Part shown: positions 1-64,000 of the stretch, one piece after another
Numbering within the stretch: position 1 is the first letter of the stretch
Layout: every line of letters starts with the position of its first letter
Assembly (NCBI RefSeq): GCF_009687845.1
Contig: NZ_BLAD01000060.1
Coordinates: forward strand, 1-64,000
Length of the DNA stretch: 64,000 bases
Direction of reading: 5' to 3'
From: Acrocarpospora corrugata
GTDB taxonomy: Bacteria; Actinomycetota; Actinomycetes; Streptosporangiales; Streptosporangiaceae
The notes under the pieces: model-generated
What the model saw: the letters and a program-made list of their open reading frames with translations, nothing else
The model's database searches: none
Told to the model about the DNA's origin: nothing
Translations under genes and position numbers: made by a program

Positions 1-108
1 CCCCTGTGAATGGACACCTACCGGCCGGTCGACGGTCGCCTCACGGCTGTAGGCCCGGGTCTCGGGATTACCTGGAATGAGGAAGCGATCACCCGGTATG
101 CGGCATGA
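1..108 (+). pseudogene. 3' tail of a probable enolase-superfamily (mandelate racemase-like) gene
   Basis: A short reading frame from the ATG at 10 to the TGA at 106-108 encodes about 32 residues. It contains a VGPGLGITWNEEAI-like segment, which resembles the extreme C-terminus of enolase-superfamily dehydratases/racemases (pattern GPGLG-x-x-x-(D/N)-E-x-A). An in-frame TGA at 7-9 lies just upstream. Either the parent gene is broken here or the resemblance is accidental. Most of the gene would lie outside the window, so no catalytic residue can be checked. Confidence 0.3.
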
Positions 109-548
109 ACGCTCACGTCGCGGTGTCCGGCTTATGGCATCAATGGCACGGCCGGATGCCCCCATCTTTCTGCTGATGTGAAGGCTTTAATTTCTTTCGA
201 CCATTCCAGGATTGTCATGGAAAAGCCTGCTACATAGCGTTTTATGGTCAGAAGCTCGTCCGTCGTTTCCGGAGTCGAGCGCGAGGCGAGATCACGGTGG
301 TGTTGTCCGCCGCCCCTTGGCGCGGGCCCACCTATCGCCGGAGCGATCGACCCCGACGGGACGACCCGGTCCGCCGTGGGTCAGCCCAGTAGCGCCTTTC
401 CAGCTTCGGGGGCCCGGCATCACCAATGCTTCGCTTCGGGACCGCAAGCTCGCCGCCCGGCCGGAGAGAGAACCCGTACCCGCCGGGCTCTTTTCAGGTG
501 CGTGAGGGCTTGGGCCGTACCAGATGTCGTGGCGGAGGTGGAGATGTG
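109..548. other. intergenic region, no gene recognised
   Basis: About 440 bases without a convincing gene. Short open frames on both strands have no recognisable protein family and are rich in Arg/Pro/Ser, as expected of out-of-frame reading in GC-rich DNA. The stretch near 185-250 is more AT-rich and could hold the promoter of the downstream reductase gene. I could not identify a specific box. Confidence 0.4.
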
Positions 549-1583
549 ATGAGGACTCTGGTCGTGGGTGCGGGGGCGACCGGTGGCTACTTCGGGGGCA
601 GGCTTGTTCAGGCGGGTCGTGATGTGACGTTCCTGGTCCGGTCTGGACGGGCCCGCGTGCTGCGCGAGCGCGGACTGCGGATCGTGGGTTTGGGGGAGAC
701 GACGACGCTCAACCCGCGAACGATCCTGACCGGTGAGATCACCTCGCCCTTCGATCTGATCCTGCTCTCGGTGAAGGCGACCGGGCTTCGAGGGGCGATG
801 GAGGCTCTGGCGCCTGCCGTCGGCCCGCGCACGCTGATCTTGCCCGTCCTGAACGGCCTGCGGCACATCGACGACCTGGCAGAACGGTTCGGTGAGCGCG
901 CGGTGCTGGGCGGGGTGGCGAAACTTTCCACCACCGTCGACGCCGACGGCTACTTCGTGCGCCTCGCCGACCTGCAGGGGCTGACCTATGGCGCACGCAC
1001 CGCGCCCACCCCGGAACTGGCCGAGGCGCACCGCGCGCTCAGCGGCGCGGGGTTCGACTCCAGGCTGTCGGACGACATTCTCGGAGAGATGTGGGTCAAG
1101 TGGGTGTTCATCGCAGCGACCGGCGCGGTGACCTGTCTGATGCGCGGAACGGTGGGTGAGGTCGCGTCCGTCCCCGGCGGCGTCGAGTTCGCTGAAGCGG
1201 TGGTTGCCGAGTGCGCGGCCATCGCTGACGCGGCTGGCCACGCCGTACCGAAGGAGGAGTTCGAGAACACGCGCGACACGGTCACCGCGCCAGGCTCCGC
1301 CTTCTCCTCCTCCCTGTATCGCGACCTGGTCAGCGGCCAGGCCGTCGAGGCGGAGCACATCTTCGGTGATCTCGTTCTGCGGGCGCGGCGGCTCGGGGTC
1401 GAGGTCCCGCTGATGGACCTGGTCACGCTGCATCTGCGTGTGTACCAGGGCCGCCCGGAAACAAGCAGGCGGCCGACGGCTCCCTCTCATGACCGACGGC
1501 CCACCGATCACCAGAGCCATCGTGTGCGGGAGGGTTCCGGGACACGGGTGCGTCGCGGTCCCGCAGGAGGGAACTTGGCATGA
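549..1583 (+). CDS. ketopantoate reductase family protein (ApbA/PanE-like)
   Basis: Predicted NADP-dependent 2-ketoacid reductase, 344 residues. It opens with a Rossmann nucleotide-binding loop, [15 protein letters not shown] (residues 4-18). It keeps the family's central LLSVKA and PVLNGL segments, and the C-terminal helical domain carries an EMWVKWVF stretch like the K-x-x-x-N region of PanE. The family reduces ketopantoate to pantoate, but many actinobacterial paralogues act on unknown 2-ketoacids. Start chosen at ATG 549, exactly where the glycine-rich strand begins. The last 45 or so residues, after LHLRVYQ, are Arg/Pro-rich and unlike the family, so the ancestral stop may have been lost. 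The TGA overlaps the next gene's ATG (ATGA, 1580-1583), which implies co-translation with the alpha-hydroxy-acid oxidase. Confidence 0.8.
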
Positions 1584-2745
1584 GCTCGCAGTTCGGCGAC
1601 TACCAGAACGAGATCTACGGCAACGGTCTGCGCGGCGTGGTGCCGGGGCTGCCGATGACCTTCGCCGAGCTTGAGGCCAGGGCTGAGGCCACGCTGCCGC
1701 CCTCGGTGTGGTCATATGTCGCGGGGGGCGCCGGCGACGAGCACACCCAGCTGCCAATGTCGCCGCCTTCCAGCGCTGGGGTCTCATCCCCCGGATGCCC
1801 GTGGGAGCCGTACGGCGTGAGCTGTCGATGGAGCTGTTCGGCATGAAACTGCCGGCCCCTCTGTTCATGTCCCCGGTCGGGGTGATCGGCCTGTGCGCCC
1901 AGGACGGGCACGGGGACCTGGCCACGGCACGGGCGGCGGCCCGCACCGGGATTCCGATGATCGCTTCGACGTTCTCCGTCGATCCGATGGAAGCCGTGGC
2001 CGGGGAGTTCGGTGACACGCCTGGCTTGTTCCAGCTCTACACCCCCGCCGATCGGAAACTGGCCGAAAGCCTGATTCACCGCGCCGAGATCGCCGGATTC
2101 AAGGGCATCGTCGTCACCCTCGACACCTGGGTCACCGGCTGGCGGCCCCGCGACCTGAGCACCGGCAACTTCCCCCAGCTACGTGGGTACTGCCTGGCCA
2201 ACTACACCTCCGATCCGGTTTTCCGCGGCCAGCTCACCCGTACTCCCGAAGAGGATCTGCCGGCGGCCGCCGCGTACTGGGCCCGGATCTTCGGTAACGC
2301 CCTCACCTGGGACGACCTGCGCTGGCTACGCTCGATCACCGAGCTGCCCCTCCTGCTGAAGGGCATCTGCCACCCCGACGACGTCCGTCAGGCCAAGGAT
2401 GCCGGCGTCGACGGCATCTACTGCTCCAACCATGGCGGCCGGCAGGCCAACGGCGGTCTGGCCGCCCTCGACGCACTGCCCGCCGTGGTCGACGCCGCGG
2501 ACGGCCTGCCCGTCCTGTTCGACTCCGGCATCCGCTCCGGAGCCGACGTGATCAAAGCTCTCGCGCTCGGCGCCACCGCCGTCGGCATCGGCCGCCCCTA
2601 CGCCTACGGGCTCGCCGTGGGCGGTATCGACGGCATCGTCCACGTCCTGCGCGCCATTCTCGCCGAAGCCGACCTGATCATGGCCGTGGACGGCTACCCC
2701 ACACTCGCCGACCTGACGCCTCAAGCCCTCCGCTATTGCACTTGA
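1580..2745 (+). pseudogene. FMN-dependent alpha-hydroxy acid oxidase (lactate 2-monooxygenase-like), frameshifted
   Basis: One gene in two frames. The first (from ATG 1580, RBS GGAGG at 1566-1570) encodes the family N-terminus up to [12 protein letters not shown]. The second resumes at about 1753 with [15 protein letters not shown] and runs to the TGA at 2743-2745. Joining needs one extra base near 1751-1752, so a single-base deletion is implied. The intact product would be about 388 residues, normal for the FMN (S)-2-hydroxy-acid dehydrogenase/oxidase family. The catalytic SNHGGRQ motif (about 2425-2448) and the DSGIRSG phosphate-binding segment are present. The enzyme would oxidise an alpha-hydroxy acid with O2, giving a ketoacid or decarboxylated product. 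Its coupled neighbour is a 2-ketoacid reductase-like protein, so the pair may handle the same metabolite. It is a sequencing error if the indel is not real, otherwise a fresh pseudogene. Confidence 0.8.
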
Positions 2746-2810
2746 CGGACATTCGCGATCAGGGGTTCGTCCCCGGAGCATGGGGAAGAAGAGACGCACT
2801 CGCCGCTCGT

Positions 2811-4109
2811 TCAGGGTTGGATTCGGTGTTGGTCGAGGTGGGCCAGGATCGTGTGGTTCGCCGCCCAGCCGTCCGGGAATTTGATCGGGACGTTGAGTTG
2901 CATGCGCGGGCTGGACGGATGGTGGTCCAAAAGGTCGGCGATGCCCGCGCGGGCGACCACGATGCAGGCGTGGCGGTGGCGGGAGGTGAGGACGCAGAGG
3001 CGGCCGGATTCGAGGTGGAAGGCGGTGGCGTCGCGGCGGCCGGAGAGGGGGTGCCAGACGAGGGTGATGTCGTATTCGCGGCCTTGGAGGCGGTTGGCGG
3101 TGTCGATGGTGACGCCGGGTGGGGGGTTGGCGGCGCGGACGGCGGCGACCTGGTCGTTGTGGGCGCAGCCGATGGCGATGCGGTCGGGGGTGATGGGGTG
3201 GGAGCCGTGTTCGTCGTGGGCGATGGCGCCGCGGTCGAGGATTCGGCGGGCCAGGGCGGCGCAGGCGTGGGCCACGTCGGGGTCGGTCCGTACGGTGTGG
3301 CGGTCGGGGAGTTCGTGGAGTGCCCAGCCGGACGCGGTGGCTTCCTCGATGGTGGGGTCCCACGGGCCGGGGAGGCCGCGGACGGGGAGTTCGAGGCGGC
3401 GTTCGCCGGGGGCGGTGCCGGGGGAGAAGCCGGCGGCGGGGTAGAAGGCGCGGGAGACGACGGGTGCCGCGGAGGCGGGGAGGCGCCACGAGACGGGGAG
3501 CTGGTGGACTTTGAGGTTGTTGGTCCGCTGGGTGACCGCGACGGCGCTCTGCAGGGGGTCCCAGGCCATGCCGGTCCAGCGGTCGCTCTCGATCACTGAG
3601 AACGGGTCGAGTTGCCCGGGGTCGCCGACGAACAGGGCGTGCCCGTCGGCGAAGAGGGAGGCGACGGCGAGGAGCTTGTCCGACCGCATCTGGTACGCCT
3701 CATCCACGATCGCCCAAGGCCAGCTACGCCCGGAAATGTACGCCCATTTGTCGGCGGTGGCGACGACGACCTGACAATTCTCGACATTCTCGATCTTGTT
3801 GTGGAGCGTGACTCCGGGGTGGCGGGTGACGCGGTCCGGTGGTTCGAAGCCTTCGGCGTGGAGCCGCCCGATGTCGATGCCGGGGGCGTTGCTCGCGAGC
3901 TTGTCCACCAGGTCGTCGACCTGCTCGTTGGTCTGCGCCACGATCATCAGCCGTTCGTCGGCTTTGACGAGTTCGATGCTGGTCGACACGACCAGGGTGG
4001 TCTTGCCCGCCCCGGGCGGGGAGTCGACGACCAGTCCGCGATGCGCGCCGCTCGTGTAGTCCGAGAGGATTTCCGCCGTGGTGGCTCTGGATTGGTCCTG
4101 CGGCGTCAT
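2811..4109 (-). CDS. SF1 (Upf1/Dna2-type) DNA/RNA helicase, last gene of a four-gene operon
   Basis: ATPase of 432 residues. Superfamily 1 helicase motifs are visible: Walker A PPGAGKTT (31-38), Ia region AQTNEQVDDLV (58-68), Walker B IVDEAYQM (134-141), motif III VGDPGQLDP (161-169), motif V NRLQGREYD and motif VI TSRHRHACIVV near the C-terminus. The motif set is most like Upf1/Dna2-type SF1B helicases. It is compact, with no obvious accessory nuclease domain of its own. Start chosen at ATG 4109 because it overlaps the preceding gene's TGA (ATGA, 4106-4109); a longer reading to 4175 would overlap deeply. It is the last gene of the operon that begins at 7394. Role is inferred to be nucleic-acid unwinding together with the Fe-S nuclease-fold protein two genes upstream. 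A defence or repair function is likely but not shown. Confidence 0.85.
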   Translation of the reverse strand: MTPQDQSRATTAEILSDYTSGAHRGLVVDSPPGAGKTTLVVSTSIELVKADERLMIVAQTNEQVDDLVDKLASNAPGIDIGRLHAEGFEPPDRVTRHPGVTLHNKIENVENCQVVVATADKWAYISGRSWPWAIVDEAYQMRSDKLLAVASLFADGHALFVGDPGQLDPFSVIESDRWTGMAWDPLQSAVAVTQRTNNLKVHQLPVSWRLPASAAPVVSRAFYPAAGFSPGTAPGERRLELPVRGLPGPWDPTIEEATASGWALHELPDRHTVRTDPDVAHACAALARRILDRGAIAHDEHGSHPITPDRIAIGCAHNDQVAAVRAANPPPGVTIDTANRLQGREYDITLVWHPLSGRRDATAFHLESGRLCVLTSRHRHACIVVARAGIADLLDHHPSSPRMQLNVPIKFPDGWAANHTILAHLDQHRIQP

Positions 4110-5539
4110 GACCAGGCCTCCTGCGCGTCCTCGTCCGTCGGTACGTACTCGGGGGGCGGGCCGCCGTGGGTCCACGGGGTTTCCGTCACGTCGGGGAGGG
4201 CCGGGCGGCGGCCCCCGGCGGGATCGAGTTCGGTGTAACAGACGACCTCTCCCGGCGAGGGCAGCGTCGCGTCCTTGGTCATGCCGCTGTTGATCTGAAG
4301 CGTCACGATATCGGCGTCTACGGACACCAGGACGGTGCCCTGCTTCGGCCGGGCGGGGGATAGCAGCTTCTTGCCGGGCGCGAACCTGACCGGATCGCTG
4401 GTCCCGATGGTCACCAGCGGGCGGGCCACCAGCCGTTTCTTGCCAGGCGGGATGATCTTACGGTCGGCGTCGACGGTGATCACCCGGCCGGTGAAGGCGG
4501 CGCCCTCGGCGCGGTGCTCGGCCATCACCAGCGGATCGTCGAACGCCTTGCTCGCCTCGTAGCTCTGCTGGGCGCCCTCCAGCCCGGCCAGCCGCCGCGC
4601 CGCCGCGACCGCGCTGTCCCACCGCCCCGGCGGCAGCCCGCCTTCGGCGATCCACGTGTTCTGCCTGGCCAGCGCCGTACGATCCCGCTCCCACCGTCCT
4701 TCGGCACTGTCCGCGTCCGGTACGGCACGCAGCAGATCGACCGCACGCCACATCAGCTCCCAGGTGGGTTCGAGCTGCCCGCGCAGGGCCTCGTGGAGCC
4801 GGGCCGGGGAAGGCGCGTCGATCAGCGGTTTCAGGACATGCCGGTCGAAGCCGGGATCGGTGTCGGGGCCCGCCGGGGGCGAGCGCAGCGGGTCTTCCGC
4901 GATGAGCGCCGCGTCCTGCCCGGTCATGCCGTCCGGCGGATCTATCCACGCCAGCTGCCCGGCGAGGTTCACGTTCTCGGGGCCGCTCAGGCCGGTCACC
5001 CAGTGTTCGGCGAGCAGGTCGGTCATGGCGAGCAGCATGGCCGAACCGGCGAACTCGCTGCGCTCGTGCAGGAAGGTCAGCCACCGGCCGAGCAGCGGCA
5101 CCTGCGGCGCGACCGCGTGCGGGCCCTCGGTCGCCCGGAAGCGCGTCGACCGCCCGATCAGCCGGATGAAGGCGAGCCCGCCCGGATTGGGAACCAGGAT
5201 CTGCGGCGCGTCCAGGCACCGCTCATACGCACTCTTGGTGTCCGAAATTTCAACCTGCGCCGCATATTTCTGGATGTACGGCACGATGATTTCGGCGAGT
5301 TCGGCCATGAAAGTGAAGCGCTGGTCGCGGCTGCGCGGGTTCGCGACCCCCAGCAGGCGGGCGTCGGCGCGGCCGGTGCCGACCATCGCCGCCAGCGGAG
5401 CGGCCGCCTCGCCGGCCAGGCGCAGCGGGATGAACACCAGCGGCTCCGCGGACAGATGGGCGTGGCGCACCGTCGCGGCCGGTTGGGCGCGGCCTTCCCG
5501 TACGGCGCGCACGGTCAGGAAGGATCGCAGCAGGCTCAC
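4106..5539 (-). CDS. unknown protein, third gene of the helicase/nuclease operon
   Basis: 477 residues, no family I can name. Start GTG 5539 overlaps the upstream TGA (GTGA), and the end overlaps the helicase start, so the gene is translationally coupled on both sides. The N-terminal two-thirds is mixed alpha/beta with many Arg and Leu. Residues from about 375 to 450 look like a small beta-barrel: alternating hydrophobic strands with Val/Ile pairs, PGKK turns, and a GTVLVSVDADIVTLQI strand pair. A barrel of this kind precedes the SF1 motor in Upf1/Dna2-type enzymes (domain 1B/stalk). Because it sits directly before the helicase gene, it could supply that module in trans. This is inference from pattern and context only. 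Confidence 0.7.
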   Translation of the reverse strand: MSLLRSFLTVRAVREGRAQPAATVRHAHLSAEPLVFIPLRLAGEAAAPLAAMVGTGRADARLLGVANPRSRDQRFTFMAELAEIIVPYIQKYAAQVEISDTKSAYERCLDAPQILVPNPGGLAFIRLIGRSTRFRATEGPHAVAPQVPLLGRWLTFLHERSEFAGSAMLLAMTDLLAEHWVTGLSGPENVNLAGQLAWIDPPDGMTGQDAALIAEDPLRSPPAGPDTDPGFDRHVLKPLIDAPSPARLHEALRGQLEPTWELMWRAVDLLRAVPDADSAEGRWERDRTALARQNTWIAEGGLPPGRWDSAVAAARRLAGLEGAQQSYEASKAFDDPLVMAEHRAEGAAFTGRVITVDADRKIIPPGKKRLVARPLVTIGTSDPVRFAPGKKLLSPARPKQGTVLVSVDADIVTLQINSGMTKDATLPSPGEVVCYTELDPAGGRRPALPDVTETPWTHGGPPPEYVPTDEDAQEAWS

Positions 5540-6645
5540 GCGACCACCTCGTCGAAGATCCTGCGCACGAACCCCAGCCGCTCCGCGATGGCCGCGTGCT
5601 CGGCGGACGGCACGCCGCTGCCCGCGATCAGATCCATCGCCACGGGCAGCGAGGCGACCCCGCCGAGATCGTCGCGGACGGTCCGCCCCAGCGCCTCCAG
5701 CGACCCGCACGCGCGCGCCTCGTCCCGGCAGAAATACGCCATTTCACACGCCGACAGGCACTCAGGGGCGTACCTGGCCGGAATGGAGGACAGTGCCGCC
5801 GAGAGCTCCGGCACCGGCCGGGTCGGCGTCTCGCCGTCCAGTTGCAGGTCGAGGCTGAGCCCCGGCGGCAATCGGTCGAGGAGCGTGTCGATCTTGGCCA
5901 GCCGCTGCAACTGCCGCTTCAACGCCTCCAGCTGGAGCCGCACATCGACCAGGCAGGCGGTCGGAAAGTTCATGAAATCCTTGGGGCAGATCAGGACGAC
6001 ATCGTGCGAAACCCGCTCAGGGTCCAGCCCGAGCTGCGCGAACAGATCCCGCATCGCGTGCACGTAGACGGCCGCTTCGCGCGCGGCGGCGGACACCTTC
6101 CCCGAGTCGGCCTGCCCATCGATGATCGCGAACGATTTGATCGCCACGACGTGGAACCGCCGGTCGACCTGGAAGGCGATGACGTCCGGTTCCAGGTACA
6201 CGTCGTAGCCGGCGACCCCGAGCTTGAGCAGCGGATGGTCGACGAGTGTGGCCGCGTCGGCCGGATTCTCGGCCGCCGATTTCAGCACGGCCATGGTGTG
6301 CCGATACCGGACCCCGTGACCGGCGTCTGCGCCGACATCGCCGACGTCGTGATATCCCGCCTCTTCGACGGACAACCCCAGCACTTCGCGCAGCAGCCGC
6401 AGGATGTGCGCCCCGCCGTGCGCTTTGACGGTGGCCCTGAACTCCTGCGTCCGCGAGACCGCGAACGGCGACTGCCCGAATCGCGTCGGAAATCCGAGAT
6501 GCTCCACGGTCTTGGCCTTGTCGATCCCGGCGGCGTCCAGCACCGCCCGGCGGTCGCACGCGGGATTGGCGGCCAGCGCGGCGATGCGGCGCGCATCGTG
6601 ATCGACCGGCAGGCTGCGCCCGCGAATCGCGTCCAGGCGGCTCAC
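5536..6645 (-). CDS. Cas4/RecB-like Fe-S nuclease-fold protein with altered active site
   Basis: 369 residues. A PD-(D/E)XK core is suggested by LEPDVIAF (D154) followed by FHVVAIKSF, where K170 fits the motif lysine. The residue expected to be acidic is Ala168 (codon 6142-6144, GCG where GAG would give Glu). A cysteine cluster near the C-terminus, C296-x3-C300-x5-C306-x6-C313, together with a lone early cysteine C30, resembles the four-Cys 4Fe-4S arrangement of Cas4, AddB and Dna2 nucleases. Further family-like features are the GQSPFA segment and the QAD-x2-K region after the lysine. Start ATG 6645 overlaps the upstream stop; the end overlaps the next GTG. Expected role: a nuclease or DNA-end-binding partner of the helicase. 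The Glu-to-Ala change could make it catalytically dead, unless another acidic residue substitutes. Confidence 0.7.
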   Translation of the reverse strand: MSRLDAIRGRSLPVDHDARRIAALAANPACDRRAVLDAAGIDKAKTVEHLGFPTRFGQSPFAVSRTQEFRATVKAHGGAHILRLLREVLGLSVEEAGYHDVGDVGADAGHGVRYRHTMAVLKSAAENPADAATLVDHPLLKLGVAGYDVYLEPDVIAFQVDRRFHVVAIKSFAIIDGQADSGKVSAAAREAAVYVHAMRDLFAQLGLDPERVSHDVVLICPKDFMNFPTACLVDVRLQLEALKRQLQRLAKIDTLLDRLPPGLSLDLQLDGETPTRPVPELSAALSSIPARYAPECLSACEMAYFCRDEARACGSLEALGRTVRDDLGGVASLPVAMDLIAGSGVPSAEHAAIAERLGFVRRIFDEVVA

Positions 6646-7394
6646 GCGATCCTCGCCGTCTTCAGCCCGGCTCCGAACAGCCGATTGACCTCCGGCAACT
6701 GCCGCGCCGCCCGCTCAGCCGCGGCCGCACGCTGCCGCAGATCCTTCTCCTGATGTACGGCAAGCTCAGCCTGAGCCGCCACGACGACCGCGGCCGGATC
6801 GGCAGGCCCGAAATCGTCCATCGCGCCCGGGATGTTCTGCGCCAGCTGGGTCAGGAGCCGGAATGCCACGACGGGATTCTCCCCCACAGAAGCGAGCCCC
6901 CGCACCCGTTCCGCGATCCTGACGGCCGTGGTCAGAAAGTCGGTACGCAGGCTGAGCGGCCCGACGACGCGCACCGGCGCCGCCCAGGTGCTGATCGCCA
7001 GCAGCCCCCGCGCCGGAGACAGCCGCTCGGCGGTCAGCGCCGCGCACAGATAGTACGGCCGGGCATTGGGGGCGGACCGGAACGACTTCTCCTCATCCCT
7101 GCGCAGACTGGAAAGCTGCGTGTTCACCAGCATCCCGCCGAAGAACGCCTCATCCACGGAGACAATGATCTTCGTCGCCGACGGCACTCCGAGGAACGTC
7201 AGCACTTGGTGCACGTTCTCCCGGACCGGCGGCCGAGGCAGCGGCGGCGGATCAAGCGTCTCCTCCCAGGCCCGCTCGGCCTGCCGGAGCTCCGCCCGCA
7301 ACGACCTCACCCGCACCGGATCGTTCACCGCCGAGGCCGCACGAATCTCCCGCCGCAGAGCCAACATGCGCTCCTCCAGCCCATCCATGTCCAC
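6642..7394 (-). CDS. unknown protein with N-terminal coiled coil, first gene of the operon
   Basis: About 250 residues. The start is ambiguous: GTG 7394 has an AAGG element 9 bases upstream and is my choice, ATG 7388 is almost as good, and a TTG at 7412 is possible. Residues 5-50 form a charged heptad-like helix (LEERMLALRREI, LRAELRQAERAW). The middle is alpha/beta with VSVDEAFFGGML and LLAISTWAAPVRV segments. The C-terminal 50 residues are again helical and Arg/Ala-rich. No catalytic motif is visible. The stop overlaps the nuclease-like gene's ATG (6642-6645). As the promoter-proximal member it may be an adaptor or sensor for the helicase/nuclease assembly; that is conjecture. Confidence 0.65.
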   Translation of the reverse strand: MDMDGLEERMLALRREIRAASAVNDPVRVRSLRAELRQAERAWEETLDPPPLPRPPVRENVHQVLTFLGVPSATKIIVSVDEAFFGGMLVNTQLSSLRRDEEKSFRSAPNARPYYLCAALTAERLSPARGLLAISTWAAPVRVVGPLSLRTDFLTTAVRIAERVRGLASVGENPVVAFRLLTQLAQNIPGAMDDFGPADPAAVVVAAQAELAVHQEKDLRQRAAAAERAARQLPEVNRLFGAGLKTARIA

Positions 7395-7679
7395 GTTGCC
7401 GTACCTTACCAATCAACCCACGATATTCCACACATTCCCACTAATTCCCACGGACGCGACCTTTGACCAACCCGGCCACGAAGACTCTCCGCACTACCCA
7501 GAGCCCGGCCCGCGCCGAACGGCCCCAGCCACAAGCCCTGCACAGCTTGACCTGGCCGCAGCCATCCAGAGCGCAAGCCAGTCTGCCAATCACCTCCGAC
7601 ATTTCCGGGGGACCGGAAACTGCGTCCCGGCTGAATCGCGGAGCGCTTGGGCGGCGGATGCCGGAGCTTTTCAGCGCTG

Positions 7680-7949
7680 CGATCGCCCATCCGGGCGTTC
7701 CCGCTGGCCTACCGGCTCCTCGTCCCCCTGATCCGGCTGCTCGGGCCGGTGCTCCTGGCCGATCTGGCGAAGCCCGCGCGATCCAGCCTGCACCTTGCCT
7801 CAAGCACCGAGGTGGAGGGCGTCAGCGGGACGTACTTCAACACCGAAGGCAAGCCGGCACCCTGGCCGGCCTCCGTCCGCGACCAGCGCAACCGCAAGGA
7901 GATCTGGGCCCTGTGCGAGAAACTGAGCGGAGTGGACGCGTCATGGTGA
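7680..7949 (+). pseudogene. C-terminal remnant of a short-chain dehydrogenase
   Basis: The frame ending with the TGA at 7947-7949 encodes about 90 residues that match the tail of classical/extended SDR proteins: a PLIRLLGP helix, then SSLHLASSTEVEGVSGTYF, then a final helix EIWALCEKLSGV. The pattern is LASSPEVEGVSGKYF-like. The Rossmann glycine motif and the catalytic Tyr-x3-Lys are absent, and I could not find them in any frame upstream to 7440. The gene is therefore a 3' fragment. It is one of three oxidoreductase tails stranded in this window. Confidence 0.6.
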
Positions 7950-8000
7950 GTTTTGATGCCCGGCGTTGCAGGAGAGGCGCGGGCCTTTCTGTTGGTGGTG

Positions 8001-8669
8001 TCAAGTGGCTGGTTCGTCGCCCTCGATCAGGAAGCCCAGGTGGGGCTGGGGGAGGAGTGGGGCGGTGCCTAACAGCCAGTCGGCGAGGCGGTCTCGTTCG
8101 ATGAGGAGTAAGGGCTGTCTGGCGGTGAGGGCTTCCTCGCGGGCTTGGCGGGTGAGGCGGCCGGAGGTGACCAGGACGCCGGTGTGGCCGGCGAAGGTGT
8201 TGGCGAGGGCGCCGAGGAAGTTGCGGACCTCGGGTGCGCCGACCGTTTTGCTGTATCGCTTGCACTGGACGGCGTAGCGCTGGCCTTTCGGGGTGGTCGC
8301 GGTGATGTCGACGCCTCGGTCGCCGCTGCGGCCGGTTTCCCTTACCTGGCGGAAGCCGTCGGCGGTCATTCGTTCGGCGATGAGATGCTCGAACTCGGGG
8401 CCGGACATCCGGTCGACCTTCGCCAGTTCGACGTTGGCCGCGAGGAACTGGGCCCGTCGTCTTTCGATCACGCGGAAACGCAGGAAGAGGCCGCCGACCA
8501 GGGCCAGCGCCGCCGCACAGACGATCGCCGCCGCCCAGCCCGGGTGCTCGTTGACGAAGCGTGCCACCACCACGATCGCCGCGACGGCGATCAGGACTCC
8601 CAGGACCCACAGTCCGCCGTCGCCGCTCGACCGTCTCCGTTTCTTGCCTCGCCCGGAGCCCCTCGCCAT
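8001..8669 (-). CDS. membrane-anchored Mrr-type restriction endonuclease
   Basis: 222 residues, start ATG 8669 with a strong AGGAGGAA ribosome site just upstream. Two membrane segments follow a basic N-terminus (about 20-38 and 46-66). Then comes an Mrr_cat domain: MSGPEFEHLIAERM helix (88-101), GDRGVDI with D121, and the strand YAVQCKRYS with Gln136-x-Lys138, the D...QxK version of the PD-(D/E)XK site typical of Mrr nucleases. Mrr-family enzymes cut modified or foreign DNA. The membrane-tethered form suggests action at the cell envelope, for instance on incoming DNA. It is divergently arranged with a methyltransferase gene (8797), but that protein looks like a small-molecule methyltransferase rather than a DNA modification partner. 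Confidence 0.85.
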   Translation of the reverse strand: MARGSGRGKKRRRSSGDGGLWVLGVLIAVAAIVVVARFVNEHPGWAAAIVCAAALALVGGLFLRFRVIERRRAQFLAANVELAKVDRMSGPEFEHLIAERMTADGFRQVRETGRSGDRGVDITATTPKGQRYAVQCKRYSKTVGAPEVRNFLGALANTFAGHTGVLVTSGRLTRQAREEALTARQPLLLIERDRLADWLLGTAPLLPQPHLGFLIEGDEPAT

Positions 8670-8796
8670 TGGTTCCTCCTGATTCGACGCTGTCGATTCG
8701 AGTGTGCGTCGCGGGACCGACAGAATCGGTGCTTCGATCAGCCCACCAGCAGAGATTGTTGGCGCTCCCTTTGCCGGACCTGAGAAGATTGATCGT

Positions 8797-9510
8797 GTGG
8801 GTGACGACGGGCGGCTGCGGCTGATCGATGATGAAGCGCTGGAGCGGTCGTCGACGGTGGCCAACTGCCTGATGAATCGTGAACGCCGCCTCCCCGGCTA
8901 CAACCGGGAACTGGGGCTCGACATCCTGGCCGAACTGCGATCCCGGCGACGTCCGGGAACCGCCGTCCGCTGGCTGGATCTTTGCTGCGGCACAGCCAAC
9001 GCCCTGCTCGAAGCCTCCGCCGACTTCGGCGCGGGGATCGAGATCGTTGGCGTTGATTTGGTCGATTTCTTCAGTGGGGCGTCTCGTCCGCCGGGGCTGG
9101 CGTTGATCACATCGTCGATCGCCGCTTGGGAGCCCCAGGGCGTGTTCGACCTGATCACCTGCGTCCATGGGCTGCACTACGTCGGCGACAAGCTGGCCAC
9201 GATCCGCAGAGCCGCCTCCTGGCTCGCCGAAGACGGCCTGTTCGTCGCGAACTTCGACGCACGCAGCGTCCGCCTCGCCGATGGCACACCGGCGGGCCCC
9301 CGCCTGCCCGCCGCACTCCGCGCCGCCGGGCTGAACTATGACCCGCGCAACCGCCGGATCCGCTGCGAAGGCGCCCGGACCATCGAGCTTCCCTACGCCT
9401 ACGCGGGCTCAGACGACCAGGCCGGACCGAACTACACCGGGCAGCCGGCGGTCAACTCCCACTACGACTATCAAGCTTCTGCGCGAACACGTCATACGCC
9501 TCATCAGTGA
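8797..9510 (+). CDS. SAM-dependent methyltransferase
   Basis: 237 residues from GTG 8797, with GAGAAG 9-15 bases upstream. The class I methyltransferase motif I is WLDLCCGTANAL, followed by an acidic motif-II strand (IVGVDLVDFF) and a motif-IV strand FDLITCVHGLHYV. A post-motif WLAEDGLFVANFD strand also fits. The DxCCGT variation is typical of actinobacterial small-molecule methyltransferases. The last 20 residues are degenerate (SARTRHTPHQ), so the C-terminus may be shifted. Substrate unknown. It converges on the GMC oxidoreductase gene with a 34-bp gap. Confidence 0.75.
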   Translation: MGDDGRLRLIDDEALERSSTVANCLMNRERRLPGYNRELGLDILAELRSRRRPGTAVRWLDLCCGTANALLEASADFGAGIEIVGVDLVDFFSGASRPPGLALITSSIAAWEPQGVFDLITCVHGLHYVGDKLATIRRAASWLAEDGLFVANFDARSVRLADGTPAGPRLPAALRAAGLNYDPRNRRIRCEGARTIELPYAYAGSDDQAGPNYTGQPAVNSHYDYQASARTRHTPHQ

Positions 9511-9544
9511 AGTCGACGGCCTGGACGAGCGTGATCCTCATGGT

Positions 9545-11152
9545 TCAGGAGTTCGCCACCATGCGGCTCGCGGCATGTTCACCGATCATCATCGAAGCGG
9601 CGTTGGTGTTGCCGCCGACGATAGACGGCATGATCGACGCGTCCACGACACGGAGCCCGTCGACGCCGCGGACCCGGAGTTCGGGGTCGACGACCGCGCG
9701 CTCGTCCGAGCCCATCCGGCAGGTGCCGACCGGATGGTAGACGGTGGTCGCGCGGTTGGGCACCTCGTCCTTCATCGAGTCGCGGTCCGGGTAGCCGGGC
9801 CCGGGGGAGACCTCCCCGTCGACCCCGGACGCGATGAGCTTGCTGGCCATCACGTCGCGGATCAGGTCGATCCCGTCCAGCAGCAGGCGCCGGTCGTCGT
9901 CGTCGCTGAGGTAGGCCGGGTCGATGACCGGCGCGGCGGCGGGGTCGGCGGAGGCGAGGCGGAGCGTGCCCCGGCTCTTGGGGTAGATCAGGGTGGCCAG
10001 CAGGGTGAGCGAGGGACGCGGGTCCACTTTGTGGCGGATGGGGGCGTCCTGGTTCGGGCCGGGGTAGCCCCACGGCAGCGCGTGGATCTGCAGGTCGGGC
10101 ACGTCACCGGCCAGGGAGCTGCGGACGAATCCGACACCCTCGAAGACGCTGCGGCTCACCCACGTGCCGCCCCGCAGCGTCTCCTTGATCATTCCGGCCG
10201 CGAAGTACGGCGCCGTGCCCCGGTTGCGCGCCGATTTCATCAGGAAGCTCAGCGGCACGAACATGTGGTCGTGCAGGTTGTCCCCGACGGGCAGGTCGGA
10301 GATCACCTCGATCCGGTGTTCCCGCAGGTGCGCGGCCGGTCCGACCCCGGAGAGCATCAGCAGCTGCGCCGAGCCGAAGGCGCCCGCCGCGAGGATCACC
10401 TCCCGGGTGGCGCTGATCGTCTCGCGTACCGAACCGCGGACGACCTCCACGCCCGTCGCCCGGCCATTGGCGATCACGACCCGGGTGACCAGGCAGTTCA
10501 GCGCGACGGAGAGGTTGGGCAGGCCGTGCCCGTCCAGGTAGCCGACCGACGAGCTGTACCGGAGGCCGTCGTGGGCGCTCTGCTGGAACAGCGCCGCGCC
10601 TTCCTGGGATTCGCCGTTGTAGTCGTCGTTGCGTTTCACGCCCGCGGTGTCGGCGAGCGCTTCGATGAACGCCTGCGTGGCGGGGGTGATGTCCTTGGCC
10701 CGGGTCACCCGGATCGGGCCGCCGCCGCCGCGCAGTTCGGTCGCGCCGTCCTCCCAGGTCTCCATCCGCTTGAAACTGGGCAGCACGTCGTCGTAGGACC
10801 AGCCGGGGCAGCCGTCCGCCGCCCAGTCGTCGAAGTTCCTGGGGTTGCCGCGGACGAACACCATGCCGTTGATCGATCCGGAGCCGCCGAGGATCCGCCC
10901 GCGGGTCTGCGGGATCTTGCGCCCGAGCGCGTCGGCCTGCGGGGCGCTGTAGTAGCCCCAGTCGAAGCGCTGCTTGAGTTGCGGGATGCTGTGGAAGACG
11001 GCGATCAGGCCGGGTTTGCGTACCCACTGCGTCCGGTCCGATCCGCCGGCCTCCAGCAGGATGACGCTCGCCCCGGCTTCGGCCAGGCGCTTGGCCAGCA
11101 CGCATCCGGCGCTCCCGGCTCCGACGACGACGTAGTCAGCGGTCTGATCCAT
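9545..11152 (-). CDS. GMC-family FAD oxidoreductase (choline/alcohol dehydrogenase-like)
   Basis: 535 residues, start ATG 11152, normal length for the family. The N-terminal ADP-binding fold is DYVVVGAGSAGCVLAKRL. Signature 1 surrounds GRILGGSGSINGMVFVRG. The C-terminal domain carries the catalytic His in TVYHPVGTCRMG and the final GGNTNAASMMIGE segment with the second polar residue (Asn). GMC enzymes oxidise alcohols or sugars to aldehydes/ketones using FAD. It is divergent from a PhyH dioxygenase gene, and the shared promoter holds a LacI-type palindrome (11218-11227). The pair may therefore be co-induced in a sugar- or polyol-responsive way. Confidence 0.9.
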   Translation of the reverse strand: MDQTADYVVVGAGSAGCVLAKRLAEAGASVILLEAGGSDRTQWVRKPGLIAVFHSIPQLKQRFDWGYYSAPQADALGRKIPQTRGRILGGSGSINGMVFVRGNPRNFDDWAADGCPGWSYDDVLPSFKRMETWEDGATELRGGGGPIRVTRAKDITPATQAFIEALADTAGVKRNDDYNGESQEGAALFQQSAHDGLRYSSSVGYLDGHGLPNLSVALNCLVTRVVIANGRATGVEVVRGSVRETISATREVILAAGAFGSAQLLMLSGVGPAAHLREHRIEVISDLPVGDNLHDHMFVPLSFLMKSARNRGTAPYFAAGMIKETLRGGTWVSRSVFEGVGFVRSSLAGDVPDLQIHALPWGYPGPNQDAPIRHKVDPRPSLTLLATLIYPKSRGTLRLASADPAAAPVIDPAYLSDDDDRRLLLDGIDLIRDVMASKLIASGVDGEVSPGPGYPDRDSMKDEVPNRATTVYHPVGTCRMGSDERAVVDPELRVRGVDGLRVVDASIMPSIVGGNTNAASMMIGEHAASRMVANS

Positions 11153-11217
11153 AGTTCCTCGCAGCGGGGAGCTCTCTGGCCGCGAAACCACGGCCAGCGT
11201 GAATGTACTCCACCATG

Positions 11218-11227
11218 CAAGCGCTTG
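11218..11227. promoter_or_regulatory. LacI-family-like operator CAAGCGCTTG
   Basis: Perfect 10-bp palindrome CAAGCGCTTG with flanks TG and GT, close to the AAGCGCTT core bound by many LacI-family repressors. It sits in the 144-bp divergent region between the GMC oxidoreductase (starts 11152, minus) and the PhyH dioxygenase (starts 11297, plus), well placed to control both. The regulator is not identified. Confidence 0.45.
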
Positions 11228-11296
11228 GTCAATAGCTGAGATGTCTTGATTGTGGGCATCACCAGGGTGGCCGAGATTCGACGCGGGAGAAGCGTA

Positions 11297-12034
11297 ATGG
11301 TGGATTTGGTCGAGTTCTACCGGGAAAACGGATACGTGCTCGTCAGGGGGCTGCTGGGGAGGGAGGAGGCGCTGGGGTACCGGGAGGAGTGTCACGCGGT
11401 GCTGGGGCGGCTGCGGAAGACGGATCCGACCTGGGGGAGCGCGCGGGAGCTGGCGGGCGGGCCCACCGAGTTGCGGCACTGCCACGACGCCCAGTTCTAT
11501 TCGGCGGCGTTCGCGAAGCTGATGGTCGATCCGCGGTTCACCGACGTGGCGGCGGCGGTGCTGGGGACGGAGAACGTGCAGCTCCACCACACGAAGATCT
11601 TCGTGAAGCCGGAGGAGAAGGGGTCGCCGTTCCCGATGCATCAGGACGCGCCGCACTTCCCGCACAGCCGGGACGCGGTGGGCGCGGCCATCTTCCACTT
11701 CGACGACGCGCCCGAGGAGAAAGGGTGCGTACGGGTGATGCCGGGCAGCCACAAGAACGGCGTCCTGCCGCACATCGAGGAGGGCGGCTGGCACCTGCCA
11801 CTCGCGGAATGGCCGCTCGAAGCCGCCACCCCCATCGAGGCGCGGGCCGGCGACGTGCTGTTCTTCAGCTACCTCACCGTGCACGGATCCGGCGTCAACT
11901 CCTCGGCGGAGTCGCGTACCACCTGGCTGGTGCAGTTCCGCGACCCGGAGGCGGCCCCGATCGACGACGTCCATCAGTCCCGGGGCCAGGGGATGATGCT
12001 GCGTGGCATCGACCCGACGATGCGCGTCAACTGA
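11297..12034 (+). CDS. phytanoyl-CoA dioxygenase (PhyH) family protein
   Basis: Fe(II)/2-oxoglutarate-dependent dioxygenase, 245 residues, start ATG 11297 preceded by GGGAGA. The iron-binding facial triad is visible: H115-x-D117 in PMHQDAPHF and distal H196 in LTVHGSG. An Arg in ESRTTW (about 208) fits the 2-oxoglutarate carboxylate contact. The fold also shows the MPGSHKNG turn usual in PhyH proteins. Family members hydroxylate small molecules, acyl-CoAs or natural products. It is divergent from and possibly co-regulated with the GMC oxidoreductase, so hydroxylation followed by alcohol oxidation of one substrate is plausible. Confidence 0.88.
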   Translation: MVDLVEFYRENGYVLVRGLLGREEALGYREECHAVLGRLRKTDPTWGSARELAGGPTELRHCHDAQFYSAAFAKLMVDPRFTDVAAAVLGTENVQLHHTKIFVKPEEKGSPFPMHQDAPHFPHSRDAVGAAIFHFDDAPEEKGCVRVMPGSHKNGVLPHIEEGGWHLPLAEWPLEAATPIEARAGDVLFFSYLTVHGSGVNSSAESRTTWLVQFRDPEAAPIDDVHQSRGQGMMLRGIDPTMRVN

Positions 12035-12134
12035 CGCGGCGGCCAATTACTCTGGATCGATGTCCGGTCCGCGCGGGCTGCTCCGACGTCACGGGTGAGC
12101 GGCACCGGAGGGGTGCCCCGGCGAAGGAGAAACC

Positions 12135-12539
12135 ATGAAATACATGATCATGTTGTACGGCTCGCAGCGCGACTACGACGCCATGTCCGGCCAGTCCGGC
12201 ACCGCCTGGTCCCCCGAGCAGGTCGGGGCCATGCACGCCTTCATGGAGAAGTGGAACAACGCCCTGGTCGAATCCGGCGAGTTCGTCGACGCCCAGGGCC
12301 TCAGCGCCCCCGTGCACGCCCGCCGGATCCAGCTCCAGAACGGGCTCCCGGTGGTGACCGACGGGCCGTACCCGGAGACGCAGGAAGTCCTGGCCGGTTA
12401 CACGATCGTCGACTGCGAGAGCTTCGACCGGGCCACCGAGATCGTCGCCCAGCTGGCGCACACCCCGCACCCGGAGGCGGCCGGCCAGGTCTGGTACGCG
12501 GACGTCAGGCCCATCATCGAAGGCTTCGGCGACCTGTAA
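12135..12539 (+). CDS. DGPF/YCII-domain protein, partner of ECF42 sigma factor
   Basis: 134 residues, start ATG 12135 with GAAGGAGA upstream. It belongs to the DGPF (YCII-related) family: MKYMIMLYGS N-terminus, VVTDGPYPETQEVLAGYTIVDC centre (the TDGP signature), and a final VRPI strand. Genes of this family sit directly before ECF42 sigma factor genes across actinobacteria, and here the sigma gene starts 8 bp after the stop. The DGPF protein is thought to belong to the same regulon or signalling module. Its biochemical activity is unknown. Confidence 0.85.
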   Translation: MKYMIMLYGSQRDYDAMSGQSGTAWSPEQVGAMHAFMEKWNNALVESGEFVDAQGLSAPVHARRIQLQNGLPVVTDGPYPETQEVLAGYTIVDCESFDRATEIVAQLAHTPHPEAAGQVWYADVRPIIEGFGDL

Positions 12540-12546
12540 CCGCACG

Positions 12547-13776
12547 GTGCTCGAACGCGACGTCGAGGACCTGCTGCGCCGCAGCGCGCCGCGGGTCCTC
12601 GGCGCGCTCGTCCGCCGTTACGGACATTTCGACACAGCCGAGGACGCGGTGCAGGAAGCCCTCCTGGCCGCCGCCGTGCAGTGGCCGAAAGACGGCGTCC
12701 CCGACAATCCACCGGCCTGGCTGATCACCGTCGCCGCCCGCCGGCTGACCGATCTGCTCCGCGCCCAGCAGGCCCGCCGGCTCCGCGAGGACACCGTCGC
12801 CCGCTGGACCCTCCCCGACGGCTGGCTCGCCCCGGCCGCCGACCGGCAGCCCGGCGACTCCGACGACACGCTCATCCTGCTGTTCCTGTGCTGCCACCCG
12901 TCGCTGTCGGCGGCCTCCCAGATCGCGCTCACCCTGCGCGCCGTCGGCGGCCTGACCACCGCTGAGATCGCCCGCGCGTTCCTGGTGCCAGAAGCCACCA
13001 TGACCCGCCGGATCACCCGGGCGAAGCAGACCATCAAGGACAGCGGGCTCGCGTTCAGCATGCCGTCGGGCCCGGAGCGCGCCGAACGGCTCGGCGTGGT
13101 CCTGCACGTCCTCTACCTGATCTTCAACGAGGGGTACGCGAGCACGTCCGGGCCCTCCCTGCACCGCCCCGAACTGTCCGCCGAGGCCATCCGGCTGGCC
13201 CGCCTCGTCCACGGGCTGCTGCCCGGCGACGGAGAGGTGGCCGGACTGCTCGCGCTCATGCTGCTCACCGACGCCCGGCGGCCCGCGCGCAGCGGGCCCG
13301 ACGGCGCGCTGATCCCGATGGCCGAGCAGGATCGCAGCCGCTGGAACGCCGGCCTGATCGCCGAAGGCGTGCGCCTGATCAGTGCCGCGCTGCCGCGTGG
13401 CGGCACGGGGCCGTACCAGCTGCAGGCGGCCATCGCCGCCGTCCACGACGAGGCGGCGAGCGCCGAGGACACCGACTGGCCACAGATCATGGCTCTGTAC
13501 GGACTGCTCCTGCGCATCTCCGGCACTCCCATGGTCGCCCTCAATCACGCCGTCGCCGTGGCCATGGTCAACGGCCCGCAAGCCGGTCTGACCCTGCTGA
13601 CCGAGCTCGACGGGCCGTTGTCCGAGGACCACCGGCTGCACGCGGTGCGGGCGCATCTGCTGGAACTGGCGGGAGACCGTGCCGGCGCGCGCGGCTGCTA
13701 CCTCGCCGCGGCCCGGCGCACGATGAGCCTCCCGCAGCAGCGCTACCTGCACGCGCGCGCCGCACGGCTGGGATGA
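12547..13776 (+). CDS. ECF42-type RNA polymerase sigma factor with C-terminal extension
   Basis: 409 residues, start GTG 12547. Sigma-70 region 2 spans about 8-75 (DTAEDAVQEALLAA; DLLRAQQARRL). Region 4 is about 105-165 (SQIALTLRAVGGLTTAEIARAF, then a VPEATMTRRITRAK recognition helix). A long C-terminal extension follows: YLIFNEGYAS marks the DUF6596-like part, and helical repeats come near the end (LNHAVAVAM, LELAGDRAGAR). This layout and the upstream DGPF gene define the ECF42 group, which has no classical anti-sigma factor and uses the C-terminal extension for control. A second module of the same type is at 44677-47088. Confidence 0.88.
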   Translation: MLERDVEDLLRRSAPRVLGALVRRYGHFDTAEDAVQEALLAAAVQWPKDGVPDNPPAWLITVAARRLTDLLRAQQARRLREDTVARWTLPDGWLAPAADRQPGDSDDTLILLFLCCHPSLSAASQIALTLRAVGGLTTAEIARAFLVPEATMTRRITRAKQTIKDSGLAFSMPSGPERAERLGVVLHVLYLIFNEGYASTSGPSLHRPELSAEAIRLARLVHGLLPGDGEVAGLLALMLLTDARRPARSGPDGALIPMAEQDRSRWNAGLIAEGVRLISAALPRGGTGPYQLQAAIAAVHDEAASAEDTDWPQIMALYGLLLRISGTPMVALNHAVAVAMVNGPQAGLTLLTELDGPLSEDHRLHAVRAHLLELAGDRAGARGCYLAAARRTMSLPQQRYLHARAARLG

Positions 13777-13779
13777 CGG

Positions 13780-14646
13780 TCAGGTAGTCGTGCGTTCCAC
13801 GGGGATCCAGAGTTCCGTGTCCGCCTCGGTTCCGTCCGCCGACAAGCGCGTGCTCAGAAGCTCGGGCCCCGGCCTGCTCTGGTACGGATTGGACGGGAAC
13901 CACTGGGTATACACGTCCCGCCACAGATACTGGAGGGACTGCGGGAACGGACCCGAATTGTCGAATACCGCCCAGGTTCCGGCGGGCACGGTGAGCGTGT
14001 CCAGGTCCTCCGGCGCCGGCGCGGTGGTCACCACGCCGTGGTAGTAGTCGAGTTCGGTGCCCTCCGCGCGGCTCTCGGCGATGTCGTCGGTGACACTGAG
14101 GACGCCGCGGGGCTCGGAGTCGGACAGCCGCGCGATGCGGTCGATGGTCTCCTTGCCGAGGCCCTTGATGAACGAGACCAGTGCCGGGTTCATCCCCTCG
14201 TGCACGAGCGGGACGCGGGCCTTCATCCCGACCACGGTGAACGTTTCCTTCTCCACGATGCGGTATCGCATGGTGCTGCTCCCTTCGACGATGAGGCGGA
14301 AGGACATACGTGGCTGGGAGTTGAGCGCGGTGCCGGTGCGCCGGGCCTCGCCCGGGCCGACACCGTGCATGGCGCGGAACGCGCGGGCGAACGCCTCGCC
14401 CGAGCCGTACCCGTAGCGGACCGCGACATCGAGGAGCGTGCGGTCACCGGCCAGCACCTCGGCCCCCGCGAGGGTGAGCCGCCTGCGGCGGATGTACTCC
14501 GACAGCGGCATGCCCGCCAGTGCGGAGAACATCCGCCGGAAGTGGTACTCCGAGGTGATGGCGATTCGCGCGAGCTCGGCCGGCTCGATCGGCTGATCGA
14601 GATGCCGCTCGATGTGGTCCATCGCCTGGTTCAGCCGTTCCAGCAC
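13780..14646 (-). CDS. AraC-family regulator with GyrI-like effector domain
   Basis: 288 residues from GTG 14646, with a strong GGAAGGAGG ribosome site. Residues 1-105 hold two AraC helix-turn-helix units (LARIAITSEYHFRRMFSALAG; TLLDVAVRYGYGSGEAFARAF). Residues 125-288 form a GyrI-like/SOUL ligand-binding domain (MRYRIVEKETFTVVGMKARVPL; YYHGVVTT; LTVPAGTWAVF). The architecture matches Rob/BmrR-type multidrug-sensing activators. It ends 3 bp after the ECF42 gene (convergent) and starts 158 bp from the divergent cyclodipeptide synthase gene, which makes it a candidate regulator of that gene. Confidence 0.88.
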   Translation of the reverse strand: MLERLNQAMDHIERHLDQPIEPAELARIAITSEYHFRRMFSALAGMPLSEYIRRRRLTLAGAEVLAGDRTLLDVAVRYGYGSGEAFARAFRAMHGVGPGEARRTGTALNSQPRMSFRLIVEGSSTMRYRIVEKETFTVVGMKARVPLVHEGMNPALVSFIKGLGKETIDRIARLSDSEPRGVLSVTDDIAESRAEGTELDYYHGVVTTAPAPEDLDTLTVPAGTWAVFDNSGPFPQSLQYLWRDVYTQWFPSNPYQSRPGPELLSTRLSADGTEADTELWIPVERTTT

Positions 14647-14804
14647 TCCCGGCCTCCTTCCTTGTGAGCACCACGCTAGAAAGCGAGGACCCTGCCGCAC
14701 CCGACATCCTGTGCCCGTGCCGGTCGGGTCCTGTCCGGCTTCGCGGGATTTGCCCTTGATATCAGAGCGGGTTGGTAAAAGAGCAGGTCAAGAGTCGGGC
14801 AAAG

Positions 14805-15515
14805 ATGGGAATCCGGTGTTCTGCTGGGTGCATGGAGGCTGGGTATCGGGTGCGGGTGGCCCGGCAGGGCGGACCGGATTGGCGGGAGTCTGAGGCGTGT
14901 CATCTGCTGATCTCGGTCGGGCAGCCGTACCACGAGGGGGAGAAGTTGGCCGCGATCGTCGACTGGGTGAACGGACGATTCCGGAAATGTCATGTCACGG
15001 TGGCTGACACGCTTTATCGGCATAATCTCGGTGCGCTCGACGGTATCGGGCCGGAGCTCGCGCACGAGACGGCCGCCCAGCACGGGCGGGCGTGGGCGCG
15101 CAGGAACCGGCCGATCCTGGTCCGGCTGGCGATGCCGGTCACGCTGCGCCGCTGGGACGACTGGCTGACCCATCCCGGTTATCCGGCGGCGCGGGCCGCC
15201 GTCGATCGGTTCCTCACCGTCGAACCCCGTTTCGCCGCGCTGGTCGACGAACACGTCGGCCAGATTCTCGCCCGGGTACGGGCCAGAGGCACGCAGGTCA
15301 CCTCCTCGGCGGGGTTCCGTGAGTTCCTCGTCGAAGAACTGGCGTGCATGGAGCTGTTCACCGGCGTACTCCAAGCCGCCGAGGTCTATCCGGGGTCGCT
15401 CGGACTCGCCATGGAGGGCTGCCGCACCCTTCCCGGCGCACCCGCCGGACTGGTCTCCCGCCGGGTCGCGCAACTGGACTTCCGCCGCCGCCCCCAAGCC
15501 CAGCAGAACAGCTGA
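14805..15515 (+). CDS. tRNA-dependent cyclodipeptide synthase, XYP subfamily (orphan)
   Basis: 236 residues from ATG 14805; a TTG at 14772 and an ATG at 14832 are alternatives. CDPSs make cyclic dipeptides (diketopiperazines) from two aminoacyl-tRNAs by a ping-pong mechanism. The first beta strand CHLLISVGQPYHEGEK places the nucleophilic serine at residue 37, the same number as in AlbC. It continues with VDWVNGRF and CHVTVADTLYRHNL, then a basic helix (R95, R99, R100, R102) suited to tRNA contact. Near the C-terminus EFLVEEL gives E178, matching the catalytic Glu, and VYPGSL gives the Y-P pair of the XYP subfamily. The AlbC Tyr178 position appears to be Phe174. No cyclodipeptide oxidase, P450 or methyltransferase sits beside it. 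The dipeptide made cannot be predicted by eye. Confidence 0.8.
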   Translation: MGIRCSAGCMEAGYRVRVARQGGPDWRESEACHLLISVGQPYHEGEKLAAIVDWVNGRFRKCHVTVADTLYRHNLGALDGIGPELAHETAAQHGRAWARRNRPILVRLAMPVTLRRWDDWLTHPGYPAARAAVDRFLTVEPRFAALVDEHVGQILARVRARGTQVTSSAGFREFLVEELACMELFTGVLQAAEVYPGSLGLAMEGCRTLPGAPAGLVSRRVAQLDFRRRPQAQQNS

Positions 15516-15519
15516 CCGC

Positions 15520-15528
15520 GAAACTTTC
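15520..15528. promoter_or_regulatory. XlnR/LacI-like operator GAAACTTTC
   Basis: GAAACTTTC (GAAA-C-TTTC odd palindrome, with an upstream CGC) lies 107 bp before the CBM2 protein gene. Motifs of the CGAAACTTTCG type have been described upstream of xylanase genes in Streptomyces. A longer copy sits at 19643-19655 before the LacI regulator gene. Short sites occur by chance (one lies inside the coding sequence near 920), so this is only suggestive. Confidence 0.3.
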
Positions 15529-15634
15529 AGAACCCCGCCCAGCCCGGCCCGCCCGAGTGATCTTGGAACGTTGACGGGAGCGCTGGGATCGTGCCAATAG
15601 TGTGGCGTTGATCCGGGCGCGCGAGAGGTTCCTG

Positions 15635-16024
15635 ATGGCGAGCACATGGGCGAAGTCGAAGATCGCGATCGTCCTGGTGGGAGCGGCCGTGGCCCTGCCG
15701 CTCCCCGCGCACGCGACCCCCGCATTCAGCTGCGCCTACCGATTCGTCGCCTGGACCGGATCCTTCAACGCCGAACTCGCCATCACCAACAACGGCCCGG
15801 CCATCAACTCCTGGCGCGCCCACTGGACCTTCTCCACCGCCACCACGAACCTCGTCGGCTGGCAGGCGAAACTACACCAGCAAACCCCGTACGACCTGAC
15901 CGCCAGCAACATGCCCTGGAACGGCACAATCCCATCCGGAGGCGTGACAACCTTCGGCTGGACGGCTTTCGCCGTGACCACCGCGGCGCCGACCGACATC
16001 ACCGTCAACGGCATCCCCTGCTGA
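15635..16024 (+). CDS. small secreted stand-alone CBM2-like protein
   Basis: 129 residues, start ATG 15635 with GAGAGG upstream. A Sec signal peptide (KSKIAIVLVGAAVALPLPAHA, about residues 7-27) precedes a single beta-sandwich module of about 100 residues. It begins at Cys (FSCAYRF) and ends with VNGIPC, the paired-Cys layout of family 2 carbohydrate-binding modules. Trp residues at WTGSF, NSWRAHWTF and GWQAK could provide the binding face. There is no catalytic domain or linker. It may help attach to or loosen insoluble polysaccharide. Its last 20 bp overlap the convergent helR gene. Confidence 0.75.
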   Translation: MASTWAKSKIAIVLVGAAVALPLPAHATPAFSCAYRFVAWTGSFNAELAITNNGPAINSWRAHWTFSTATTNLVGWQAKLHQQTPYDLTASNMPWNGTIPSGGVTTFGWTAFAVTTAAPTDITVNGIPC

Positions 16025-18368
16025 TCTCTCGCCAGGGATGGTCGGAAGTATGTTCGCGCACGGTGTGGGCGATTTCGGCGGGTGCCTGTCCTGGATGGAG
16101 TATTCCGAGTCGTTGGGTGGCCCGGGTCATTGCCACGTACAGGTCGTAGTGGCCTCGGGGGGAGGCGGTCAGGATCGCGGCTGGGTCGGCGATCAGTACT
16201 GAGTCGAATTCGAGTCCTTTGGCTTGCTTGACCCCCAGGACCACGATGGGGGTTGTCAGATCGGGGTGGCTGCCGGAGGCGGCGTGGGGGAGTGCAGTCC
16301 GGACCGCTGTGGCCAGTTCGGGGAGCCGGTCGTCGGGGACGATCACCGCGAGTCGGCCGTCGTCCAGCATGGCGGCTTCCTCGGCGGCGTGGCGGGCCAG
16401 CAGCGCGGGGAGTGCGGCGGCGGACGTGGTCATTCGCCATGGGGGAACGCCCGTTTCGCGTACCGACTTCGGGGGTTCGAGGTCGGGCAGGAGGTCGGTG
16501 ATGGCTGCCATGATTTCGGCGGGTGTGCGGTAGTTGACCGACAGCTGGGACAGCCGCCATCGGTCGCCGACGTGGGGGTGGAGAGCTTGGGCCCAGGAGG
16601 TGGCGCCGGCCGCGTCGGAAGTTTGGGCGACGTCTCCGACGAGGGTCATCGATCGGCTGGGGCAGCGGCGCATCAGCAGTCGCCAGGCCATCTGGGACAG
16701 TTCCTGGGCCTCGTCGACGATCACGTGCCCGAAGGTCCATTCACGGTCGGCGGCTGCCCGTTCGGCCACCGTGGCCTGGTCGGTGTCCTGGTGGCGGTCG
16801 GCGAGGCGGTGGGCGTCCAGTAGGTCAGCGGCCGTCAGCTCGTCGGGGGCGCCGTTGGAGGCGACGTCCAGAACGCCCTGGGCGTACGCGACGCGCTGGG
16901 CACGCTCATGTGCCGCCTGTGCCCGGAAGGCTCGATCGTCGAAGCCGAGTAGTTCGGCGGCTTCGTCCAGTAGGGGCACATCTGCTGTACTCCAGCCGCC
17001 GGGGGTCCGTACCAGCAAGGACTGTTCGGACTCGGTCAGCTGGGGGCCAAGCCTTCGCCGGTCGGCGAACAGGTCTTCCAGTAGTTGTTGCGGCGTCAGT
17101 TCGGGCCACAACGCGTCGATTGCGGTCCGCACGGCGGTGTCCGAGGCCAGCGCCCGGCGCAGATCGGGGCGGTCCGCATCGTCGATGATCTCCTGCGGCC
17201 ACGGCAGACCCGCCAGATCGTTCTGTACGGCGTTGTCCACGTCGGCCTCGGCCAGGACGTCGGCCACTTCGGCTTCGAGGTGATCGACCAGCCGCCGGGT
17301 CTGTTCGGCGAGGTCGTCCGCGAGCTGATCGATGATCGCGTTCACGAAGACCGCCCGGGCCCGGTTGTGCGGCAGACCGGAGGCGCGCGCTCGGGTGACG
17401 GCGTCGGCGCAGGTGCCGGGGTCCAGGCGAAGGACTTCCGTACCGAATGTGAAGGAGACATCGACGCCGGGCGGTGCCTGCCGATCCTTCACGGCCGAGG
17501 CCAGCACCTCGGCCATCACCGCCCGGCCCTTGGCCTCCGCCGTCGCCGCCGACTCCACGCGGTCCGCGACGACGCCGGGGAACAGCTCGGCGACGGTGGC
17601 CAGCAGGACGCCGGTCTCGCCCAGTCCGGGGAGCACCTGGCCGATGTAGCGGAGAAACGTGGCGTTCGGCCCGACCACCAGCACACCCTGGGCGGCCAGC
17701 CCGGGACGGTCGTAGAGCAGATACGCGGCGCGATGCAGGGCGACCGCGGTCTTGCCGGTGCCGGGCCCGCCCCGCACCACCAGCACCCCACGATGGTCGG
17801 ACCGGATGATCGAGTCCTGCTCGGCCTGCAACGTCGCCACGATGTCGCGCATCAACCCGGTCCGCCCGGCGTCCAGCGCCGCCAGCAACGCGGCCTCTCC
17901 AGCCAGACCCTCCCCGGCGGAGATCTCACCGCCGTCGAGGATCTCGTCATCCACGCTCACCACGCGACGCCCGCGGGTCACGATGTGCCGCCGCCGGTGT
18001 ACGCCTTCCGGGACGGCGGCGGTCGCCACGTAGAACGGCCGGGCCGCACGCGCCCGCCAGTCCACCAGCAACGGATCACCCTCGCCGGACGCCGCCGACA
18101 CCCCGATCCGCCCGATATAGAGCTGCCCGCCATCGCCGAAATCCAGCCGCCCGAAACACAACCCGTTCTCCGCCGCCTCAAGCCGGGCAAGCTTCCCGGA
18201 ATACTCGCTGAAGGCCACATCCCGCTCGACGCGGGCCTGCGCGGTCCCACCCCCGCCCCGCGACACTTCGGCCAGCCGGGCCGCGGTGTCGGCACGAAGC
18301 GAGTCCACTCTCCGATAGAGCCGCGACACATACGCCTGCTCACGCTTGATCGGATCCTGAGATATCAA
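16005..18368 (-). CDS. helR: HelR/HelD-type RNA polymerase-recycling SF1 ATPase
   Basis: 787 residues. Start TTG 18368 with GAGGGCGG upstream, since no ATG precedes the conserved N-terminus. An N-terminal helical coiled coil (about 1-70) would reach into the RNA polymerase secondary channel. SF1A helicase motifs follow: Walker A RGGPGTGKTAVALHR (199-213), VIVDEAQELS, LVGDVAQTSDAAG, VNYRTPAEI, and the C-terminal GLEFDSVLIADP and TRATQRLGILH. HelD proteins free stalled RNA polymerase from nucleic acid. The actinobacterial HelR branch displaces rifamycins and gives resistance. I looked for an inverted-repeat rifamycin-associated element in the 100 bp upstream and found none. Confidence 0.85.
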   Translation of the reverse strand: MISQDPIKREQAYVSRLYRRVDSLRADTAARLAEVSRGGGGTAQARVERDVAFSEYSGKLARLEAAENGLCFGRLDFGDGGQLYIGRIGVSAASGEGDPLLVDWRARAARPFYVATAAVPEGVHRRRHIVTRGRRVVSVDDEILDGGEISAGEGLAGEAALLAALDAGRTGLMRDIVATLQAEQDSIIRSDHRGVLVVRGGPGTGKTAVALHRAAYLLYDRPGLAAQGVLVVGPNATFLRYIGQVLPGLGETGVLLATVAELFPGVVADRVESAATAEAKGRAVMAEVLASAVKDRQAPPGVDVSFTFGTEVLRLDPGTCADAVTRARASGLPHNRARAVFVNAIIDQLADDLAEQTRRLVDHLEAEVADVLAEADVDNAVQNDLAGLPWPQEIIDDADRPDLRRALASDTAVRTAIDALWPELTPQQLLEDLFADRRRLGPQLTESEQSLLVRTPGGWSTADVPLLDEAAELLGFDDRAFRAQAAHERAQRVAYAQGVLDVASNGAPDELTAADLLDAHRLADRHQDTDQATVAERAAADREWTFGHVIVDEAQELSQMAWRLLMRRCPSRSMTLVGDVAQTSDAAGATSWAQALHPHVGDRWRLSQLSVNYRTPAEIMAAITDLLPDLEPPKSVRETGVPPWRMTTSAAALPALLARHAAEEAAMLDDGRLAVIVPDDRLPELATAVRTALPHAASGSHPDLTTPIVVLGVKQAKGLEFDSVLIADPAAILTASPRGHYDLYVAMTRATQRLGILHPGQAPAEIAHTVREHTSDHPWREISRGCR

Positions 18369-18468
18369 CTTTCCGCCCTCTTGTCGCTGGTCTGAGGCCA
18401 GTCAAGAGTGCGGCGAAGAACACGGCGAAAACAGTCTTGTTCTTGCGGCCCGCGTCAGCCGCCCGGTG

Positions 18469-19520
18469 TCAGCGCAGGTCAAACGGTGCAATTCGAGGTG
18501 GTGCGGTGCTGCCCCGGACGGTGAGTTCGGTGCCCACCTCGACCCGGTTCTGCGGCAGCGGCTCGTCCTGGGCGAGGGCGATCAGCATGGTGGCCGCGGT
18601 GGCCCCCATCTCCGTCAGCGGCTGCCGGATCGTGGTCAGCGGCGGGATGGCCCACCGCCACGCCGGCATGTCGTCGAAGCCGATCACGCTCAACTCGTCG
18701 GGGATGCGCAGCCGCAGCTCATGGGCCGCGTGGTACACGCCGATCGCCTGGCCGTCGTTGCAGGCGAAGATCGCGGTTGGCGGGTCGGGCAGGCGCATCA
18801 GGCGAGGGGTGTGGAGCAGGCCGTCCTCGATCGCGAAGGCGCCGGGGCAGATCAGCTCAGGATCGATCGGCACGCCGGCGGCGTCGAGCGCGGCGCGGTA
18901 GCCGTCCAGGCGGGCCCGGCTGGCGAGCGCGTACTCGGGGCCGGTGATGATGGCGATGCGGCGGTGGCCGAGTTCCAGCAGATGGCGGGTGGCCACCAGG
19001 CCGCCGCTCCAGTTGGCCGCGCCCACCGAGGGAACCCGGTAACCCGGCTCGCCGGCCGGATCCAGCACGACCAGGGGGACCTCGCGGCTGGCGAGCTGGC
19101 CGCGCTGGTCGTCGGTCGGGCTGGAGAACACCGTGATCACCCCGTACGGGCGGTGGCTGAGCAGGTCCTCGATCCAGTCGCGCCCGGGGGTGTGACGGCC
19201 ACCAGTTCCGAGATCATCACGCCCAGATGGTGCTGCCGGGCCACCTGCCGGACCCCCTTGATCACCTCTATCGGGTAGTCGCCGGCCAGCTCGTGGAAGA
19301 CGAGTTCGATCAGGCGCGTCGTCCTGACCCGCCGCCGCTGCCTGCGGTAGCCGTGCTCGCGGATGAGGCCCTCGATCAGGGCTCGGGTCTCCGGGCCGAC
19401 CTCAAAGCGTCCGTTGACCACTTTGGAGACCGTCGCCATCGACACTCCGGCCAGTTCCGCCAGCGTCAGCGCCTGGGATGACGCGGAGCCGGTGGCGAGC
19501 GGTTCCTCGATCGCGGTCAT
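18469..19520 (-). pseudogene. LacI-family regulator, frameshifted in a C5 run
   Basis: Two frames form one LacI repressor. The first, from ATG 19520, holds the HTH (LAELAGVSMATVSKVVNGR) and hinge and reaches VAVTPPG. The second resumes with RDWIEDLLSHRPYGV and continues through the periplasmic-binding-like domain (LDPAGEPGYRVPSVG; GHRRIAIITG; AIFACNDGQAIGVY; VIGFDDMPAWRW) to 18469. The switch lies in the five-base G/C run at 19186-19190, so a one-base indel there explains it. The intact protein would be about 350 residues, standard for the family. It is likely a sugar-responsive repressor of neighbouring polysaccharide genes. A 13-bp palindrome of GAAACTTTC type lies upstream. Whether the indel is real or an assembly error cannot be told here. 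Confidence 0.8.
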
Positions 19521-19642
19521 GGAGAAAGTCTAACCGGGAGTTTTCGGATTTCGATCACCGGCATTTGCGCTGCTCTTGCCAACGAGATGGGGAAGGTTCG
19601 AGAGCTCTCGCACTGCTCGATCCTAGAATTATCGGAGAAATG

Positions 19643-19655
19643 CAGAAACTTTCTG
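19643..19655. promoter_or_regulatory. 13-bp operator-like palindrome CAGAAACTTTCTG
   Basis: Perfect odd palindrome CAGAAA-C-TTTCTG, 123 bp upstream of the LacI-family regulator start, consistent with an autoregulatory site. The core is the same as at 15520-15528 before the CBM2 protein gene. Confidence 0.4.
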
Positions 19656-19724
19656 AAGGGAAGATGGCCGGGACGGCGACCATTCCTTTCGACCCGGAGC
19701 GCACCCGAGATCTCACTATCTGGT

Positions 19725-19750
19725 CCCGAAAATAGCATCTGATTTTCGGG
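19725..19750 (-). terminator. hairpin downstream of the membrane protein gene
   Basis: Perfect 9-bp arms CCCGAAAAT and ATTTTCGGG, separated by 8 bases (extendable by three pairs with one mismatch). It lies about 115 bp after the stop of the minus-strand gene at 19865. No clear U-tract follows, as often in actinomycetes, so an operator function is also possible. Confidence 0.35.
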
Positions 19751-19864
19751 GCCAATGACGATCAGATTTCTGAAAATTCTGGGACTCTGATTTTCTCCGG
19801 CGGGCGGGTTGAACCGCCTGGCGCTGCCGGGGAAGGTGCCGACCCCCGTGGGCGGCACCTGCCC

Positions 19865-20512
19865 CTAGCTCCGCGAATCCGCGAAATCCTTCGCCGCCCC
19901 CGGCGACAGCAGGCACGCGGTGAGGGCGATGGTGAGCACGGCCGCGGCGGCGGCGTACGCCACCGGCTCCAGCCAGCCCGGGTTCTGGTTCGGCGGGAAC
20001 ACTTCCGCGACAAGCCAGAAGGTCGACGCCACCGCGCCGGAGACGCCCAGTGTGGCGGCCGTCCAGCGGGCGGCGGCCCGGCGCCGGACCAGGCCGACGG
20101 CCAGTATGCCCAGGGCCGCGCACAGGAGCAGGACCGCCGGAGCGGCGAGCAGCACGAGGATTTCGTCGAGTTCTTTGGCCGCGCGACGCGCACCGTCCCA
20201 CATCACGACCGCCTGGACGGCGCCCGCCACCAGCAGCCCGGCCGCCGTCTTCGTGGCTGCCGAAGCCGGATGCCCGGCACTTTCGCCCCGGCGTGTGCCG
20301 ATCTCCAGCCGCTTCGCCGAAGCGCCCAGCGCGACCCCCGCGACGGCGCCGACGAACACCCCCACCGGAGTCGCCCCATCCATGCCGAAGCTGACGAACC
20401 CGGAGACCTCATCCGCGATCACGGCCCCGGCCGCACTCCCGATGGCACCCGCTCCGACCAACTGCCACGGCGCCAACGCGTCCGTCGTTTCGGGAAATCC
20501 GATGATTTTCAT
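19865..20512 (-). CDS. small integral membrane protein of unknown function
   Basis: 215 residues from ATG 20512. About five hydrophobic segments are seen (near 16-35, 50-68, 90-110, 122-145, 150-165 and 178-200), with Gly/Ala-rich helices early (GAGAIGSAAGAVIADE and GVFVGAVAGVALGASAKRLE) that resemble the glycine-zipper type. A loop RLEIGTRRGESAG separates the halves. No transporter motif is recognised. It stands alone between the LacI regulator and the cellulase. Function unknown. Confidence 0.65.
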   Translation of the reverse strand: MKIIGFPETTDALAPWQLVGAGAIGSAAGAVIADEVSGFVSFGMDGATPVGVFVGAVAGVALGASAKRLEIGTRRGESAGHPASAATKTAAGLLVAGAVQAVVMWDGARRAAKELDEILVLLAAPAVLLLCAALGILAVGLVRRRAAARWTAATLGVSGAVASTFWLVAEVFPPNQNPGWLEPVAYAAAAAVLTIALTACLLSPGAAKDFADSRS

Positions 20513-20802
20513 GTCTTGATCGTGCCGGGCGGGCTTTCCCGGAGACACCGCTCATGTACTCAGTTCGGCGGTAGATCGTACTCATGGGTAGCTTTTCTGT
20601 CGGGGCCGGTGGCCTCGGCGCACAGGCAGCGTCGTTAACGGCAATCCCACCTGTACCACTGAATTTTCATACCTCCGTTGAATCCTTCATGCGCAGGAGC
20701 AGGTCAGCCGCTTGGCCTGGGGAAACGTCCTGTACGCATACCTGAATCCCGCCAAACATGGGGGCGCTCCCAATTCGGGTGCTCCTTCCATGGAGGCTTG
20801 AA
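20513..20802. other. divergent promoter region of the membrane protein and the cellulase
   Basis: 290 bases without a gene. It holds the CebR-like box at 20759-20772 and the cellulase ribosome site GGAGG at 20792-20796. Two GTACTCA direct repeats occur near 20556 and 20579; their meaning is unknown. Confidence 0.5.
20759..20772 (+). promoter_or_regulatory. CebR-like operator upstream of cellulase
   Basis: TGGGGGCGCTCCCA differs by one base from TGGGAGCGCTCCCA, the established 14-bp binding site of the cellobiose-responsive LacI-family repressor CebR in Streptomyces and Thermobifida. It lies 31 bp before the cellulase ATG, an ideal position for repression relieved by cellobiose or cellotriose. 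No cebR gene is evident in the window. Confidence 0.7.
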
Positions 20803-22897
20803 ATGAAGAAACTACGTTTTGTGGGCTCTGTCCACGGCGGCCGCGCTCCTGGCGGCGATCGGGGTGGCCGTCACCTCGCCCGCGGCCCACGCGGCGGTCG
20901 CCTGCTCGGTGACCTACACCAAAGCGTGGGACAACGGCGGCGGGTTCGGCGCCAACATCACGATCAGGAACCTCGGCGACGCGGTCAGCCCGTGGACGCT
21001 GCGCTACACCTGGCCCGGCAACCAGCAGGTCACCCAGGGCTGGGGCGGAAACTGGACCCAGTCCGACCAGAGCGTGACCGTGACCGCCCCTTCCTATGCC
21101 CCGAGCCTGCCGACCGGAGCGAGCCTGACCGTCGGCTTCAACGGCAGCTACAGCGGCGCCAACACCAACCCCACCGCTTTCACCGTCAACAACGTGGCCT
21201 GCGGCGGCACCCCGACAGCTACCCCGACGCCCACGCCCACCCCGACACCCAGCCGGACGCCCACGCCGACGCCCACGCCCACACCGACGCACACACCGCC
21301 CCCCGGCAACGCGCGGGCCGCGGTGGCCGCGATGCAGCCCGGCTGGAACCTGGGCAACTCCCTCGACGCCACCGGCTCGGGCGAGACCTCATGGGGCAAC
21401 CCGCAGATCACGGCGGCGCTGCTCGACAACATCAGGGCGCAGGGCTTCGACAGCATCCGGATCCCGGTGACCTGGGGCCAGTACCAGGGCGGGGCGCCCA
21501 ACTACACCATCAGCGCCGCCCACATGAACCGGGTGAAAGAGGTCGTCGACTGGGCTCTCGCCGATGGTTTCTACGTGATGATCAATATCCATCACGATTC
21601 GTGGCAGTGGATCCAGAACATGCCGGGCGACCGTACCAACGTACTCGCCCGGTACAACGCGATCTGGACTCAGATCTCCAGCACCTTCCGGAACTCCTCC
21701 GCCAAGCTGGTGTTCGAGAGCGTCAACGAGCCGACCTTCACCGGCAGCTCCGGAGACGCCCAGAACGCGACGCTGCTGAACGAGCTCAACACCTCCTTCC
21801 GCACCATCGTCCGCCAGTCGGGCGGCAACAACGCGACTCGGCTGCTCGTCCTGCCGACCCTGCACACCTCCGCCGACCAGGCCAGAGTCGACGAGCTGGT
21901 CAGCACGTTCACCGCGATGAACGACCCCAACCTCATCGCGACGGTCCACTTCTACGGATACTGGCCCTTCAGCGTCAACGTCGCCGGCGGCACCCGCTTC
22001 GACGCCACCGTCCAGCAGGACCTGACCGGCGTCTTCGACCGGGCGTACAACACCTTCACCGCCCGCGGCATCCCCGTGATCATCGGCGAGTACGGCCTGC
22101 TGGGCTTCGACCGGCACACCGGCACGATCCAGCAGGGCGAGAAACTGAAGTTCTTCGAGTTCCTCGGCCACTACGCGCGTACCAGGCAGATCACCACCAT
22201 GCTGTGGGACAACGGCCAGCACTTCGGCCGTACCTCGTTCCAGTGGTCCGACCCCGAGCTGTTCGCGCAGATCAAGTCCAGCTGGACGACGCGCTCGGGC
22301 ACGGCCTCCTCGGATCAGGTGTTCAACGCGAAGGCGTCCGCCATCACCGGCAAGACGCTCACGCTGAACCTGAACGGCACCTCGTTCGTCGGCATCCGCC
22401 AGGGCAGCACAGATCTGGTACGCGGCACTGACTACACCGTCTCGGGCGACCAGCTCACGTTCACCGCGTCCGCGCTCACCCGCCTGACGAGCTCCCGGGC
22501 CTACGGCGTCAACGCGACCCTGTCGGCGCGGTTCTCCCAGGGCGTCCCGTGGCGGATCAACATACTCACCTACGACACCCCGACCGTGCAGAACGCGAAC
22601 GGAACGACGAGCTCCTTGGCCATCCCCACCACCTTCCATGGTGACCAGCTGGCCACCATGGAAGCCAAGTACGCCAACGGCACCAACGCCGGCCCCCACA
22701 ACTGGACGTCGTTCAAGGAGTTCGACGTCGCCTTCGCGCCCAACTACAGCACCAACACGACCACACTGACACCGGCCTTCTTCGCCGAGGTCACCGACGC
22801 CTCACGGGTCACCCTCACCCTCCACTTCTGGAGCGGCGCGACCGTGACCTACTACGTCACCAAGTCGGGAACCACGGTCACCGGCACCACGAGCTGA
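20803..22897 (+). pseudogene. secreted GH5 endoglucanase (CBM2 - GH5_4 - Ig - CBM46), start frameshifted in a T run
   Basis: Beta-1,4-endoglucanase of about 698 residues. ATG 20803 (GGAGG upstream) begins MKKLR. Removing one T from the TTTT run at 20817-20820 joins it to WALSTAAALLAAIGV, giving a textbook signal peptide ending AHA. As written, translation would need TTG 20819, which lacks the charged n-region. The modules are CBM2 (AVACSVTY to NNVAC), a Thr-Pro linker (about 21210-21306), a GH5 catalytic domain with acid/base Glu in ESVNEP (21728-21730) and nucleophile Glu in IIGEYG (22088-22090), then an Ig-like CBM_X2 and a C-terminal CBM46-like module. The last two match the BhCel5B-type tail, where CBM46 completes the active-site cleft. 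Predicted to be controlled by CebR. Only the first codons are affected by the indel, so a sequence error is quite possible. Confidence 0.85.
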
Positions 22898-22907
22898 TCG
22901 ATCACCC

Positions 22908-22945
22908 GGCGGGCCACGGTTCAGAAGACCGGATCGTGGCCCGCC
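22908..22945 (+). terminator. GC-rich hairpin after the cellulase
   Basis: Perfect 11-bp inverted repeat GGCGGGCCACG / CGTGGCCCGCC with a 16-base loop, starting 11 bases after the cellulase stop. It probably also serves the convergent SDR remnant that ends at 22959. Confidence 0.7.
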
Positions 22946-22958
22946 ACCCCAGGCGACT

Positions 22959-23075
22959 TCAGCCGGCGAGCATGCTGAGCGAGACCTCCCAGAGACGCGC
23001 GGCGTTCCCGGGATCGAGGGCATACGGGTTGACGCACTCACGGACATCGGGGTCGGTCGTGCCCGTGGCTTCGTA
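22959..23075 (-). pseudogene. C-terminal remnant of a short-chain dehydrogenase
   Basis: About 38 residues remain: LYEATGTTDPDVRECV, then NPYALDPGNAARLWEVS and a final LSMLAG. This is the tail of a protochlorophyllide-reductase-like SDR (pattern ALDPxxAxRLWExS). The coding sense then runs directly into a truncated plus-strand TetR gene. No start, Rossmann motif or catalytic Tyr/Lys is left. See the paired scar at 25370-26318. Confidence 0.6.
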
Positions 23076-23558
23076 GAGGCGGGGGTCGGAATCGGCACGC
23101 TTTACCGGCATTTCCCCACCCGCGAGGCGCTGATCGAGGCCGCCTACCGCAACGAACTGGCGGCGGTGTGCGACGCGGTCCCGGAACTGCTGGCGAAGGC
23201 GCCGCCGATCGAGGCCCTCCACACCTGGATGCATCGGTTCATCGACTACATGACCACCAAGATCGGTATGGCCGACGCGCTGCGGGCGGTCATCGCCTCC
23301 GGCGGCGATCCGTACGCGCAGAGCCGCAGCCTGCTCGGCGACGCCGTCGCGCGATTGCTGGACGCCGCCGCGGCGGGTGACATCCGCGGCGACATCGAGG
23401 CCGCCGACGTGCTGATCGGCCTGAGCGGCATCTCCCTCGCGGCGGGCGAGACCTCACAACGCGATCAGGCGGGACGGCTCATCGATCTGATGATGGACGC
23501 GCTGCGCTACCGGCAAGGGAAGCTCGATAGATTTTCTCCGGATCTGCCCGGGTTGTGA
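23076..23558 (+). pseudogene. TetR-family regulator lacking its N-terminus
   Basis: The open frame from about 23076 begins at EAGVGIGTLYRHFPTREAL, the recognition helix and helix 4 of a TetR DNA-binding domain, and continues through a normal ligand-binding domain (LHTWMHRFIDYM; LIGLSGISLAAGE; LIDLMMDALRY) to the TGA at 23558. The first 35 or so residues, with HTH helices 1-2 and the start codon, are missing and replaced by the inverted SDR tail. An internal GTG at 23166 could only give a protein without DNA binding. Confidence 0.75.
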
Positions 23559-23601
23559 TCAAATCGGCGTGGGGAATTCTGAGGGTGAAAAGGACCCATC
23601 C

Positions 23602-24069
23602 ATGCGCCGTTTCGCAATGATTCTCGCCGTAGTGGTCAGCGCGCTCCTCCCATGGTCCGCGGCTTCCGCCGCCGGTGACCCCGGCCACGCGTGGCCGGCG
23701 AAGGCGTGGCCGGCGGTCCACACCAAGGGGAAGACCGTTGAGGCACGAGGCACCAGCTGGGAGTACCAGGAAGGCACGCGTGTCGAGACCCGCGTGAAGG
23801 GCCGGCTTCGCGTGAACAAGAAGAACCTGTGCGGCTGGGTACGGCTTGAGTATTCGGTTCTCGGTTCCGGCGTCATGCGCGAAACAGCCAGGAACTGCGG
23901 CAGCAAGTGGAAGGGGTTCCACTTCGCGGTGGACAAGAAGTGGGTTCTCTACGTCACCGTCCAGGCGTGTGAGGGCACCAAGAGCAAGCCGGGCAAGCGC
24001 TGCTCGCCGGTGAGATATCTCCCGGGCTTCAAAATCGATTCGGCGGACGACTGGAACAAGCCTTCCTAG
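23602..24069 (+). CDS. small secreted protein of unknown function
   Basis: 155 residues, start ATG 23602 with AAAAGGA upstream. A signal peptide (RRFAMILAVVVSALLPWSAASAA) has its likely cleavage after ASA. The mature part is about 130 residues, basic and beta-rich, with four cysteines (LCGWV, NCGSK, QACEG, RCSPV) that could form two disulfides. There is a PAKAWPA/PGHAWPA repeat near its N-terminus. No family recognised. It follows the TetR remnant by 43 bp. Confidence 0.65.
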   Translation: MRRFAMILAVVVSALLPWSAASAAGDPGHAWPAKAWPAVHTKGKTVEARGTSWEYQEGTRVETRVKGRLRVNKKNLCGWVRLEYSVLGSGVMRETARNCGSKWKGFHFAVDKKWVLYVTVQACEGTKSKPGKRCSPVRYLPGFKIDSADDWNKPS

Positions 24070-24135
24070 CTCCACGGGGGAGTCGTCCGCTTTGTCGCCC
24101 CGGCCCTACGCTCCAAGTGGATTTGGAGGAGGGCC

Positions 24136-25345
24136 GTGGTCGAGCAGCGTCAGGCCAAGGTGGGACAGGGCGTCCGCCCCACCGGCGAGAACCATCGGGC
24201 GACTCCCTTCGAGCTGTTCTTCGACCTGGTCTATGTCTTCGCGGTGACGCAGGTCACCGGCTACATGGCGAATGAGCACAGCGCGCACGGCGTACTGCGG
24301 GGCCTGCTGATGCTGGCGCTGCTGTGGGGGACCTGGTCGGGCTACACCTGGCTGGGAAACCATTCGCGTGCCGACGAGGGTTTCGTGCGGGCGGGGATGG
24401 TCGTCGCGATGGCGGCCATGTTCGTGGTCGCCCTGACCATTCCCGAGGCGTGGCGCGACAGCCCCGGCGGCCTGAACGGCCCTCTGGTGCTGGTGTGCGC
24501 CTACCTGCTGGTCCGCTGCGTGCACCTCACGGTCTACGCCGTGGCCGCCACCGGCGACGCCGGGCTGCGGCACCAGGTTGTGATCACCTGGCTGCCGATG
24601 GCTGGGGGTGCGGCGCTGCTGGTGGCCGGGGTGCTGCTGGGCGGCTGGACCCAGACGCTGCTGTTCACCGTCGCCCTCCTGGTGGACTGGCTCGGCATCT
24701 ATCTCACCGCCAGGCGTGGCGGCTGGCGGCTGCACAGCCCGATGCACCTGACCGAACGCCACGGCCTGTTCATCATCCTGGCCATCGGCGAGTCGGTCGT
24801 CGCCATCGGCGGCGGCGCCGCCGACCGGCCCATCAGCACGCCGCTGCTGTTTCGCGGCCATTCTCGGCGTCGCCGTCGCCGTCTGCCTGTGGTGGCTGTA
24901 CTTCGACGTGGTGTCACTGGCGGCCGAGCACCGGCTCGTCGAGGCGCGCGGCAGGGCCCGGGTCAACCTGGCGGTCGAGGCGTACACGTACGGGCATTTT
25001 CCCGTCGTGGCCGGCATCGTGCTGGCCGCCCTCGGCGTTGAGGGCGTGCTGGCGCACGCCGGGGAGGGCGAGCCGCTGGGCGCCTTCTACGCGCTTCCGC
25101 TCTTCGGCGGCCTCGCGCTGTACCTGGCCGGGCATCTGCTGTTCGAGCGCCGCATGCACGGCGCGCTGAGCCGGCCGCGGCTGGTGGCGACCGGCGTGCT
25201 CCTCGCCGCCCTGCCTGCCTCCATCGCCCTTCCGCCGCTCGCCGGGCTGGGCGGTTCGGTGGCCATCCTGACCGCCCTCATCGTCGTCGAGACCACGCGC
25301 GACGCGCAGGCCCGCCGTAGCCTCCGGGGCACGCTGGTGCAGTGA
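24136..25345 (+). pseudogene. ltrA: low-temperature-requirement protein A (LtrA)-like membrane protein, frameshifted
   Basis: From GTG 24136 (GGAGGAGGG upstream) the protein starts with the LtrA signature ATPFELFFDLVYVFAVTQVT, followed by six or so membrane helices and HLTERHGLFIILAIGESVVAIG. The frame then breaks: one extra base in the TTT at 24850-24852 moves the remainder (FAAILGVAVAVCLWWLYFDVV and further helices to RGTLVQ) into another frame that ends at 25345. The repaired product would be about 402 residues with roughly 11-12 membrane segments, normal for LtrA. Function of the family is uncertain (originally cold growth in Listeria). Either an assembly indel or a recent pseudogene. Confidence 0.8.
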
Positions 25346-25369
25346 CCACTCGAATCGCGCGGGAACGGG

Positions 25370-25868
25370 TCAGATCATGTCGTGGGCGAGCAGGCTGCGG
25401 GCGCAGTCGAGGATGGTCTGGGCGGCGGGCCGGGGTCGCCAGCCGAGGACGTTTTCGGCCTTTTCGGTGCTGTGGCGGTTGCGGCGTCCCAGAGAGACGG
25501 TGATCGAGCGCAGGGGTTTGTCGAAGATCGCGGTGAGGCGGACGAGGAAGTCGGGAAGCTGGCGGGTGGGGACCTTTGATCCCGCGTCTCCGAGGCCGTC
25601 GCGCAGGATGGTCGCCATCTGGCGCATCCAGGTGAACTCGCCGGTGGCGAGGAATCGTTGCCCGGCCGCTTCCGGTGCGGTCATGGCGCGGATGTGGATG
25701 TCGGCGAGGTCGCGCACGTCGACGATCTCCAGCCCGATGCGCGGGCTGCCCGGGAGTCCGCCGCCGATCATGCGCGCGACGATCTGAACCGAGCCGAGAT
25801 TGGCGGCGGTCAGGATCGGGCCGAAGACCGCGCCGGGGAGGATCGTGGTCAGAGTGGTCGGTCCGTGA
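25370..25868 (-). pseudogene. C-terminal half of an NAD-dependent epimerase/dehydratase
   Basis: About 165 residues in minus sense, beginning around 25860 with TTILPGAVFGPI and continuing IVDVRDLADIHIRAMTAPEAAGQRFLAT to the TGA at 25370. This is the C-terminal half of an extended SDR of the cinnamoyl-CoA/dihydroflavonol reductase type: VDVRDLADIH is its NAD-epimerase signature, and LGWRPR-like text comes near the end. The N-terminal GxxGxxG motif and Tyr-x3-Lys are gone. It runs directly into an inverted TetR fragment, mirroring the scar at 22959-23558. Confidence 0.7.
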
Positions 25869-26318
25869 CTCTACCGGCACTTCCCCACCCGGGAGGCGCT
25901 CATCACCGGCGCCTACCTTCGCGAGATCGAACTGCTCTGCGACGGCGTCGACGACCTGCTGGCCGCCAGGCCGGCCGACGAGGCCCTGGTGGTCTGGATG
26001 CAGCGGTTCGTCGGCTAGGTGGCAGGCAAGCCCGGGATGGCGCTGGCCCTCAAATCCATCGTCACCAGCACCGACGCGACGGCCGTGCAGGACAGCCACG
26101 ACCGCGTCTACGCCGCCCTCGGCCAGCTCATCGAGGCCGGTCAGCGTGCCGGCGTCATCCGCGCCGACGCCTCGTCCGAGGATCTGGCCAACGGCCTCAG
26201 CGGCGTCAGCCTCGCCAACAGCCAACCCGGCACCGGGGAGCGAGCGAACCGGCTCATCGTCCTGCTCGTCGACGGCCTGCGGTACAACGCCACACCTCAC
26301 CGGGCGACCGCCCGGTGA
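25869..26318 (+). pseudogene. TetR-family regulator lacking its N-terminus, with an internal stop
   Basis: The remnant begins precisely at LYRHFPTREAL (25869), with a TGA immediately before it in the same frame. The DNA-binding helices upstream are lost. A TAG at 26016-26018 interrupts the ligand domain between QRFVG and VAGKPGMALAL (a Tyr codon is likely ancestral). The remainder (LANGLSGVSLANSQPG; LIVLLVDGLRYN) is a typical TetR C-terminus. It is closely similar in sequence to the TetR remnant at 23076-23558, so the two were paralogues. Confidence 0.75.
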
Positions 26319-26396
26319 AGGGCGTCCATCGGCGGTTGCGGTGACTCGGCGGGTTAGGCGAGACTCAGCGGCGATCACGAAGGGCCGGAGGGGATC

Positions 26397-27809
26397 ATGA
26401 GCGCCGCCGACAGAGGCAACGCCTATTTGGAGCAAGTCGTCGCGCAGCAGGCGGTGCTTGAGGATGATCTCAGGGCGCGCCGCAACGCTGCCGCGCCCGG
26501 GGCGGCGATGCCCCCGGCGAGTCCGGCCGTGAGGCGGCCGAGTCCGCTGGCCAAGCGCGATCGGGCGCTTGGCGGGGCCGCGCCCGAGAAGCTGACGCCG
26601 GGGCCGGTGGATGTGCGGATCACCGGCTTCTGGCGCTGGAAGAACGTGCTCGTGCCGCCCAACGCGTTCGTGGTGCACACCCGGCGCGGCCGGGCGAAGC
26701 CGCTGCACATCGGGCTCGGGGAGTCGTTCCGCTTCAACCCCGCCACCGATTCCTTCCTGGTGGTGCCGGGGGCGACCCAGACCATCCTGATCAACGCGTA
26801 CTGCATCTGCCGGGAGTTGCAGGGCGTGCTGGTGCAGGGCTACGTGCAGTGGATCACGCAGGACTTCGGCATCGCCTACCGCAAGCTGGACTTCAGCGAC
26901 CCGGACGACCCGATGCGACTGGTCAACCTCCAGTTGCGGGAGCAGGCGGAGGCGGCGATCAAGGACAAGGTCGCCACCATGGGCGTCCGTGACGTGCTCA
27001 GCGACAAGCAGCCCATCATCGAGGAGCTGACCGCGCGGCTGCGCGCGGTGGCCGAGGGCGAGGGCGACAGCGACCAGGGGCTCGGCCTGCGCATCGTCAC
27101 GGTCCAGATCAAGGAGGCCGTCGTCAGCTCGTCGCGGCTGTGGGAGAACCTGCAGAAGCCGTACCGGGCCGAACAGGGTCAGATCGCCCGGCTGGCCGAG
27201 TTGCAGGCCGAGGAGGCCATCGCCCAGCGGGAGATGGCGACCGAGCGGCTCAAGGAGACCCAGCGCCTGGGGTACGAGCGGGAGCTCGCCGAGCTGCGCG
27301 CCCGCAACGAGGCGTGGCAGTTCGACACCGAGGCGGCCGAGCGGCTGCGGCGCACCGAGCGGGAGCACGACGACGCCAGGGCGATGTCGGAGCTGGAGAC
27401 CGAGACCACCCGGCACACGCTGCGGATGGAGCGCGAACGGCACGCCGAGGAGGCCGAGACCGGCAGGCTCAGGATCGAGCGGGAGCAGGAGCTCAAACGC
27501 CTGGAGCTGGACGGCACGCTGGGGCTGGCCCACTCCCAGGCGCAGTTCGACCACCATCGGGCGCTGCTGGAAGTGGAACGCGCGCGGCTGCGGGCCGAAA
27601 TCGAGAACCAGCAGACCCCGACCAGCCTGCAGGCCATGCTGATCGGTTCGCTGCCCGAGATCATGGCGAAGCTCCCCAAGCCGGACGAACTGCGCACGGT
27701 GTCGATCAACGGAGGCGACCGGACTACCGTGGCCGGCCTCCTGGCTGAGATCGCCACCGTGGTCGGCGCGCTACGCTCGGCCGTCGACACCGACCGGCCG
27801 GGTTCCTGA
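26397..27809 (+). CDS. SPFH/Band 7 (flotillin-like) protein with long coiled coil
   Basis: 470 residues from ATG 26397 with GGAGGGG upstream. After a Pro/Ala-rich N-terminus, residues 70-260 form an SPFH-like domain (GFWRWKNVLVPPNAFVVHT; FSDPDDPMRLVNLQLREQAEAAIKDKV; LGLRIVTVQIKEAVVSS). Residues 265-405 are a continuous Glu/Arg-rich coiled coil. The C-terminus (LIGSLPEIMAKLPKPDEL) resembles flotillin tails that mediate oligomerisation. There is no N-terminal membrane helix, so membrane contact would be peripheral. SPFH proteins build scaffolds on membranes. It stands alone; the next gene is convergent. Confidence 0.8.
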   Translation: MSAADRGNAYLEQVVAQQAVLEDDLRARRNAAAPGAAMPPASPAVRRPSPLAKRDRALGGAAPEKLTPGPVDVRITGFWRWKNVLVPPNAFVVHTRRGRAKPLHIGLGESFRFNPATDSFLVVPGATQTILINAYCICRELQGVLVQGYVQWITQDFGIAYRKLDFSDPDDPMRLVNLQLREQAEAAIKDKVATMGVRDVLSDKQPIIEELTARLRAVAEGEGDSDQGLGLRIVTVQIKEAVVSSSRLWENLQKPYRAEQGQIARLAELQAEEAIAQREMATERLKETQRLGYERELAELRARNEAWQFDTEAAERLRRTEREHDDARAMSELETETTRHTLRMERERHAEEAETGRLRIEREQELKRLELDGTLGLAHSQAQFDHHRALLEVERARLRAEIENQQTPTSLQAMLIGSLPEIMAKLPKPDELRTVSINGGDRTTVAGLLAEIATVVGALRSAVDTDRPGS

Positions 27810-27814
27810 TCGGC

Positions 27815-28225
27815 TCAGCGGCGTTCCTGGATGCGGATCATGTTGCCCGCCGGATCGCGGAAGGCGCAGTCGCGAACGCCGTACGGCTGCTCGGTCGGCT
27901 CCTGGACGACCTCGGCGCCGCCGGCCTGCACCTGGTCGAAGGTGCCGTCGAGGTCGGCGGTGGCCAGGATGATGGAGGCGTAGCTGCCCTTGGCCATCAT
28001 CTCGGCGATGGTGCGGCGCTCGTCATCGGTGATGCCGGGGTCGGCGGCCGGCGGGTGCAGGACGATGGAGGTGCCGGGCCAATTGGCGGGGCCGACCGTG
28101 ATCCAGCGCATCCCGCCGTACCCGACGTCGCCGCGCACCTCGAAGCCGAGGGTGTCGCGGTAGAAGGCCAGGGAGGCATCCGGGTCTTCGTGCGGGAGGA
28201 AGGTCTGGTGAATGGTGATGTCCAT
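27815..28225 (-). CDS. VOC-family (glyoxalase/bleomycin-resistance fold) protein
   Basis: 136 residues, start ATG 28225. The VOC beta-alpha-beta-beta-beta fold is indicated by QTFLPHEDPDASLAFYRDTLGFEVRG, a central TSIVLHPPA strand, and the closing YGVRDCAFRDPAGNMIRIQE, where the final Glu is a usual metal ligand. The extra helix DDERRTIAEMMAKG is typical of a subgroup of actinobacterial VOC proteins. Likely an isomerase, dioxygenase or drug-binding protein; substrate unknown. The AraC-type gene upstream ends 5 bp before its start, so the two form an operon. Confidence 0.85.
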   Translation of the reverse strand: MDITIHQTFLPHEDPDASLAFYRDTLGFEVRGDVGYGGMRWITVGPANWPGTSIVLHPPAADPGITDDERRTIAEMMAKGSYASIILATADLDGTFDQVQAGGAEVVQEPTEQPYGVRDCAFRDPAGNMIRIQERR

Positions 28226-28230
28226 GACCG

Positions 28231-28680
<450 letters not shown>

Positions 28681-28698
28681 AGGCGAAATCCTGCCACG

Positions 28699-29604
28699 TC
28701 ACACCCCTTGTTGCCCAGTGTGCTCCGCGCACAGGCAGGCGACGCCCTTCTCGATCCAGTCCTGGCCCTCCCACTGCGGATGCCCGGCGAGCATCAAGGC
28801 TTCCACCTCTTCGATGATCGTCTGCTCGCTCATGGCCGAATCGCGGCGTAGCCAGGTTTCGTCGCGCAGGAGTTGAAGGTAGTCACGGACGTCGGCCAGT
28901 AGGTGGGGGCCGCCGATGTCGCCGTGGCCCGGGACCACCAGCCGGGGGTTCTGTTCGGCCAAGCGGTGCATCACCGCCAGCCAGCGGGTGCCGGACACGT
29001 CGGTGTCGTATGGCGGGAACCACGGGAAGATGGCGAACTGGCCGGACTCCACGAGGTCGCCGGTGAACATCACCCCGGCGTCGGGGACGGTGATCACCTG
29101 GTCGCCCTTGCTGTGGGCCTGGCCGGTCGCGCGTAGTTCCACTGTTCTGCCGCCGAGGTCCAGGGTGTGCTCGTGGTCGTACACGAGGTCGGGGGTCGCC
29201 AGCCGGACGCCGTCGAGCTGGCGGGCGACGGGTTCGCCGAGACCTTTGAACATCTCGATGTAGCCGGGGCCTTTTCCTTTCAGGTCCTCGGCCTGCGCCC
29301 GGTTGATCAGGAAGGTCGCTTCGCCGGTGAATGTCTGCGCCCCGAAGGCGTGCTCGGGGTGAAAGTGGGTCGTGGTCAGGTACAGCCTGCGTCCTCTGGC
29401 GAACTCCGACGCGAAGGCCAGCACGGTTTCGGCGTTTCGCGGGCCCAGGCCGGTCTCGACCACGAGGACCGAGTGGGTGCCGCCGATGACGCCGATGTTC
29501 GGCACCAGCTGCACCCGCCGGTTCGGGATCACCACCAGGTCGTGGGCAAGCTCCTGGACATCCGTGACCTGCACGACGGGGTCTGGCATCACGTAATCGG
29601 TCAT
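28699..29604 (-). CDS. MBL-fold metallo-hydrolase
   Basis: 301 residues from ATG 29604. The metal-binding motif is TTTHFHPEHAFGAQ (HxHxEH version), followed by VMFTGDLVESGQFAIFP (Asp ligand) and VVPGHGDIGGPH (last His). This set is the metallo-beta-lactamase-like hydrolase fold, in a branch where HxHxDH carries Glu. Substrate unknown; thioester or lactone hydrolysis is common in the family. It is divergent from a LysR gene with 82 bp between starts, so it is the probable target of that regulator. Confidence 0.85.
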   Translation of the reverse strand: MTDYVMPDPVVQVTDVQELAHDLVVIPNRRVQLVPNIGVIGGTHSVLVVETGLGPRNAETVLAFASEFARGRRLYLTTTHFHPEHAFGAQTFTGEATFLINRAQAEDLKGKGPGYIEMFKGLGEPVARQLDGVRLATPDLVYDHEHTLDLGGRTVELRATGQAHSKGDQVITVPDAGVMFTGDLVESGQFAIFPWFPPYDTDVSGTRWLAVMHRLAEQNPRLVVPGHGDIGGPHLLADVRDYLQLLRDETWLRRDSAMSEQTIIEEVEALMLAGHPQWEGQDWIEKGVACLCAEHTGQQGV

Positions 29605-29686
29605 AGACGGAGTCCATCGCCGCGGGGGCGGCGGCGTCCAACACCGATTCCCCGCCCCCGATACCGTGCGGGTATCGTCGCCGCTG

Positions 29687-30604
29687 ATGGACCTCCGCCT
29701 GTTGCGCTACTTCGTGGCCGTCGCCGAAGAGCTCCACTTCGGCCGTGCCGCCGCGCGCCTGCACATGACCCAGCCGCCGCTGAGCCGGGCGATCAAGCAA
29801 CTGGAGACCGACCTGGGCGCGGTGCTGCTGCACCGATCGCCTGCCGGGGTGACCCTCACGGCGGCGGGGGCGGCGCTCTACGACGAAGCGCGCACGCTGC
29901 TGGAACAGGCCGATCGGGTCCGCCACCGGGTCGCGGCGGCGGCCGGGGCCGCCACTCTCACCATCGGCACGCTCGGCGACAGCGCGGAACAGGTCGGCAC
30001 CCGGCTGGCCGCCGCCTACCGTGAACGCCACCCCGCGGTGCACATCCGCGTCCGCGAGGCCGACTTCACCGACCCGACCACCGGGCTCCGCGCCGGCCTC
30101 GTCGACGTCGCCCTCACCCGTACGCCGTTCGACGACACCGGCATCACCACTCACCTGCTGCGATCCGACCCTGTCGGGGTGGTCCTGCGCACCGACGACC
30201 CGCTCGCCGGCCGCGACACCCTGAGTTTGGGCGATCTCGCCGGCCGCCGCTGGTTCCGGCTGCCCGACGGCGCCGACCCCATCTGGTGCGCGTACTGGAA
30301 CGCCACCACCCCCGGCGGCCCGCAGCGTGAGGGGCCCGTTGTGAGAACCGTGCACGAATGCCTGCAGGGCGTCCTGTGGAACGGCGCGATCGGGCTCACG
30401 CCGCTGACCCACGCCCTGCCCGAAGGGCTCACCTCGGTTCCGCTGCTCGACATGCCGCCCAGCTGCCTGGTCGTGGCGCACAACAGCGACGACGGCGGCC
30501 CGCTCATCCGCTCGTTCGTCCACATCGCCGCGTCCGTCTACTCGCCCGGCCCGTCGAGCAGGGCCAGGACGCGTCCGGCTTCCGGGACGCCCAACCGGCG
30601 GTAG
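29687..30604 (+). CDS. LysR-family transcriptional regulator
   Basis: 305 residues from ATG 29687. The N-terminal winged HTH is MDLRLLRYFVAVAEELHFGRAAARLHMTQ (read at 1-29), then PPLSRAIKQLE and LLHRSPAGVTLTAAG. The periplasmic-binding-like effector domain spans about 90-295. The last 20 residues (SRARTRPASGTPNRR) are unlike the family and lie in the 67 bp that overlap the convergent NB-ARC gene, so an earlier stop may have been lost. Divergent from the MBL hydrolase gene, which it likely controls. Confidence 0.88.
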   Translation: MDLRLLRYFVAVAEELHFGRAAARLHMTQPPLSRAIKQLETDLGAVLLHRSPAGVTLTAAGAALYDEARTLLEQADRVRHRVAAAAGAATLTIGTLGDSAEQVGTRLAAAYRERHPAVHIRVREADFTDPTTGLRAGLVDVALTRTPFDDTGITTHLLRSDPVGVVLRTDDPLAGRDTLSLGDLAGRRWFRLPDGADPIWCAYWNATTPGGPQREGPVVRTVHECLQGVLWNGAIGLTPLTHALPEGLTSVPLLDMPPSCLVVAHNSDDGGPLIRSFVHIAASVYSPGPSSRARTRPASGTPNRR

Positions 30605-33027
30605 ATGCCGGCCGCGGCCCGCCAGTTCTCCCGGGCCTGGCCGGTACGGCCGGCGGCGTGCTGGACATGCGCGATGCCTTCGAGCGCCCGCGCGTGCTCG
30701 TACTGGTCGCCGGTCTGTTCGGTCAGCGCGTGCGCGGCCCGGTGGCGGGCGAGGGCCGAGTCCGGCTGGGCCATCGCGCGCAGGGTCTCGCCTAGCGTGT
30801 TGAGTGTTTCGGTCTCCAGGCTGCGGTCGCCCGTTTCGCGGCTGATGGCCAGGGCCCGATGCAGGTGGTCGAGAGCTTCGGGGTGGCGTTCCAGCCGGAG
30901 GTAGACCGCGCCCATCGTGCCCAGCGCGCTGCCCTCGCCTCCCGGGTCGCCGGATTCGCGGCAGTTCGCGAGGGCTTGTTCCAGGTGGGTGAGCGCGTCG
31001 GCGTGCCGCCCGAGCAGGCCGTACAGTGCGCCGAGATTGCCGAGCGCGTAGCCGCGCAGACGCAGATCGCCGACTTCGGCGAAGACCGAGGCGGCCTCAA
31101 GCTGGCAGTCGGCGGCTTCCTCTGGCCGGCCCAGCCGCCGGTACAGCGCGCCCATGTTGATCAGCTGGGTGCCCGCGCCGTGCCGGTTGCCGGTACGGCG
31201 GCAGAGTGCCAGCGCCTCCCGCAGCTGTTCCAGCGCCTCGGCCAGTTCGCCGAGGCGCTCGGACACCACGCCGAGCCGCCCCAGCGAGCGCGCCTCCGCC
31301 TCAAGATCCCCGGCCTCCCGCGCGGCGGCGAGCGCCTGCCCGAACCACGTCCTGGCCTCCCGGAAGTTGCCCAGCCACCAGTGGATCCCGCCCAGATTGG
31401 CCATCACCGCCGCCCGCCCTTCGCCGGCCGCGAGGGCTGCCCGCGCGGCGCACGTGTGCACGGTGAGCGCCTCCTGGTAGTGGCAGCCGACCTCGAAATG
31501 CCGCCAGAGCGCACGCGACAGATCGACGCAGTGCCCCGGCCAGCCGTGCCGGGCCGTGTAGACGGCGACCCCGACGAGGTTCGCCCGTTCCCGCTCCAGC
31601 CACCCGGCGAGATCGCCGGGTATCGGCGTTTCCGGCTCCGCGGGGGAGGGCCGCCCGCGCTCGTACGGAAACAGCGCGGCTGTCGCCGAGACCGCCGCGT
31701 ACCGGTAGTAGTCGAACAGCCGGGTGAGCGCCGGGTGCGTCTCCGTCGCGTGTTCGACGGCGAAGGCGCGCAGCAGGTCGTGCATCGTGTACCGGCCGGA
31801 ACCCGCGTGTTCCAGCAGGTGACCCCGGGCGAGTTCGTCGACCAGGCGGCCGGCGCGCGCCAGCCCGGTGCCGAGCAGGGCGGCGGCCGCGTACGCGTCG
31901 GCGTCCCGTCCCGGATGCAGTCCCAGCAGGTCGAACAGCCGCGCCGCGTCCGCGCTGAGCTGCCGATACGACCACGAGAACACCGCGCGCACCGCCGTAC
32001 GGGGATCGCCGGCCGCGTCTAGCAGGTCCAGCCGCCGTTGTTCGTCCCGCAACCCGGCGACCAGCTTCGCCAGCGCCACCTCCGGCCGCGTCACCGCGAG
32101 TTCGGCGGCGATCCGCAGCGCCAGCGGCAGCCGCGCGCAGCTCTCCGCGAGCGCCGCCGCGTCCACCGGCGACTCCTCCACCCGCGCCCCGATCAGCGTC
32201 CGCAGCAGCTCCACCGCCTCCGCCGCGCCCAGCATGTCCAGCTCGATCCGGCTGGCGCCTTCGCGCGCGACCAGCCCGGCCAGATCCTCCCGGCTGGTCA
32301 CCACCACGAAACAGGACGGGCTGCCCGGCAGCAGCGGGCGCACATGGTCGGCCCCGGACGCGTTGTCCAGCACGACGAGCATCCGCCGCCCGGCCACGAC
32401 CGTCCGATACAGGGCCGCGCGTTCGGGAAGCCCATCCGGGATGTCCGGCCCGGCCACGCCCAGGCCGCGCAGGAATCCCGCCAGCGCGTCGGCCGCGGGC
32501 ACCGGCCGCTCGGGGTCGTAGCCGCGAAGGTCGACGTAGAGCTGCCCGTCGGGGAAACGTTTCGCCGCCCGGTGCGCCCAGTGCACGGCCAGCGCGGTCT
32601 TGCCCACCCCGGCCGTGCCCGCGACCGCGGAGATCACCACGGTTCTTCCCCGGGCCAGCAGGGCGTCCAGCAGGGTGAGCTGGCCGGTCCTGCCGGTGAA
32701 ACCGTACACGTCGAGGGGGAGCTGGCGGGGGACCGGGCGTTCGGCGGGCAGGGCCCGGCGGCGGCCCTCCTCGACCTGGTCGCGGGCGGTGGCGAGGGCG
32801 CCCTGCTCGGCGGGGGTCGCGCCGAGCAGGGCGATGAGCGCGTCGAATCGGTCGGTCGGCGGGAGGACCCGGCCGGCCAGGTACTCGCCGATGATTCCGT
32901 GCGACCAGCCGGTGGCCGCCGCCAGTTCGCGGTAGGTCAGCTCCTGCCTGCCCCGCTGCCGCGCGTGCCGCCGTCGCAGCCCGCGCAGCACCCGCGCGAG
33001 GTCCGCCAGGGTCCTGACCTCCGCCAC
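30538..33027 (-). CDS. XRE-HTH / NB-ARC / TPR regulator (AfsR-like STAND ATPase)
   Basis: 829 residues. An XRE-type HTH (TYRELAAATGWSHGIIGEYLAGR, 31-53) is followed by an NB-ARC nucleotide-binding domain: Walker A AGTAGVGKTALAVHW (136-150), Walker B RRMLVVLDNA, and sensor-like CFVVVTSRE. Winged helix/MHD-like text is YTMHDLLRAFAVEHA. A long TPR array follows (about 500-810, repeats such as LGNLGALYGLLGRHADALTHLEQAL). This is the STAND architecture of AfsR-type regulators that control secondary metabolism. There is no BTAD (SARP) domain; the XRE HTH replaces it. Its targets are not evident. The 3' end overlaps the LysR gene by 67 bp. Confidence 0.88.
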   Translation of the reverse strand: MAEVRTLADLARVLRGLRRRHARQRGRQELTYRELAAATGWSHGIIGEYLAGRVLPPTDRFDALIALLGATPAEQGALATARDQVEEGRRRALPAERPVPRQLPLDVYGFTGRTGQLTLLDALLARGRTVVISAVAGTAGVGKTALAVHWAHRAAKRFPDGQLYVDLRGYDPERPVPAADALAGFLRGLGVAGPDIPDGLPERAALYRTVVAGRRMLVVLDNASGADHVRPLLPGSPSCFVVVTSREDLAGLVAREGASRIELDMLGAAEAVELLRTLIGARVEESPVDAAALAESCARLPLALRIAAELAVTRPEVALAKLVAGLRDEQRRLDLLDAAGDPRTAVRAVFSWSYRQLSADAARLFDLLGLHPGRDADAYAAAALLGTGLARAGRLVDELARGHLLEHAGSGRYTMHDLLRAFAVEHATETHPALTRLFDYYRYAAVSATAALFPYERGRPSPAEPETPIPGDLAGWLERERANLVGVAVYTARHGWPGHCVDLSRALWRHFEVGCHYQEALTVHTCAARAALAAGEGRAAVMANLGGIHWWLGNFREARTWFGQALAAAREAGDLEAEARSLGRLGVVSERLGELAEALEQLREALALCRRTGNRHGAGTQLINMGALYRRLGRPEEAADCQLEAASVFAEVGDLRLRGYALGNLGALYGLLGRHADALTHLEQALANCRESGDPGGEGSALGTMGAVYLRLERHPEALDHLHRALAISRETGDRSLETETLNTLGETLRAMAQPDSALARHRAAHALTEQTGDQYEHARALEGIAHVQHAAGRTGQARENWRAAAGIYRRLGVPEAGRVLALLDGPGE

Positions 33028-33074
33028 CCGCCAAGCCGATGCGCCGTCGATGGGTGAAGGAAATCACGCGCGCG

Positions 33075-33088
33075 GATCGCGCGCGATC
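33075..33088 (-). terminator. GC-rich palindrome after the FN3-CBM2 gene
   Basis: Perfect 14-bp palindrome GATCGCGCGCGATC directly adjoining the stop codon at 33089 in a CG-alternating stretch. It could fold as part of a terminator between the two same-strand genes. No U-tract. Confidence 0.35.
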
Positions 33089-33778
33089 TCACACCGTGCA
33101 GGGGATGCCGTTGAGCGTGAACGAGCTTGGCGGCGTGAACGGGGTGGCCATGCCGCTGAAGCCGACGAACGCCTGGACGCCCGGCGCGATCACCGCGTTG
33201 TACGCGGCCGGGGTGATCGTCCCGGTGCCGCCGGCGCGGGTCAGCACGCCGCCGAATGTGCTGCCCGCGGACGCCGTCGCGGGCAGACTGAACCGGATCG
33301 TCCAGCCGCTGGTGGCGGTGGCCGTGGTGTTGACGATGGTGATGTTGGCCAGGAAACCGGGGCTGAACGTGATGACCTGGATCCGGCAGGTCGGCGTGGC
33401 GGTGAGGGCCAGCGTCGTGAAAGTTCCCGGATCCGAGCGGGCCGAGGTGTTGCCCTGCGCGTCGAAGGCGATCACCCCGAACGTGTACGGCGTGCCCGCC
33501 GTCAGCCCGGTGACCGGCTGGAAACGATCGGCCGGCCCGACCGTCCTGATCGTGCTCCAGCTGCCGCCGACGAGCTGCTGCAGGTAGTAGCCCGTGACCC
33601 CGACATTGTCGGTGGCCTCCGGCCAGAACACGTTCGCCGCCGTCGTGGTGACACTGCTGAACGTCGGCGCCGCCGGCTTGGACGGCGGCGTCGTGTCCGT
33701 GGACGCCCGCGCGGGCGCGGCGAGGAACGCCGCCGACAGCACCACGCCGAGAGTCGCGAGGAGGATTCTTCTCATCAT
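33089..33778 (-). CDS. secreted FN3 + CBM2-like protein
   Basis: 229 residues from ATG 33778 (GACAGG upstream; ATG 33775 and GTG 33784 are alternatives). A signal peptide (RRILLATLGVVLSAAFLAAPARA) comes first. A fibronectin type III domain follows (TPPSKPAAPTF; WPEATDNVGVTGYYLQ; VTGLTAGTPYTFGVIAFDAQGN), with the DNVGVTGY signature of polysaccharide-degrading enzymes. Then a CBM2-type beta-sandwich runs from CRIQVITF to LNGIPC. Several exposed Trp of CBM2 are absent, so binding may be altered. No catalytic domain. It and the protein at 15635 are secreted CBM-only proteins. Confidence 0.75.
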   Translation of the reverse strand: MMRRILLATLGVVLSAAFLAAPARASTDTTPPSKPAAPTFSSVTTTAANVFWPEATDNVGVTGYYLQQLVGGSWSTIRTVGPADRFQPVTGLTAGTPYTFGVIAFDAQGNTSARSDPGTFTTLALTATPTCRIQVITFSPGFLANITIVNTTATATSGWTIRFSLPATASAGSTFGGVLTRAGGTGTITPAAYNAVIAPGVQAFVGFSGMATPFTPPSSFTLNGIPCTV

Positions 33779-33868
33779 CTGCACCTGTCCATGGGGGTAG
33801 CGGGCAATGCCGCAATGATCGGCAACCCACGCCCGGACGCCCCCGGATCCTGGACACGGTTGGACGGG

Positions 33869-35983
33869 CTACGGCTGGAGTTCCGCCACCCGGCGGGTGA
33901 GACCGGTGTTGCGCCGCCCGCCGAGCTGGCGGACGGCCAGCCGGAGCGCGTCGCGCTGGCCGACCAGGACGACCCAGGAGCGGGCCCGGGTGACCAGCGT
34001 GTACAGCAGGCGGCGTCGCAGCATGACGCCGCCCGCCTCGTTGACCAGCGGGGCCACCACGAACGGATACTCGCTGCCCTGGGCGCGGTGCACGCTGATC
34101 GCGTAGCAGTGGGTCAGGTCGTCGAGCTCGTCGAAGCCGTACTCGACCGGCTGGCCGTCGTCGGTGGTGAGGCGGATCAGGCGGTCCTGCGGCAGGACGG
34201 CGGTGACCGTGGCCGTCTCCCCGTTGAAGACGTTCTTCTCGTAGTTGTTGCGGATCGGCATGACCCGGTCGCCGGGCCGGAACACCGACGAACCCGACCA
34301 GTGTTCCGGCAGCTCGTCGCGGGCCGGGTTGAGCCGGTCCTGGATGGTGCGCCCGATCTCCAGCGTTCCGGTGGTCCCCTTGCGCATCGGGCAGAGCACC
34401 TGGACCTGGCCGGGGGAGATGTTCTGCTTGCGCGGGATCGCCACCGTGGCCAGGTGGATCACCCGTTCCGCCACCTCCTCGGGGCTGTCGACCTCCTCGA
34501 ACCAGAAGCCGCCGCGCCCCGGCAGCGCGGGCAGCTCACCGGCCCGGATGCGGTGCGCGGCCTGGATGATCCCGCTGTCCCCGGCCTGGCGGAACACGTG
34601 CGTCAGCCGGACCCGCGCGATCTCCGCCACGTCCAGCAGGTCGGCCAGGATCCGGCCGGGGCCGATGCTCGGCAGCTGGTCGCTGTCGCCGACCAGCAGC
34701 AGATGGCTGCCGGTCGGGATGGCGGCCAGCAGCCTGGTCGCCAGGTGCAGGTCCAGCATCGACGCCTCGTCGACCACGATCAGATCGGCCTCGGCGGGGG
34801 AGTCGGGGAACAGCGAGTCGTCGGGCGCGGTGTGCGCGAGCATGCGGTGCACGGTCATCGCGGGCAGGCCGGTCAGCTCCGACAGCCGTTTGGCGGCCTT
34901 CCCGGTCGGCGCGGCGAGCGTGACCGTGCCGCCCATGGCCCGGACGGTGGCCGCGATGGCCCGCACGGTGTGGCTCTTGCCGCAGCCGGGGCCGCCGGTG
35001 AGGATGCTGACCGTGCAGGTCAGCGCGAGCGTCATCGCGGCGCGCTGGTCGTCGTGCAGCCGTGGATCCTCCTCGTAGGCCCGCAGCGGCAGCCGCGACT
35101 TGGCCTGGAGCAGCCGGGTCAGCTGCGCGGCCAGCGACACCTCCCGGCTGTGCTGCTCCTTCGGATAGACGACCGTCTGGCCCGAGTGCGCCTCGACGAC
35201 CACCCGGCGTTCGGCGGTGAGCGCGTCCAGCGACCGGCGGATCAGCGCCCGATCCTGGTCGATCAGCTCGGCCGTCTCGGCCAGCAGCGCCGTCAGCGGC
35301 AGGAAGCAGTGGCCCGCCCGCGCCCCCGCTGACTCCAGCCGGTCCACGATCGCCGCCTTGACCCGTTGCGGGCTCTGCTCGGGCACCCCGGAACGCAGCG
35401 CGATCCGGTCCGCGATGCCGAACCCGATCCCTCTGACCTGGCCGATCAGCCGGTACGGATCGGTGGCCAGCACCTCGGCCGACTGCTCGCCATACACCTG
35501 GTAGATCTTGGCGGCGAGCAGCGGGCTGACGGCGAAACCCTGCAGGACCAGCATCAGCGCGGCGATGGCCCGCTGCTCCTGCCAGGCCTCGACGATCTGG
35601 GCCTGCCGGCCGGGGCCGATGTTGATGACCTCGCGCAGCCGGTCAGGCTCGGTGTCGATCACGGTCAGCGTGGCCTCGCCGAAGTGGCCGACGATCGCCT
35701 GCGCCAGCCGGGGGCCGATCCCGCGGATCAGGCCGGAGCCCAGATACGCCCGGATGGCCGGGACCGTGGACGGGGTGATCCGCTCGCACGCGGTGACGGC
35801 GAGGCGGCGGCCGTGGCGCGCATGGTCGGCCCATTCGCCGGTCAGCCGCAGGGTCTCGCCGGGCTGAATCCCGGCGAGGGCGCGCCCGGCCGCGATGAAA
35901 CCGGGCCCGCCCTCGGCGGCCATCCGGGCGATGGTGAACTCGTCCTCCCGGACGAACACCAGCCGCTCGACCGAAGCCTCCAC
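33869..35983 (-). CDS. recD2: RecD2-type ATP-dependent DNA helicase
   Basis: 704 residues, normal for RecD2. An N-terminal domain contains tandem helix-hairpin-helix elements (LIRGIGPRLAQAIVGHFG; VRGIGFGIADRIAL), typical of RecD2 and absent from RecBCD RecD. The SF1B motor follows: Walker A LTGGPGCGKSHTV (328-340), IVVDEASMLD, LLLVGDSDQLPSIGPG, LTHVFRQ, CYAISVHRAQGSEYP and LLYTLVTRARSWVVLVG. It is a 5'-3' helicase acting outside a RecBC complex, implicated in repair and replication restart. It stands as a single gene with its own short upstream region. Confidence 0.92.
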   Translation of the reverse strand: MEASVERLVFVREDEFTIARMAAEGGPGFIAAGRALAGIQPGETLRLTGEWADHARHGRRLAVTACERITPSTVPAIRAYLGSGLIRGIGPRLAQAIVGHFGEATLTVIDTEPDRLREVINIGPGRQAQIVEAWQEQRAIAALMLVLQGFAVSPLLAAKIYQVYGEQSAEVLATDPYRLIGQVRGIGFGIADRIALRSGVPEQSPQRVKAAIVDRLESAGARAGHCFLPLTALLAETAELIDQDRALIRRSLDALTAERRVVVEAHSGQTVVYPKEQHSREVSLAAQLTRLLQAKSRLPLRAYEEDPRLHDDQRAAMTLALTCTVSILTGGPGCGKSHTVRAIAATVRAMGGTVTLAAPTGKAAKRLSELTGLPAMTVHRMLAHTAPDDSLFPDSPAEADLIVVDEASMLDLHLATRLLAAIPTGSHLLLVGDSDQLPSIGPGRILADLLDVAEIARVRLTHVFRQAGDSGIIQAAHRIRAGELPALPGRGGFWFEEVDSPEEVAERVIHLATVAIPRKQNISPGQVQVLCPMRKGTTGTLEIGRTIQDRLNPARDELPEHWSGSSVFRPGDRVMPIRNNYEKNVFNGETATVTAVLPQDRLIRLTTDDGQPVEYGFDELDDLTHCYAISVHRAQGSEYPFVVAPLVNEAGGVMLRRRLLYTLVTRARSWVVLVGQRDALRLAVRQLGGRRNTGLTRRVAELQP

Positions 35984-36069
35984 AGCAGCGATCCAATCAC
36001 CAGGTCACGCGGGCTCCGCCGCCCGCCGCTCGGTGACCCACGTTACGGAACGCGGCCGACAATCGTGAA

Positions 36070-38001
36070 TCAGGTGGCGACCAGGTCGAACTCCTCCCAC
36101 CCGCCGATCGCGGCCCGGTTGGCGATCAGCGCCTGGGCGCCCGCGCCTTCGGCGCAGACGTACTGGTTGTTGGCCTGGGCGCGCAGGCTGACCGAGCCGT
36201 TCGGGTTGGTGACCAGCGCGAAGGTCTCCCAGGGGCCGACCGAGGCGCGGTTGGCGATCAGCGCCTGGACGCCGGCGGCCTCGGCGCAGACGTACTGGTT
36301 GTTGGCGCGGGCGCGCAGCGCGATGTTGCCGTTGCCGAGGTTGACGCGCTCGAACTGCTGGGCCGTGCCGGCCGAGGTGGCGTTGGCGATCAGCGCCGCG
36401 CCGGTCGCGGCCGTGACGAAACGGCTGTTGACGCGGGCCCGCAGCGCCACGAACGCGCTCGCCGCCGGGGTGGTCACGTTGACCGTGTTCGAGGGGGCGG
36501 AGACGTTCCCGGCCGCGTCGCGGGCGGTGACGTTGAAGCTGTACGCGGTGGACGCGGCCAGCCCCGTGACCGTGAACGGCGAGCTGGCAGGCGAGGCGAC
36601 CACTGTGGTCCCGCGCCGCACCTGGTAGCCGGTGACCCCGACGTTGTCGGACGCGGCCGACCACGACAGCGTCAAGCTGGTCGACGTCGTGGCCGTGACC
36701 TGCAGGTTGCCGGGGGCGGTGGGGGCCTGGGTGTCGCCGCCGCCACCCGCGACCGGAGGCGTCGGCCGGACCGCGGTGAGGGCGATCTGGCCCTTCAGCA
36801 TGCGGCCGCCGTCGCCGGTGAGCCGCAGGTAGTAGTCCGAGGAGCAGAACGTGCGGTCCTCGTCCAGGGCCAGCAGGCCGGAGTTGGCCGGCACGGTCGC
36901 CAGCGTCTCGGCGGTCTTGGCGATCTGGTTGCCCTCGTTGAACTCGTCGAACATCGAGATGTAGATGCCCTGGCAGCCCGCGCGGATCACGTTGTAGAAC
37001 TGCCGCCACATGAAGTCGCCGTGCGCGCGGTGCCGGCGGGTCACCTCGCCGGGCATCACGCAGGGCTGGTAGTCGATCCCGCGGGCGTTGCATTCGGCCT
37101 GGTCGGGGACGGTGAGGTTGGTGTAGAAGTTGTCGGCGTCCTGGATGGTGCTGATCCGGCCGACCATCCACGGCGAGATCATGTTGAAGGCGCGGTAGAC
37201 GTCGATGAAGCCCGGACGGGAGTCGTTGATGCCCTGCCGCCAGTAGGTGGGCACTCCGCCGATCACGTAGCAGCCCTGGGCCTTGAACCAGTTGACCACT
37301 TCGAGGCAGGGGGCCGGCGTGAAGGGGCGGGACGGCTCGCTGAAGCCGAAGCCCCAGATGCAGACGACCGGCTTGCCGTTCTGCCTGGCGTACATCGGGG
37401 AGGCCAGGTGGGCCGACATCTTGTTCAGCCAGTCGGCCTTGATCTCCGACTGCATGTTGGTCCAGCTGGTGACGTCGTACATGACGTACCACTTGCGGCC
37501 GTTGGCCTCGGCCGCCTGGCGGACCTTCACCGTCATCGCGTCCCGGGTCGGGCCTTCGCCCCCGTTCGGGTTGAACCGCTGCAAAGCGGCCGTGTCGATG
37601 TTGTTCTCCCGCATCCAGCGGAAATGCGCGTCCACGACCTGCTGGTCCCAGCTGGAGAATAGGGTGGCGGGCTGCCCGTTGTTCAGGTTCGAGTACGCGG
37701 TCACGTACGTCTTGGTGAACTCCCGCATGTCCGGCCAGGCCACGATCGTGTTGTTGCCCGGCGACGGCGCCACCTGGTTGTTGGCGCCGCTCCAGTGCCA
37801 CCAGGCGTTGATCGGGGCGCCGTCGCCCTTGCAGGCGAACCAGCCCTGGTAGCCCACCGTGATCTTCCCGACCACGTCCCCTGGCGGGCTCGCCGCGTTC
37901 GCCGCGTTCGACAGCGCCGACAGCATCGTGGTCGACGATGCGGCGGCGAGAGCGGATCCGGTCACTGCGGAGGCCAGGAAGCCCCGGCGCGAGACGGTCA
38001 C
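36070..38001 (-). CDS. Tat-exported glycoside hydrolase (GH99/71-like) with FN3 and fascin-like repeats
   Basis: 643 residues from GTG 38001 with AAGGAG 6 bases upstream. A twin-arginine signal (VSRRGFLASAV) precedes a TIM-barrel-like domain of about 350 residues: VGYQGWFACKGDG, WWHWSG, WDQQVVDAHFRWMRENNID, YVMYDVTSW, and catalytic-looking YISMFDEFNEGNQ. These match GH71/GH99-like proteins (alpha-glucan or alpha-mannan active families). An FN3 domain (APTAPGNLQVT; SDNVGVTGYQVRRG) follows. Then a beta-trefoil of fascin/RICIN-like repeats has three near-identical units (ALRARANNQYVCAEAAG; ALIANRASVGPWE) and may bind carbohydrate. Substrate unknown. A TGTTA/TAACA dyad lies 127 bp upstream. Confidence 0.8.
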   Translation of the reverse strand: MTVSRRGFLASAVTGSALAAASSTTMLSALSNAANAASPPGDVVGKITVGYQGWFACKGDGAPINAWWHWSGANNQVAPSPGNNTIVAWPDMREFTKTYVTAYSNLNNGQPATLFSSWDQQVVDAHFRWMRENNIDTAALQRFNPNGGEGPTRDAMTVKVRQAAEANGRKWYVMYDVTSWTNMQSEIKADWLNKMSAHLASPMYARQNGKPVVCIWGFGFSEPSRPFTPAPCLEVVNWFKAQGCYVIGGVPTYWRQGINDSRPGFIDVYRAFNMISPWMVGRISTIQDADNFYTNLTVPDQAECNARGIDYQPCVMPGEVTRRHRAHGDFMWRQFYNVIRAGCQGIYISMFDEFNEGNQIAKTAETLATVPANSGLLALDEDRTFCSSDYYLRLTGDGGRMLKGQIALTAVRPTPPVAGGGGDTQAPTAPGNLQVTATTSTSLTLSWSAASDNVGVTGYQVRRGTTVVASPASSPFTVTGLAASTAYSFNVTARDAAGNVSAPSNTVNVTTPAASAFVALRARVNSRFVTAATGAALIANATSAGTAQQFERVNLGNGNIALRARANNQYVCAEAAGVQALIANRASVGPWETFALVTNPNGSVSLRAQANNQYVCAEGAGAQALIANRAAIGGWEEFDLVAT

Positions 38002-38296
38002 GTGCAACTCCTTCGTTTTGAGGGATCGTTCACGCACGTCGCGCCCGCTGGCGGAGATCGAGTCGGCGAAACGGAATCGAGGGCTTCATGCCAACAGAAA
38101 CGCCACCAAGAGACACGAAGCGGATCCTGTTATCGCCGCGTAACATCGGACCGCTGGCGTCATCTTGACAGGATTCGATACGCAAACGCAACACTCAAAA
38201 ATACGGAGGAAACTTCTGTACAACCTGCACGCAAGAGGATGCGTGGTGTGGACGCTCCAGCTGTGGCGTGCGATCGGTCCAGGATTCATCGGACCT
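38002..38296. other. intergenic region between hydrolase and transporter operon
   Basis: About 295 bases, relatively AT-rich, with no gene I can support. It contains the promoter of the minus-strand hydrolase and the end of the ABC transporter operon. The notable element is the TGTTA-N8-TAACA dyad at 38128-38145. Confidence 0.45.
38128..38145. promoter_or_regulatory. inverted repeat TGTTA-N8-TAACA upstream of the hydrolase
   Basis: Arms TGTTA (38128-38132) and TAACA (38141-38145) with an 8-base GC-rich spacer. The left half begins TGTTATCG, the same 8-mer that begins the dyad before the sugar-transporter operon at 42156. Might mark a shared regulator; speculative. Confidence 0.3.
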
Positions 38297-39481
38297 CTAG
38301 CGCGTGGCGCGGCGTTTGGTCCAGACGTCGAAGGCGACCGCGGCGAGCAGCACGACGCCCTTCACGAGCATGACGCGCTCGCTCGGCGAGCCGATCAGGG
38401 ACATGCCGTTGTTGATGACGCCCATGATGAGGCCGCCGGTGATGGCGCCGACGACCTTGCCGACACCGCCCTGGACGGCCGCGCCGCCGATGAAGGCGGC
38501 GGCGATGGCGTCGAGCTCGAAGGCGTTGCCGGCGGTGGGGCCGGCCTGGTTGAGGCGGCCGGCGAAGATGACGCCGGCGAGGGCGGCCAGCACGCCCATG
38601 TTGACGAAGATCCAGAAGACGACCTGGCGGACGTTGATCCCGGAGAGCTGGGCGGCCTGCAGGTTGCCGCCGATGGCGTAGATCTGGCGGCCGAAGACGG
38701 CGCGGGTGGTGAGCAGGGAGTAGGCCAGGACCAGCAGGGCGAGCAGCACCAGCACCCAGGGCAGGTTCTTGAAGCGGGCCAGCTGGACCACCACGACGAT
38801 GATCACGGCGGCGGCGGTGAGGAGTTTGAGCAGGAAGACCGGGAGCGGGTCGACGCTCTGGCGGTAGCCGAGGCGGGCGGCGCGGGCGCGCCACTGGGTG
38901 GCCGCCATGCCGGCGATGGCCAGGGCGCCGACGATCAGGCTGAACAGGTCGGCGCCGCCGAGCGGGCCCAGGCCGATGTTGCCCAGGTAGCCGTCGGTGA
39001 AGCCGTTGGACAGCGTCCGTACCGGATCGGGGAAGGGGCCGATGCCCTGGTTGCCGAGGACGGTGAGGGTGAGGGCGCGGAACAGCAGCATGCCGGCCAG
39101 GGTGACGATGAAGGCGGGGATGCCGTAGTAGGCGATCCAGTAGCCCTGCCAGGCGCCGATGACGCCGCCCGCGATCAGGGTGATCACCAGGGCGAGCGGC
39201 CAGGGCAGGCCGTACTCGACCATCAGGACGGCGGCGATCGCGCCGGTCACGGCCACCACCGAGCCGACCGACAGGTCGATGTGACCGGCGATGATGATCA
39301 GGATCATGCCGATGGACAGGATCAGGATGTAGGAGTTCTGGACGATGATGTTGGAGATGTTCTGCGGCTGCAGCAGAGCGCCGTCGGTCAGGATCGAGAA
39401 GAGCACGACGATCAGCGCGAACGCGATGTAGATGCCGCTCTGGCGGATGTTCAGCGACCGGCCGAGCAGGGAAGTCGTCAT
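38297..39481 (-). CDS. gguB: sugar ABC transporter permease (GguB/MmsB-like)
   Basis: 394 residues with about 10 membrane helices. Start ATG 39481 overlaps the ATPase stop (ATGA). The permease signature of the BPD_transp_2/ribose-xylose type is present: [23 protein letters not shown], then [20 protein letters not shown] and [26 protein letters not shown]. The last is the EAA-like loop contacting the ATPase. The family imports monosaccharides such as xylose, arabinose, glucose or galactose. Third gene of the chvE-gguA-gguB-type operon. Confidence 0.9.
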
Positions 39482-41010
39482 CGGGGCTGTTCCTTGGTCA
39501 TCAGCTGCATGAGGCGTTCCTGGGTGGCGTCGGCGCGGGCCAGTTCGCCGGTGACGCGCCCGGCCGACAGGGTGTAGATCCGGTCGCAGAGGCCGAGGAG
39601 TTCCGGCAGTTCTGAGGAGATGACCAGCAGCGCCTTCCCGGCGTCGGCCAGCCGGTTGATGATCGAGTAGATCTCGTACTTGGCGCCGACGTCGATGCCG
39701 CGGGTGGGTTCGTCCAGGATCAGCACGTCCGCGTCCGTGAAGATCCACTTGGACAGCACGACCTTCTGCTGGTTGCCGCCGCTGAGCTTGCCGGTGACGC
39801 TGAGCACGCTGGGCGCCTTGATGCCGAGGTCGTGGCGGTACTGGTCGGCGACGCGGTACTCCTCGTTGTCGTCGACCCAGCCGCGCCGGGCCAGCCGGCC
39901 CAGGTCGGCGGCGGAGATGTTGCGTTTGATGTCCTCGATCAGGTTGAGTCCGTAGCGTTTGCGGTCCTCGGTGGCGTACGCGATGCCGTGCCGGATCGCG
40001 TCGCGCACCGTCCGGATCTCGACCTGCCTGCCGTCGCGGTAGATCCGGCCGGAGATGTCCGTGCCGTAGGCGCGGCCGAAGACGCTCATCGCCAGCTCGG
40101 TACGGCCCGCGCCCATCAGCCCGGCCAGCCCGACGATCTCGCCGCGGCACACCGACAGGGTGGCCCCCGAGACGACGGCACGCCCCCGCTGCACCGGGCT
40201 GTGCACCGTCCAGTCCTCGATCCGCAGCGCTTCCCGGCCGATGTCCGGCTCGTGCGGCGGGAACCGGTGTTCCAGGTCGCGGCCGACCATGCCGGAGATG
40301 ATGCGGTCCTCGGTCACCCGGTCGGTCGCCAGGTCCAGGGTCTCGATCAGCTTCCCGTCCCGCAGGATGGTGATCGAGTCGGCGATCGAGGCGACCTCGT
40401 TCAGCTTGTGGGAGATGATCACGCAGGTGACGCCCTCGGCGCGCAGGCCGCGCAGCAGGTCCAGCAGGTGCGCCGAGTCCTCGTCGTTGAGCGCCGCGGT
40501 CGGCTCGTCCAGGATGAGCAGCCGGACCTCCTTGGCCAGCGCCTTGGCGATCTCGACCAGCTGCTGCTTGCCGACCCCGATGTCGGCCACCGTGGTGACC
40601 GGGAGCTCCCGCAGGCCGACCCGCTCCAGCAGCAGGCCGGCCTCGTGGTTGGTGCGGTTCCAGTCCACCAGGCCGCGCCTGGACCGCTCGTTGCCGAGGA
40701 AGATGTTCTCCGCGATCGACAGCTGCGGGCAGAGCGCGAGCTCCTGGTGGATGATGACGATCCCGCGCCGCTCGCTGTCCCGGATGTCGGCGAACCGGCC
40801 GGGGGCGCCGTCGAAGGTGATCTCACCCTCGTACGACCCGTGCGGGTACACCCCCGACAGCACCTTCATCAACGTCGACTTGCCGGCGCCGTTCTCCCCG
40901 CAAATCGCGTGGATCTCGCCCCGGCGCACCGACAGGTTCACGTCGTGCAGCGCCCGTACGCCGGGGAAGGTCTTGGTGATCGCGCGCATGCGCAGGATGT
41001 CATCGCTCAT
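39478..41010 (-). CDS. gguA: sugar ABC transporter ATP-binding protein, two ABC domains (GguA/MmsA-like)
   Basis: 510 residues carrying two tandem ABC cassettes. Cassette 1 has Walker [13 protein letters not shown] (38-49), Q-loop HQEL, signature [13 protein letters not shown], and Walker [12 protein letters not shown]. Cassette 2 is partly degenerate at Walker A ([13 protein letters not shown]) but has [15 protein letters not shown] and [14 protein letters not shown]. This is the usual asymmetry of XylG/RbsA/GguA proteins. Start ATG 41010 overlaps the binding-protein stop; its end overlaps the permease start. Powers uptake of the sugar delivered by the lipoprotein. Confidence 0.92.
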
Positions 41011-42146
41011 CCGAGCTGCGACGCCTGGTAGTAGCCGGTGTCGATCAGCGCCTGCTGGTAGTTGGCCTTGTCCACGATGATCGGTTCGAGCAGGAACGAC
41101 GGCACGACCTTGTTGCCGTTCTCGTAGTCGGTGGTGTTGTTCACCTCGGGCGTGCCGCCCTTGAGCAGGGCGTCGGTCATCTTCACGGTGACGTCGGCCA
41201 GCTGCCGGGTGTCCTTGTAGATCGTCGAGTACTGCTCGTCCGCGATGATCGACTTGACCGAGGCCAGCTCGGCGTCCTGCCCGGTCACGATCGGGTACGG
41301 CTGCCCGGACGTGCCGTAGCCGTTGCTCTTCAGCGCCGACAGGATCCCGATCGACAGCCCGTCGTACGGCGAGAGCACGCCCGCCACCTGGTCGCCGCCG
41401 CTGTAGGTCTTGGTGAGGATGTCCTCCATCCGCTTCTGCGCCGTGGCCGGATCCCAGCGCAGGATGGCGACGGTCTTGAAGTCGGTCTGGCCGCTCCGCA
41501 CCACCAGGGTGCCCTTGTCGATGTGCGGCTTGAGGATGGACATCGCGCCGTTGAAGAAGAAGGTGGCGTTGTTGTCGTCGGGGGAACCGGCGAACAGTTC
41601 GACGTTGAACGGGCCCTTCGCGTCGCCCGCGGAGCCGTCGGCGTTCAGCACCTTCAGGCCGGTCAGTAGCGAGGTGGCCTGCTGCACGCCCACCTTGAAG
41701 TTGTCGAAGGTGGCGTAGTAGTCCACGTTCGGGCTGTTGCGGATCAACCGGTCGTAGGCGATGACCGGGATCTTCTTGTCCGCCGCCTCCTGCAGCTGGG
41801 TGGTGATCGCGGTGCCGTCGATCGAGGCGATGATCAGCAGCTTGGCGCCCTTGGTGATCTGGTTCTCGATCTGGTTGACCTGGGTGGGGATGTCGTTCTC
41901 CGCGTACTGCAGGTCGACCTGGTAGCCCAGCTTTTCTAGCCCGGCCTTGACGTTGTCGCCGTCGTGGATCCAGCGTTCGGAGGACTTGGTCGGCATGGTG
42001 ACGCCGACCAGGGCGCCCGCGTTTCCGGCCGAGGCGGGGGCGGAGGCTTCCTGGTCGACTGTCTTCTCGCTGGAACCGCAGGCGGCGAGCCCGACAGCGA
42101 GAGCGACGATGGCGGCCATTCTGGTCAGGGAAGAGGGGTCCATCAT
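41007..42146 (-). CDS. chvE: ChvE-like multiple-monosaccharide-binding lipoprotein
   Basis: 379 residues; ATG 42146 or the adjacent ATG 42143. The signal ends in lipobox LAACGSS, so Cys is lipidated and the protein is anchored outside the membrane. The mature domain matches ChvE/XylF-type type-1 periplasmic binding proteins: [48 protein letters not shown], and [16 protein letters not shown]. ChvE-type proteins bind several aldoses, so the substrate is probably a monosaccharide mixture from hemicellulose. First gene of the operon. A LacI-like dyad sits just upstream at 42156-42169. Confidence 0.9.
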
Positions 42147-42155
42147 GGGGATGAC

Positions 42156-42169
42156 TGTTATCGTTAACA
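42156..42169. promoter_or_regulatory. LacI-like operator upstream of the sugar transporter
   Basis: TGTTATCGTTAACA is a 14-bp near-perfect palindrome (one mismatched pair) with the central CG typical of LacI-family sites. It lies 10 bp before the chvE-like start codon, overlapping where ribosome or polymerase must bind. A second short repeat CTTGT-N5-ACAAG follows at 42175-42189. Confidence 0.5.
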
Positions 42170-42244
42170 TTAGGCTTGTCAATAACAAGCCGGTAACAGC
42201 GGGATGGGCTGCTCATTCAGTCCGATCGGCGGTCGGTTGCGCTC

Positions 42245-43402
42245 TCATCGCACGACGCGGCGGGTCGCCAGGTCGGCGATGGCGGGGGCGTCCAGGCCGA
42301 GCCAGCCGGTCAGGACGGCGGCGGTGTCCTGGCCGAGCAGCGGAGCGGGCCGGGGTTCCTGGCCGCCGGCGACCGGGCCGGGAACGGGGTAGCGGCCGGC
42401 GCCGGGCTGGTCGATCTCGGTGAAGAGCGGGCCCAGGGTGGCGGTGAATTCGGCGATGGTGCGGTATTCGCTCCAGAGGACCTGGCTCGCGTCCAGGCGG
42501 GGCGTCAGGTCGGCGAGGGTGTGCCGGGCGAACCACGGGGCGAGCAGCGCGGTGATCAGGTGGCGGTGGCGGTAGCGGGCCTGCTCCCCGGCGAAACGTT
42601 CGCCCAGGTTCTCCTCCAGGGCGGCGATCACCTTGCCGGTGCCGGTCAGGTCGACGAGGGAGTGCCAGTGGCGTTCGGTCAGCGCGACGATCATGACGCG
42701 GCGGCCGTCGGCGGTGCCGAAATCGGTGCCGTAGCCGCCGTACAGGTAGTTGCCGTCGCGTTCCCTGGCCGCGCCGTTGAGCACCACGTCGGCGACGAAG
42801 CCGAGGTGGCCCATGGTGGCCGCGGCGACGTCGGACAGGCTGATGTCGATCAGGCTTCCCGCCCCCGTACGGCGTCGCGCGCGTTCGGCCGCGACGACGG
42901 CGAGCGCCGCGTGCAGGCCGGTCAGCAGGTCCCAGGCCGGGAGCACGTGGTTGACCGGGCCGCCGGGCGGGCCGGTGATCCAGGGCAGGCCGACCTCGGC
43001 GTTGACGGTGTAGTCGACCGCGGGGCGGCCGTCGGGGTGGCCGGAGATCCGTACCGCGATGAGATCGGCACGGCGGGCGCGCAGCGCGTCGGGGCCGAGC
43101 CAGCCGGTGGCGGGCGCGTTGGTGACCAGGATGCCGTGCACGTTCAGCAGGGCGTAGACCAGCTCGCGGCCCGCCGGGGCGCGCAGGTCGATCTCGATCG
43201 AACGTTTGCCCTTGTTCAGGCCGGTCCAGTAGAGGCTCGCGCCGGACGGGGCCAGCGGGGAGCGGCGGTGGTCGGGCGCGCCGCCGATCGGGTCCACCCG
43301 GACCACGTCCGCCCCCAGCTGGGCCAGGGTCATCGTCGCCGACGGGCCCGCGACGTAGGTCGAGAGGTCCAGGATGTGCAGCCCGGCGAGCGGCCCGGTC
43401 AC
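42245..43402 (-). CDS. CaiB/BaiF (family III) CoA-transferase
   Basis: 385 residues from GTG 43402, which overlaps the MarR gene's TGA (GTGA). The family III signature is GLHILDLSTYVAGPSATMTLAQLGADVVRVD, then GLNKGKRSIEIDLRAPAGREL, and LLTNAPATGWLG-like text where the catalytic Asp region is (Asp/Asn near VTNAPATG). The middle has GGPVNHVLPAWDLLTGLHAALAVVAAERARRRTG. Such enzymes move CoA between carboxylic acids without an enzyme-CoA acyl pool. With a mesaconyl/itaconyl-CoA hydratase-like gene nearby, the substrate could be mesaconate, itaconate or citramalate. The usual catalytic Asp should be verified. Confidence 0.82.
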   Translation of the reverse strand: MTGPLAGLHILDLSTYVAGPSATMTLAQLGADVVRVDPIGGAPDHRRSPLAPSGASLYWTGLNKGKRSIEIDLRAPAGRELVYALLNVHGILVTNAPATGWLGPDALRARRADLIAVRISGHPDGRPAVDYTVNAEVGLPWITGPPGGPVNHVLPAWDLLTGLHAALAVVAAERARRRTGAGSLIDISLSDVAAATMGHLGFVADVVLNGAARERDGNYLYGGYGTDFGTADGRRVMIVALTERHWHSLVDLTGTGKVIAALEENLGERFAGEQARYRHRHLITALLAPWFARHTLADLTPRLDASQVLWSEYRTIAEFTATLGPLFTEIDQPGAGRYPVPGPVAGGQEPRPAPLLGQDTAAVLTGWLGLDAPAIADLATRRVVR

Positions 43403-43842
43403 GGTGTTTCTGGGTCGCAGAGCCGTTCCAGCACGGGGACCGCGTGCAGCAGCGCGGTCACCTCGTCGGGGGAGAGCCGGTCCAGGTGGCCGGAGAGCCA
43501 GACCTCGCGGCTGCGCAGGATCCGGGCGCGTTCCAGCATGCCGGCGTTGGTCAGCCGGATCAGGGTGGCCCGGCGGTCGACCGTGTCCTGCTCGCGGGAG
43601 ATCAGGCCGAGTTCGAACAGCCGGTTCAGCGAGCGGGTCACCGACGGCGGGCTGACGCCCTCGGTGGCGGCCAGGTCGCCGGCTGTGGTGGGCTGGTTGC
43701 GGGCCACGTTGAAGAGCAGGGAGATCAACGCGTACGACAGGCCTTCGTCGTTCTGCTGGCGGAGCACCCGGCCCAGGCGTCCGAGCGCCATCCGTAGCCG
43801 GGTGAGTTCCTCGTGGCTGACACGGGATGCCGCAGTCGTCAT
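43399..43842 (-). CDS. MarR-family transcriptional regulator
   Basis: 147 residues from ATG 43842 with GGGAG upstream. The winged HTH is QPTTAGDLAATEGVSPPSVTRSLNRLFELGLISRE followed by VDRRATLIRLTNAG (wing with DRR). Co-translated with the CoA-transferase downstream and divergent from the hydratase gene at 43967. The intergenic region has an ATTGC-GTT-GCAAT repeat that fits a MarR dimer site. It probably senses the CoA ester or acid processed by these enzymes. Confidence 0.87.
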   Translation of the reverse strand: MTTAASRVSHEELTRLRMALGRLGRVLRQQNDEGLSYALISLLFNVARNQPTTAGDLAATEGVSPPSVTRSLNRLFELGLISREQDTVDRRATLIRLTNAGMLERARILRSREVWLSGHLDRLSPDEVTALLHAVPVLERLCDPETP

Positions 43843-43863
43843 TCCGCTCCCGGTGGTGGAGGG

Positions 43864-43876
43864 ATTGCGTTGCAAT
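43864..43876. promoter_or_regulatory. MarR operator candidate ATTGC-N3-GCAAT
   Basis: Perfect 5-bp arms with a 3-base spacer in the 124-bp divergent region between the MarR operon and the hydratase gene, 22 bp upstream of the MarR start. A related TTGCA half-site recurs near 43940. Position fits control of both directions. Confidence 0.4.
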
Positions 43877-43966
43877 AATGATAACCCATTTCCCGGCATA
43901 CGCATGATTCCGAAATAGCATCACAAATTACTTTGCGGCGGTTGCATAAATGAGAGGAGCTGGTTC

Positions 43967-44728
43967 ATGGACATCCGGCGGGAAGGGCTAATCGACCCGC
44001 ACGCCGTGCGGGCCCTGGCGGGGCTGCTCGGGACCGAGGCGGGCGAGCGGCTGCCGCCGATGTGGCACTGGGCGCACCTGCTGGACGAGTGGCGGCAGGA
44101 CGAGCTCGGGCCGGACGGGCATCCGCTGGCGGGGCAGCCCGGCCCCGGCCGGACCCGGATGTTCGCGGGCGGGCGGACCACGCACCTGCGGGCGCTGCGG
44201 GTGGGCGAGGCGGCCGTGCGGACCACCCGGGTGGTCGCGTCGGCGGACAAGACCGGCCGCTCCGGCCCGCTGACCTTCGTGACGGTACGGAACGAGATCC
44301 ACCAGGGCGGCGAACCGGCCGTCGTCGAGGAACAGGATCTCGTGTACCGGCCGCCGGGGATTTTGCCGAAAACCGGCGCGGGCTTGCCGATGGGGGAACC
44401 GCGTCTCACTTTCGACGTCGATCCGGTGGTGTTGTTCCGGTTCTCCGCGCTCACTTATAACGCGCATCGCATTCACTATGACCACCGGTTCGCCGCCGGT
44501 GAGGGATACCCGGACCTCGTGGTGCACGGGCCGCTGCTGATCGTGCTCATGGCGGAGCTGTTCCGGCGGACCGGCCTGGACCTGATCGGGACGGAGTTCG
44601 CCTACCGGCTGCTCGCGCCCGCGATCGGGCCGCAGCGGCTCACGGTGGCCATGGCCGGGCCCGGCTCGGCCGAGGTCTACGACGGGGAGGGGCGCCGGGT
44701 CGCGGCGGGTTCTGTCAGTCGCAGTTGA
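43967..44728 (+). CDS. MaoC/HTD2-type hydratase (mesaconyl-C4-CoA / itaconyl-CoA hydratase-like)
   Basis: 253 residues from ATG 43967 with GAGAGGAG upstream. It is a double hotdog protein. The N-terminal half is the FAS1-like dehydratase domain (WHWAHLLDEW; RTRMFAGGRTTHLRALRVGE; FVTVRNEIHQGGEPAVVEEQDLVYR). The C-terminal half has LFRFSALTYNAHRIHYDHRFAAGEGYPDLVVHGPLL-like text with the catalytic Asp/His pair in HYD and VHGP. This layout is that of mesaconyl-C4-CoA hydratase (Meh) and HTD2. It would hydrate a C5 dicarboxylyl-CoA. The 3' end overlaps the convergent sigma-integrase gene by 52 bp. Confidence 0.85.
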   Translation: MDIRREGLIDPHAVRALAGLLGTEAGERLPPMWHWAHLLDEWRQDELGPDGHPLAGQPGPGRTRMFAGGRTTHLRALRVGEAAVRTTRVVASADKTGRSGPLTFVTVRNEIHQGGEPAVVEEQDLVYRPPGILPKTGAGLPMGEPRLTFDVDPVVLFRFSALTYNAHRIHYDHRFAAGEGYPDLVVHGPLLIVLMAELFRRTGLDLIGTEFAYRLLAPAIGPQRLTVAMAGPGSAEVYDGEGRRVAAGSVSRS

Positions 44729-46722
44729 TACAAGGTGTTGCCATGCGACGCCTGCTTGAACAGATACTCCGCCCGTTCGTAGGACAGGCGGCGGCGGCCT
44801 GTCTCCGGGCACAGGTCGCGGGACGGCGGCGTCCGGGCCGGGGCCGGGCGCCGGTCGGCCAGGAACAGCGGGCCCCGGCGGCGGCCGGCGATGAGCTGGG
44901 GGAGGAGCCCGGCCGTGCGCGGTCCCCACAGGGTGCCGCGCGTGTGGTCGCCGATGTCCTCGATGTCCTCGATGCCCCCTGTGCCCCCTGTGCCCCCGAT
45001 GCTCTTCACGTCCTCGATGTCGAGGGAGAGGGCCAGGGCGGCGGTGGCCGTGCTCTCGTAGAGCATCGTCCAGAGGGTGCGTTCGCGCAGGGCGAGGCCG
45101 GGGCGCGCCAGCAGGGCTTCGACGAAGACGGGGTCCAGGGCGGGGGTTCTGCCCCGTGGTTCGTGGCGGCGGCCGAGCCGGGCGGCGGGGTCGGCGGTGT
45201 GCCAGCCCCGGTCGCGGGCCGCCCACGCGGCGAAGGAGCGGACGGCCGCGCGGTGCCGGTTCCAGGTCGCGTCCGCCGCGCCGCCCCACGCGGCGGCGAA
45301 CAGCTCGGCGACCCGCTCGGCGGTCACCTCGGGCAGCGGGATCCCGGCGCCGAGGTGGGCGAGCATCCGGTTCATGGTGTGCCGGTAGGCGCGGAGCGTC
45401 CCCGCGTCCAGGTCGGCGCGGTCCAGGAACGCGGCGACGGCGTGGCCGAGCGTGACCGCGTCGTCCCGGCCGCCGCAGGCGGCGGCGCGTTTCAGCAGGA
45501 TCGCGCGCTCGGGCGTGTTCTGGGCGAGTTCGGCGGCGCGCTCGAACTCGGCGCGCGCCTCGGTGCTGCGGCCGAGCCTGGCCAGCAGGTCGCCCCGCAC
45601 GCCCGGCAGCAGATGGTAGTTGCGCATCGCTGGCTCGGCCAGCAGCGGATCCGCCAGGGCCAGGCCCGCCTCGGGGCCGTCCGCCATCGCGACCGCGACC
45701 GCGCGGTTGAGCTGCACGACCGGGGTGGGCAGCACCCGGAACAGCGCGTCGTAGAGCGCCGCGATCTGGGCCCAGTCGGTGCCGGCCGCCGTGGCGGCCT
45801 GGGCGTGGCAGACCGCGATGGCGGCCTGCAGGACGTACGGGCCCAGCGGGCCGCCGGCGGTCCTGGCCTGGAGCAGCGCCGTCATGCCCCGGCGGATCAG
45901 CAGCCGATCCCAGCGCCCGCGATTCTGCTCGTGCAGCGGGATCGGCTCGCCCTCTGGGCCGGTTCTGGCCTCGGCCCGCGACGCCTGCAACTCCATCAGC
46001 GCGACCAGGCCGAGCACCTCGGCCTCACCGGGCATCAGCTGGGCCAGCACCCGGCCGAGCCGCAACGCCTCCAGGCACAATCCCGGCCGGATCAGGTCCT
46101 CGCCCGCCGTGGCCGCGTAGCCCTCGTTGAACACCAGGTAGATGACTTCGAGCACCGAAGACAGCCGGGCGGCGCGCTCCCGCCCCTCGGGCACCTCGAA
46201 CGGGATCCGCCGGGCGGCCAGCGTGCGCTTGGCCCGGACGATCCGCTGCGCGACCGCGGTCTCCGACACCAGGAACGCGCGTGCGATCTCCTCGGTCCGC
46301 AGGCCGCCGACGAGCCGTAGGGTCAGCGCCAGCCGCGCCTCGGTGGTCAGTGCGGGGTGGCAGGAGATGAACATCAGCCGCAGGACGTCGTCGCCGACCT
46401 CGTCGCCGTCCGGTGCCAGGTCGAGGGACTCGTCGGGCTGGGTGGTGAGCTCGTGCGCGAGCTGTTCGTGCTTGCGGTCCAGCCGTTCGGCGCGGCGCAG
46501 GTGGTCGATGGCCCGGCGTTTGGCGATGGCCATCAGCCAGGCGCCCGGATTGTCCGGGACGCCTGACTCAGGCCATCGCTCAAGCGCGGCCAGGAGCGCG
46601 TCCTGCGCGAACTCCTCGGCCAGGCCGACATCGCCTGTCATCCGGACCAGGCCGGCGACGATCCGCGCGGACTCCAGCTTCCAGACGCCGTCGACCGCTG
46701 CGTGCGCGTCCCACGACGTCAT
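44677..46722 (-). CDS. ECF42-type sigma factor fused to a degenerate tyrosine recombinase
   Basis: 681 residues in one frame. Residues 1-415 are a complete ECF42 sigma factor: region 2 (AEEFAQDALLAALERW; AIDHLRRAERLD), region 4 (ARLALTLRLVGGLRTEEIARAFLVSETAVAQRI), IYLVFNEGYAATAG, and helical repeats ending ERAILLKRAAACG. From about 424 to 681 the protein changes to a phage-integrase layout: SAM-like core-binding domain (HAVAAFLDRADLDAGTLRAYRHTM; TWNRHRAAVRSFAAWA) and a catalytic domain (RERTLWTMLYESTAT; GLLPQLIAGRRRGPLF; RDLCPETGRRRLSYERA). The expected first catalytic Arg is Thr560; the HxLRH box reads YQLRL; and the tyrosine region is missing. The recombinase is therefore dead. A slippage-prone repeat encodes GGTGGTGGIEDIEDIGD. 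The DGPF partner gene lies upstream. Confidence 0.85.
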   Translation of the reverse strand: MTSWDAHAAVDGVWKLESARIVAGLVRMTGDVGLAEEFAQDALLAALERWPESGVPDNPGAWLMAIAKRRAIDHLRRAERLDRKHEQLAHELTTQPDESLDLAPDGDEVGDDVLRLMFISCHPALTTEARLALTLRLVGGLRTEEIARAFLVSETAVAQRIVRAKRTLAARRIPFEVPEGRERAARLSSVLEVIYLVFNEGYAATAGEDLIRPGLCLEALRLGRVLAQLMPGEAEVLGLVALMELQASRAEARTGPEGEPIPLHEQNRGRWDRLLIRRGMTALLQARTAGGPLGPYVLQAAIAVCHAQAATAAGTDWAQIAALYDALFRVLPTPVVQLNRAVAVAMADGPEAGLALADPLLAEPAMRNYHLLPGVRGDLLARLGRSTEARAEFERAAELAQNTPERAILLKRAAACGGRDDAVTLGHAVAAFLDRADLDAGTLRAYRHTMNRMLAHLGAGIPLPEVTAERVAELFAAAWGGAADATWNRHRAAVRSFAAWAARDRGWHTADPAARLGRRHEPRGRTPALDPVFVEALLARPGLALRERTLWTMLYESTATAALALSLDIEDVKSIGGTGGTGGIEDIEDIGDHTRGTLWGPRTAGLLPQLIAGRRRGPLFLADRRPAPARTPPSRDLCPETGRRRLSYERAEYLFKQASHGNTLYQLRLTEPAATRRPSPS

Positions 46723-46761
46723 GATCGGATCATCGCCTCGGCCTGCCGTCGATGCGCGGGG

Positions 46762-47088
46762 TTATTCGGGGCCGAACACCTGCTGCATGTCGCCCACGCC
46801 GTCGCCGACGATCTGCCAGAACCGGCGGGACAGCTCGATGGCCTCCTCCTTGGAGCGCACCTCGATCAGCGCGAAGCTCACGATCGCCTCGCGCGCCTCG
46901 GTGAAAGGCCCGTCGGTGATGGTGAGGTCGCCGCCGGAGGAGGTGAAGCGGGTGCCCGCGGGGTCGAGCCCGCCGGTCGCCAGCAGCACGCCCGCCTTGG
47001 TCATCTCCTCCACGAACTTGCCCATCTCGATGTGCATCGCCTCGTCCGGGGCCGGGCCGCCGCCCTTGGTGGTCATCAGGAATCGCAT
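46762..47088 (-). CDS. DGPF/YCII-domain protein, partner of the sigma-integrase fusion
   Basis: 108 residues from ATG 47088 with AAGGAG upstream. YCII/DGPF family: MRFLMTTKGG start, ATGGLDPAG, LTITDGPFTEAREAIVSFALIEV (the TDGPF signature), and SRRFWQIVGDG end. It precedes the sigma gene by 39 bp on the same strand, the usual ECF42 module order. Upstream on the minus strand two GTCGA elements (centred near 47176 and 47150) might form an ECF-type promoter, but the spacing is uncertain. Confidence 0.85.
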   Translation of the reverse strand: MRFLMTTKGGGPAPDEAMHIEMGKFVEEMTKAGVLLATGGLDPAGTRFTSSGGDLTITDGPFTEAREAIVSFALIEVRSKEEAIELSRRFWQIVGDGVGDMQQVFGPE

Positions 47089-47347
47089 GGTCTGCTCCTT
47101 GTTCGTTTCGTGCCTTTCAGCCACGCGTCGAACATCTGGCACGGAAATCGACCGTACCGGGGTTGACCTGGGATTCGACGGGATGTGACAGGTAATGCGC
47201 CCACTCAACATATGACAGGTAACGCCGAAATTTCTAGATATGGCCTGGTCGGCGGGGTGGCCGGGGCGGGAGGTCGATTCCGGGCTTCGCCGATCGACGC
47301 GTCAGCGAGGCCGGTTCGACCGGCACCGCCGCAGAAAGGGAAACGGC

Positions 47348-48082
47348 ATGACCACCACCAAGGCCAGCGCCCAGGCCGGCACGCAAGCCAGCGCCCAGGC
47401 CGGCACGCAAGCCAGCGCCCAGACCAGCGCCCAGACCAGCACCCAGGTTGGCACCCGGACCGGCACGGGCGCGCTCCTCGTCGGCGGCGCGCTGGCCGCG
47501 CCCGTCTTCGGGATCCTGTCCTTCGGCCAGGCTTTCACCCGGGAGGGCTTCGACCTGACCCGCCACCCGCTCAGCATGCTGAGCAACGGCGACCTCGCCT
47601 GGCTCCAGATCACCACGTTCGTGCTGATGGGCGTCCTGGCCGTCGCCGGCTCGATCGGTCTCCGCCGCGCCCTGGACGGCCAGTCCGGCGGTGTCTGGGC
47701 GCCCAGGTTGATCGGGGTGTTCGGCGTCACCACCGTCCTGGCCGGGATCTTCACGCTGGAGCCGATGGACGGCTTCCCCGTCGGCACCCCGCCGGGCGTG
47801 CCGGCCTCGATGAGCTGGCACAGCCTCGTGCACAACGCCTCCGGCGCGATCGGGTTCCTCGCGCTCATCGTGGCCTGGTTCGTCCTCGCCCGGCACTACG
47901 GCCGGGCGGGCCGTACCGGATACGCGGTGGGCTCGGCGGCCAGCGGAGTGATCTTCCTGGCCGGCAACGTCTGGGCGATGTCGGGCGGGGCCGCGGGCGC
48001 GCTCGCCGTCGGGCTCGGCTCCCTGGCGGGCATCGCCTGGCTCACCGTCGTCGCCCTGGACGAGCGCGCCGGGCTTCGCTGA
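47348..48082 (+). CDS. DUF998 membrane protein with repetitive N-terminus
   Basis: 244 residues from ATG 47348 with AAAGGGAAA upstream. After a 36-residue Ala/Gln/Thr/Ser stretch encoded partly by an exact 24-bp tandem repeat (47363-47410), six membrane helices follow. They include GALLVGGALAAPVFGILSF, GFDLTRHPLSMLSNGD (the DUF998 signature loop), FVLMGVLAVAGSIGL and GIFTLEPMDGFP. Function of DUF998 proteins is unknown. It stands alone; two TGACAGGTAA copies lie upstream (47186-47195 and 47213-47222). Confidence 0.8.
   Translation: MTTTKASAQAGTQASAQAGTQASAQTSAQTSTQVGTRTGTGALLVGGALAAPVFGILSFGQAFTREGFDLTRHPLSMLSNGDLAWLQITTFVLMGVLAVAGSIGLRRALDGQSGGVWAPRLIGVFGVTTVLAGIFTLEPMDGFPVGTPPGVPASMSWHSLVHNASGAIGFLALIVAWFVLARHYGRAGRTGYAVGSAASGVIFLAGNVWAMSGGAAGALAVGLGSLAGIAWLTVVALDERAGLR
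47363..47410 (+). repeat. exact 24-bp tandem repeat in the DUF998 gene
   Basis: Two adjacent identical 24-base units (47363-47386 and 47387-47410), each encoding the eight residues ASAQAGTQ, followed by shorter degenerate copies to about 47455. It can expand or contract in whole codons, so it is a candidate contingency-type length polymorphism. Confidence 0.8.
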
Positions 48083-48145
48083 CCGCCTCGCGCATTGTGC
48101 GGCATTGCGCGAGGTGGCCCCCGCCCTGCCGAGTACGATCGAGCA

Positions 48146-48682
48146 ATGGCCGAAATGACCGAAACCGCGCACGGCTGGCTCGCTCCGGAAGAGCTGGAGG
48201 CCATCCGGGGGCGGATGCCGATCCTGTACGTCGACGCCGTCCCCGTCCGGGTCGACGAGTCGGGCGCGGTGACCCACGTGGGCCTGCTGCTCCGCATCGG
48301 CCCGGACGGGGCGGTCAGCCGGGCCCTGGTCTCCGGCAGGGTGCTCTACCACGAGCGGATCCGCGACGCCCTCATGCGCCACCTGGAGAAGGACCTCGGG
48401 CCGGTGGCGCTGCCCAAGATCCCGGTTTCGCCGCAGCCGTTCACGGTGGCCGAGTACTTCCCGACCCAGGACGTCACGCCCTACCACGACCCGCGCCAGC
48501 ACGCGGTCTCGCTCGCCTACATCGTGCCGGTCGCGGGTGACTGCCGTCCCCGGCAGGACGCGCTCGACCTGGAGTGGTTCACCCCCGCCGAGGCCGCCTC
48601 CATGATGGTGCAGCAGGAGATGACGGGCGGCCAGGGCGTGCTGCTCAAGCAGGCCCTGGCCCATGTCGGCCGCCTGACCTGA
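48146..48682 (+). CDS. DUF4916 Nudix-like protein with altered Nudix box
   Basis: 178 residues from ATG 48146. The protein resembles the DUF4916/Nudix fold: GWLAPEELEAIRGRMPILYVDAVPV, LLLRIGPDG, LVSGRVLYHERIRDALMRHLEKDLG and DALDLEWFTPAEA. The helix aligns with the Nudix box G-x5-E-x7-R-E-x-x-E-E-x-G, but the metal-binding glutamates are largely replaced (RHLEKDLG where REUxEExG is expected). It may not be a canonical pyrophosphohydrolase. TGA overlaps the next gene's ATG (TGATG), so the two are coupled. Confidence 0.8.
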   Translation: MAEMTETAHGWLAPEELEAIRGRMPILYVDAVPVRVDESGAVTHVGLLLRIGPDGAVSRALVSGRVLYHERIRDALMRHLEKDLGPVALPKIPVSPQPFTVAEYFPTQDVTPYHDPRQHAVSLAYIVPVAGDCRPRQDALDLEWFTPAEAASMMVQQEMTGGQGVLLKQALAHVGRLT

Positions 48683-49551
48683 TGGCGACCATGCGGGCGT
48701 ACGCCACGGGCGCGGATCTTCGCGCGATGCAGGAGCTGACCCAGCGGCTGTGGTCTGTCCGGAGTTCGTATCATGTGGGGGATCTGGCGTGGGGGCGGCT
48801 GATGTACCCGCCGGAGCTGACCGAGTGGCCGATCGCGCTCTGGGAGGACGGCGGGCGCGTGGTCGCCTGGGGGTGGGCGAACTTGCCGGGAGATTTCCGG
48901 TTACAGGTGGATCCGGAGCATCCGGAGCTGATGGGTGAGGTGCTCCAGTGGTTCAAGAGCCTCGCAGACGGTCAGCCGGTGGCGATCACGACGCTGGACG
49001 TCGAGGAGGGCCTCCGGTCGGCGCTGGCCGGTTACGGATACCTCCAGGATCCGCATGAGACGGCGTTCTTCGCCCACCACCGGCGCTCGTTGAGGCGACT
49101 GCCGGATCCGGTGGTTCCGCCCGGGTTCGTGGTGCGGCCGGTGTCGGGCGCGGCCGATCTGGTACGGCGGGTGGCCGTCCATCGGCGCTCCTGGAATTCG
49201 ACCAAGGTGACCGAGGAGTCCTATCGGGCCCTGATGGGGGCCTGGCCGTACCGGGCGGATCTGGACTGGGTCGCGGAAGGGCCCGACGGCGAGTTCGCCG
49301 CCAGTTGCCTGATCTGGCTGGATGACCAGCACAGGGTCGGCCTGATCGAGCCAGTGGGGACGGTTCCGGAGTTCCGCCGCCAAGGACTGTCCCGCGCGGT
49401 CTGCCTGGCCGCCCTGCACTCCCTCCGCGACGCCGGCGGGAGCACCGCGATCGTCTGCCCCCGGGGCGACACCGGCTATCCAATCCCGCAGCGCCTGTAC
49501 CGCGGCATGGGCTTCCGGCGTCAGGCCCGGACGATTCCCTACCTCGGCTGA
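48682..49551 (+). CDS. GNAT-family N-acetyltransferase
   Basis: 289 residues from ATG 48682, coupled to the DUF4916 gene. Two GNAT-like halves: the first (1-150) is degenerate. The second has the acetyl-CoA site in GLIEPVGTVPEFRRQGLSRAVCLAALHSLRDAG (V-x-P-x-x-R-x-x-G/A pattern) and YRGMGF at the end. Actinobacterial two-GNAT proteins of this size include MshD-like enzymes, but no cysteine-glucosamine-inositol signature can be claimed. Substrate unknown. Confidence 0.85.
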   Translation: MATMRAYATGADLRAMQELTQRLWSVRSSYHVGDLAWGRLMYPPELTEWPIALWEDGGRVVAWGWANLPGDFRLQVDPEHPELMGEVLQWFKSLADGQPVAITTLDVEEGLRSALAGYGYLQDPHETAFFAHHRRSLRRLPDPVVPPGFVVRPVSGAADLVRRVAVHRRSWNSTKVTEESYRALMGAWPYRADLDWVAEGPDGEFAASCLIWLDDQHRVGLIEPVGTVPEFRRQGLSRAVCLAALHSLRDAGGSTAIVCPRGDTGYPIPQRLYRGMGFRRQARTIPYLG

Positions 49552-49581
49552 TCTGTCGTACCCGGCTGGCATGATGTGCCG

Positions 49582-50238
49582 ATGCCACCGGACAGCTCAT
49601 CGATCGCGTCCTACTGGGACGCCGCCGCTTCCTTCGACGACGAGGCCGATCACGGCCTGCTCGATCCCCGGGTCAGGGCCGCGTGGTCGGAACGCCTGCG
49701 CTCCTGGATGCCCGCCGCCCCCGCCGACGTCCTCGACCTGGGCTGCGGCACCGGCTCACTGTCCCTGCTCCTGGCCCAGCAGAGACACCGGCCGGTCGGC
49801 GTAGACCTGGCGCCCCTGATGGTCGATCAGGCCCGGCGCAAACTCAGCACGGCAGGCTTCGACGCCCCGATGCTGGTGGGCGACGCGGCCGGCCCGCCAG
49901 AAGCGGCGGGAACAGCCTTCGACGTGATCCTCTCCCGCCACCTGCTGTGGACCCTGCCCGACCCCGAGCGGGCACTGAGCCGCTGGACCGGCCTGCTCCG
50001 TCCAGGCGGCCGCCTGGTCCTCGTCGAGGGCCGCTGGGCCACCTCGGCCGAACCCGAGGAAGACCAGTCCTACGCGGACCCCGGCTCGCTCCCGTGGCGG
50101 GGCGGCGTCACCGCCGAAGATCTCCAGCGGGCGCTGCGCCCGCTGGTGAGAACCTCGCGCGTCGAGCCGCTCCCGGATCCCGATCTGTGGGGCCGGCCCA
50201 TCCACGACGAGAGATACGCCGTGGTCGCCTTCGTCTAG
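49582..50238 (+). CDS. class I SAM-dependent methyltransferase
   Basis: 218 residues from ATG 49582; GTG 49576 is an alternative. Motif I VLDLGCGTGSLSLLLA, motif II PVGVDLAPLMVDQAR, motif III MLVGDAAG and motif IV FDVILSRHLLWTLPDPERAL all match the UbiE/Methyltransf_11 type. Small-molecule substrate unknown. The stop codon shares CTAG (50235-50238) with the stop of the convergent nucleotidyltransferase gene. Confidence 0.88.
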   Translation: MPPDSSSIASYWDAAASFDDEADHGLLDPRVRAAWSERLRSWMPAAPADVLDLGCGTGSLSLLLAQQRHRPVGVDLAPLMVDQARRKLSTAGFDAPMLVGDAAGPPEAAGTAFDVILSRHLLWTLPDPERALSRWTGLLRPGGRLVLVEGRWATSAEPEEDQSYADPGSLPWRGGVTAEDLQRALRPLVRTSRVEPLPDPDLWGRPIHDERYAVVAFV

Positions 50239-50972
50239 TTCGTCTTCCGTACCGCGATCAGGAAGTCCTCCACGGCGGCCCGGTCGGGATCGGCGGGCAG
50301 GCCGTCCGGGGCCTCGTCGAGGTCGGCGATCAGTCTGGCGCGCCAGGCTTGGACCTCGGGCCAGGGGATTTCGCCGCGCCGGATCGCGAGCAGCCGGTCG
50401 CGATGGCCGCCCACGTGGACGAGGGGTTCGCCGTGCAGGGCCAGGTGGCGGCCGGAGAGCAGCAGGCGGATCATGTGCATCGCCGACTTCCACTTCGGCG
50501 ATTCGGGGTCGATCCGTTTGCGGAGGGTGTCGGCGTACTCCAGGAAGCTTTTCCGGGCCCGCCGGGACAGGAACGCGGGGCGTAATTCCCGTAGCTCCGC
50601 GCCGATCGGGGTGACGCGTTCCACGATGGGGGACCACAGGCATTCGATGACGGTGGGGTCGCAGGTCAGGGCCAGGCTGACGAAGCGTTCGATCTCCCAG
50701 GAGAACTGTTCGGGCAGCGGGCCGTCCAGATGGGTCGGCGGCTTGTCGAGACGCCAGAACGAGGACGTCGGGGCCGCGTAGACGCCCCGGCGGTCGGTGT
50801 CGGAGGCGGCGGTGTCCAGGCCCTGGGCCCGGGAGCCGACCACGACCGAGAGGACCGTGTGGTCGGTATCAGGTTCATGGGTGTAACGCTGCCACCAGGA
50901 GAACGATATAGGAAAATAGGGAAGGGCGAATCGGGCATCTGGCTCGGACAGGCGTTGTTCGCTAGCCTCCAC
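50235..50972 (-). CDS. YcgL-type predicted nucleotidyltransferase
   Basis: About 245 residues. The nucleotidyltransferase (pol-beta-like) motif is VVVGSRAQGLDTAASDTDRRGVY with G-S-x10-D-x-D, characteristic of predicted nucleotidyltransferase YcgL proteins, which lack a known substrate. The helical partner region follows (FLEYADTLRKRI; MIRLLLSGRHLALHGEPLV). The start is uncertain: GTG 50972 gives an odd 38-residue leader. An ATG at 50879 in another frame (MNLIP) would produce a natural start if one base were inserted near 50868, so a fifth indel is possible. With GTG 50972 it would be divergent from the 50975 gene with almost no room for promoters. Confidence 0.7.
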   Translation of the reverse strand: MEASEQRLSEPDARFALPYFPISFSWWQRYTHEPDTDHTVLSVVVGSRAQGLDTAASDTDRRGVYAAPTSSFWRLDKPPTHLDGPLPEQFSWEIERFVSLALTCDPTVIECLWSPIVERVTPIGAELRELRPAFLSRRARKSFLEYADTLRKRIDPESPKWKSAMHMIRLLLSGRHLALHGEPLVHVGGHRDRLLAIRRGEIPWPEVQAWRARLIADLDEAPDGLPADPDRAAVEDFLIAVRKTN

Positions 50973-50974
50973 CC

Positions 50975-53029
50975 GTGACGATGCAAGCAGACGCGACTCT
51001 GCACGAGGATGACGGCGCACCCCCCGCTCACTGGATCCCGGTGCGACCCAGGCTGGTGGTGGCCAGCGCGTTCATGTTGTTCCTTGAACTCGCGCTGATC
51101 CGGTGGACCGGATCCAACATCGTCCACCTCAGCTACTTCACGAACTTCGTCCTGCTCGGCTCGTTCCTCGGCATCGGGCTGGGGTTCCTGCGGGTCGGGC
51201 GGACCAAACGGCTGCCCTACTACTCACCGGTCGTGCTGGCCGTGCTGGTGCTGGTCGTCAGCTTCTTCCCGGTGGTGGTCAACCGGGAGACCGACGGCAT
51301 CCTGTACTTCACCAGCCTCTCCACCAGCGGCCCGCCGGCCTGGGCGATCCTGCCGGTGATCTTCGTGGCGGCGGCGCTGGTCCTGATGGGCCCGGCCGAG
51401 CTGGTCGGCCGCTGCTTCCCCGAGCTGCCCCGGCTGGAGGCGTACCGGTGGGACCTGGTCGGCAGCCTGATCGGCATCGGCCTGTTCACGCTGCTGTCGT
51501 TCCTGTCCGCGCCGCCGCTGGTGTGGGGGATCTTCGCGGCCGTCGCGTACGGCGTGCTGCTCCGCCCCAAGTCGTTCGCCCTCCACTTCGGCCTCGTGAT
51601 CGCGCCCTGCATCCTGGTGCTGACGGCGCTCGGCCTTGAAACCTTCACGGCGGGGGCGCTCTGGTCGCCCTACTACAAGGTGACGGCCAACCATTTCGAG
51701 CGCGACGGCGTGCCGATCATGCGGATCGACGTGAACGGCATCCCGCACCAGGAGGCCATCCCGGCCGCCAAGCGGCTGGAGTGGGAGCCGCAGTACGGCA
51801 TGCCGTACGAGCGGGCCGCCACCAAGACCCTCGACGACGTGCTGATCGTCGGCGCGGGCAGCGGCACCGACGTGGCCATCGCGCTGGCCAAGGGCGCCAA
51901 GCACATCGACGCCGTGGAGATCGACCCCAAGCTCCGCGAGCTCGGCGGCGAGTTCCACCCCGACCGGCCCTACCAGGACGCCCGCGTCACCACCCACATC
52001 AACGACGGCCGCGCCTTCCTGGAGCGCACCGACAAGAAGTACGACCTGATCCTGTTCGCGCTGCCCGACTCGCTCACCCTGGTCTCGGGGGCGAGCTCGC
52101 TGCGGCTGGAGAGCTACCTGTTCACCGAGCAGGCGATGCGCTCAGCCCAGGCCCACCTCAAGCCCGGCGGCGCGTTCGCGATGTACAACTACTACCGCGA
52201 GATCTGGCTGATGGACCGGCTCGCGTCCACCGCGCAGGCGGCGTTCGGCCACAAGCCGTGCGTGGACGTGGTCGGCTGGGGCCAGCAGGCCGTCATCACC
52301 GCCGGGCTGACCGCCGCCGACCAGACCTGCGCCGCCGAGTGGGGCGGCGCGTCCGCCGACACCCCGCCGCCGACCAGTGACGACCGGCCGTTCCTGTACC
52401 TGCACGACACCTCGATCCCGATGCTCTACGTGGTCGCGCTCGGCCTGATCCTGCTGGTCAGCCTGCTCGCGGTGCGCGCGGTGGCGGGCCCGTTCCGCAC
52501 CATGCGGCCGTACGCGGACCTGTTCCTGCTGGGCGTCGGCTTCATGCTGCTGGAGACCAAGAACGTCACCGGGTTCGCGCTGCTGTTCGGCACCACCTGG
52601 CTGGTGAACGCGATCGTCTTCGGCGGCGTCCTGGTCGCGGTGCTCGCCGCCGTGGAGGTGACCCGCCGCTTCCGCACCCCGTCCCTGCCCGTCATGTACG
52701 GCGTGATCCTGGCGGGACTGGCCATCGGCTGGCTGGTGCCCAACGCCTGGCTGCTGTCCATGCCGGTGCCGCTGCGCCTGCTCACGGCGGTGGTGATCGC
52801 GTTCCTGCCGATCTTCGCGGCCAACGTGGTGTTCGCGAAGCGGTTCGCCGACACCGACAACGCCACCATGTCGTTCGGCGCGAACCTGCTCGGCGCGATG
52901 GTCGGCGGCTGCCTGGAGTACCTGGCCCTGGTGGTCGGCTACAACGCCCTGCTGATCGTGGCCGGATGTCTCTACCTGGGCGCGTTCGCGCTGCTGCCCC
53001 GGGCCTCGCGAGGCGCCGTCTCGGTCTGA
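50975..53029 (+). CDS. membrane protein with a spermidine-synthase-like (SAM-fold) domain
   Basis: 684 residues from GTG 50975 (ATG 50981 is an alternative). It has about 6-7 N-terminal membrane helices and a cytosolic Rossmann domain of spermine/spermidine-synthase type (VLIVGAGSGTDVAIALAKGAKHIDAVEID, residues 289-317; INDGRAFLERTDKKYDLILFALPDS). Five to seven more helices end it. Such membrane-embedded polyamine-synthase-like proteins are widespread, but the catalytic Asp pair is not certain and the substrate is unknown. Three 13-bp GCTGTCA(T/C)TC repeats follow in the convergent gap. Confidence 0.85.
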   Translation: MTMQADATLHEDDGAPPAHWIPVRPRLVVASAFMLFLELALIRWTGSNIVHLSYFTNFVLLGSFLGIGLGFLRVGRTKRLPYYSPVVLAVLVLVVSFFPVVVNRETDGILYFTSLSTSGPPAWAILPVIFVAAALVLMGPAELVGRCFPELPRLEAYRWDLVGSLIGIGLFTLLSFLSAPPLVWGIFAAVAYGVLLRPKSFALHFGLVIAPCILVLTALGLETFTAGALWSPYYKVTANHFERDGVPIMRIDVNGIPHQEAIPAAKRLEWEPQYGMPYERAATKTLDDVLIVGAGSGTDVAIALAKGAKHIDAVEIDPKLRELGGEFHPDRPYQDARVTTHINDGRAFLERTDKKYDLILFALPDSLTLVSGASSLRLESYLFTEQAMRSAQAHLKPGGAFAMYNYYREIWLMDRLASTAQAAFGHKPCVDVVGWGQQAVITAGLTAADQTCAAEWGGASADTPPPTSDDRPFLYLHDTSIPMLYVVALGLILLVSLLAVRAVAGPFRTMRPYADLFLLGVGFMLLETKNVTGFALLFGTTWLVNAIVFGGVLVAVLAAVEVTRRFRTPSLPVMYGVILAGLAIGWLVPNAWLLSMPVPLRLLTAVVIAFLPIFAANVVFAKRFADTDNATMSFGANLLGAMVGGCLEYLALVVGYNALLIVAGCLYLGAFALLPRASRGAVSV

Positions 53030-53037
53030 CGCGCTGC

Positions 53038-53073
53038 GCTGTCATTCGGCGCTGTCATTCTCCGCTGTCACTC
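53038..53073. repeat. three tandem copies of a 13-bp unit in the convergent gap
   Basis: GCTGTCATTC occurs at 53038, GCTGTCATTC at 53051 and GCTGTCACTC at 53064, a 13-base period. The repeat spans the 38-bp gap between the convergent genes and the last codons of the minus-strand permease gene. It looks like slippage DNA; a terminator function cannot be excluded. Confidence 0.55.
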
Positions 53074-55467
53074 CGCGCGCAGCACGGCCGCGACGCGGAT
53101 GCGCGCGGCGGTTCTGGCGGGCCACACCGCCAGCGCCGCCGCGGCCAGCAGCGCGGCCGGGGCGATCAGCAGCAGCGTGCCCACCGGCGTCGGCGGCACG
53201 TAGAGCAGCGGCGCGCCCTCGGCCACGACCCGCCACAGCACCCGGCCCAGCGCCAGCCCCAGCGGCACCCCGGCGACCAGGCCGAACAGGGCCAGCGTGC
53301 CCGCCTGGGTCAGCACGATCCACCGGGACTGCGCCGGAGTCAGGCCCAGCGCCCGCAGCACCGCCACCTCGTGCCGCCGCCGCCGGACGGCGACCGTCAG
53401 CGCGTGGCCGGTCGCGGCCAGCGCCAGCAGCGCGAGGAAGCCGCCCAGGGTGGCGGGCAGCCCGGAGATGCCCTTGATTTCGACCAGCTGCCGGGGCTCG
53501 TAGAACGGGACGAAGCCGAGCCGCGCGCCGTCCAGGGCCTCGCTCGACGTACGGCCGAGCCGGGCGGCGGCCGTCGTGACGTCCGCGCCGGGGCGGAGGG
53601 CGATGAGGAGGAAGTCGATCTCGTACGCGTCGAACAGGGCGCGGTAGCCGCCGGGGGTGGCCAGCGCGCCCTCCGCGTAGTTGTTGGCGGGCCCTTCGGG
53701 GACGAAGCCGACGCCGGAGACGGTGTACTCGTGGCTGCCCCGGGTGCCGGTGAGCGGGATCCGGTCGCCGACGCCCATCCCGAGCGTCTCCGCCGTCCGG
53801 GTCGCCAGCAGGACCTCCGTGTCGGTGGCGGGGAGCCGTCCGGCCAGGAGGCCGCCGACCGGGACGGGGTGGCGGCCGGGGGCGTAGCCGTACAGGGAGA
53901 GGGTGAGGTGGCCGGAGACGGCCGGGGACATCGGCCGGTCCTCGATGCCCGCCACGTCTGGGTCGGCGGCCAGCGCGGCGACGGCCCGGTCCGGGGGAAT
54001 GCCCTGGCCGTTGAAGCCGAGGAAGACGATCAGCTGGTGGGTCTGGCCGTATCTGGCCGGGTTGGTGGCGGCGTCGGCGACGCCGGCGGCGAAGGTTAGC
54101 GCGGCCAGCACGCCGAGCACGCCCGCCACGGTCCCGGTCAGCGCGGAGCCGACCGGCAGGGTGTCCAGGCCCCTGCCGCGCTCCAGCGCGAACCGCAGCC
54201 CTGTCTGGATCGGCACCGGCCAGCCCTGGCGGCCGGCGGCGGCGGCGATCACGGACGGGGTGCGGCGGCGCGGCGACCGCGCGGCGGCGAACAGGATCCA
54301 GGCGTAGCCGGCCGCGCCCAGCGCGAGCACGATGGGCGCGCCCAGCAGGCCGGGCAGTAGCACGGCCCAGTCCAGGTCGAAGCCGGGCCTCGGCTCGTAG
54401 GAGGCGGCGGCCCCGATCGGCAGCCACGGGGAGGCGGCCGCGGCCCCGAGCACGCCGGTCATCGCGCCGGCGGCTCCGGCCAGGGCGGGGCCGAGGGCGG
54501 CGGCGGCCACCGCCTGCCGGGGGGTGAGGCCGGGGGCGCGCAGGGTCCGCAGCGCGGGGATCGACGAGCCGACCAGCCGGGCCGTGGACTGGCCGATCAG
54601 CAGCGTCCCTGCGGCCAGCACGGACAGGCCGAGCGCGAGCAGCACCGCCGCCTCGTAGCCGAGCAGCCGGTCGACCTGGCGGCGCGTGGTCGCCAGGTTC
54701 TCGATCTTGACGGCCGGGCGGGCGGTCAGCGCGGCGAAACGTGCACGGAACGCCGGTATCCCCGCCTCGCCGCCGGCCAGCCGGACGAGCGCGATGGTGA
54801 AGCCGCCGCGGCCGTCCGTGCCAATGAAATTTTCGCGATATCTCAAGAACAATCCGGGCGACGGGAGGATCGTTCCGGTGGCTCCGCTCGGGTCGACGTA
54901 GTACGGCGACCTGATCACTCCCACGATCCGCGCCACGACCCTCGGCCCGTGCCTGGCGACCGTCCCCGACGTGTCGCCGATCAGGTTGACCTCCTCCGGC
55001 GTGCTCAACTGGATCACCACCGAGTCGCCGACGCCCTTGCCGTACTCGTCCAGGAAGTGCGGGAGCACCACCACCTCGTCGGCGCGGGCCGGGTCGGGCA
55101 GCCGCCCGGCCAGCACCACCGGGCGCTCGACCGAGCGCCAGATCTCGGCGTCGGCGGGCGGCGCGGAGTCCCAGCCCAGCCGCACACCCTGCACGGACAG
55201 CGCGGACACCACGGTCGGCGCGACCGCGGCCACCCCGGGCAGGGCCCGCACCCGGTCCCAGTCGAAGTCGGGGATCTGGCTCTGCACCAGGATGTCGGCG
55301 GGCAGGGCGCCGGCCCGCAGCCGCTCCTGCGCGGACCCGCCGCGCCGCGCGCCCGCGATCGCGGCCAGGACGGTGGCCAGCGCGAACGCGACGATCACGG
55401 CGAGCGCGACGTGGGCTCGCCACCGCGGCGCGACGGCGATCGCCAGCCAGGCACGGGAGAACCTCAT
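53068..55467 (-). CDS. FtsX-like ABC transporter permease (large, two FtsX domains)
   Basis: 799 residues from ATG 55467. About 10 membrane segments: an N-terminal helix, a large extracytoplasmic MacB-like domain, then paired FtsX-type helices (LLGYEAAVLLALGLSVLAAGTLLIG; GFLALLALAATGHALTVAVRRRRHEVAVLRALGL). The signature RRRRHEVAVLRALGLTPAQ of FtsX permeases is present near 690-710. MacB/LolCDE-type permeases need an ATPase, but no ABC nucleotide-binding gene is adjacent in this window; it must come from elsewhere or belong to a lost partner. Substrate unknown. Confidence 0.85.
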   Translation of the reverse strand: MRFSRAWLAIAVAPRWRAHVALAVIVAFALATVLAAIAGARRGGSAQERLRAGALPADILVQSQIPDFDWDRVRALPGVAAVAPTVVSALSVQGVRLGWDSAPPADAEIWRSVERPVVLAGRLPDPARADEVVVLPHFLDEYGKGVGDSVVIQLSTPEEVNLIGDTSGTVARHGPRVVARIVGVIRSPYYVDPSGATGTILPSPGLFLRYRENFIGTDGRGGFTIALVRLAGGEAGIPAFRARFAALTARPAVKIENLATTRRQVDRLLGYEAAVLLALGLSVLAAGTLLIGQSTARLVGSSIPALRTLRAPGLTPRQAVAAAALGPALAGAAGAMTGVLGAAAASPWLPIGAAASYEPRPGFDLDWAVLLPGLLGAPIVLALGAAGYAWILFAAARSPRRRTPSVIAAAAGRQGWPVPIQTGLRFALERGRGLDTLPVGSALTGTVAGVLGVLAALTFAAGVADAATNPARYGQTHQLIVFLGFNGQGIPPDRAVAALAADPDVAGIEDRPMSPAVSGHLTLSLYGYAPGRHPVPVGGLLAGRLPATDTEVLLATRTAETLGMGVGDRIPLTGTRGSHEYTVSGVGFVPEGPANNYAEGALATPGGYRALFDAYEIDFLLIALRPGADVTTAAARLGRTSSEALDGARLGFVPFYEPRQLVEIKGISGLPATLGGFLALLALAATGHALTVAVRRRRHEVAVLRALGLTPAQSRWIVLTQAGTLALFGLVAGVPLGLALGRVLWRVVAEGAPLLYVPPTPVGTLLLIAPAALLAAAALAVWPARTAARIRVAAVLRAE

Positions 55468-55591
55468 CGCGACCTCTCGATCGGCGGCAGCCGGACCTTC
55501 CGACTATCCGCCGGGCCGGGGCGAGCCGCCACCGGGCTAGCCCTCGGTTGACCGTCCTGACGGGCCTGGCTAACATCCGGTTGCGCTCCCT

Positions 55592-55602
55592 CGAAATTTT
55601 CG
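55592..55602. promoter_or_regulatory. odd palindrome CGAAATTTTCG upstream of the condensation-domain gene
   Basis: Perfect 11-bp odd palindrome (CGAAA-T-TTTCG) 58 bp before the GTG of the stand-alone condensation gene, resembling the GAAA-N-TTTC class. AT-rich DNA around it suggests a promoter. No regulator is identified. Confidence 0.3.
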
Positions 55603-55659
55603 TTCATCGGAAAAAACTTTCGGTCCACGAGTTCCCGAGAAGTGAGGAGGGGGCGACGG

Positions 55660-56922
55660 GTGTACGCCGACTTCGGTGGTGGCCGGTCCGGGCAGGCGCC
55701 GCTGACCTGGGGGCAACGCGGGATCTGGGACGCGATGGCGCGCAATCCGCCGGGTCATTTCAACATCGGCCGGGTGCTGATGGTGCCCAGGCGCGGCGGG
55801 GCGGCGGTCGCGGAGGCGGCCCGCGCGGTCGGGCTGCTGGCCGAGCGGCACGAGTCGCTGCGGACCCGGGTGGAGGTCACCGGCGGCGAGCCACGGCAGG
55901 TGCTCTCCGGGTCCGGGCGCATCCCGCTCACCGTCGTGGCCGCAGAATCGGGCGCCGACGCGGCGTCGCTGCTGGAAAAGCTCACGGCCGGGGAGTTCGA
56001 CCTCGCGGGGGAGTGGCCGCTGCGGGTGGGACTGGTCACCTCGCGCGGCCGGGTGCGGTGGGTGGTGCTGGTCCTGTCCCACCTGGCCGCCGACGGTCAG
56101 GCCACCGGGATCCTCCTGCGCGACCTGCGCAGGCTGCTCCGCCAGGACGAGCTCGCCGGGCCGCCGCCCGCGCAGCCGCTGGACCTGGCGCTCGGCCAGC
56201 GTGACGGCGGCGAGCGCCGCACCCGGGCCGCGATCGCCTTCTGGACCGGCCAGTACGAGCGCGTCCCGCCCGTCATGTTCACGCCCGTGCACCCCGGCCG
56301 GCGGCGGCACCGCCGGGTCCGGCTGGCCTCGGAGCCGCTCGCGGCGGCGGCCAGGACGGTCGCCGACCGGCACCAGGTCAGCTCCACCACCGTCCTGCTG
56401 GCCGCCACCGCCGTCCTGGTCGGCGCGCGGACCGGCCACGGCTCGGTCGCCCTGTCCACGATCGTCGGCAACCGCTTCGCCGGCGAGCTGCGCGGCATGG
56501 TCACCACCCTCGACCAGCTCGGCCTGTTCGCCCTCGAACTCGGCGGCGGCCTGGACGAGCTGGTGCCCCGCGCCTGGCGGGCCGCGCTGGCCGCCTACCG
56601 GCACGCCTACTACGACCAGCCCGCCCTCGACCGGGCTCTCACCCGGATGGGCGCGGAACGCGGCGCGGAGCTGAACCCGTACGCCTGCTTCAACGACGTA
56701 CGGCAGGCCGCCGACCGCGCCCCGGCCAGTCCGGACGCCAAATCCCGGCTGGACTGGCTGCCCGACCCTGACGGCATCCGCTGCCGGTTCTGCCTCCTGG
56801 TCCTGGACGCCCCCGACGCCGGGCTGGTCCTCCAGCTGACGGCGGACACGCGCTGCCTGACCTCTGAGCAGATCGCGCGTTTCCTGCCGGAGCTGGAGAA
56901 CCTGGTCCTGGCGGCGGCCTGA
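55660..56922 (+). CDS. stand-alone NRPS condensation-domain-like protein
   Basis: 420 residues from GTG 55660, with GAGGAGG about 10 bases upstream; GTG 55642 is possible. The fold is that of a condensation/epimerisation domain: LTWGQRGIWDAM (C1-like), ERHESLRTRV (C2-like), and the active-site strand LVLSHLAADGQATG, where HHxxxDG reads S140-H141-L-A-A-D145-G146. The second, catalytic His is kept and the first is Ser. Later segments (VSSTTVLLAATAVLV; LSTIVGNR) fit C4-C5. No carrier or adenylation domain. The stop (56920-56922) directly abuts the stop of the convergent NRPS module. It may act with that module as a trans condensation or release enzyme. Confidence 0.78.
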   Translation: MYADFGGGRSGQAPLTWGQRGIWDAMARNPPGHFNIGRVLMVPRRGGAAVAEAARAVGLLAERHESLRTRVEVTGGEPRQVLSGSGRIPLTVVAAESGADAASLLEKLTAGEFDLAGEWPLRVGLVTSRGRVRWVVLVLSHLAADGQATGILLRDLRRLLRQDELAGPPPAQPLDLALGQRDGGERRTRAAIAFWTGQYERVPPVMFTPVHPGRRRHRRVRLASEPLAAAARTVADRHQVSSTTVLLAATAVLVGARTGHGSVALSTIVGNRFAGELRGMVTTLDQLGLFALELGGGLDELVPRAWRAALAAYRHAYYDQPALDRALTRMGAERGAELNPYACFNDVRQAADRAPASPDAKSRLDWLPDPDGIRCRFCLLVLDAPDAGLVLQLTADTRCLTSEQIARFLPELENLVLAAA

Positions 56923-59900
56923 TCAGTCCTCCCCGGCGAGCAGCCGCTCCGCCTCCTCGTCGGACATGTCGGACAGTTCGGCGGTCAGGCCCTCCTCCAG
57001 CGCGACAGCCAGATCGGCCACCGTCCGGCGGGTGAACATGGTCAGGATCGGCAGCTCGACGCCGGTGATGGCCAGGATCCTGGCCGCCACCCTGACCGCC
57101 AGCAGGGACTGGCCGCCGAGCCGGAAGAAGTCGTCGTGCGCGCCGACCCGGGGCACGCCGAGCACCTCGGTCCACACGTCGGCGACCAGCGACTCCGCGT
57201 CGGTCCGCGGCGGGGTGAACTCGGCGCGCTGCGCGGTCGGGGAGGGCAGGGCGGCCCGGTCGACCTTGCCGTTGGGGGTCATCGGCAGGGTGGTGATGCG
57301 GATGAATCGGGCGGGCACCAGGTGGGCGGGCAGGGTGCTCGCCAGCGCGCGGGAGACCGCGCCCAGGCTGACTTCGCCGATGATGTAGGCGATCAGGTTC
57401 TCCTCGTGCACGGCGGCGACCGCTTGGATGACGCCGGGGAATGCCTCGCAGGCCGCTTCCACTTCGCCCAGTTCGATTCGGTGGCCGCGCACTTTGACCT
57501 GGTTGTCGGTCCGGCCCAGGAACTCCAGCTCGCCTTCCGGCCGCCAGCGGACCATGTCGCCGGTGCGGTAGAGGCGGCCGCCGGGGGCGCCGTACGGGTC
57601 GGGGACGAAACGTTCGGCGGTGAGGGACGCTCTGCCGAGGTAGCCGTGCGCGACGCCGGCACCGCCGATGAGCAGCTCGCCGGGGACGCCGGCGCGGACG
57701 GGGTTGAAGCGCTCATCGAGTACGTAGACCTGGGTCCCGCCGATGGGAGCGCCGATCCGCACCGCCGCCGGTTTCGCGGGAACCTCCCACGCGGTCGACC
57801 AGATGGTCGTCTCGGTAGGCCCGTACACGTTCACCAGGCGGCCCACCGACCCGCGCAGGCGGCGGGCCAGCTCGGGACCGAGCGCCTCGCCGCCGACCAG
57901 CGCGGTCAGCGCCGGATCCCGGTAGCCGGAGTCCAGCAGCATCCGCCAGCCGGACGGAGTGGCCTGCACGTGTGTGACCCCCGCCTCCTTGATCAGCCGG
58001 GCCTGGGCGAAGCCGTCCCCCGCGGTGGCCGTGTCCGCGATCGCGACCCGGCCGCCGGTGACCAGCGGCAGGTAGAGCTCCAGCGCGGAGATGTCGAAGG
58101 ACAGCGAGGTGAGGCCGAGCCAGACGTGCTCGGGGGCGGCGTCGAACATGGCGGCCATCGAGGTCAGCAGGTTGGCGAGCGCGGCCTGCGGGACGGGCAC
58201 GCCCTTGGGCTTGCCGGTCGAGCCGGAGGTGTAGAGGACGTAGGCGGTGTCCGCGCCCCGGACCGGGGCGCGGGTGAAGTCGGCGCGGGCGGGGGGCGGG
58301 CTGTCGATCAGGACGGTCGGGACCGGGTGGTCCGGCAGCGCCGTCACCGTCTCCGAACTGGCCAGGACCAGGGCGGCGGCGCAGTCGTCCAGGACGAAGG
58401 CCAGCCGGGCGGGCGGGTAGGCCGGGTCGATCGGCACGTACGCCGCCCCCGCGCGCTGCACGGCGAGCAGGGCGACCAGGGATTCCGCCGTTCTGGGCAG
58501 GCAGACGGCCACCAGCTCGCCGGGGCGGACCGGGAGGCGGGCGGCCAGGTCGTCGGCGCGGCGGTCGAGTTCGGCGTAGCTGAGCCGGACGTCGCCGCCG
58601 GTGACGGCGATCGCGTCCGGGCGCAGGGCCACCTGGCGGCGGATCAGGTCGGGGACCAGGTCGGCGGCGGGGGGCGCGGTGCGGTTCCAGTCGTGGATGA
58701 GGCGCTCGTACTCCGCGCCGGTGGGGGCGGTCAGCTCGGACAGGCGCAGGTCCGGGTCGGCGGCGGCGCGGGCCATCAGGGTCTCGAACTCGTGGGCGTA
58801 CCCGGCGATGGTCGGCTCGTCGAACAGGCCGGTGTTGTAGACCAGCAGCAGCTGCCAGATCCCGCTCAGGCCGAAGATGTCGGCCTTCAGCTCGTACGGC
58901 GTGTGCCCGAACCCGGCGTCGGCCCGCTCGGACCGCACCCCCTCCAGGGCCAGCCCCGGGCCGCCGGTCTGGTGGTGCATGCCGAACATGGTCTGGAACA
59001 GCGGCGCCCGGCTCAGGTCGCGTTCGATGTCGAGCGCGGGCAGCAGCCGCTCGAACGGCACCTTCTGGTGGCGGTACCCGGCCAGCAGGCGGGTCCTGGT
59101 CCGGCGCAGCACCTCACGGAAGCTCGGATCGCCGGATAAGTCGCCGCGGGCGACCACGGTGTTGGAGAAGTAGCCGACCAGGCGTTCCAGGTCCTCGCGG
59201 TCCCGGCCCGCCGTCGGGAAGCCCACGCAGAAGTCGCTCTGGCCGCTCCGCCCGGACAGCAGCACCTGGTACACCGCCATCAGCGCCATGAAGAGCGTGC
59301 AACGTTCCTTGGCGGCGAGTGCCGCGAACGGGGTCGTCACCTCAGGCGGCAGCGGGTGCAGCAGGTGCGCGCTCGCCGTGTCCGCCACCGCCGGGCGCGG
59401 CCGGTCGACGGCCAGTTCCAGGGCCGCCGCCCCGGCCAGCTCCCCGGTCCAGTACGCGAGAGACTCCGCGCTCTCCTCCGTCTCCTCGATGACGTCGGAG
59501 TAGCGGACCGGGAGGGGGTCGAGGGCGGTTCCGCCGTACCGGGCGGTCAGCTCGTCGGCGATGATGCCGATCGACCGGCCATCGCAGACGATGTGGTGCG
59601 CCACCACGCACAGCAGGTGCTCGTCCGGGCCGCACGCGATCAGCCAGGCCCGCAGCAGCCGCCCGGCCGCCAGGTCGAACGGCCGCTCGATCAGCGCGCT
59701 CACCATCGCCTCCGCCTCGGCCGGCGTCGCCGCCATCCGGGTCAGCTCGAACGGCCACGGCGGGTCGATGACCTGCACGGGACCGCCGTCCCTGGCCGGG
59801 AACCTGGCCCGCAGCGCCTCGTGCCGCGCGACGATGTCGCCGAACGCCCGGGTCAGGCGCGCCGGGTCGATCGGGCCGGTGAGCCGGGTGGTCTGGGAGA

Positions 59901-59982
59901 GATGGTAGGAGGCGTCCTGCGGGTCCACCTGCTGGAGGAACCAGACACGCTCCTGGGCGGCCGTGAGAGGCAGCTCGATCAT
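56923..59982 (-). CDS. single-module NRPS, C-A-PCP, predicted glycine-activating
   Basis: 1019 residues from ATG 59982. Condensation domain 1-430 with HHIVCDG at 129-135. Adenylation domain 440-915: core A3 YVLYTSGSTGKPKG, A5 NVYGPTETT, A7 YRTGDMVRW, A8 GRTDNQVKVRGHRIE, A10 PNGKVDR. The ten specificity residues read D630 I631 L634 Q673 L695 G697 V719 I727 W728 K906, that is DILQLGVIWK, one residue from the established Gly code DILQLGLIWK. The carrier domain carries the pantetheine Ser959 in FFRLGGQSLLAVR. There is no thioesterase, reductase or MbtH gene nearby. Because it begins with a C domain, it should receive an acyl or peptidyl chain from another protein; the convergent stand-alone C domain is the nearest candidate. 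Product unknown. Confidence 0.9.
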   Translation of the reverse strand: MIELPLTAAQERVWFLQQVDPQDASYHLSQTTRLTGPIDPARLTRAFGDIVARHEALRARFPARDGGPVQVIDPPWPFELTRMAATPAEAEAMVSALIERPFDLAAGRLLRAWLIACGPDEHLLCVVAHHIVCDGRSIGIIADELTARYGGTALDPLPVRYSDVIEETEESAESLAYWTGELAGAAALELAVDRPRPAVADTASAHLLHPLPPEVTTPFAALAAKERCTLFMALMAVYQVLLSGRSGQSDFCVGFPTAGRDREDLERLVGYFSNTVVARGDLSGDPSFREVLRRTRTRLLAGYRHQKVPFERLLPALDIERDLSRAPLFQTMFGMHHQTGGPGLALEGVRSERADAGFGHTPYELKADIFGLSGIWQLLLVYNTGLFDEPTIAGYAHEFETLMARAAADPDLRLSELTAPTGAEYERLIHDWNRTAPPAADLVPDLIRRQVALRPDAIAVTGGDVRLSYAELDRRADDLAARLPVRPGELVAVCLPRTAESLVALLAVQRAGAAYVPIDPAYPPARLAFVLDDCAAALVLASSETVTALPDHPVPTVLIDSPPPARADFTRAPVRGADTAYVLYTSGSTGKPKGVPVPQAALANLLTSMAAMFDAAPEHVWLGLTSLSFDISALELYLPLVTGGRVAIADTATAGDGFAQARLIKEAGVTHVQATPSGWRMLLDSGYRDPALTALVGGEALGPELARRLRGSVGRLVNVYGPTETTIWSTAWEVPAKPAAVRIGAPIGGTQVYVLDERFNPVRAGVPGELLIGGAGVAHGYLGRASLTAERFVPDPYGAPGGRLYRTGDMVRWRPEGELEFLGRTDNQVKVRGHRIELGEVEAACEAFPGVIQAVAAVHEENLIAYIIGEVSLGAVSRALASTLPAHLVPARFIRITTLPMTPNGKVDRAALPSPTAQRAEFTPPRTDAESLVADVWTEVLGVPRVGAHDDFFRLGGQSLLAVRVAARILAITGVELPILTMFTRRTVADLAVALEEGLTAELSDMSDEEAERLLAGED

Positions 59983-60000
59983 GGGGGGTGCTCCCTGAAA

Positions 60001-60024
60001 GTACGGCGAAGTACGGTCGTACGG
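60001..60024. repeat. three GTACGG repeats upstream of the NRPS module
   Basis: GTACGG occurs at 60001, 60011 and 60019, 19-42 bases upstream of the NRPS start codon on the minus strand (CCGTAC in that sense). It is followed by the TGGGAGCG-type dyad at 60032. Possibly a regulator-binding cluster or part of the 5' leader. Confidence 0.4.
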
Positions 60025-60031
60025 TACTCAA

Positions 60032-60045
60032 TGGGAGCGTTCCCG
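60032..60045. promoter_or_regulatory. CebR/LacI-like dyad TGGGAGCGTTCCCG
   Basis: Differs from the CebR site TGGGAGCGCTCCCA at two positions and keeps GGGA-N4-TCCC symmetry. It lies 50 bp upstream of the NRPS start and 125 bp before the metalloprotease start. Real function uncertain; it is listed because the same motif class occurs before the cellulase. Confidence 0.3.
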
Positions 60046-60169
60046 CCGACACTATGATCGCCAACACCCCGCGTCAAGAAACATTGTGTAGGAGGCTACT
60101 CACGCCTCCGCGCCCCTCCCGCACCCACCGTGAGAGCACGGGAAAGCACTCTTACGGAGGGGAAACGAC

Positions 60170-63100
60170 ATGGCCTTACGAAGGTCGTGGATCGCGGTTC
60201 TGACGGCGATCCTGCTCGTGGCGGCGCTGCTGCCGCCCACGGCGGCGCGGGCGCTCGCCACCAAACCGCTCACCATCACGATCACCAAGGTGCGCTGCGT
60301 CGACGACTGCCGCAACGACGGCCTGGAGGACTCGGGCGAGTCCGCCGCCGACTTCTACGCCAAGGTCTTCATCAACGGCGCCGAACACCGAACGCCGCGC
60401 GGCGCGGAGGACCAGGAACTGATCGAGCCGTACTGGGCGGTCACCCAGCAGGTCGACGAGAACGCGGCCGGCGTGCCGGTCGCCATCCAGATCTGGGACC
60501 ACGACAGCACGTCCGGCGACGACCTCGGCGACACCAGCCCGCGCAACGACGACAACACCCTGGACTTCACCGTCAACTACGCCGACGGCCGGTGGTCGGG
60601 GGACGTGAACTGGCCGCAGTCGTGCGCCACCGGCGACGGGGACGACGACGATGAGCCGCGCGTCGAGGTCTGCTTCGACGTCAGCACCACGCCAGGCGCG
60701 GACGCCGACGGGGACGGCCTGCTGGACGGCTGGGAGCGCAACGGCTACAACGCCGACGGCGACGGCACCATCGACGTCGACCTGCCCGCGATGGGCGCCG
60801 ACGTCAACCACAAGGACCTGTTCCTCGAACTCGACTACGAGCAGGGCCGCAACCTGAGCAAGGAGGACGTGACCGCGATGAAGGCCGCGTTCGCGGCGGC
60901 CCCCATGAACGCGGGCACCCTGTCCGGCACCAGAGGCGGCGTCAGCGCCCAGCCCAACCCGGACGGGACGCGCGGCATCAATCTCCACGTCGACATGGGC
61001 AACCTGGCCGACGCCACCCTCCGCGAGGGCACCCCGGCCGGCACCTGCCACGACGGCCTCGACAACGGCGCGGACGGCTTGACCGACGGCCGCGACACCG
61101 ACTGCCTGACCCTGGACGGCGACGTCGAGGACCCCGGTCCCGGCAACTGCCAGAACAACGCCGACGACGACGGCGACGGCCGTACCGACGACGACGACCC
61201 CGACTGCCTGATCGGCGACCCGCTGGGCGCCAACGGGCGCGGCAACATGATCTCCGGCCTGACCGCCTGCGACCTGGACGCCGCCTTCTACGCCGCCAAG
61301 GACCAGATGTTCGACAAGGCCCGCCGCCTGATCTTCCGCTACGGCATCAGCGCCAACCCCGACGGCTGCACCGACGCCCCCGGCGGCAGCGGCGAGTACG
61401 GCGGCAACGACTTCATCGACTTCAACAACAACGGCGTCAGCGTCATGCACGAGCTGGGCCACACCCTCTTCCTCGACCACGGCGGCTTCGAGGAGGCCAA
61501 CTGCAAGCCCAACTACGTCAGCATCATGAACTACTTCACCGCCGGCGCCGGGATCGGCCGCCAGGGCGGCGGGCGCGTGCTCGACTACTCCCCGCCGAGG
61601 ATCGCCTTCGACGGCGCCACCCGCGGCAACGCGCCGCTCGCCAACCTGGTCGAGAACCAGCTCAACGAGAACGTGATCCCGGACGGCGCCGACCCGGTCA
61701 ACCGGTTCGTCTTCGTGAACGGCGCCGGCCGGCGGGGCACCCACGACCTGGACGCGCGGCCCGACTGGAACGGCGACCGCGCCGACCCGCCGTTCGACAA
61801 CCCGGTGATCGCCAACATCGACACGGCCGGCCTCAACGGCGAGCCCGTGGAGTGCATGAACGGCACCACCGACGGCACGCTGCGCGGCTCCGACGACTGG
61901 AGCTTCATCTCGCTGCCGTTCCGCCAGTTCGGCGACTCCGCCAACGCCCCGGTCAACCGGGTCGACACGCACGAACCCACCACCGCCCGCCTCGATCAGA
62001 TCTGGCGGGACCTGAACACCACCGACCTGTCGGTGGCCGTCACCGACAGCCCCGACCCGGTCGCGGCCGGCACCGAGCTCACCTACACGGTCACCGCCGC
62101 GAACGCGGGCGACAACCCCGCCACCTCGGTCCGGATCGTCGACACCCTCCCCGCCGACGTCACCTACACCGGCGGCTCCTCCTCCTGTACGGCCTCCGGC
62201 GCCACCGTCACCTGCAACCTGGGCGAACTGGCGGTCGGCGCGAGCGCCCGGGTCACCCTCCGGGCGAGCGTGCCCGCCGGCCTGGTCCACGCCAACGGCG
62301 GCCCGAAGACGCTCACCAACCGGGCGGTCGTCAGCAACCTGGCCGGCCCCGACCCCACCCCGGCCAACAACGAGGCCACGGCCACCACCCGGGTGGTCGC
62401 CGTCGCCGACCTGTCGGTCACCGCGCTCCAGGCCGACGCCCCCAGCCAGATCCTGATCGGGCAAACCCTGCCCGTGACGGTCACCGGCACGGTCGCCAAC
62501 GGCGGCCCGTCCACCCCGATGAACGCCACCCTGACCACCGCCGCGACGGCCTCCACCGGCGCGACCATCACCCCCGCGTCGGTCGCCACCGCCGTGGCCG
62601 CCCTGGCCGCCGGCTCCCCCCGGACGATCCAGAAGACGGTCACCATCGGCTGCGCGCAGCCAGGCCCGCACACCTACACGGTGACCGGCGCCGTCGCTCC
62701 CGCCGGCGCGGACGACTCCGACCCCACGCCCGCCAACAACCAGCGCCAGACCACCTTCACGGTCGACTGCATTGTGCCGATCGCGATCAACATCGTGCCC
62801 GGCCTCAACCCCAACCTGGTCAACCTCGCCCACGGCGTCGTCCCGGTCGCCGCCCTGACCACCCGCGCCGGCGAGTACAACCTCCCACTCGCCTTCGACG
62901 CCACCAAGATCAAGCCGGAAACCGTCCGCTTCGGCACCAGAAACGGCGCCGCCGCCCACGGCGCGCCCCCCATCCACAACATCGGCGTGCGAACCCTCAG
63001 CATCGAACGCGGCCCCCTGGAGATCTTCATCGACCTCGACTGGGACATGCTGATGACCTTCACCGCCCACGACACCGACCTGACCCGCACCTCCACCGAA

Positions 63101-63184
63101 GCCTGCCTGGCCGGCTCTTTCTCCCCACGAACCGGCGAGACCTACCGCTTCTTCGGCTGCGACGCCGTCCGCATGTTCCCCTGA
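60170..63184 (+). CDS. large secreted metzincin-like metalloprotease with DUF11 repeats
   Basis: 1004 residues from ATG 60170 with GGAGGGGAAA upstream. A signal peptide (RRSWIAVLTAILLVAALLPPTAARA) is followed by a 150-residue beta domain and Asp-rich calcium-type loops (DADGDGLLDGWE near 180; DDDGDGRTDDDDPDC near 335). The zinc motif HELGHTLFLDH has His427, His431 and His437 in the HExxHxxxxxH spacing; the metzincin Gly is Phe434. A Met-turn-like YVSIMNY follows. Then come two DUF11/CARDB-like Ig domains (about 620-750 and 750-880: TYTVTAANAGDNPATSVRIVDTL; NRAVVSNLAG). The C-terminal 110 residues form a distinct domain with four regularly placed Cys. Probably cleaves extracellular protein in a calcium-dependent way. 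Catalysis is inferred, not shown. Confidence 0.8.
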   Translation: MALRRSWIAVLTAILLVAALLPPTAARALATKPLTITITKVRCVDDCRNDGLEDSGESAADFYAKVFINGAEHRTPRGAEDQELIEPYWAVTQQVDENAAGVPVAIQIWDHDSTSGDDLGDTSPRNDDNTLDFTVNYADGRWSGDVNWPQSCATGDGDDDDEPRVEVCFDVSTTPGADADGDGLLDGWERNGYNADGDGTIDVDLPAMGADVNHKDLFLELDYEQGRNLSKEDVTAMKAAFAAAPMNAGTLSGTRGGVSAQPNPDGTRGINLHVDMGNLADATLREGTPAGTCHDGLDNGADGLTDGRDTDCLTLDGDVEDPGPGNCQNNADDDGDGRTDDDDPDCLIGDPLGANGRGNMISGLTACDLDAAFYAAKDQMFDKARRLIFRYGISANPDGCTDAPGGSGEYGGNDFIDFNNNGVSVMHELGHTLFLDHGGFEEANCKPNYVSIMNYFTAGAGIGRQGGGRVLDYSPPRIAFDGATRGNAPLANLVENQLNENVIPDGADPVNRFVFVNGAGRRGTHDLDARPDWNGDRADPPFDNPVIANIDTAGLNGEPVECMNGTTDGTLRGSDDWSFISLPFRQFGDSANAPVNRVDTHEPTTARLDQIWRDLNTTDLSVAVTDSPDPVAAGTELTYTVTAANAGDNPATSVRIVDTLPADVTYTGGSSSCTASGATVTCNLGELAVGASARVTLRASVPAGLVHANGGPKTLTNRAVVSNLAGPDPTPANNEATATTRVVAVADLSVTALQADAPSQILIGQTLPVTVTGTVANGGPSTPMNATLTTAATASTGATITPASVATAVAALAAGSPRTIQKTVTIGCAQPGPHTYTVTGAVAPAGADDSDPTPANNQRQTTFTVDCIVPIAINIVPGLNPNLVNLAHGVVPVAALTTRAGEYNLPLAFDATKIKPETVRFGTRNGAAAHGAPPIHNIGVRTLSIERGPLEIFIDLDWDMLMTFTAHDTDLTRTSTEACLAGSFSPRTGETYRFFGCDAVRMFP

Positions 63185-63197
63185 CCTGCCCACCGAT

Positions 63198-63222
63198 GCG
63201 CGGCCTGCCCAGCAGGCCGCGC
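63198..63222 (+). terminator. GC-rich terminator hairpin after the metalloprotease
   Basis: Perfect 11-bp stem GCGCGGCCTGC / GCAGGCCGCGC with a 3-base loop, 14 bases after the TGA. Followed by a short GTCCTC run rather than a U-tract. Typical actinobacterial intrinsic terminator geometry. Confidence 0.75.
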
Positions 63223-63231
63223 GTCCTCATT

Positions 63232-63274
63232 CCCAATTATAAGTGGACCTATAATAGGTCCACTTATAATTGGG
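63232..63274. repeat. perfect 43-bp AT-rich palindrome (21-bp arms, 1-base centre)
   Basis: The left arm 63232-63252 begins CCCAATTATAAG and contains GTGGACC. The right arm 63254-63274 is its exact reverse complement, with a single A at 63253. It is strikingly AT-rich for this genome. It begins 9 bases after the GC-rich terminator and ends at the base before the stop codon of the convergent gene (63275-63277). It could act as a bidirectional terminator, a cruciform or a protein-binding site. Confidence 0.85.
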
Positions 63275-64000
63275 TCAGCCGGTGATGGATGAGGTGTCGA
63301 GGAGCCAGTACTTCTCGGGGACGGCGAAGAGGGCGTCTACGCCCTGGTGGGTCAGGGCGAAGTCGGCGGCGGAGCGGACCAGGTTGCGTTTGGATTCGCT
63401 TTTGGGGGCGGTGGTGGCCTTGTCGGAGGTGGCCCAGTAGACGAGGGGGTCGGCCACGCCGGGGTTGACGCCGCCGGCGCCGAGGACGGGTTCGGTGCCG
63501 TACAGGGTCATCAGGGTGGCGGTTAGGCCGGTGTCGAGGTCGTAGACGATGGAGCTGGGGGCTTTGTCGCCGGCGGGGGAGCCGTGCGGGGGGACGGTCT
63601 GGAGGAGGAGGTAGCGCTGGCCGAGGAGGCCGAACGGGAAGACCACCCAGGGCGGGAGCATGGTGCGGCGGGAGCCGTCGGGGCGCTGGATGAAGACGCG
63701 GACCGTGGTGGTGGAGACGATCTGGGTGCCGACGCACCAGCGGAAGCCGCAGTTGACGTCGGCGTCGGCGGGGGCGCGGACGGTGATGCGCTCGCCGGTG
63801 ACGAGGTTGAGCAGGCGGCGGTCGTCGCCGATCCAGGGCCAGTCCTTCATCCGCATGCCCTCGGTGTAGCGGACACGCTCGACCGTGCCGCCCTTGAGCG
63901 GGACGCGGTCGACGCCGCCGTGCGGGAAGGACCAGAACAGGTTCTCGCCGTCGATGACCAGTTTGGGGTCGCGGCCGACGGTCACGTCGAGGACGGTGGT
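63275..64000 (-). CDS. unknown protein, partial (continues past the window)
   Basis: The reading frame is open to the window edge at 64000, so the 5' end lies outside; a GTG at 63985 is only a possible start. The visible 237 residues are beta-rich with short repeated strand-turn units: KLVIDGENLFWSFPHGGVDRVPL, WIGDDRRLLNLVTGERITV, LDTGLTATLMTLYGTEP. These suggest a beta-propeller or PQQ-like sheet protein. Two cysteines lie close together (NCGFRWCVG). It is Trp/Tyr-rich in its last third (VYWATSD, PEKYWLLD). No catalytic motif recognised. Confidence 0.6.
   Translation of the reverse strand, partial: TTVLDVTVGRDPKLVIDGENLFWSFPHGGVDRVPLKGGTVERVRYTEGMRMKDWPWIGDDRRLLNLVTGERITVRAPADADVNCGFRWCVGTQIVSTTTVRVFIQRPDGSRRTMLPPWVVFPFGLLGQRYLLLQTVPPHGSPAGDKAPSSIVYDLDTGLTATLMTLYGTEPVLGAGGVNPGVADPLVYWATSDKATTAPKSESKRNLVRSAADFALTHQGVDALFAVPEKYWLLDTSSITG

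Follow-up and report, generated by a model that had tools for sequence, protein, structure and literature searches.

A conserved actinomycete gene trio with the probable anatomy of a DNA2-type helicase–nuclease split over three chains

Layout of the operon

The window analysed here is a stretch of 64,000 nucleotides from Acrocarpospora corrugata (Streptosporangiaceae; assembly GCF_009687845.1, contig NZ_BLAD01000060.1, positions 1–64,000 of the forward strand), in which positions 2811–7394 of the minus strand carry four open reading frames in the order g1–g2–g3–g4. The first gene of the operon, g1 (6642..7394, minus strand; 250 amino acids), starts with a GTG at 7394 (an ATG at 7388 is a possible alternative) and is accessory; g2 (5536..6645, minus strand; 369 amino acids) encodes a predicted four-Cys PD-(D/E)XK nuclease of the RecB/Cas4/DNA2 type; g3 (4106..5539, minus strand; 477 amino acids) encodes a putative scaffold with an alpha/beta N-terminal domain, long helices and a strand-rich C-terminal domain; and g4 (2811..4109, minus strand; 432 amino acids) encodes a minimal SF1 helicase core resembling DNA2, UPF1 and SMUBP2. 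Consecutive genes share three 4-bp overlaps on the minus strand (GTGA at 6642..6645 between g1 and g2, GTGA at 5536..5539 between g2 and g3, and ATGA at 4106..4109 between g3 and g4), all of which we verified in the sequence as first annotated. Pfam, NCBIfam, PADLOC and PHROGs contain no family that names g1, g2 or g3, and we recognised no description of this operon in a literature search whose scope excluded preprints and most subscription journals.

Conservation and distribution

Relatives were compared across 95 non-redundant loci (that is, 102 sequences comprising the window and 101 further loci, less six duplicates and L099, in which the gene caller missed g3, though tblastn detects all four genes there). 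By gene calls, g2 and g3 lie on the same strand and overlap or are at most 100 nt apart in 85 of 93 loci, as do g3 and g4 in 82 of 91. In L153, a relative from outside the class in which g3 is matched only at E 4e-23, both junctions nevertheless retain 4-bp overlaps. The coupling across these loci and in L153 indicates that the overlaps in the window reflect more than chance. By tblastn, all four genes occur in 76 of the 95 loci, g2–g3–g4 in 14, g2–g3 in three, g3–g4 in one and g1–g2–g3 in one; the order g2–g3–g4 is conserved among the loci and these genes form a conserved trio. Their pairwise distances correlate (r = 0.93–0.94), which partly reflects shared species history. Where g4 does not adjoin g3 it is still present in the genome (5/5 examined), in four of these as a lone gene with no g2 or g3 in the surrounding 15 kb; the fifth has an interrupted stand-alone g4 alongside two complete further operons.

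The leading gene is less constant. Found by tblastn in 77 of the 95 loci (the gene caller overlooks it in several, including L092, L095, L108 and L124), g1 is missing from the other 18, three of which lie near a contig end, and none of the 11 Streptomyces main loci inspected carries it; it is likewise not found 5′ of g2 in L047 (A. macrocephala) and L031 (G001), where the preceding gene lies 53–56 nt from g2. Given its absence from the 18 loci and from every one of these Streptomyces main loci, g1 is usual but dispensable and lies outside the core. It was initially described as a coiled-coil protein leading the operon; its leading position stands, but the coiled coil is not confirmed, the resemblance being weak. 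Pfam returned weak and mutually inconsistent matches for g1, and PDB sequence profiles yielded nothing meaningful (the matches are to a short Rabenosyn helix pair).

Distribution is broadest in Streptomyces, where g3 was found in 141 of 150 sampled genomes (142 of 150 in a largely identical set of genomes when the search started from Streptomyces sp. 8K308, the draft genome of which holds a single trio copy of the accessory type). The Streptomyces main loci share their flanks in 11 of 11 cases inspected (that is, one syntenic position) and lie among two-component, TPR and phosphatase genes. Outside this genus g3 is not universal, given that only 32 of 68 genera of the window's family (82 of 150 Streptosporangiaceae genomes) have it, although it occurs in all five sampled genomes of the window's own genus. 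A FastTree phylogeny (L082 left out; 36 of 106 inner branches weakly supported) mostly tracks taxonomy.

Candidate Fe–S nuclease, scaffold and motor proteins

The AlphaFold2 model of g2 (pLDDT 89.5) arranges strands and helices in PD-(D/E)XK order, and RecB, Cas4 and lambda-exonuclease-type proteins account for 37 of its best 50 Foldseek matches in the PDB, none of them reaching E ≤ 1e-3; DNA2 and entries for AddAB, AdnAB and RecBCD are in the list. PDB sequence profiles gave nothing meaningful for g2, matching mainly designed repeat proteins over 30 residues. A four-Cys cluster in a Cas4/RecB-like protein had been proposed, and its predicted Fe–S ligands are present and nearly invariant in relatives (structure alignments comprised 72 and 66 sequences chosen from the loci set): Cys30 (6556..6558, minus strand) is kept in 65 of 66 relatives and in 106 of 107 of a wider set, the remaining row being gapped in each, and Cys296-x3-Cys300-x5-Cys306 (5728..5760, minus strand) is kept in 66 of 66 and 107 of 107. 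The predicted active-site stretch (6136..6186, minus strand) comprises Asp154 and an ExK motif that reads Ala168-x-Lys170 in the window, with conservation of 102/107 for Asp154, 95/107 for Glu168 and 105/107 for Lys170. The nuclease and Cys residues are kept even in the deep outlier L153, and by fold and motifs taken together g2 is a predicted four-Cys PD-(D/E)XK nuclease.

In the window protein, Glu190 (6076..6078, minus strand) occupies the position that in most relatives is the Gln of a QxxxY motif. Eight of 66 g2 sequences carry this Q190E exchange, all eight have lost Glu168, and they form one clade (FastTree support 100). The swap looks like a migration of the catalytic acid from strand to helix, as occurs in restriction enzymes such as Cfr10I, and Glu190 would be the migrated acid; because this clade has lost the ExK Glu and replaced the QxxxY Gln, the nuclease activity of window g2 is uncertain. 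It might accordingly be supposed that the window nuclease is inactive and that the complex serves only as a helicase or end-binding scaffold, in line with the Ala at residue 168 and with loss of the Glu in 12 of 107 sequences. We consider this rather improbable, given that every Q190E sequence has also lost Glu168, that these sequences form one clade, and that the window retains Asp154, Lys170 and all four Cys.

For g3, the AlphaFold2 model is confident (pLDDT 90.3, pTM 0.87) and bears out the beta-rich C terminus first annotated: a helical stalk is followed by a strand-rich domain, which we read as barrel-like. DNA2 appears at ranks 1, 2 and 14 of the Foldseek list and Upf1 at rank 43, all at E > 1e-3, among many matches to unrelated proteins over about 100 residues, and PDB sequence profiles gave nothing meaningful. 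The predicted folds of g2 and g3 are both compatible with DNA2 and the gene order is conserved, so that neither of the two outcomes named at the outset as counting against a Dna2-like assembly was obtained. The N-terminal half of g3 has no convincing match in the comparisons made. An RNase H-like N terminus, an idea that arose from the order of secondary-structure elements and from an RNase_H_2 protein adjoining the trio in L153, found no support in the sequence (g3 1–225 scored 11.0 against the RNase H region of TIGR03491 proteins, a value reached by 23 of 25 shuffles).

The assignment of g4 as a Upf1/Dna2-type SF1 helicase agrees with Pfam (AAA_11, 1.3e-10) and with PDB profiles (SMUBP2 8.7e-12, DNA2 2.9e-9, UPF1 4.5e-7). 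Across seven conserved stretches, which we take to be the helicase motifs, the commonest residue at each position is present in 94–105 of 105 sequences. From these profiles g4 is a predicted minimal two-RecA-domain SF1 motor of the DNA2/UPF1 type.

Comparison with fused helicase–nucleases

We take the RecB-like proteins of TIGR03491/TM0106 to be the actinobacterial kin of Bad, the bacterial DNA2-like helicase–nuclease of Geobacillus, and ran the comparisons on TIGR03491 proteins (14 open reading frames from 13 of 21 over-threshold genomes, including L225, which lacks a helicase match). Their nuclease and following region scored 34.2 against the g2 profile (shuffles 13.4, s.d. 2.1, maximum 23.4; 0 of 295 as high), their pre-helicase region scored 26.7 against g3 226–445 (shuffles 12.7, s.d. 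2.3, maximum 22.9; 0 of 299 as high) and 22.5 against the g3 barrel alone (shuffle maximum 13.0; 0 of 25), and their helicase part matched g4 at E 9e-24 (hhalign). The corresponding putative stalk and barrel of g3, residues 229–436, lie at 4232..4855 (minus strand). In the single-chain proteins, the nuclease, the region before the helicase and the motor are thus matched in order by g2, the end of g3 and g4. In absolute terms the hhalign probabilities are low (15.5 for g2 and 8.3 for g3). The pre-helicase match of g3 emerges only with regions cut out and is one of nine pairings tried, of which two (g3 226–445 and the barrel, each against the pre-helicase region) were not equalled by any of 25 shuffles, whereas the remaining seven were reached by 23, 1, 6, 6, 4, 15 and 2 of 25; the pairing reached once is that of the N-terminal half of g3 with the pre-helicase region, over 18 columns. 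With full-length profiles, the best alignment of g3 to TIGR03491 falls elsewhere and is non-significant (E 0.14). Given these low probabilities and Foldseek values above 1e-3, the case for a three-chain DNA2-like enzyme rests on the shuffle controls and on collinearity.

The order of Fe–S nuclease, middle region and SF1 helicase is common to the trio and to Bad/TIGR03491, and, according to Wilkinson et al. 2020 (PMC7430649), Bad likewise has no assigned cellular role. That paper describes the distribution of Bad as rare and sporadic, in contrast to the near-universal presence of g3 in sampled Streptomyces. Bad/TIGR03491 proteins are single chains, whereas the trio is divided over three coupled genes, and TIGR03491 proteins carry a central RNase H region for which the N-terminal half of g3 gave no match. 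Because nuclease and helicase lie on separate genes in the window, in L153 and in the set of 95 loci, the trio would be a split variant rather than a member of the DNA2-like/Bad group. Eukaryotic DNA2 has the same types of component in one chain rather than three; it appears in the Foldseek lists of g2 and g3 and in the PDB list of g4, but neither g2 nor g3 has a sequence-profile match to the DNA2 chains in the PDB. The original notion of a Dna2 in pieces is supported as anatomy, that is, nuclease, probable stalk/barrel and helicase on separate coupled genes.

Similarities to other nucleases are more limited. In common with the iron-staple nucleases Cas4, AddB and EXO5, g2 has one Cys on the N-terminal side, three near the C terminus and RecB-type motifs, but its C-x3-C spacing differs from the C-x2-C of the Cas4 set. 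We do not read it as a plain Cas4: there is no match to Pfam Cas4 (PF01930), hhalign against a seven-sequence Cas4 alignment gave a probability of 0.4, and it matches the nuclease of TIGR03491 proteins better. AddAB, AdnAB and RecBCD also combine an SF1 helicase with a RecB nuclease over several chains; however, these have UvrD-type motors with the nuclease fused on, in contrast to the UPF1/DNA2-type motor and separate nuclease chain of the trio.

Proposed function and alternatives

From the anatomy, collinearity, conservation, distribution and neighbours described here, we infer that g2, g3 and g4 form one stoichiometric helicase–nuclease that acts mainly in chromosome maintenance, with some copies directed against foreign DNA and g1 as an accessory partner (a probability of roughly two in three). 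In this three-chain counterpart to the TIGR03491/Bad type, g2 would be the Fe–S nuclease subunit, g3 would supply the stalk and barrel that precede the motor in fused enzymes together with a new N-terminal domain, and g4 would be the motor with its two RecA domains. If it behaves as Bad and DNA2 do, the complex may load on 5′-tailed single-strand/double-strand junctions, translocate in the 5′-to-3′ direction and cleave the strand along which it moves, thereby processing flaps or the ends of DNA. In spore-forming actinomycetes it would most likely serve chiefly to process forks, flaps or breaks, and some copies may have been co-opted, along with SbcCD and Wadjet, to act on foreign DNA.

The best g4 matches in the PDB include SMUBP2 and UPF1, and an RNA helicase in an operon that handles RNA or RNA–DNA hybrids rather than DNA ends might be imagined; DNA2 in the same list, a nuclease partner of RecB/Cas4/DNA2 type, and neighbours that include SbcCD and a Prim-Pol domain protein make this very improbable. 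A primarily immune function, in which the trio and g1 destroy the ends of linear foreign DNA, supplied through sensing by SbcCD or by Wadjet, deserves closer consideration. SbcCD, the bacterial Mre11–Rad50 and a sensor of DNA ends, lies downstream on the same strand in 5 of 95 loci (gaps of 2–133 nt), and each of these genomes encodes one or more additional SbcD proteins; on two Streptomyces plasmids the trio is followed directly downstream by Wadjet, a system that linearises small circular plasmids; and genes for GmrSD, McrBC, AIPR, RhuM, Cas1–Cas4 (a fusion about 7 kb from the trio in L042, the single case among the neighbours scanned) and helicase-PLD occur near other copies, with an Mrr-type gene upstream of the window copy. 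In the flanking regions of 46 contexts (245 proteins), PADLOC families at E ≤ 1e-15 number 173 and 104 in two batches, against 36 in 137 control proteins; this suggestive excess is weakened because redundant families rather than genes were counted (one protein can match dozens) and the contexts were chosen as distinct; the families listed for the controls themselves include ones matching Mza proteins and a cytosine methylase. The operon itself matched no PADLOC-DB 2.0.0 model through g1–g3 and only partial helicase models through g4 (best MkoA, 1e-8; best stretch residues 26–76). Against an immune system stand the near-universal, syntenic occurrence in Streptomyces among two-component, TPR and phosphatase genes, a tree that mostly follows taxonomy, and the lack of any g2 relative in phage records and of any g2 or g3 relative in viral-contig scans. 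The first two of these lead us to set aside the novel anti-phage module of the initial annotation as the main reading, and we regard a primarily immune role as unlikely; for the minority of copies that have defence genes or an additional SbcCD as neighbours, and perhaps for the window copy with its Mrr-type neighbour, a role in defence is possible.

Significance

If the maintenance model is correct, the split DNA2 would be a hitherto unnamed DNA-processing machine present in nearly all Streptomyces. In this genus, a genetic model with linear chromosomes, separate chains would allow nuclease, scaffold and motor to be studied and removed singly, as fused enzymes do not. Those genomes in which SbcCD is a dedicated partner would permit a direct test of cooperation between Mre11–Rad50 and DNA2, and of how a repair machine becomes an immune one. 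More tentatively, and as less likely than not, we raise the possibility of an actinomycete counterpart of eukaryotic end processing by Mre11–Rad50 and DNA2, with the split DNA2 core in Streptomyces and variants in a six-gene operon or with Wadjet. On the Streptomyces plasmids, Wadjet may open circles, SbcCD may sense the ends and the split DNA2 may destroy them; in Amycolatopsis and Kibdelosporangium, the trio would belong to one operon of six genes that includes an additional SbcCD dedicated to it. Among four loci in these two genera, SbcD starts 2, 3 and 30 nt past the helicase gene in three and 133 nt past it in the fourth.

A conserved operon for a probable split helicase–nuclease

The four minus-strand genes at 2811–7394, each neighbouring pair of which was initially annotated as overlapping by 4 bp (g1 to g4: accessory gene, predicted Fe–S nuclease, putative stalk/barrel scaffold and SF1 helicase), are borne out by the gene coordinates; in the 9.27-Mb genome, g4 occurs once and the operon has a single full-length DNA match. 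The operon is real, conserved and unnamed in the family libraries and papers searched, with only weak, chance-level matches and no named family for g1–g3 in Pfam, NCBIfam, PADLOC and PHROGs, and g2–g3–g4 (hereafter, the trio) is best classed as a split form of the DNA2-like helicase–nucleases of bacteria. Scanning a species-level collection of genomes with a g3 profile yielded at least 531 confirmed relatives; 80 were retained among the matches listed, all labelled as actinomycetes. By tblastn, all four genes occur in 76 of 95 non-redundant loci and g2–g3–g4 in 14 more, and partial sets make up the rest (g2–g3 in 3, g3–g4 in 1 and g1–g2–g3 in 1; a contig end lies close upstream in three of the g1-less loci). 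Gene order is conserved, and on the basis of this census g2–g3–g4 constitutes the core. The pairwise distances of these three genes correlate at 0.93–0.94, and those of g1 at 0.84–0.86, values to which shared species history contributes. Even in L153, the locus of a very distant relative outside the class, g2, g3 and g4 keep this order and overlap by 4 bp, and every nuclease and Cys residue is retained.

Where g4 lies apart from g3, all five such genomes examined carry it elsewhere (E ≤ 1e-200). The displaced g4 is solitary in four, with neither g2 nor g3 within the 15 kb fetched, and the trio has therefore been retained despite a broken operon; the fifth, an Actinoplanes, carries another two complete operons and, separately, a g4 broken into two pieces. 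Counting partial sets, the Actinoplanes genome that contains locus L111 (G594) holds at least three copies: two complete g1–g4 sets, the L111 set of g1–g2–g3 and an isolated, interrupted g4.

Anatomy of the trio

The AlphaFold2 model of g2 (pLDDT 89.5) arranges strands and helices in PD-(D/E)XK order, and 37 of its best 50 Foldseek PDB matches are, by our own count, RecB/Cas4/lambda-exonuclease-type nucleases (RecE, ACE1, Cas4, MGME1, lambda exonuclease, DNA2, AddAB, AdnAB, EXO5 and RecBCD), the remainder being mostly viral cap-snatching endonucleases; no match reaches E 1e-3. One Cys near the N terminus and a C-x3-C-x5-C pattern near the C terminus are kept throughout the relatives; together with fold and Foldseek list, this agrees with the four-Cys Cas4/RecB-like protein of the initial annotation. 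Against the nuclease regions of TIGR03491 proteins (that is, single-chain bacterial DNA2-like proteins, taken as kin of Geobacillus Bad), g2 scored 34.2 (column-shuffled controls, 13.4, s.d. 2.1; 0 of 295 as high) in an alignment that brings the Cys triplet and the region after it into register, and against full-length profiles 33.0 (shuffled maximum, 26.1 in 59). The Upf1/Dna2-type SF1 helicase was likewise correctly recognized in g4, which matches AAA_11 and, more weakly, AAA_12, has DNA2, SMUBP2 and UPF1 as relatives among PDB profiles, aligns with the TIGR03491 helicase at E 9e-24 and conserves the helicase motifs.

At 432 residues, g4 can hardly accommodate the stalk and barrel typical of its helicase group, a part that g3 would supply. 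Its AlphaFold2 model (pLDDT 90.3, pTM 0.87) comprises an alpha/beta N-terminal domain, long helices at 229–344 and six strands at 348–436, the last being the beta-rich C terminus noted initially and read here as a candidate barrel. Foldseek lists DNA2 at ranks 1, 2 and 14 and Upf1 at rank 43, all with E values of 3.7e-3 or higher, and many other matches are unrelated proteins with spans of approximately 100 residues. Residues 226–445 scored 26.7 against the TIGR03491 region just before the helicase motifs (shuffles, 12.7, s.d. 2.3; 0 of 299), one of nine region pairings tried; barrel versus pre-helicase region aside, between 1 and 23 of 25 shuffles scored as high as each of the remaining pairings. 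Full-length profiles placed the best g3–TIGR03491 alignment elsewhere (E 0.14, barely above shuffles), and no convincing match was found for the N-terminal half of g3. The combined order of g2, g3 and g4 is that of the single-chain DNA2-like proteins of bacteria, distributed in the window over three genes instead of one chain; the earlier idea of a Dna2 in pieces holds for the order of parts, by profile and fold comparison, and is least certain for the middle piece, g3.

Active-site variation and divergent relatives

At position 168 of g2, where ExK has its Glu, the window has Ala, and this Glu is missing from 10 of 66 g2 sequences; position 190 of QxxxY is Glu rather than Gln in 8 of 66, all of them within those 10 and forming exactly one supported clade in the tree. 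The simplest reading of these sequences is that one event shifted the putative catalytic acid from strand to helix, a shift that occurs in some restriction enzymes.

In L153, a 564-aa protein (6059–7753, minus strand) directly overlaps the distant g4 downstream and, besides a weak PDDEXK_1 (RecB) match, carries a Cys-rich stretch and an RNase_H_2 but no helicase domain; from its domains, it looks like a TIGR03491 front half that may act in trans. A divergent copy in L046 (9873–11242, minus strand) has its helicase over two overlapping reading frames, with RecA1 and RecA2 apart (either a natural split or a sequencing frameshift), followed by an AddA-like UvrD–PDDEXK protein and a large MTES_1575 helicase.

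Distribution and inheritance

A draw of 396 genomes across the phylum contained 15 with g3, 11 of them from a single genus. Within that genus 141 of 150 genomes have g3, and it is identified as Streptomyces because the genus to which the named Streptomyces sp. 8K308 belongs (142 of 150) returned identical match coordinates. In the family of the window, Streptosporangiaceae, 82 of 150 genomes, from 32 of 68 genera, carry g3. All 11 flanks inspected of the Streptomyces main locus (that is, the syntenic chromosomal copy) have neighbours in common, including a two-component pair, a TPR protein and a histidine phosphatase, and the g3 tree mostly tracks taxonomy. The trio is distributed like a core gene set in Streptomyces and more patchily elsewhere.

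A gene cluster whose members include a GGDEF–EAL protein (that of L114) lies downstream of g3 in L114, L118, L126, L155 and Streptomyces main loci; its occurrence in Micromonosporaceae and Streptomyces hints at an old common chromosomal position. A small Prim-Pol domain protein (L164:13121–13708 and equivalents) is encoded shortly downstream of the main-locus trio, and 8 of the 11 Streptomyces main loci compared have a homologue.

Accessory copies and proposed function

In five loci an SbcD–SbcC pair lies downstream of g4 in the same orientation (gaps to SbcD: L062, 23 nt; L092, 133 nt; L095, 30 nt; L098, 2 nt; L122, 3 nt); it is divergent and upstream in L026, L027 (fragmented) and L161; at least one additional SbcD is present in each of the five downstream-SbcCD genomes and in that of L161. 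Wadjet directly follows g4 on two Streptomyces plasmids, and beyond SbcCD in L062 lies a DUF2397 gene, which we take to be a Wadjet component. GmrSD, AIPR, McrBC, RhuM, a Cas1–Cas4 fusion and a helicase–PLD gene lie near other copies. These neighbourhoods support the recruitment of some copies, a minority of those examined, into defence; the anti-phage module of the initial annotation is not a demonstrated defence system. PADLOC families were more numerous in the flanks of the copies than in control proteins, a comparison that is suggestive at most. In the window, a predicted membrane-anchored Mrr-type restriction endonuclease (8001–8669, minus strand; Mrr_cat, 8e-32) lies upstream of g1, with no homologue in 101 other loci (tblastn, E 1e-4). 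Genes also intervene between g3 and g4: a GmrSD-type gene on the plus strand (L109:11579–13915, in which the domain was found, and L116:11577–13919, assigned by the same cluster) and a RhuM-family gene in L086.

Bad has been shown to be a 5′–3′ motor with an Fe–S nuclease that prefers 5′-overhang substrates (PMC7430649). By analogy with Bad, the trio would enter DNA at a free 5′ tail, which it would then unwind and cut; these functional steps, and the cellular substrates, are what we infer. In Streptomyces it might process flaps, forks or breaks. Wadjet, as described in PMC10586767, cleaves small circular and not linear DNA, which suggests that a neighbouring trio may destroy the linearised product.

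Some extra Streptomyces copies lie close to the ends of their sequence records. The L026 copy sits on a linear plasmid, approximately 11–16 kb from its end, and another (G539:C1:6766) is 6.8 kb into its contig. In G573, two equal-scoring copies (C1:21660 and 8509455) flank one 8.5-Mb contig close to either end, the arrangement that terminal inverted repeats would give. The L027 copy lies 2–7 kb from the end of its record, which is listed as circular.
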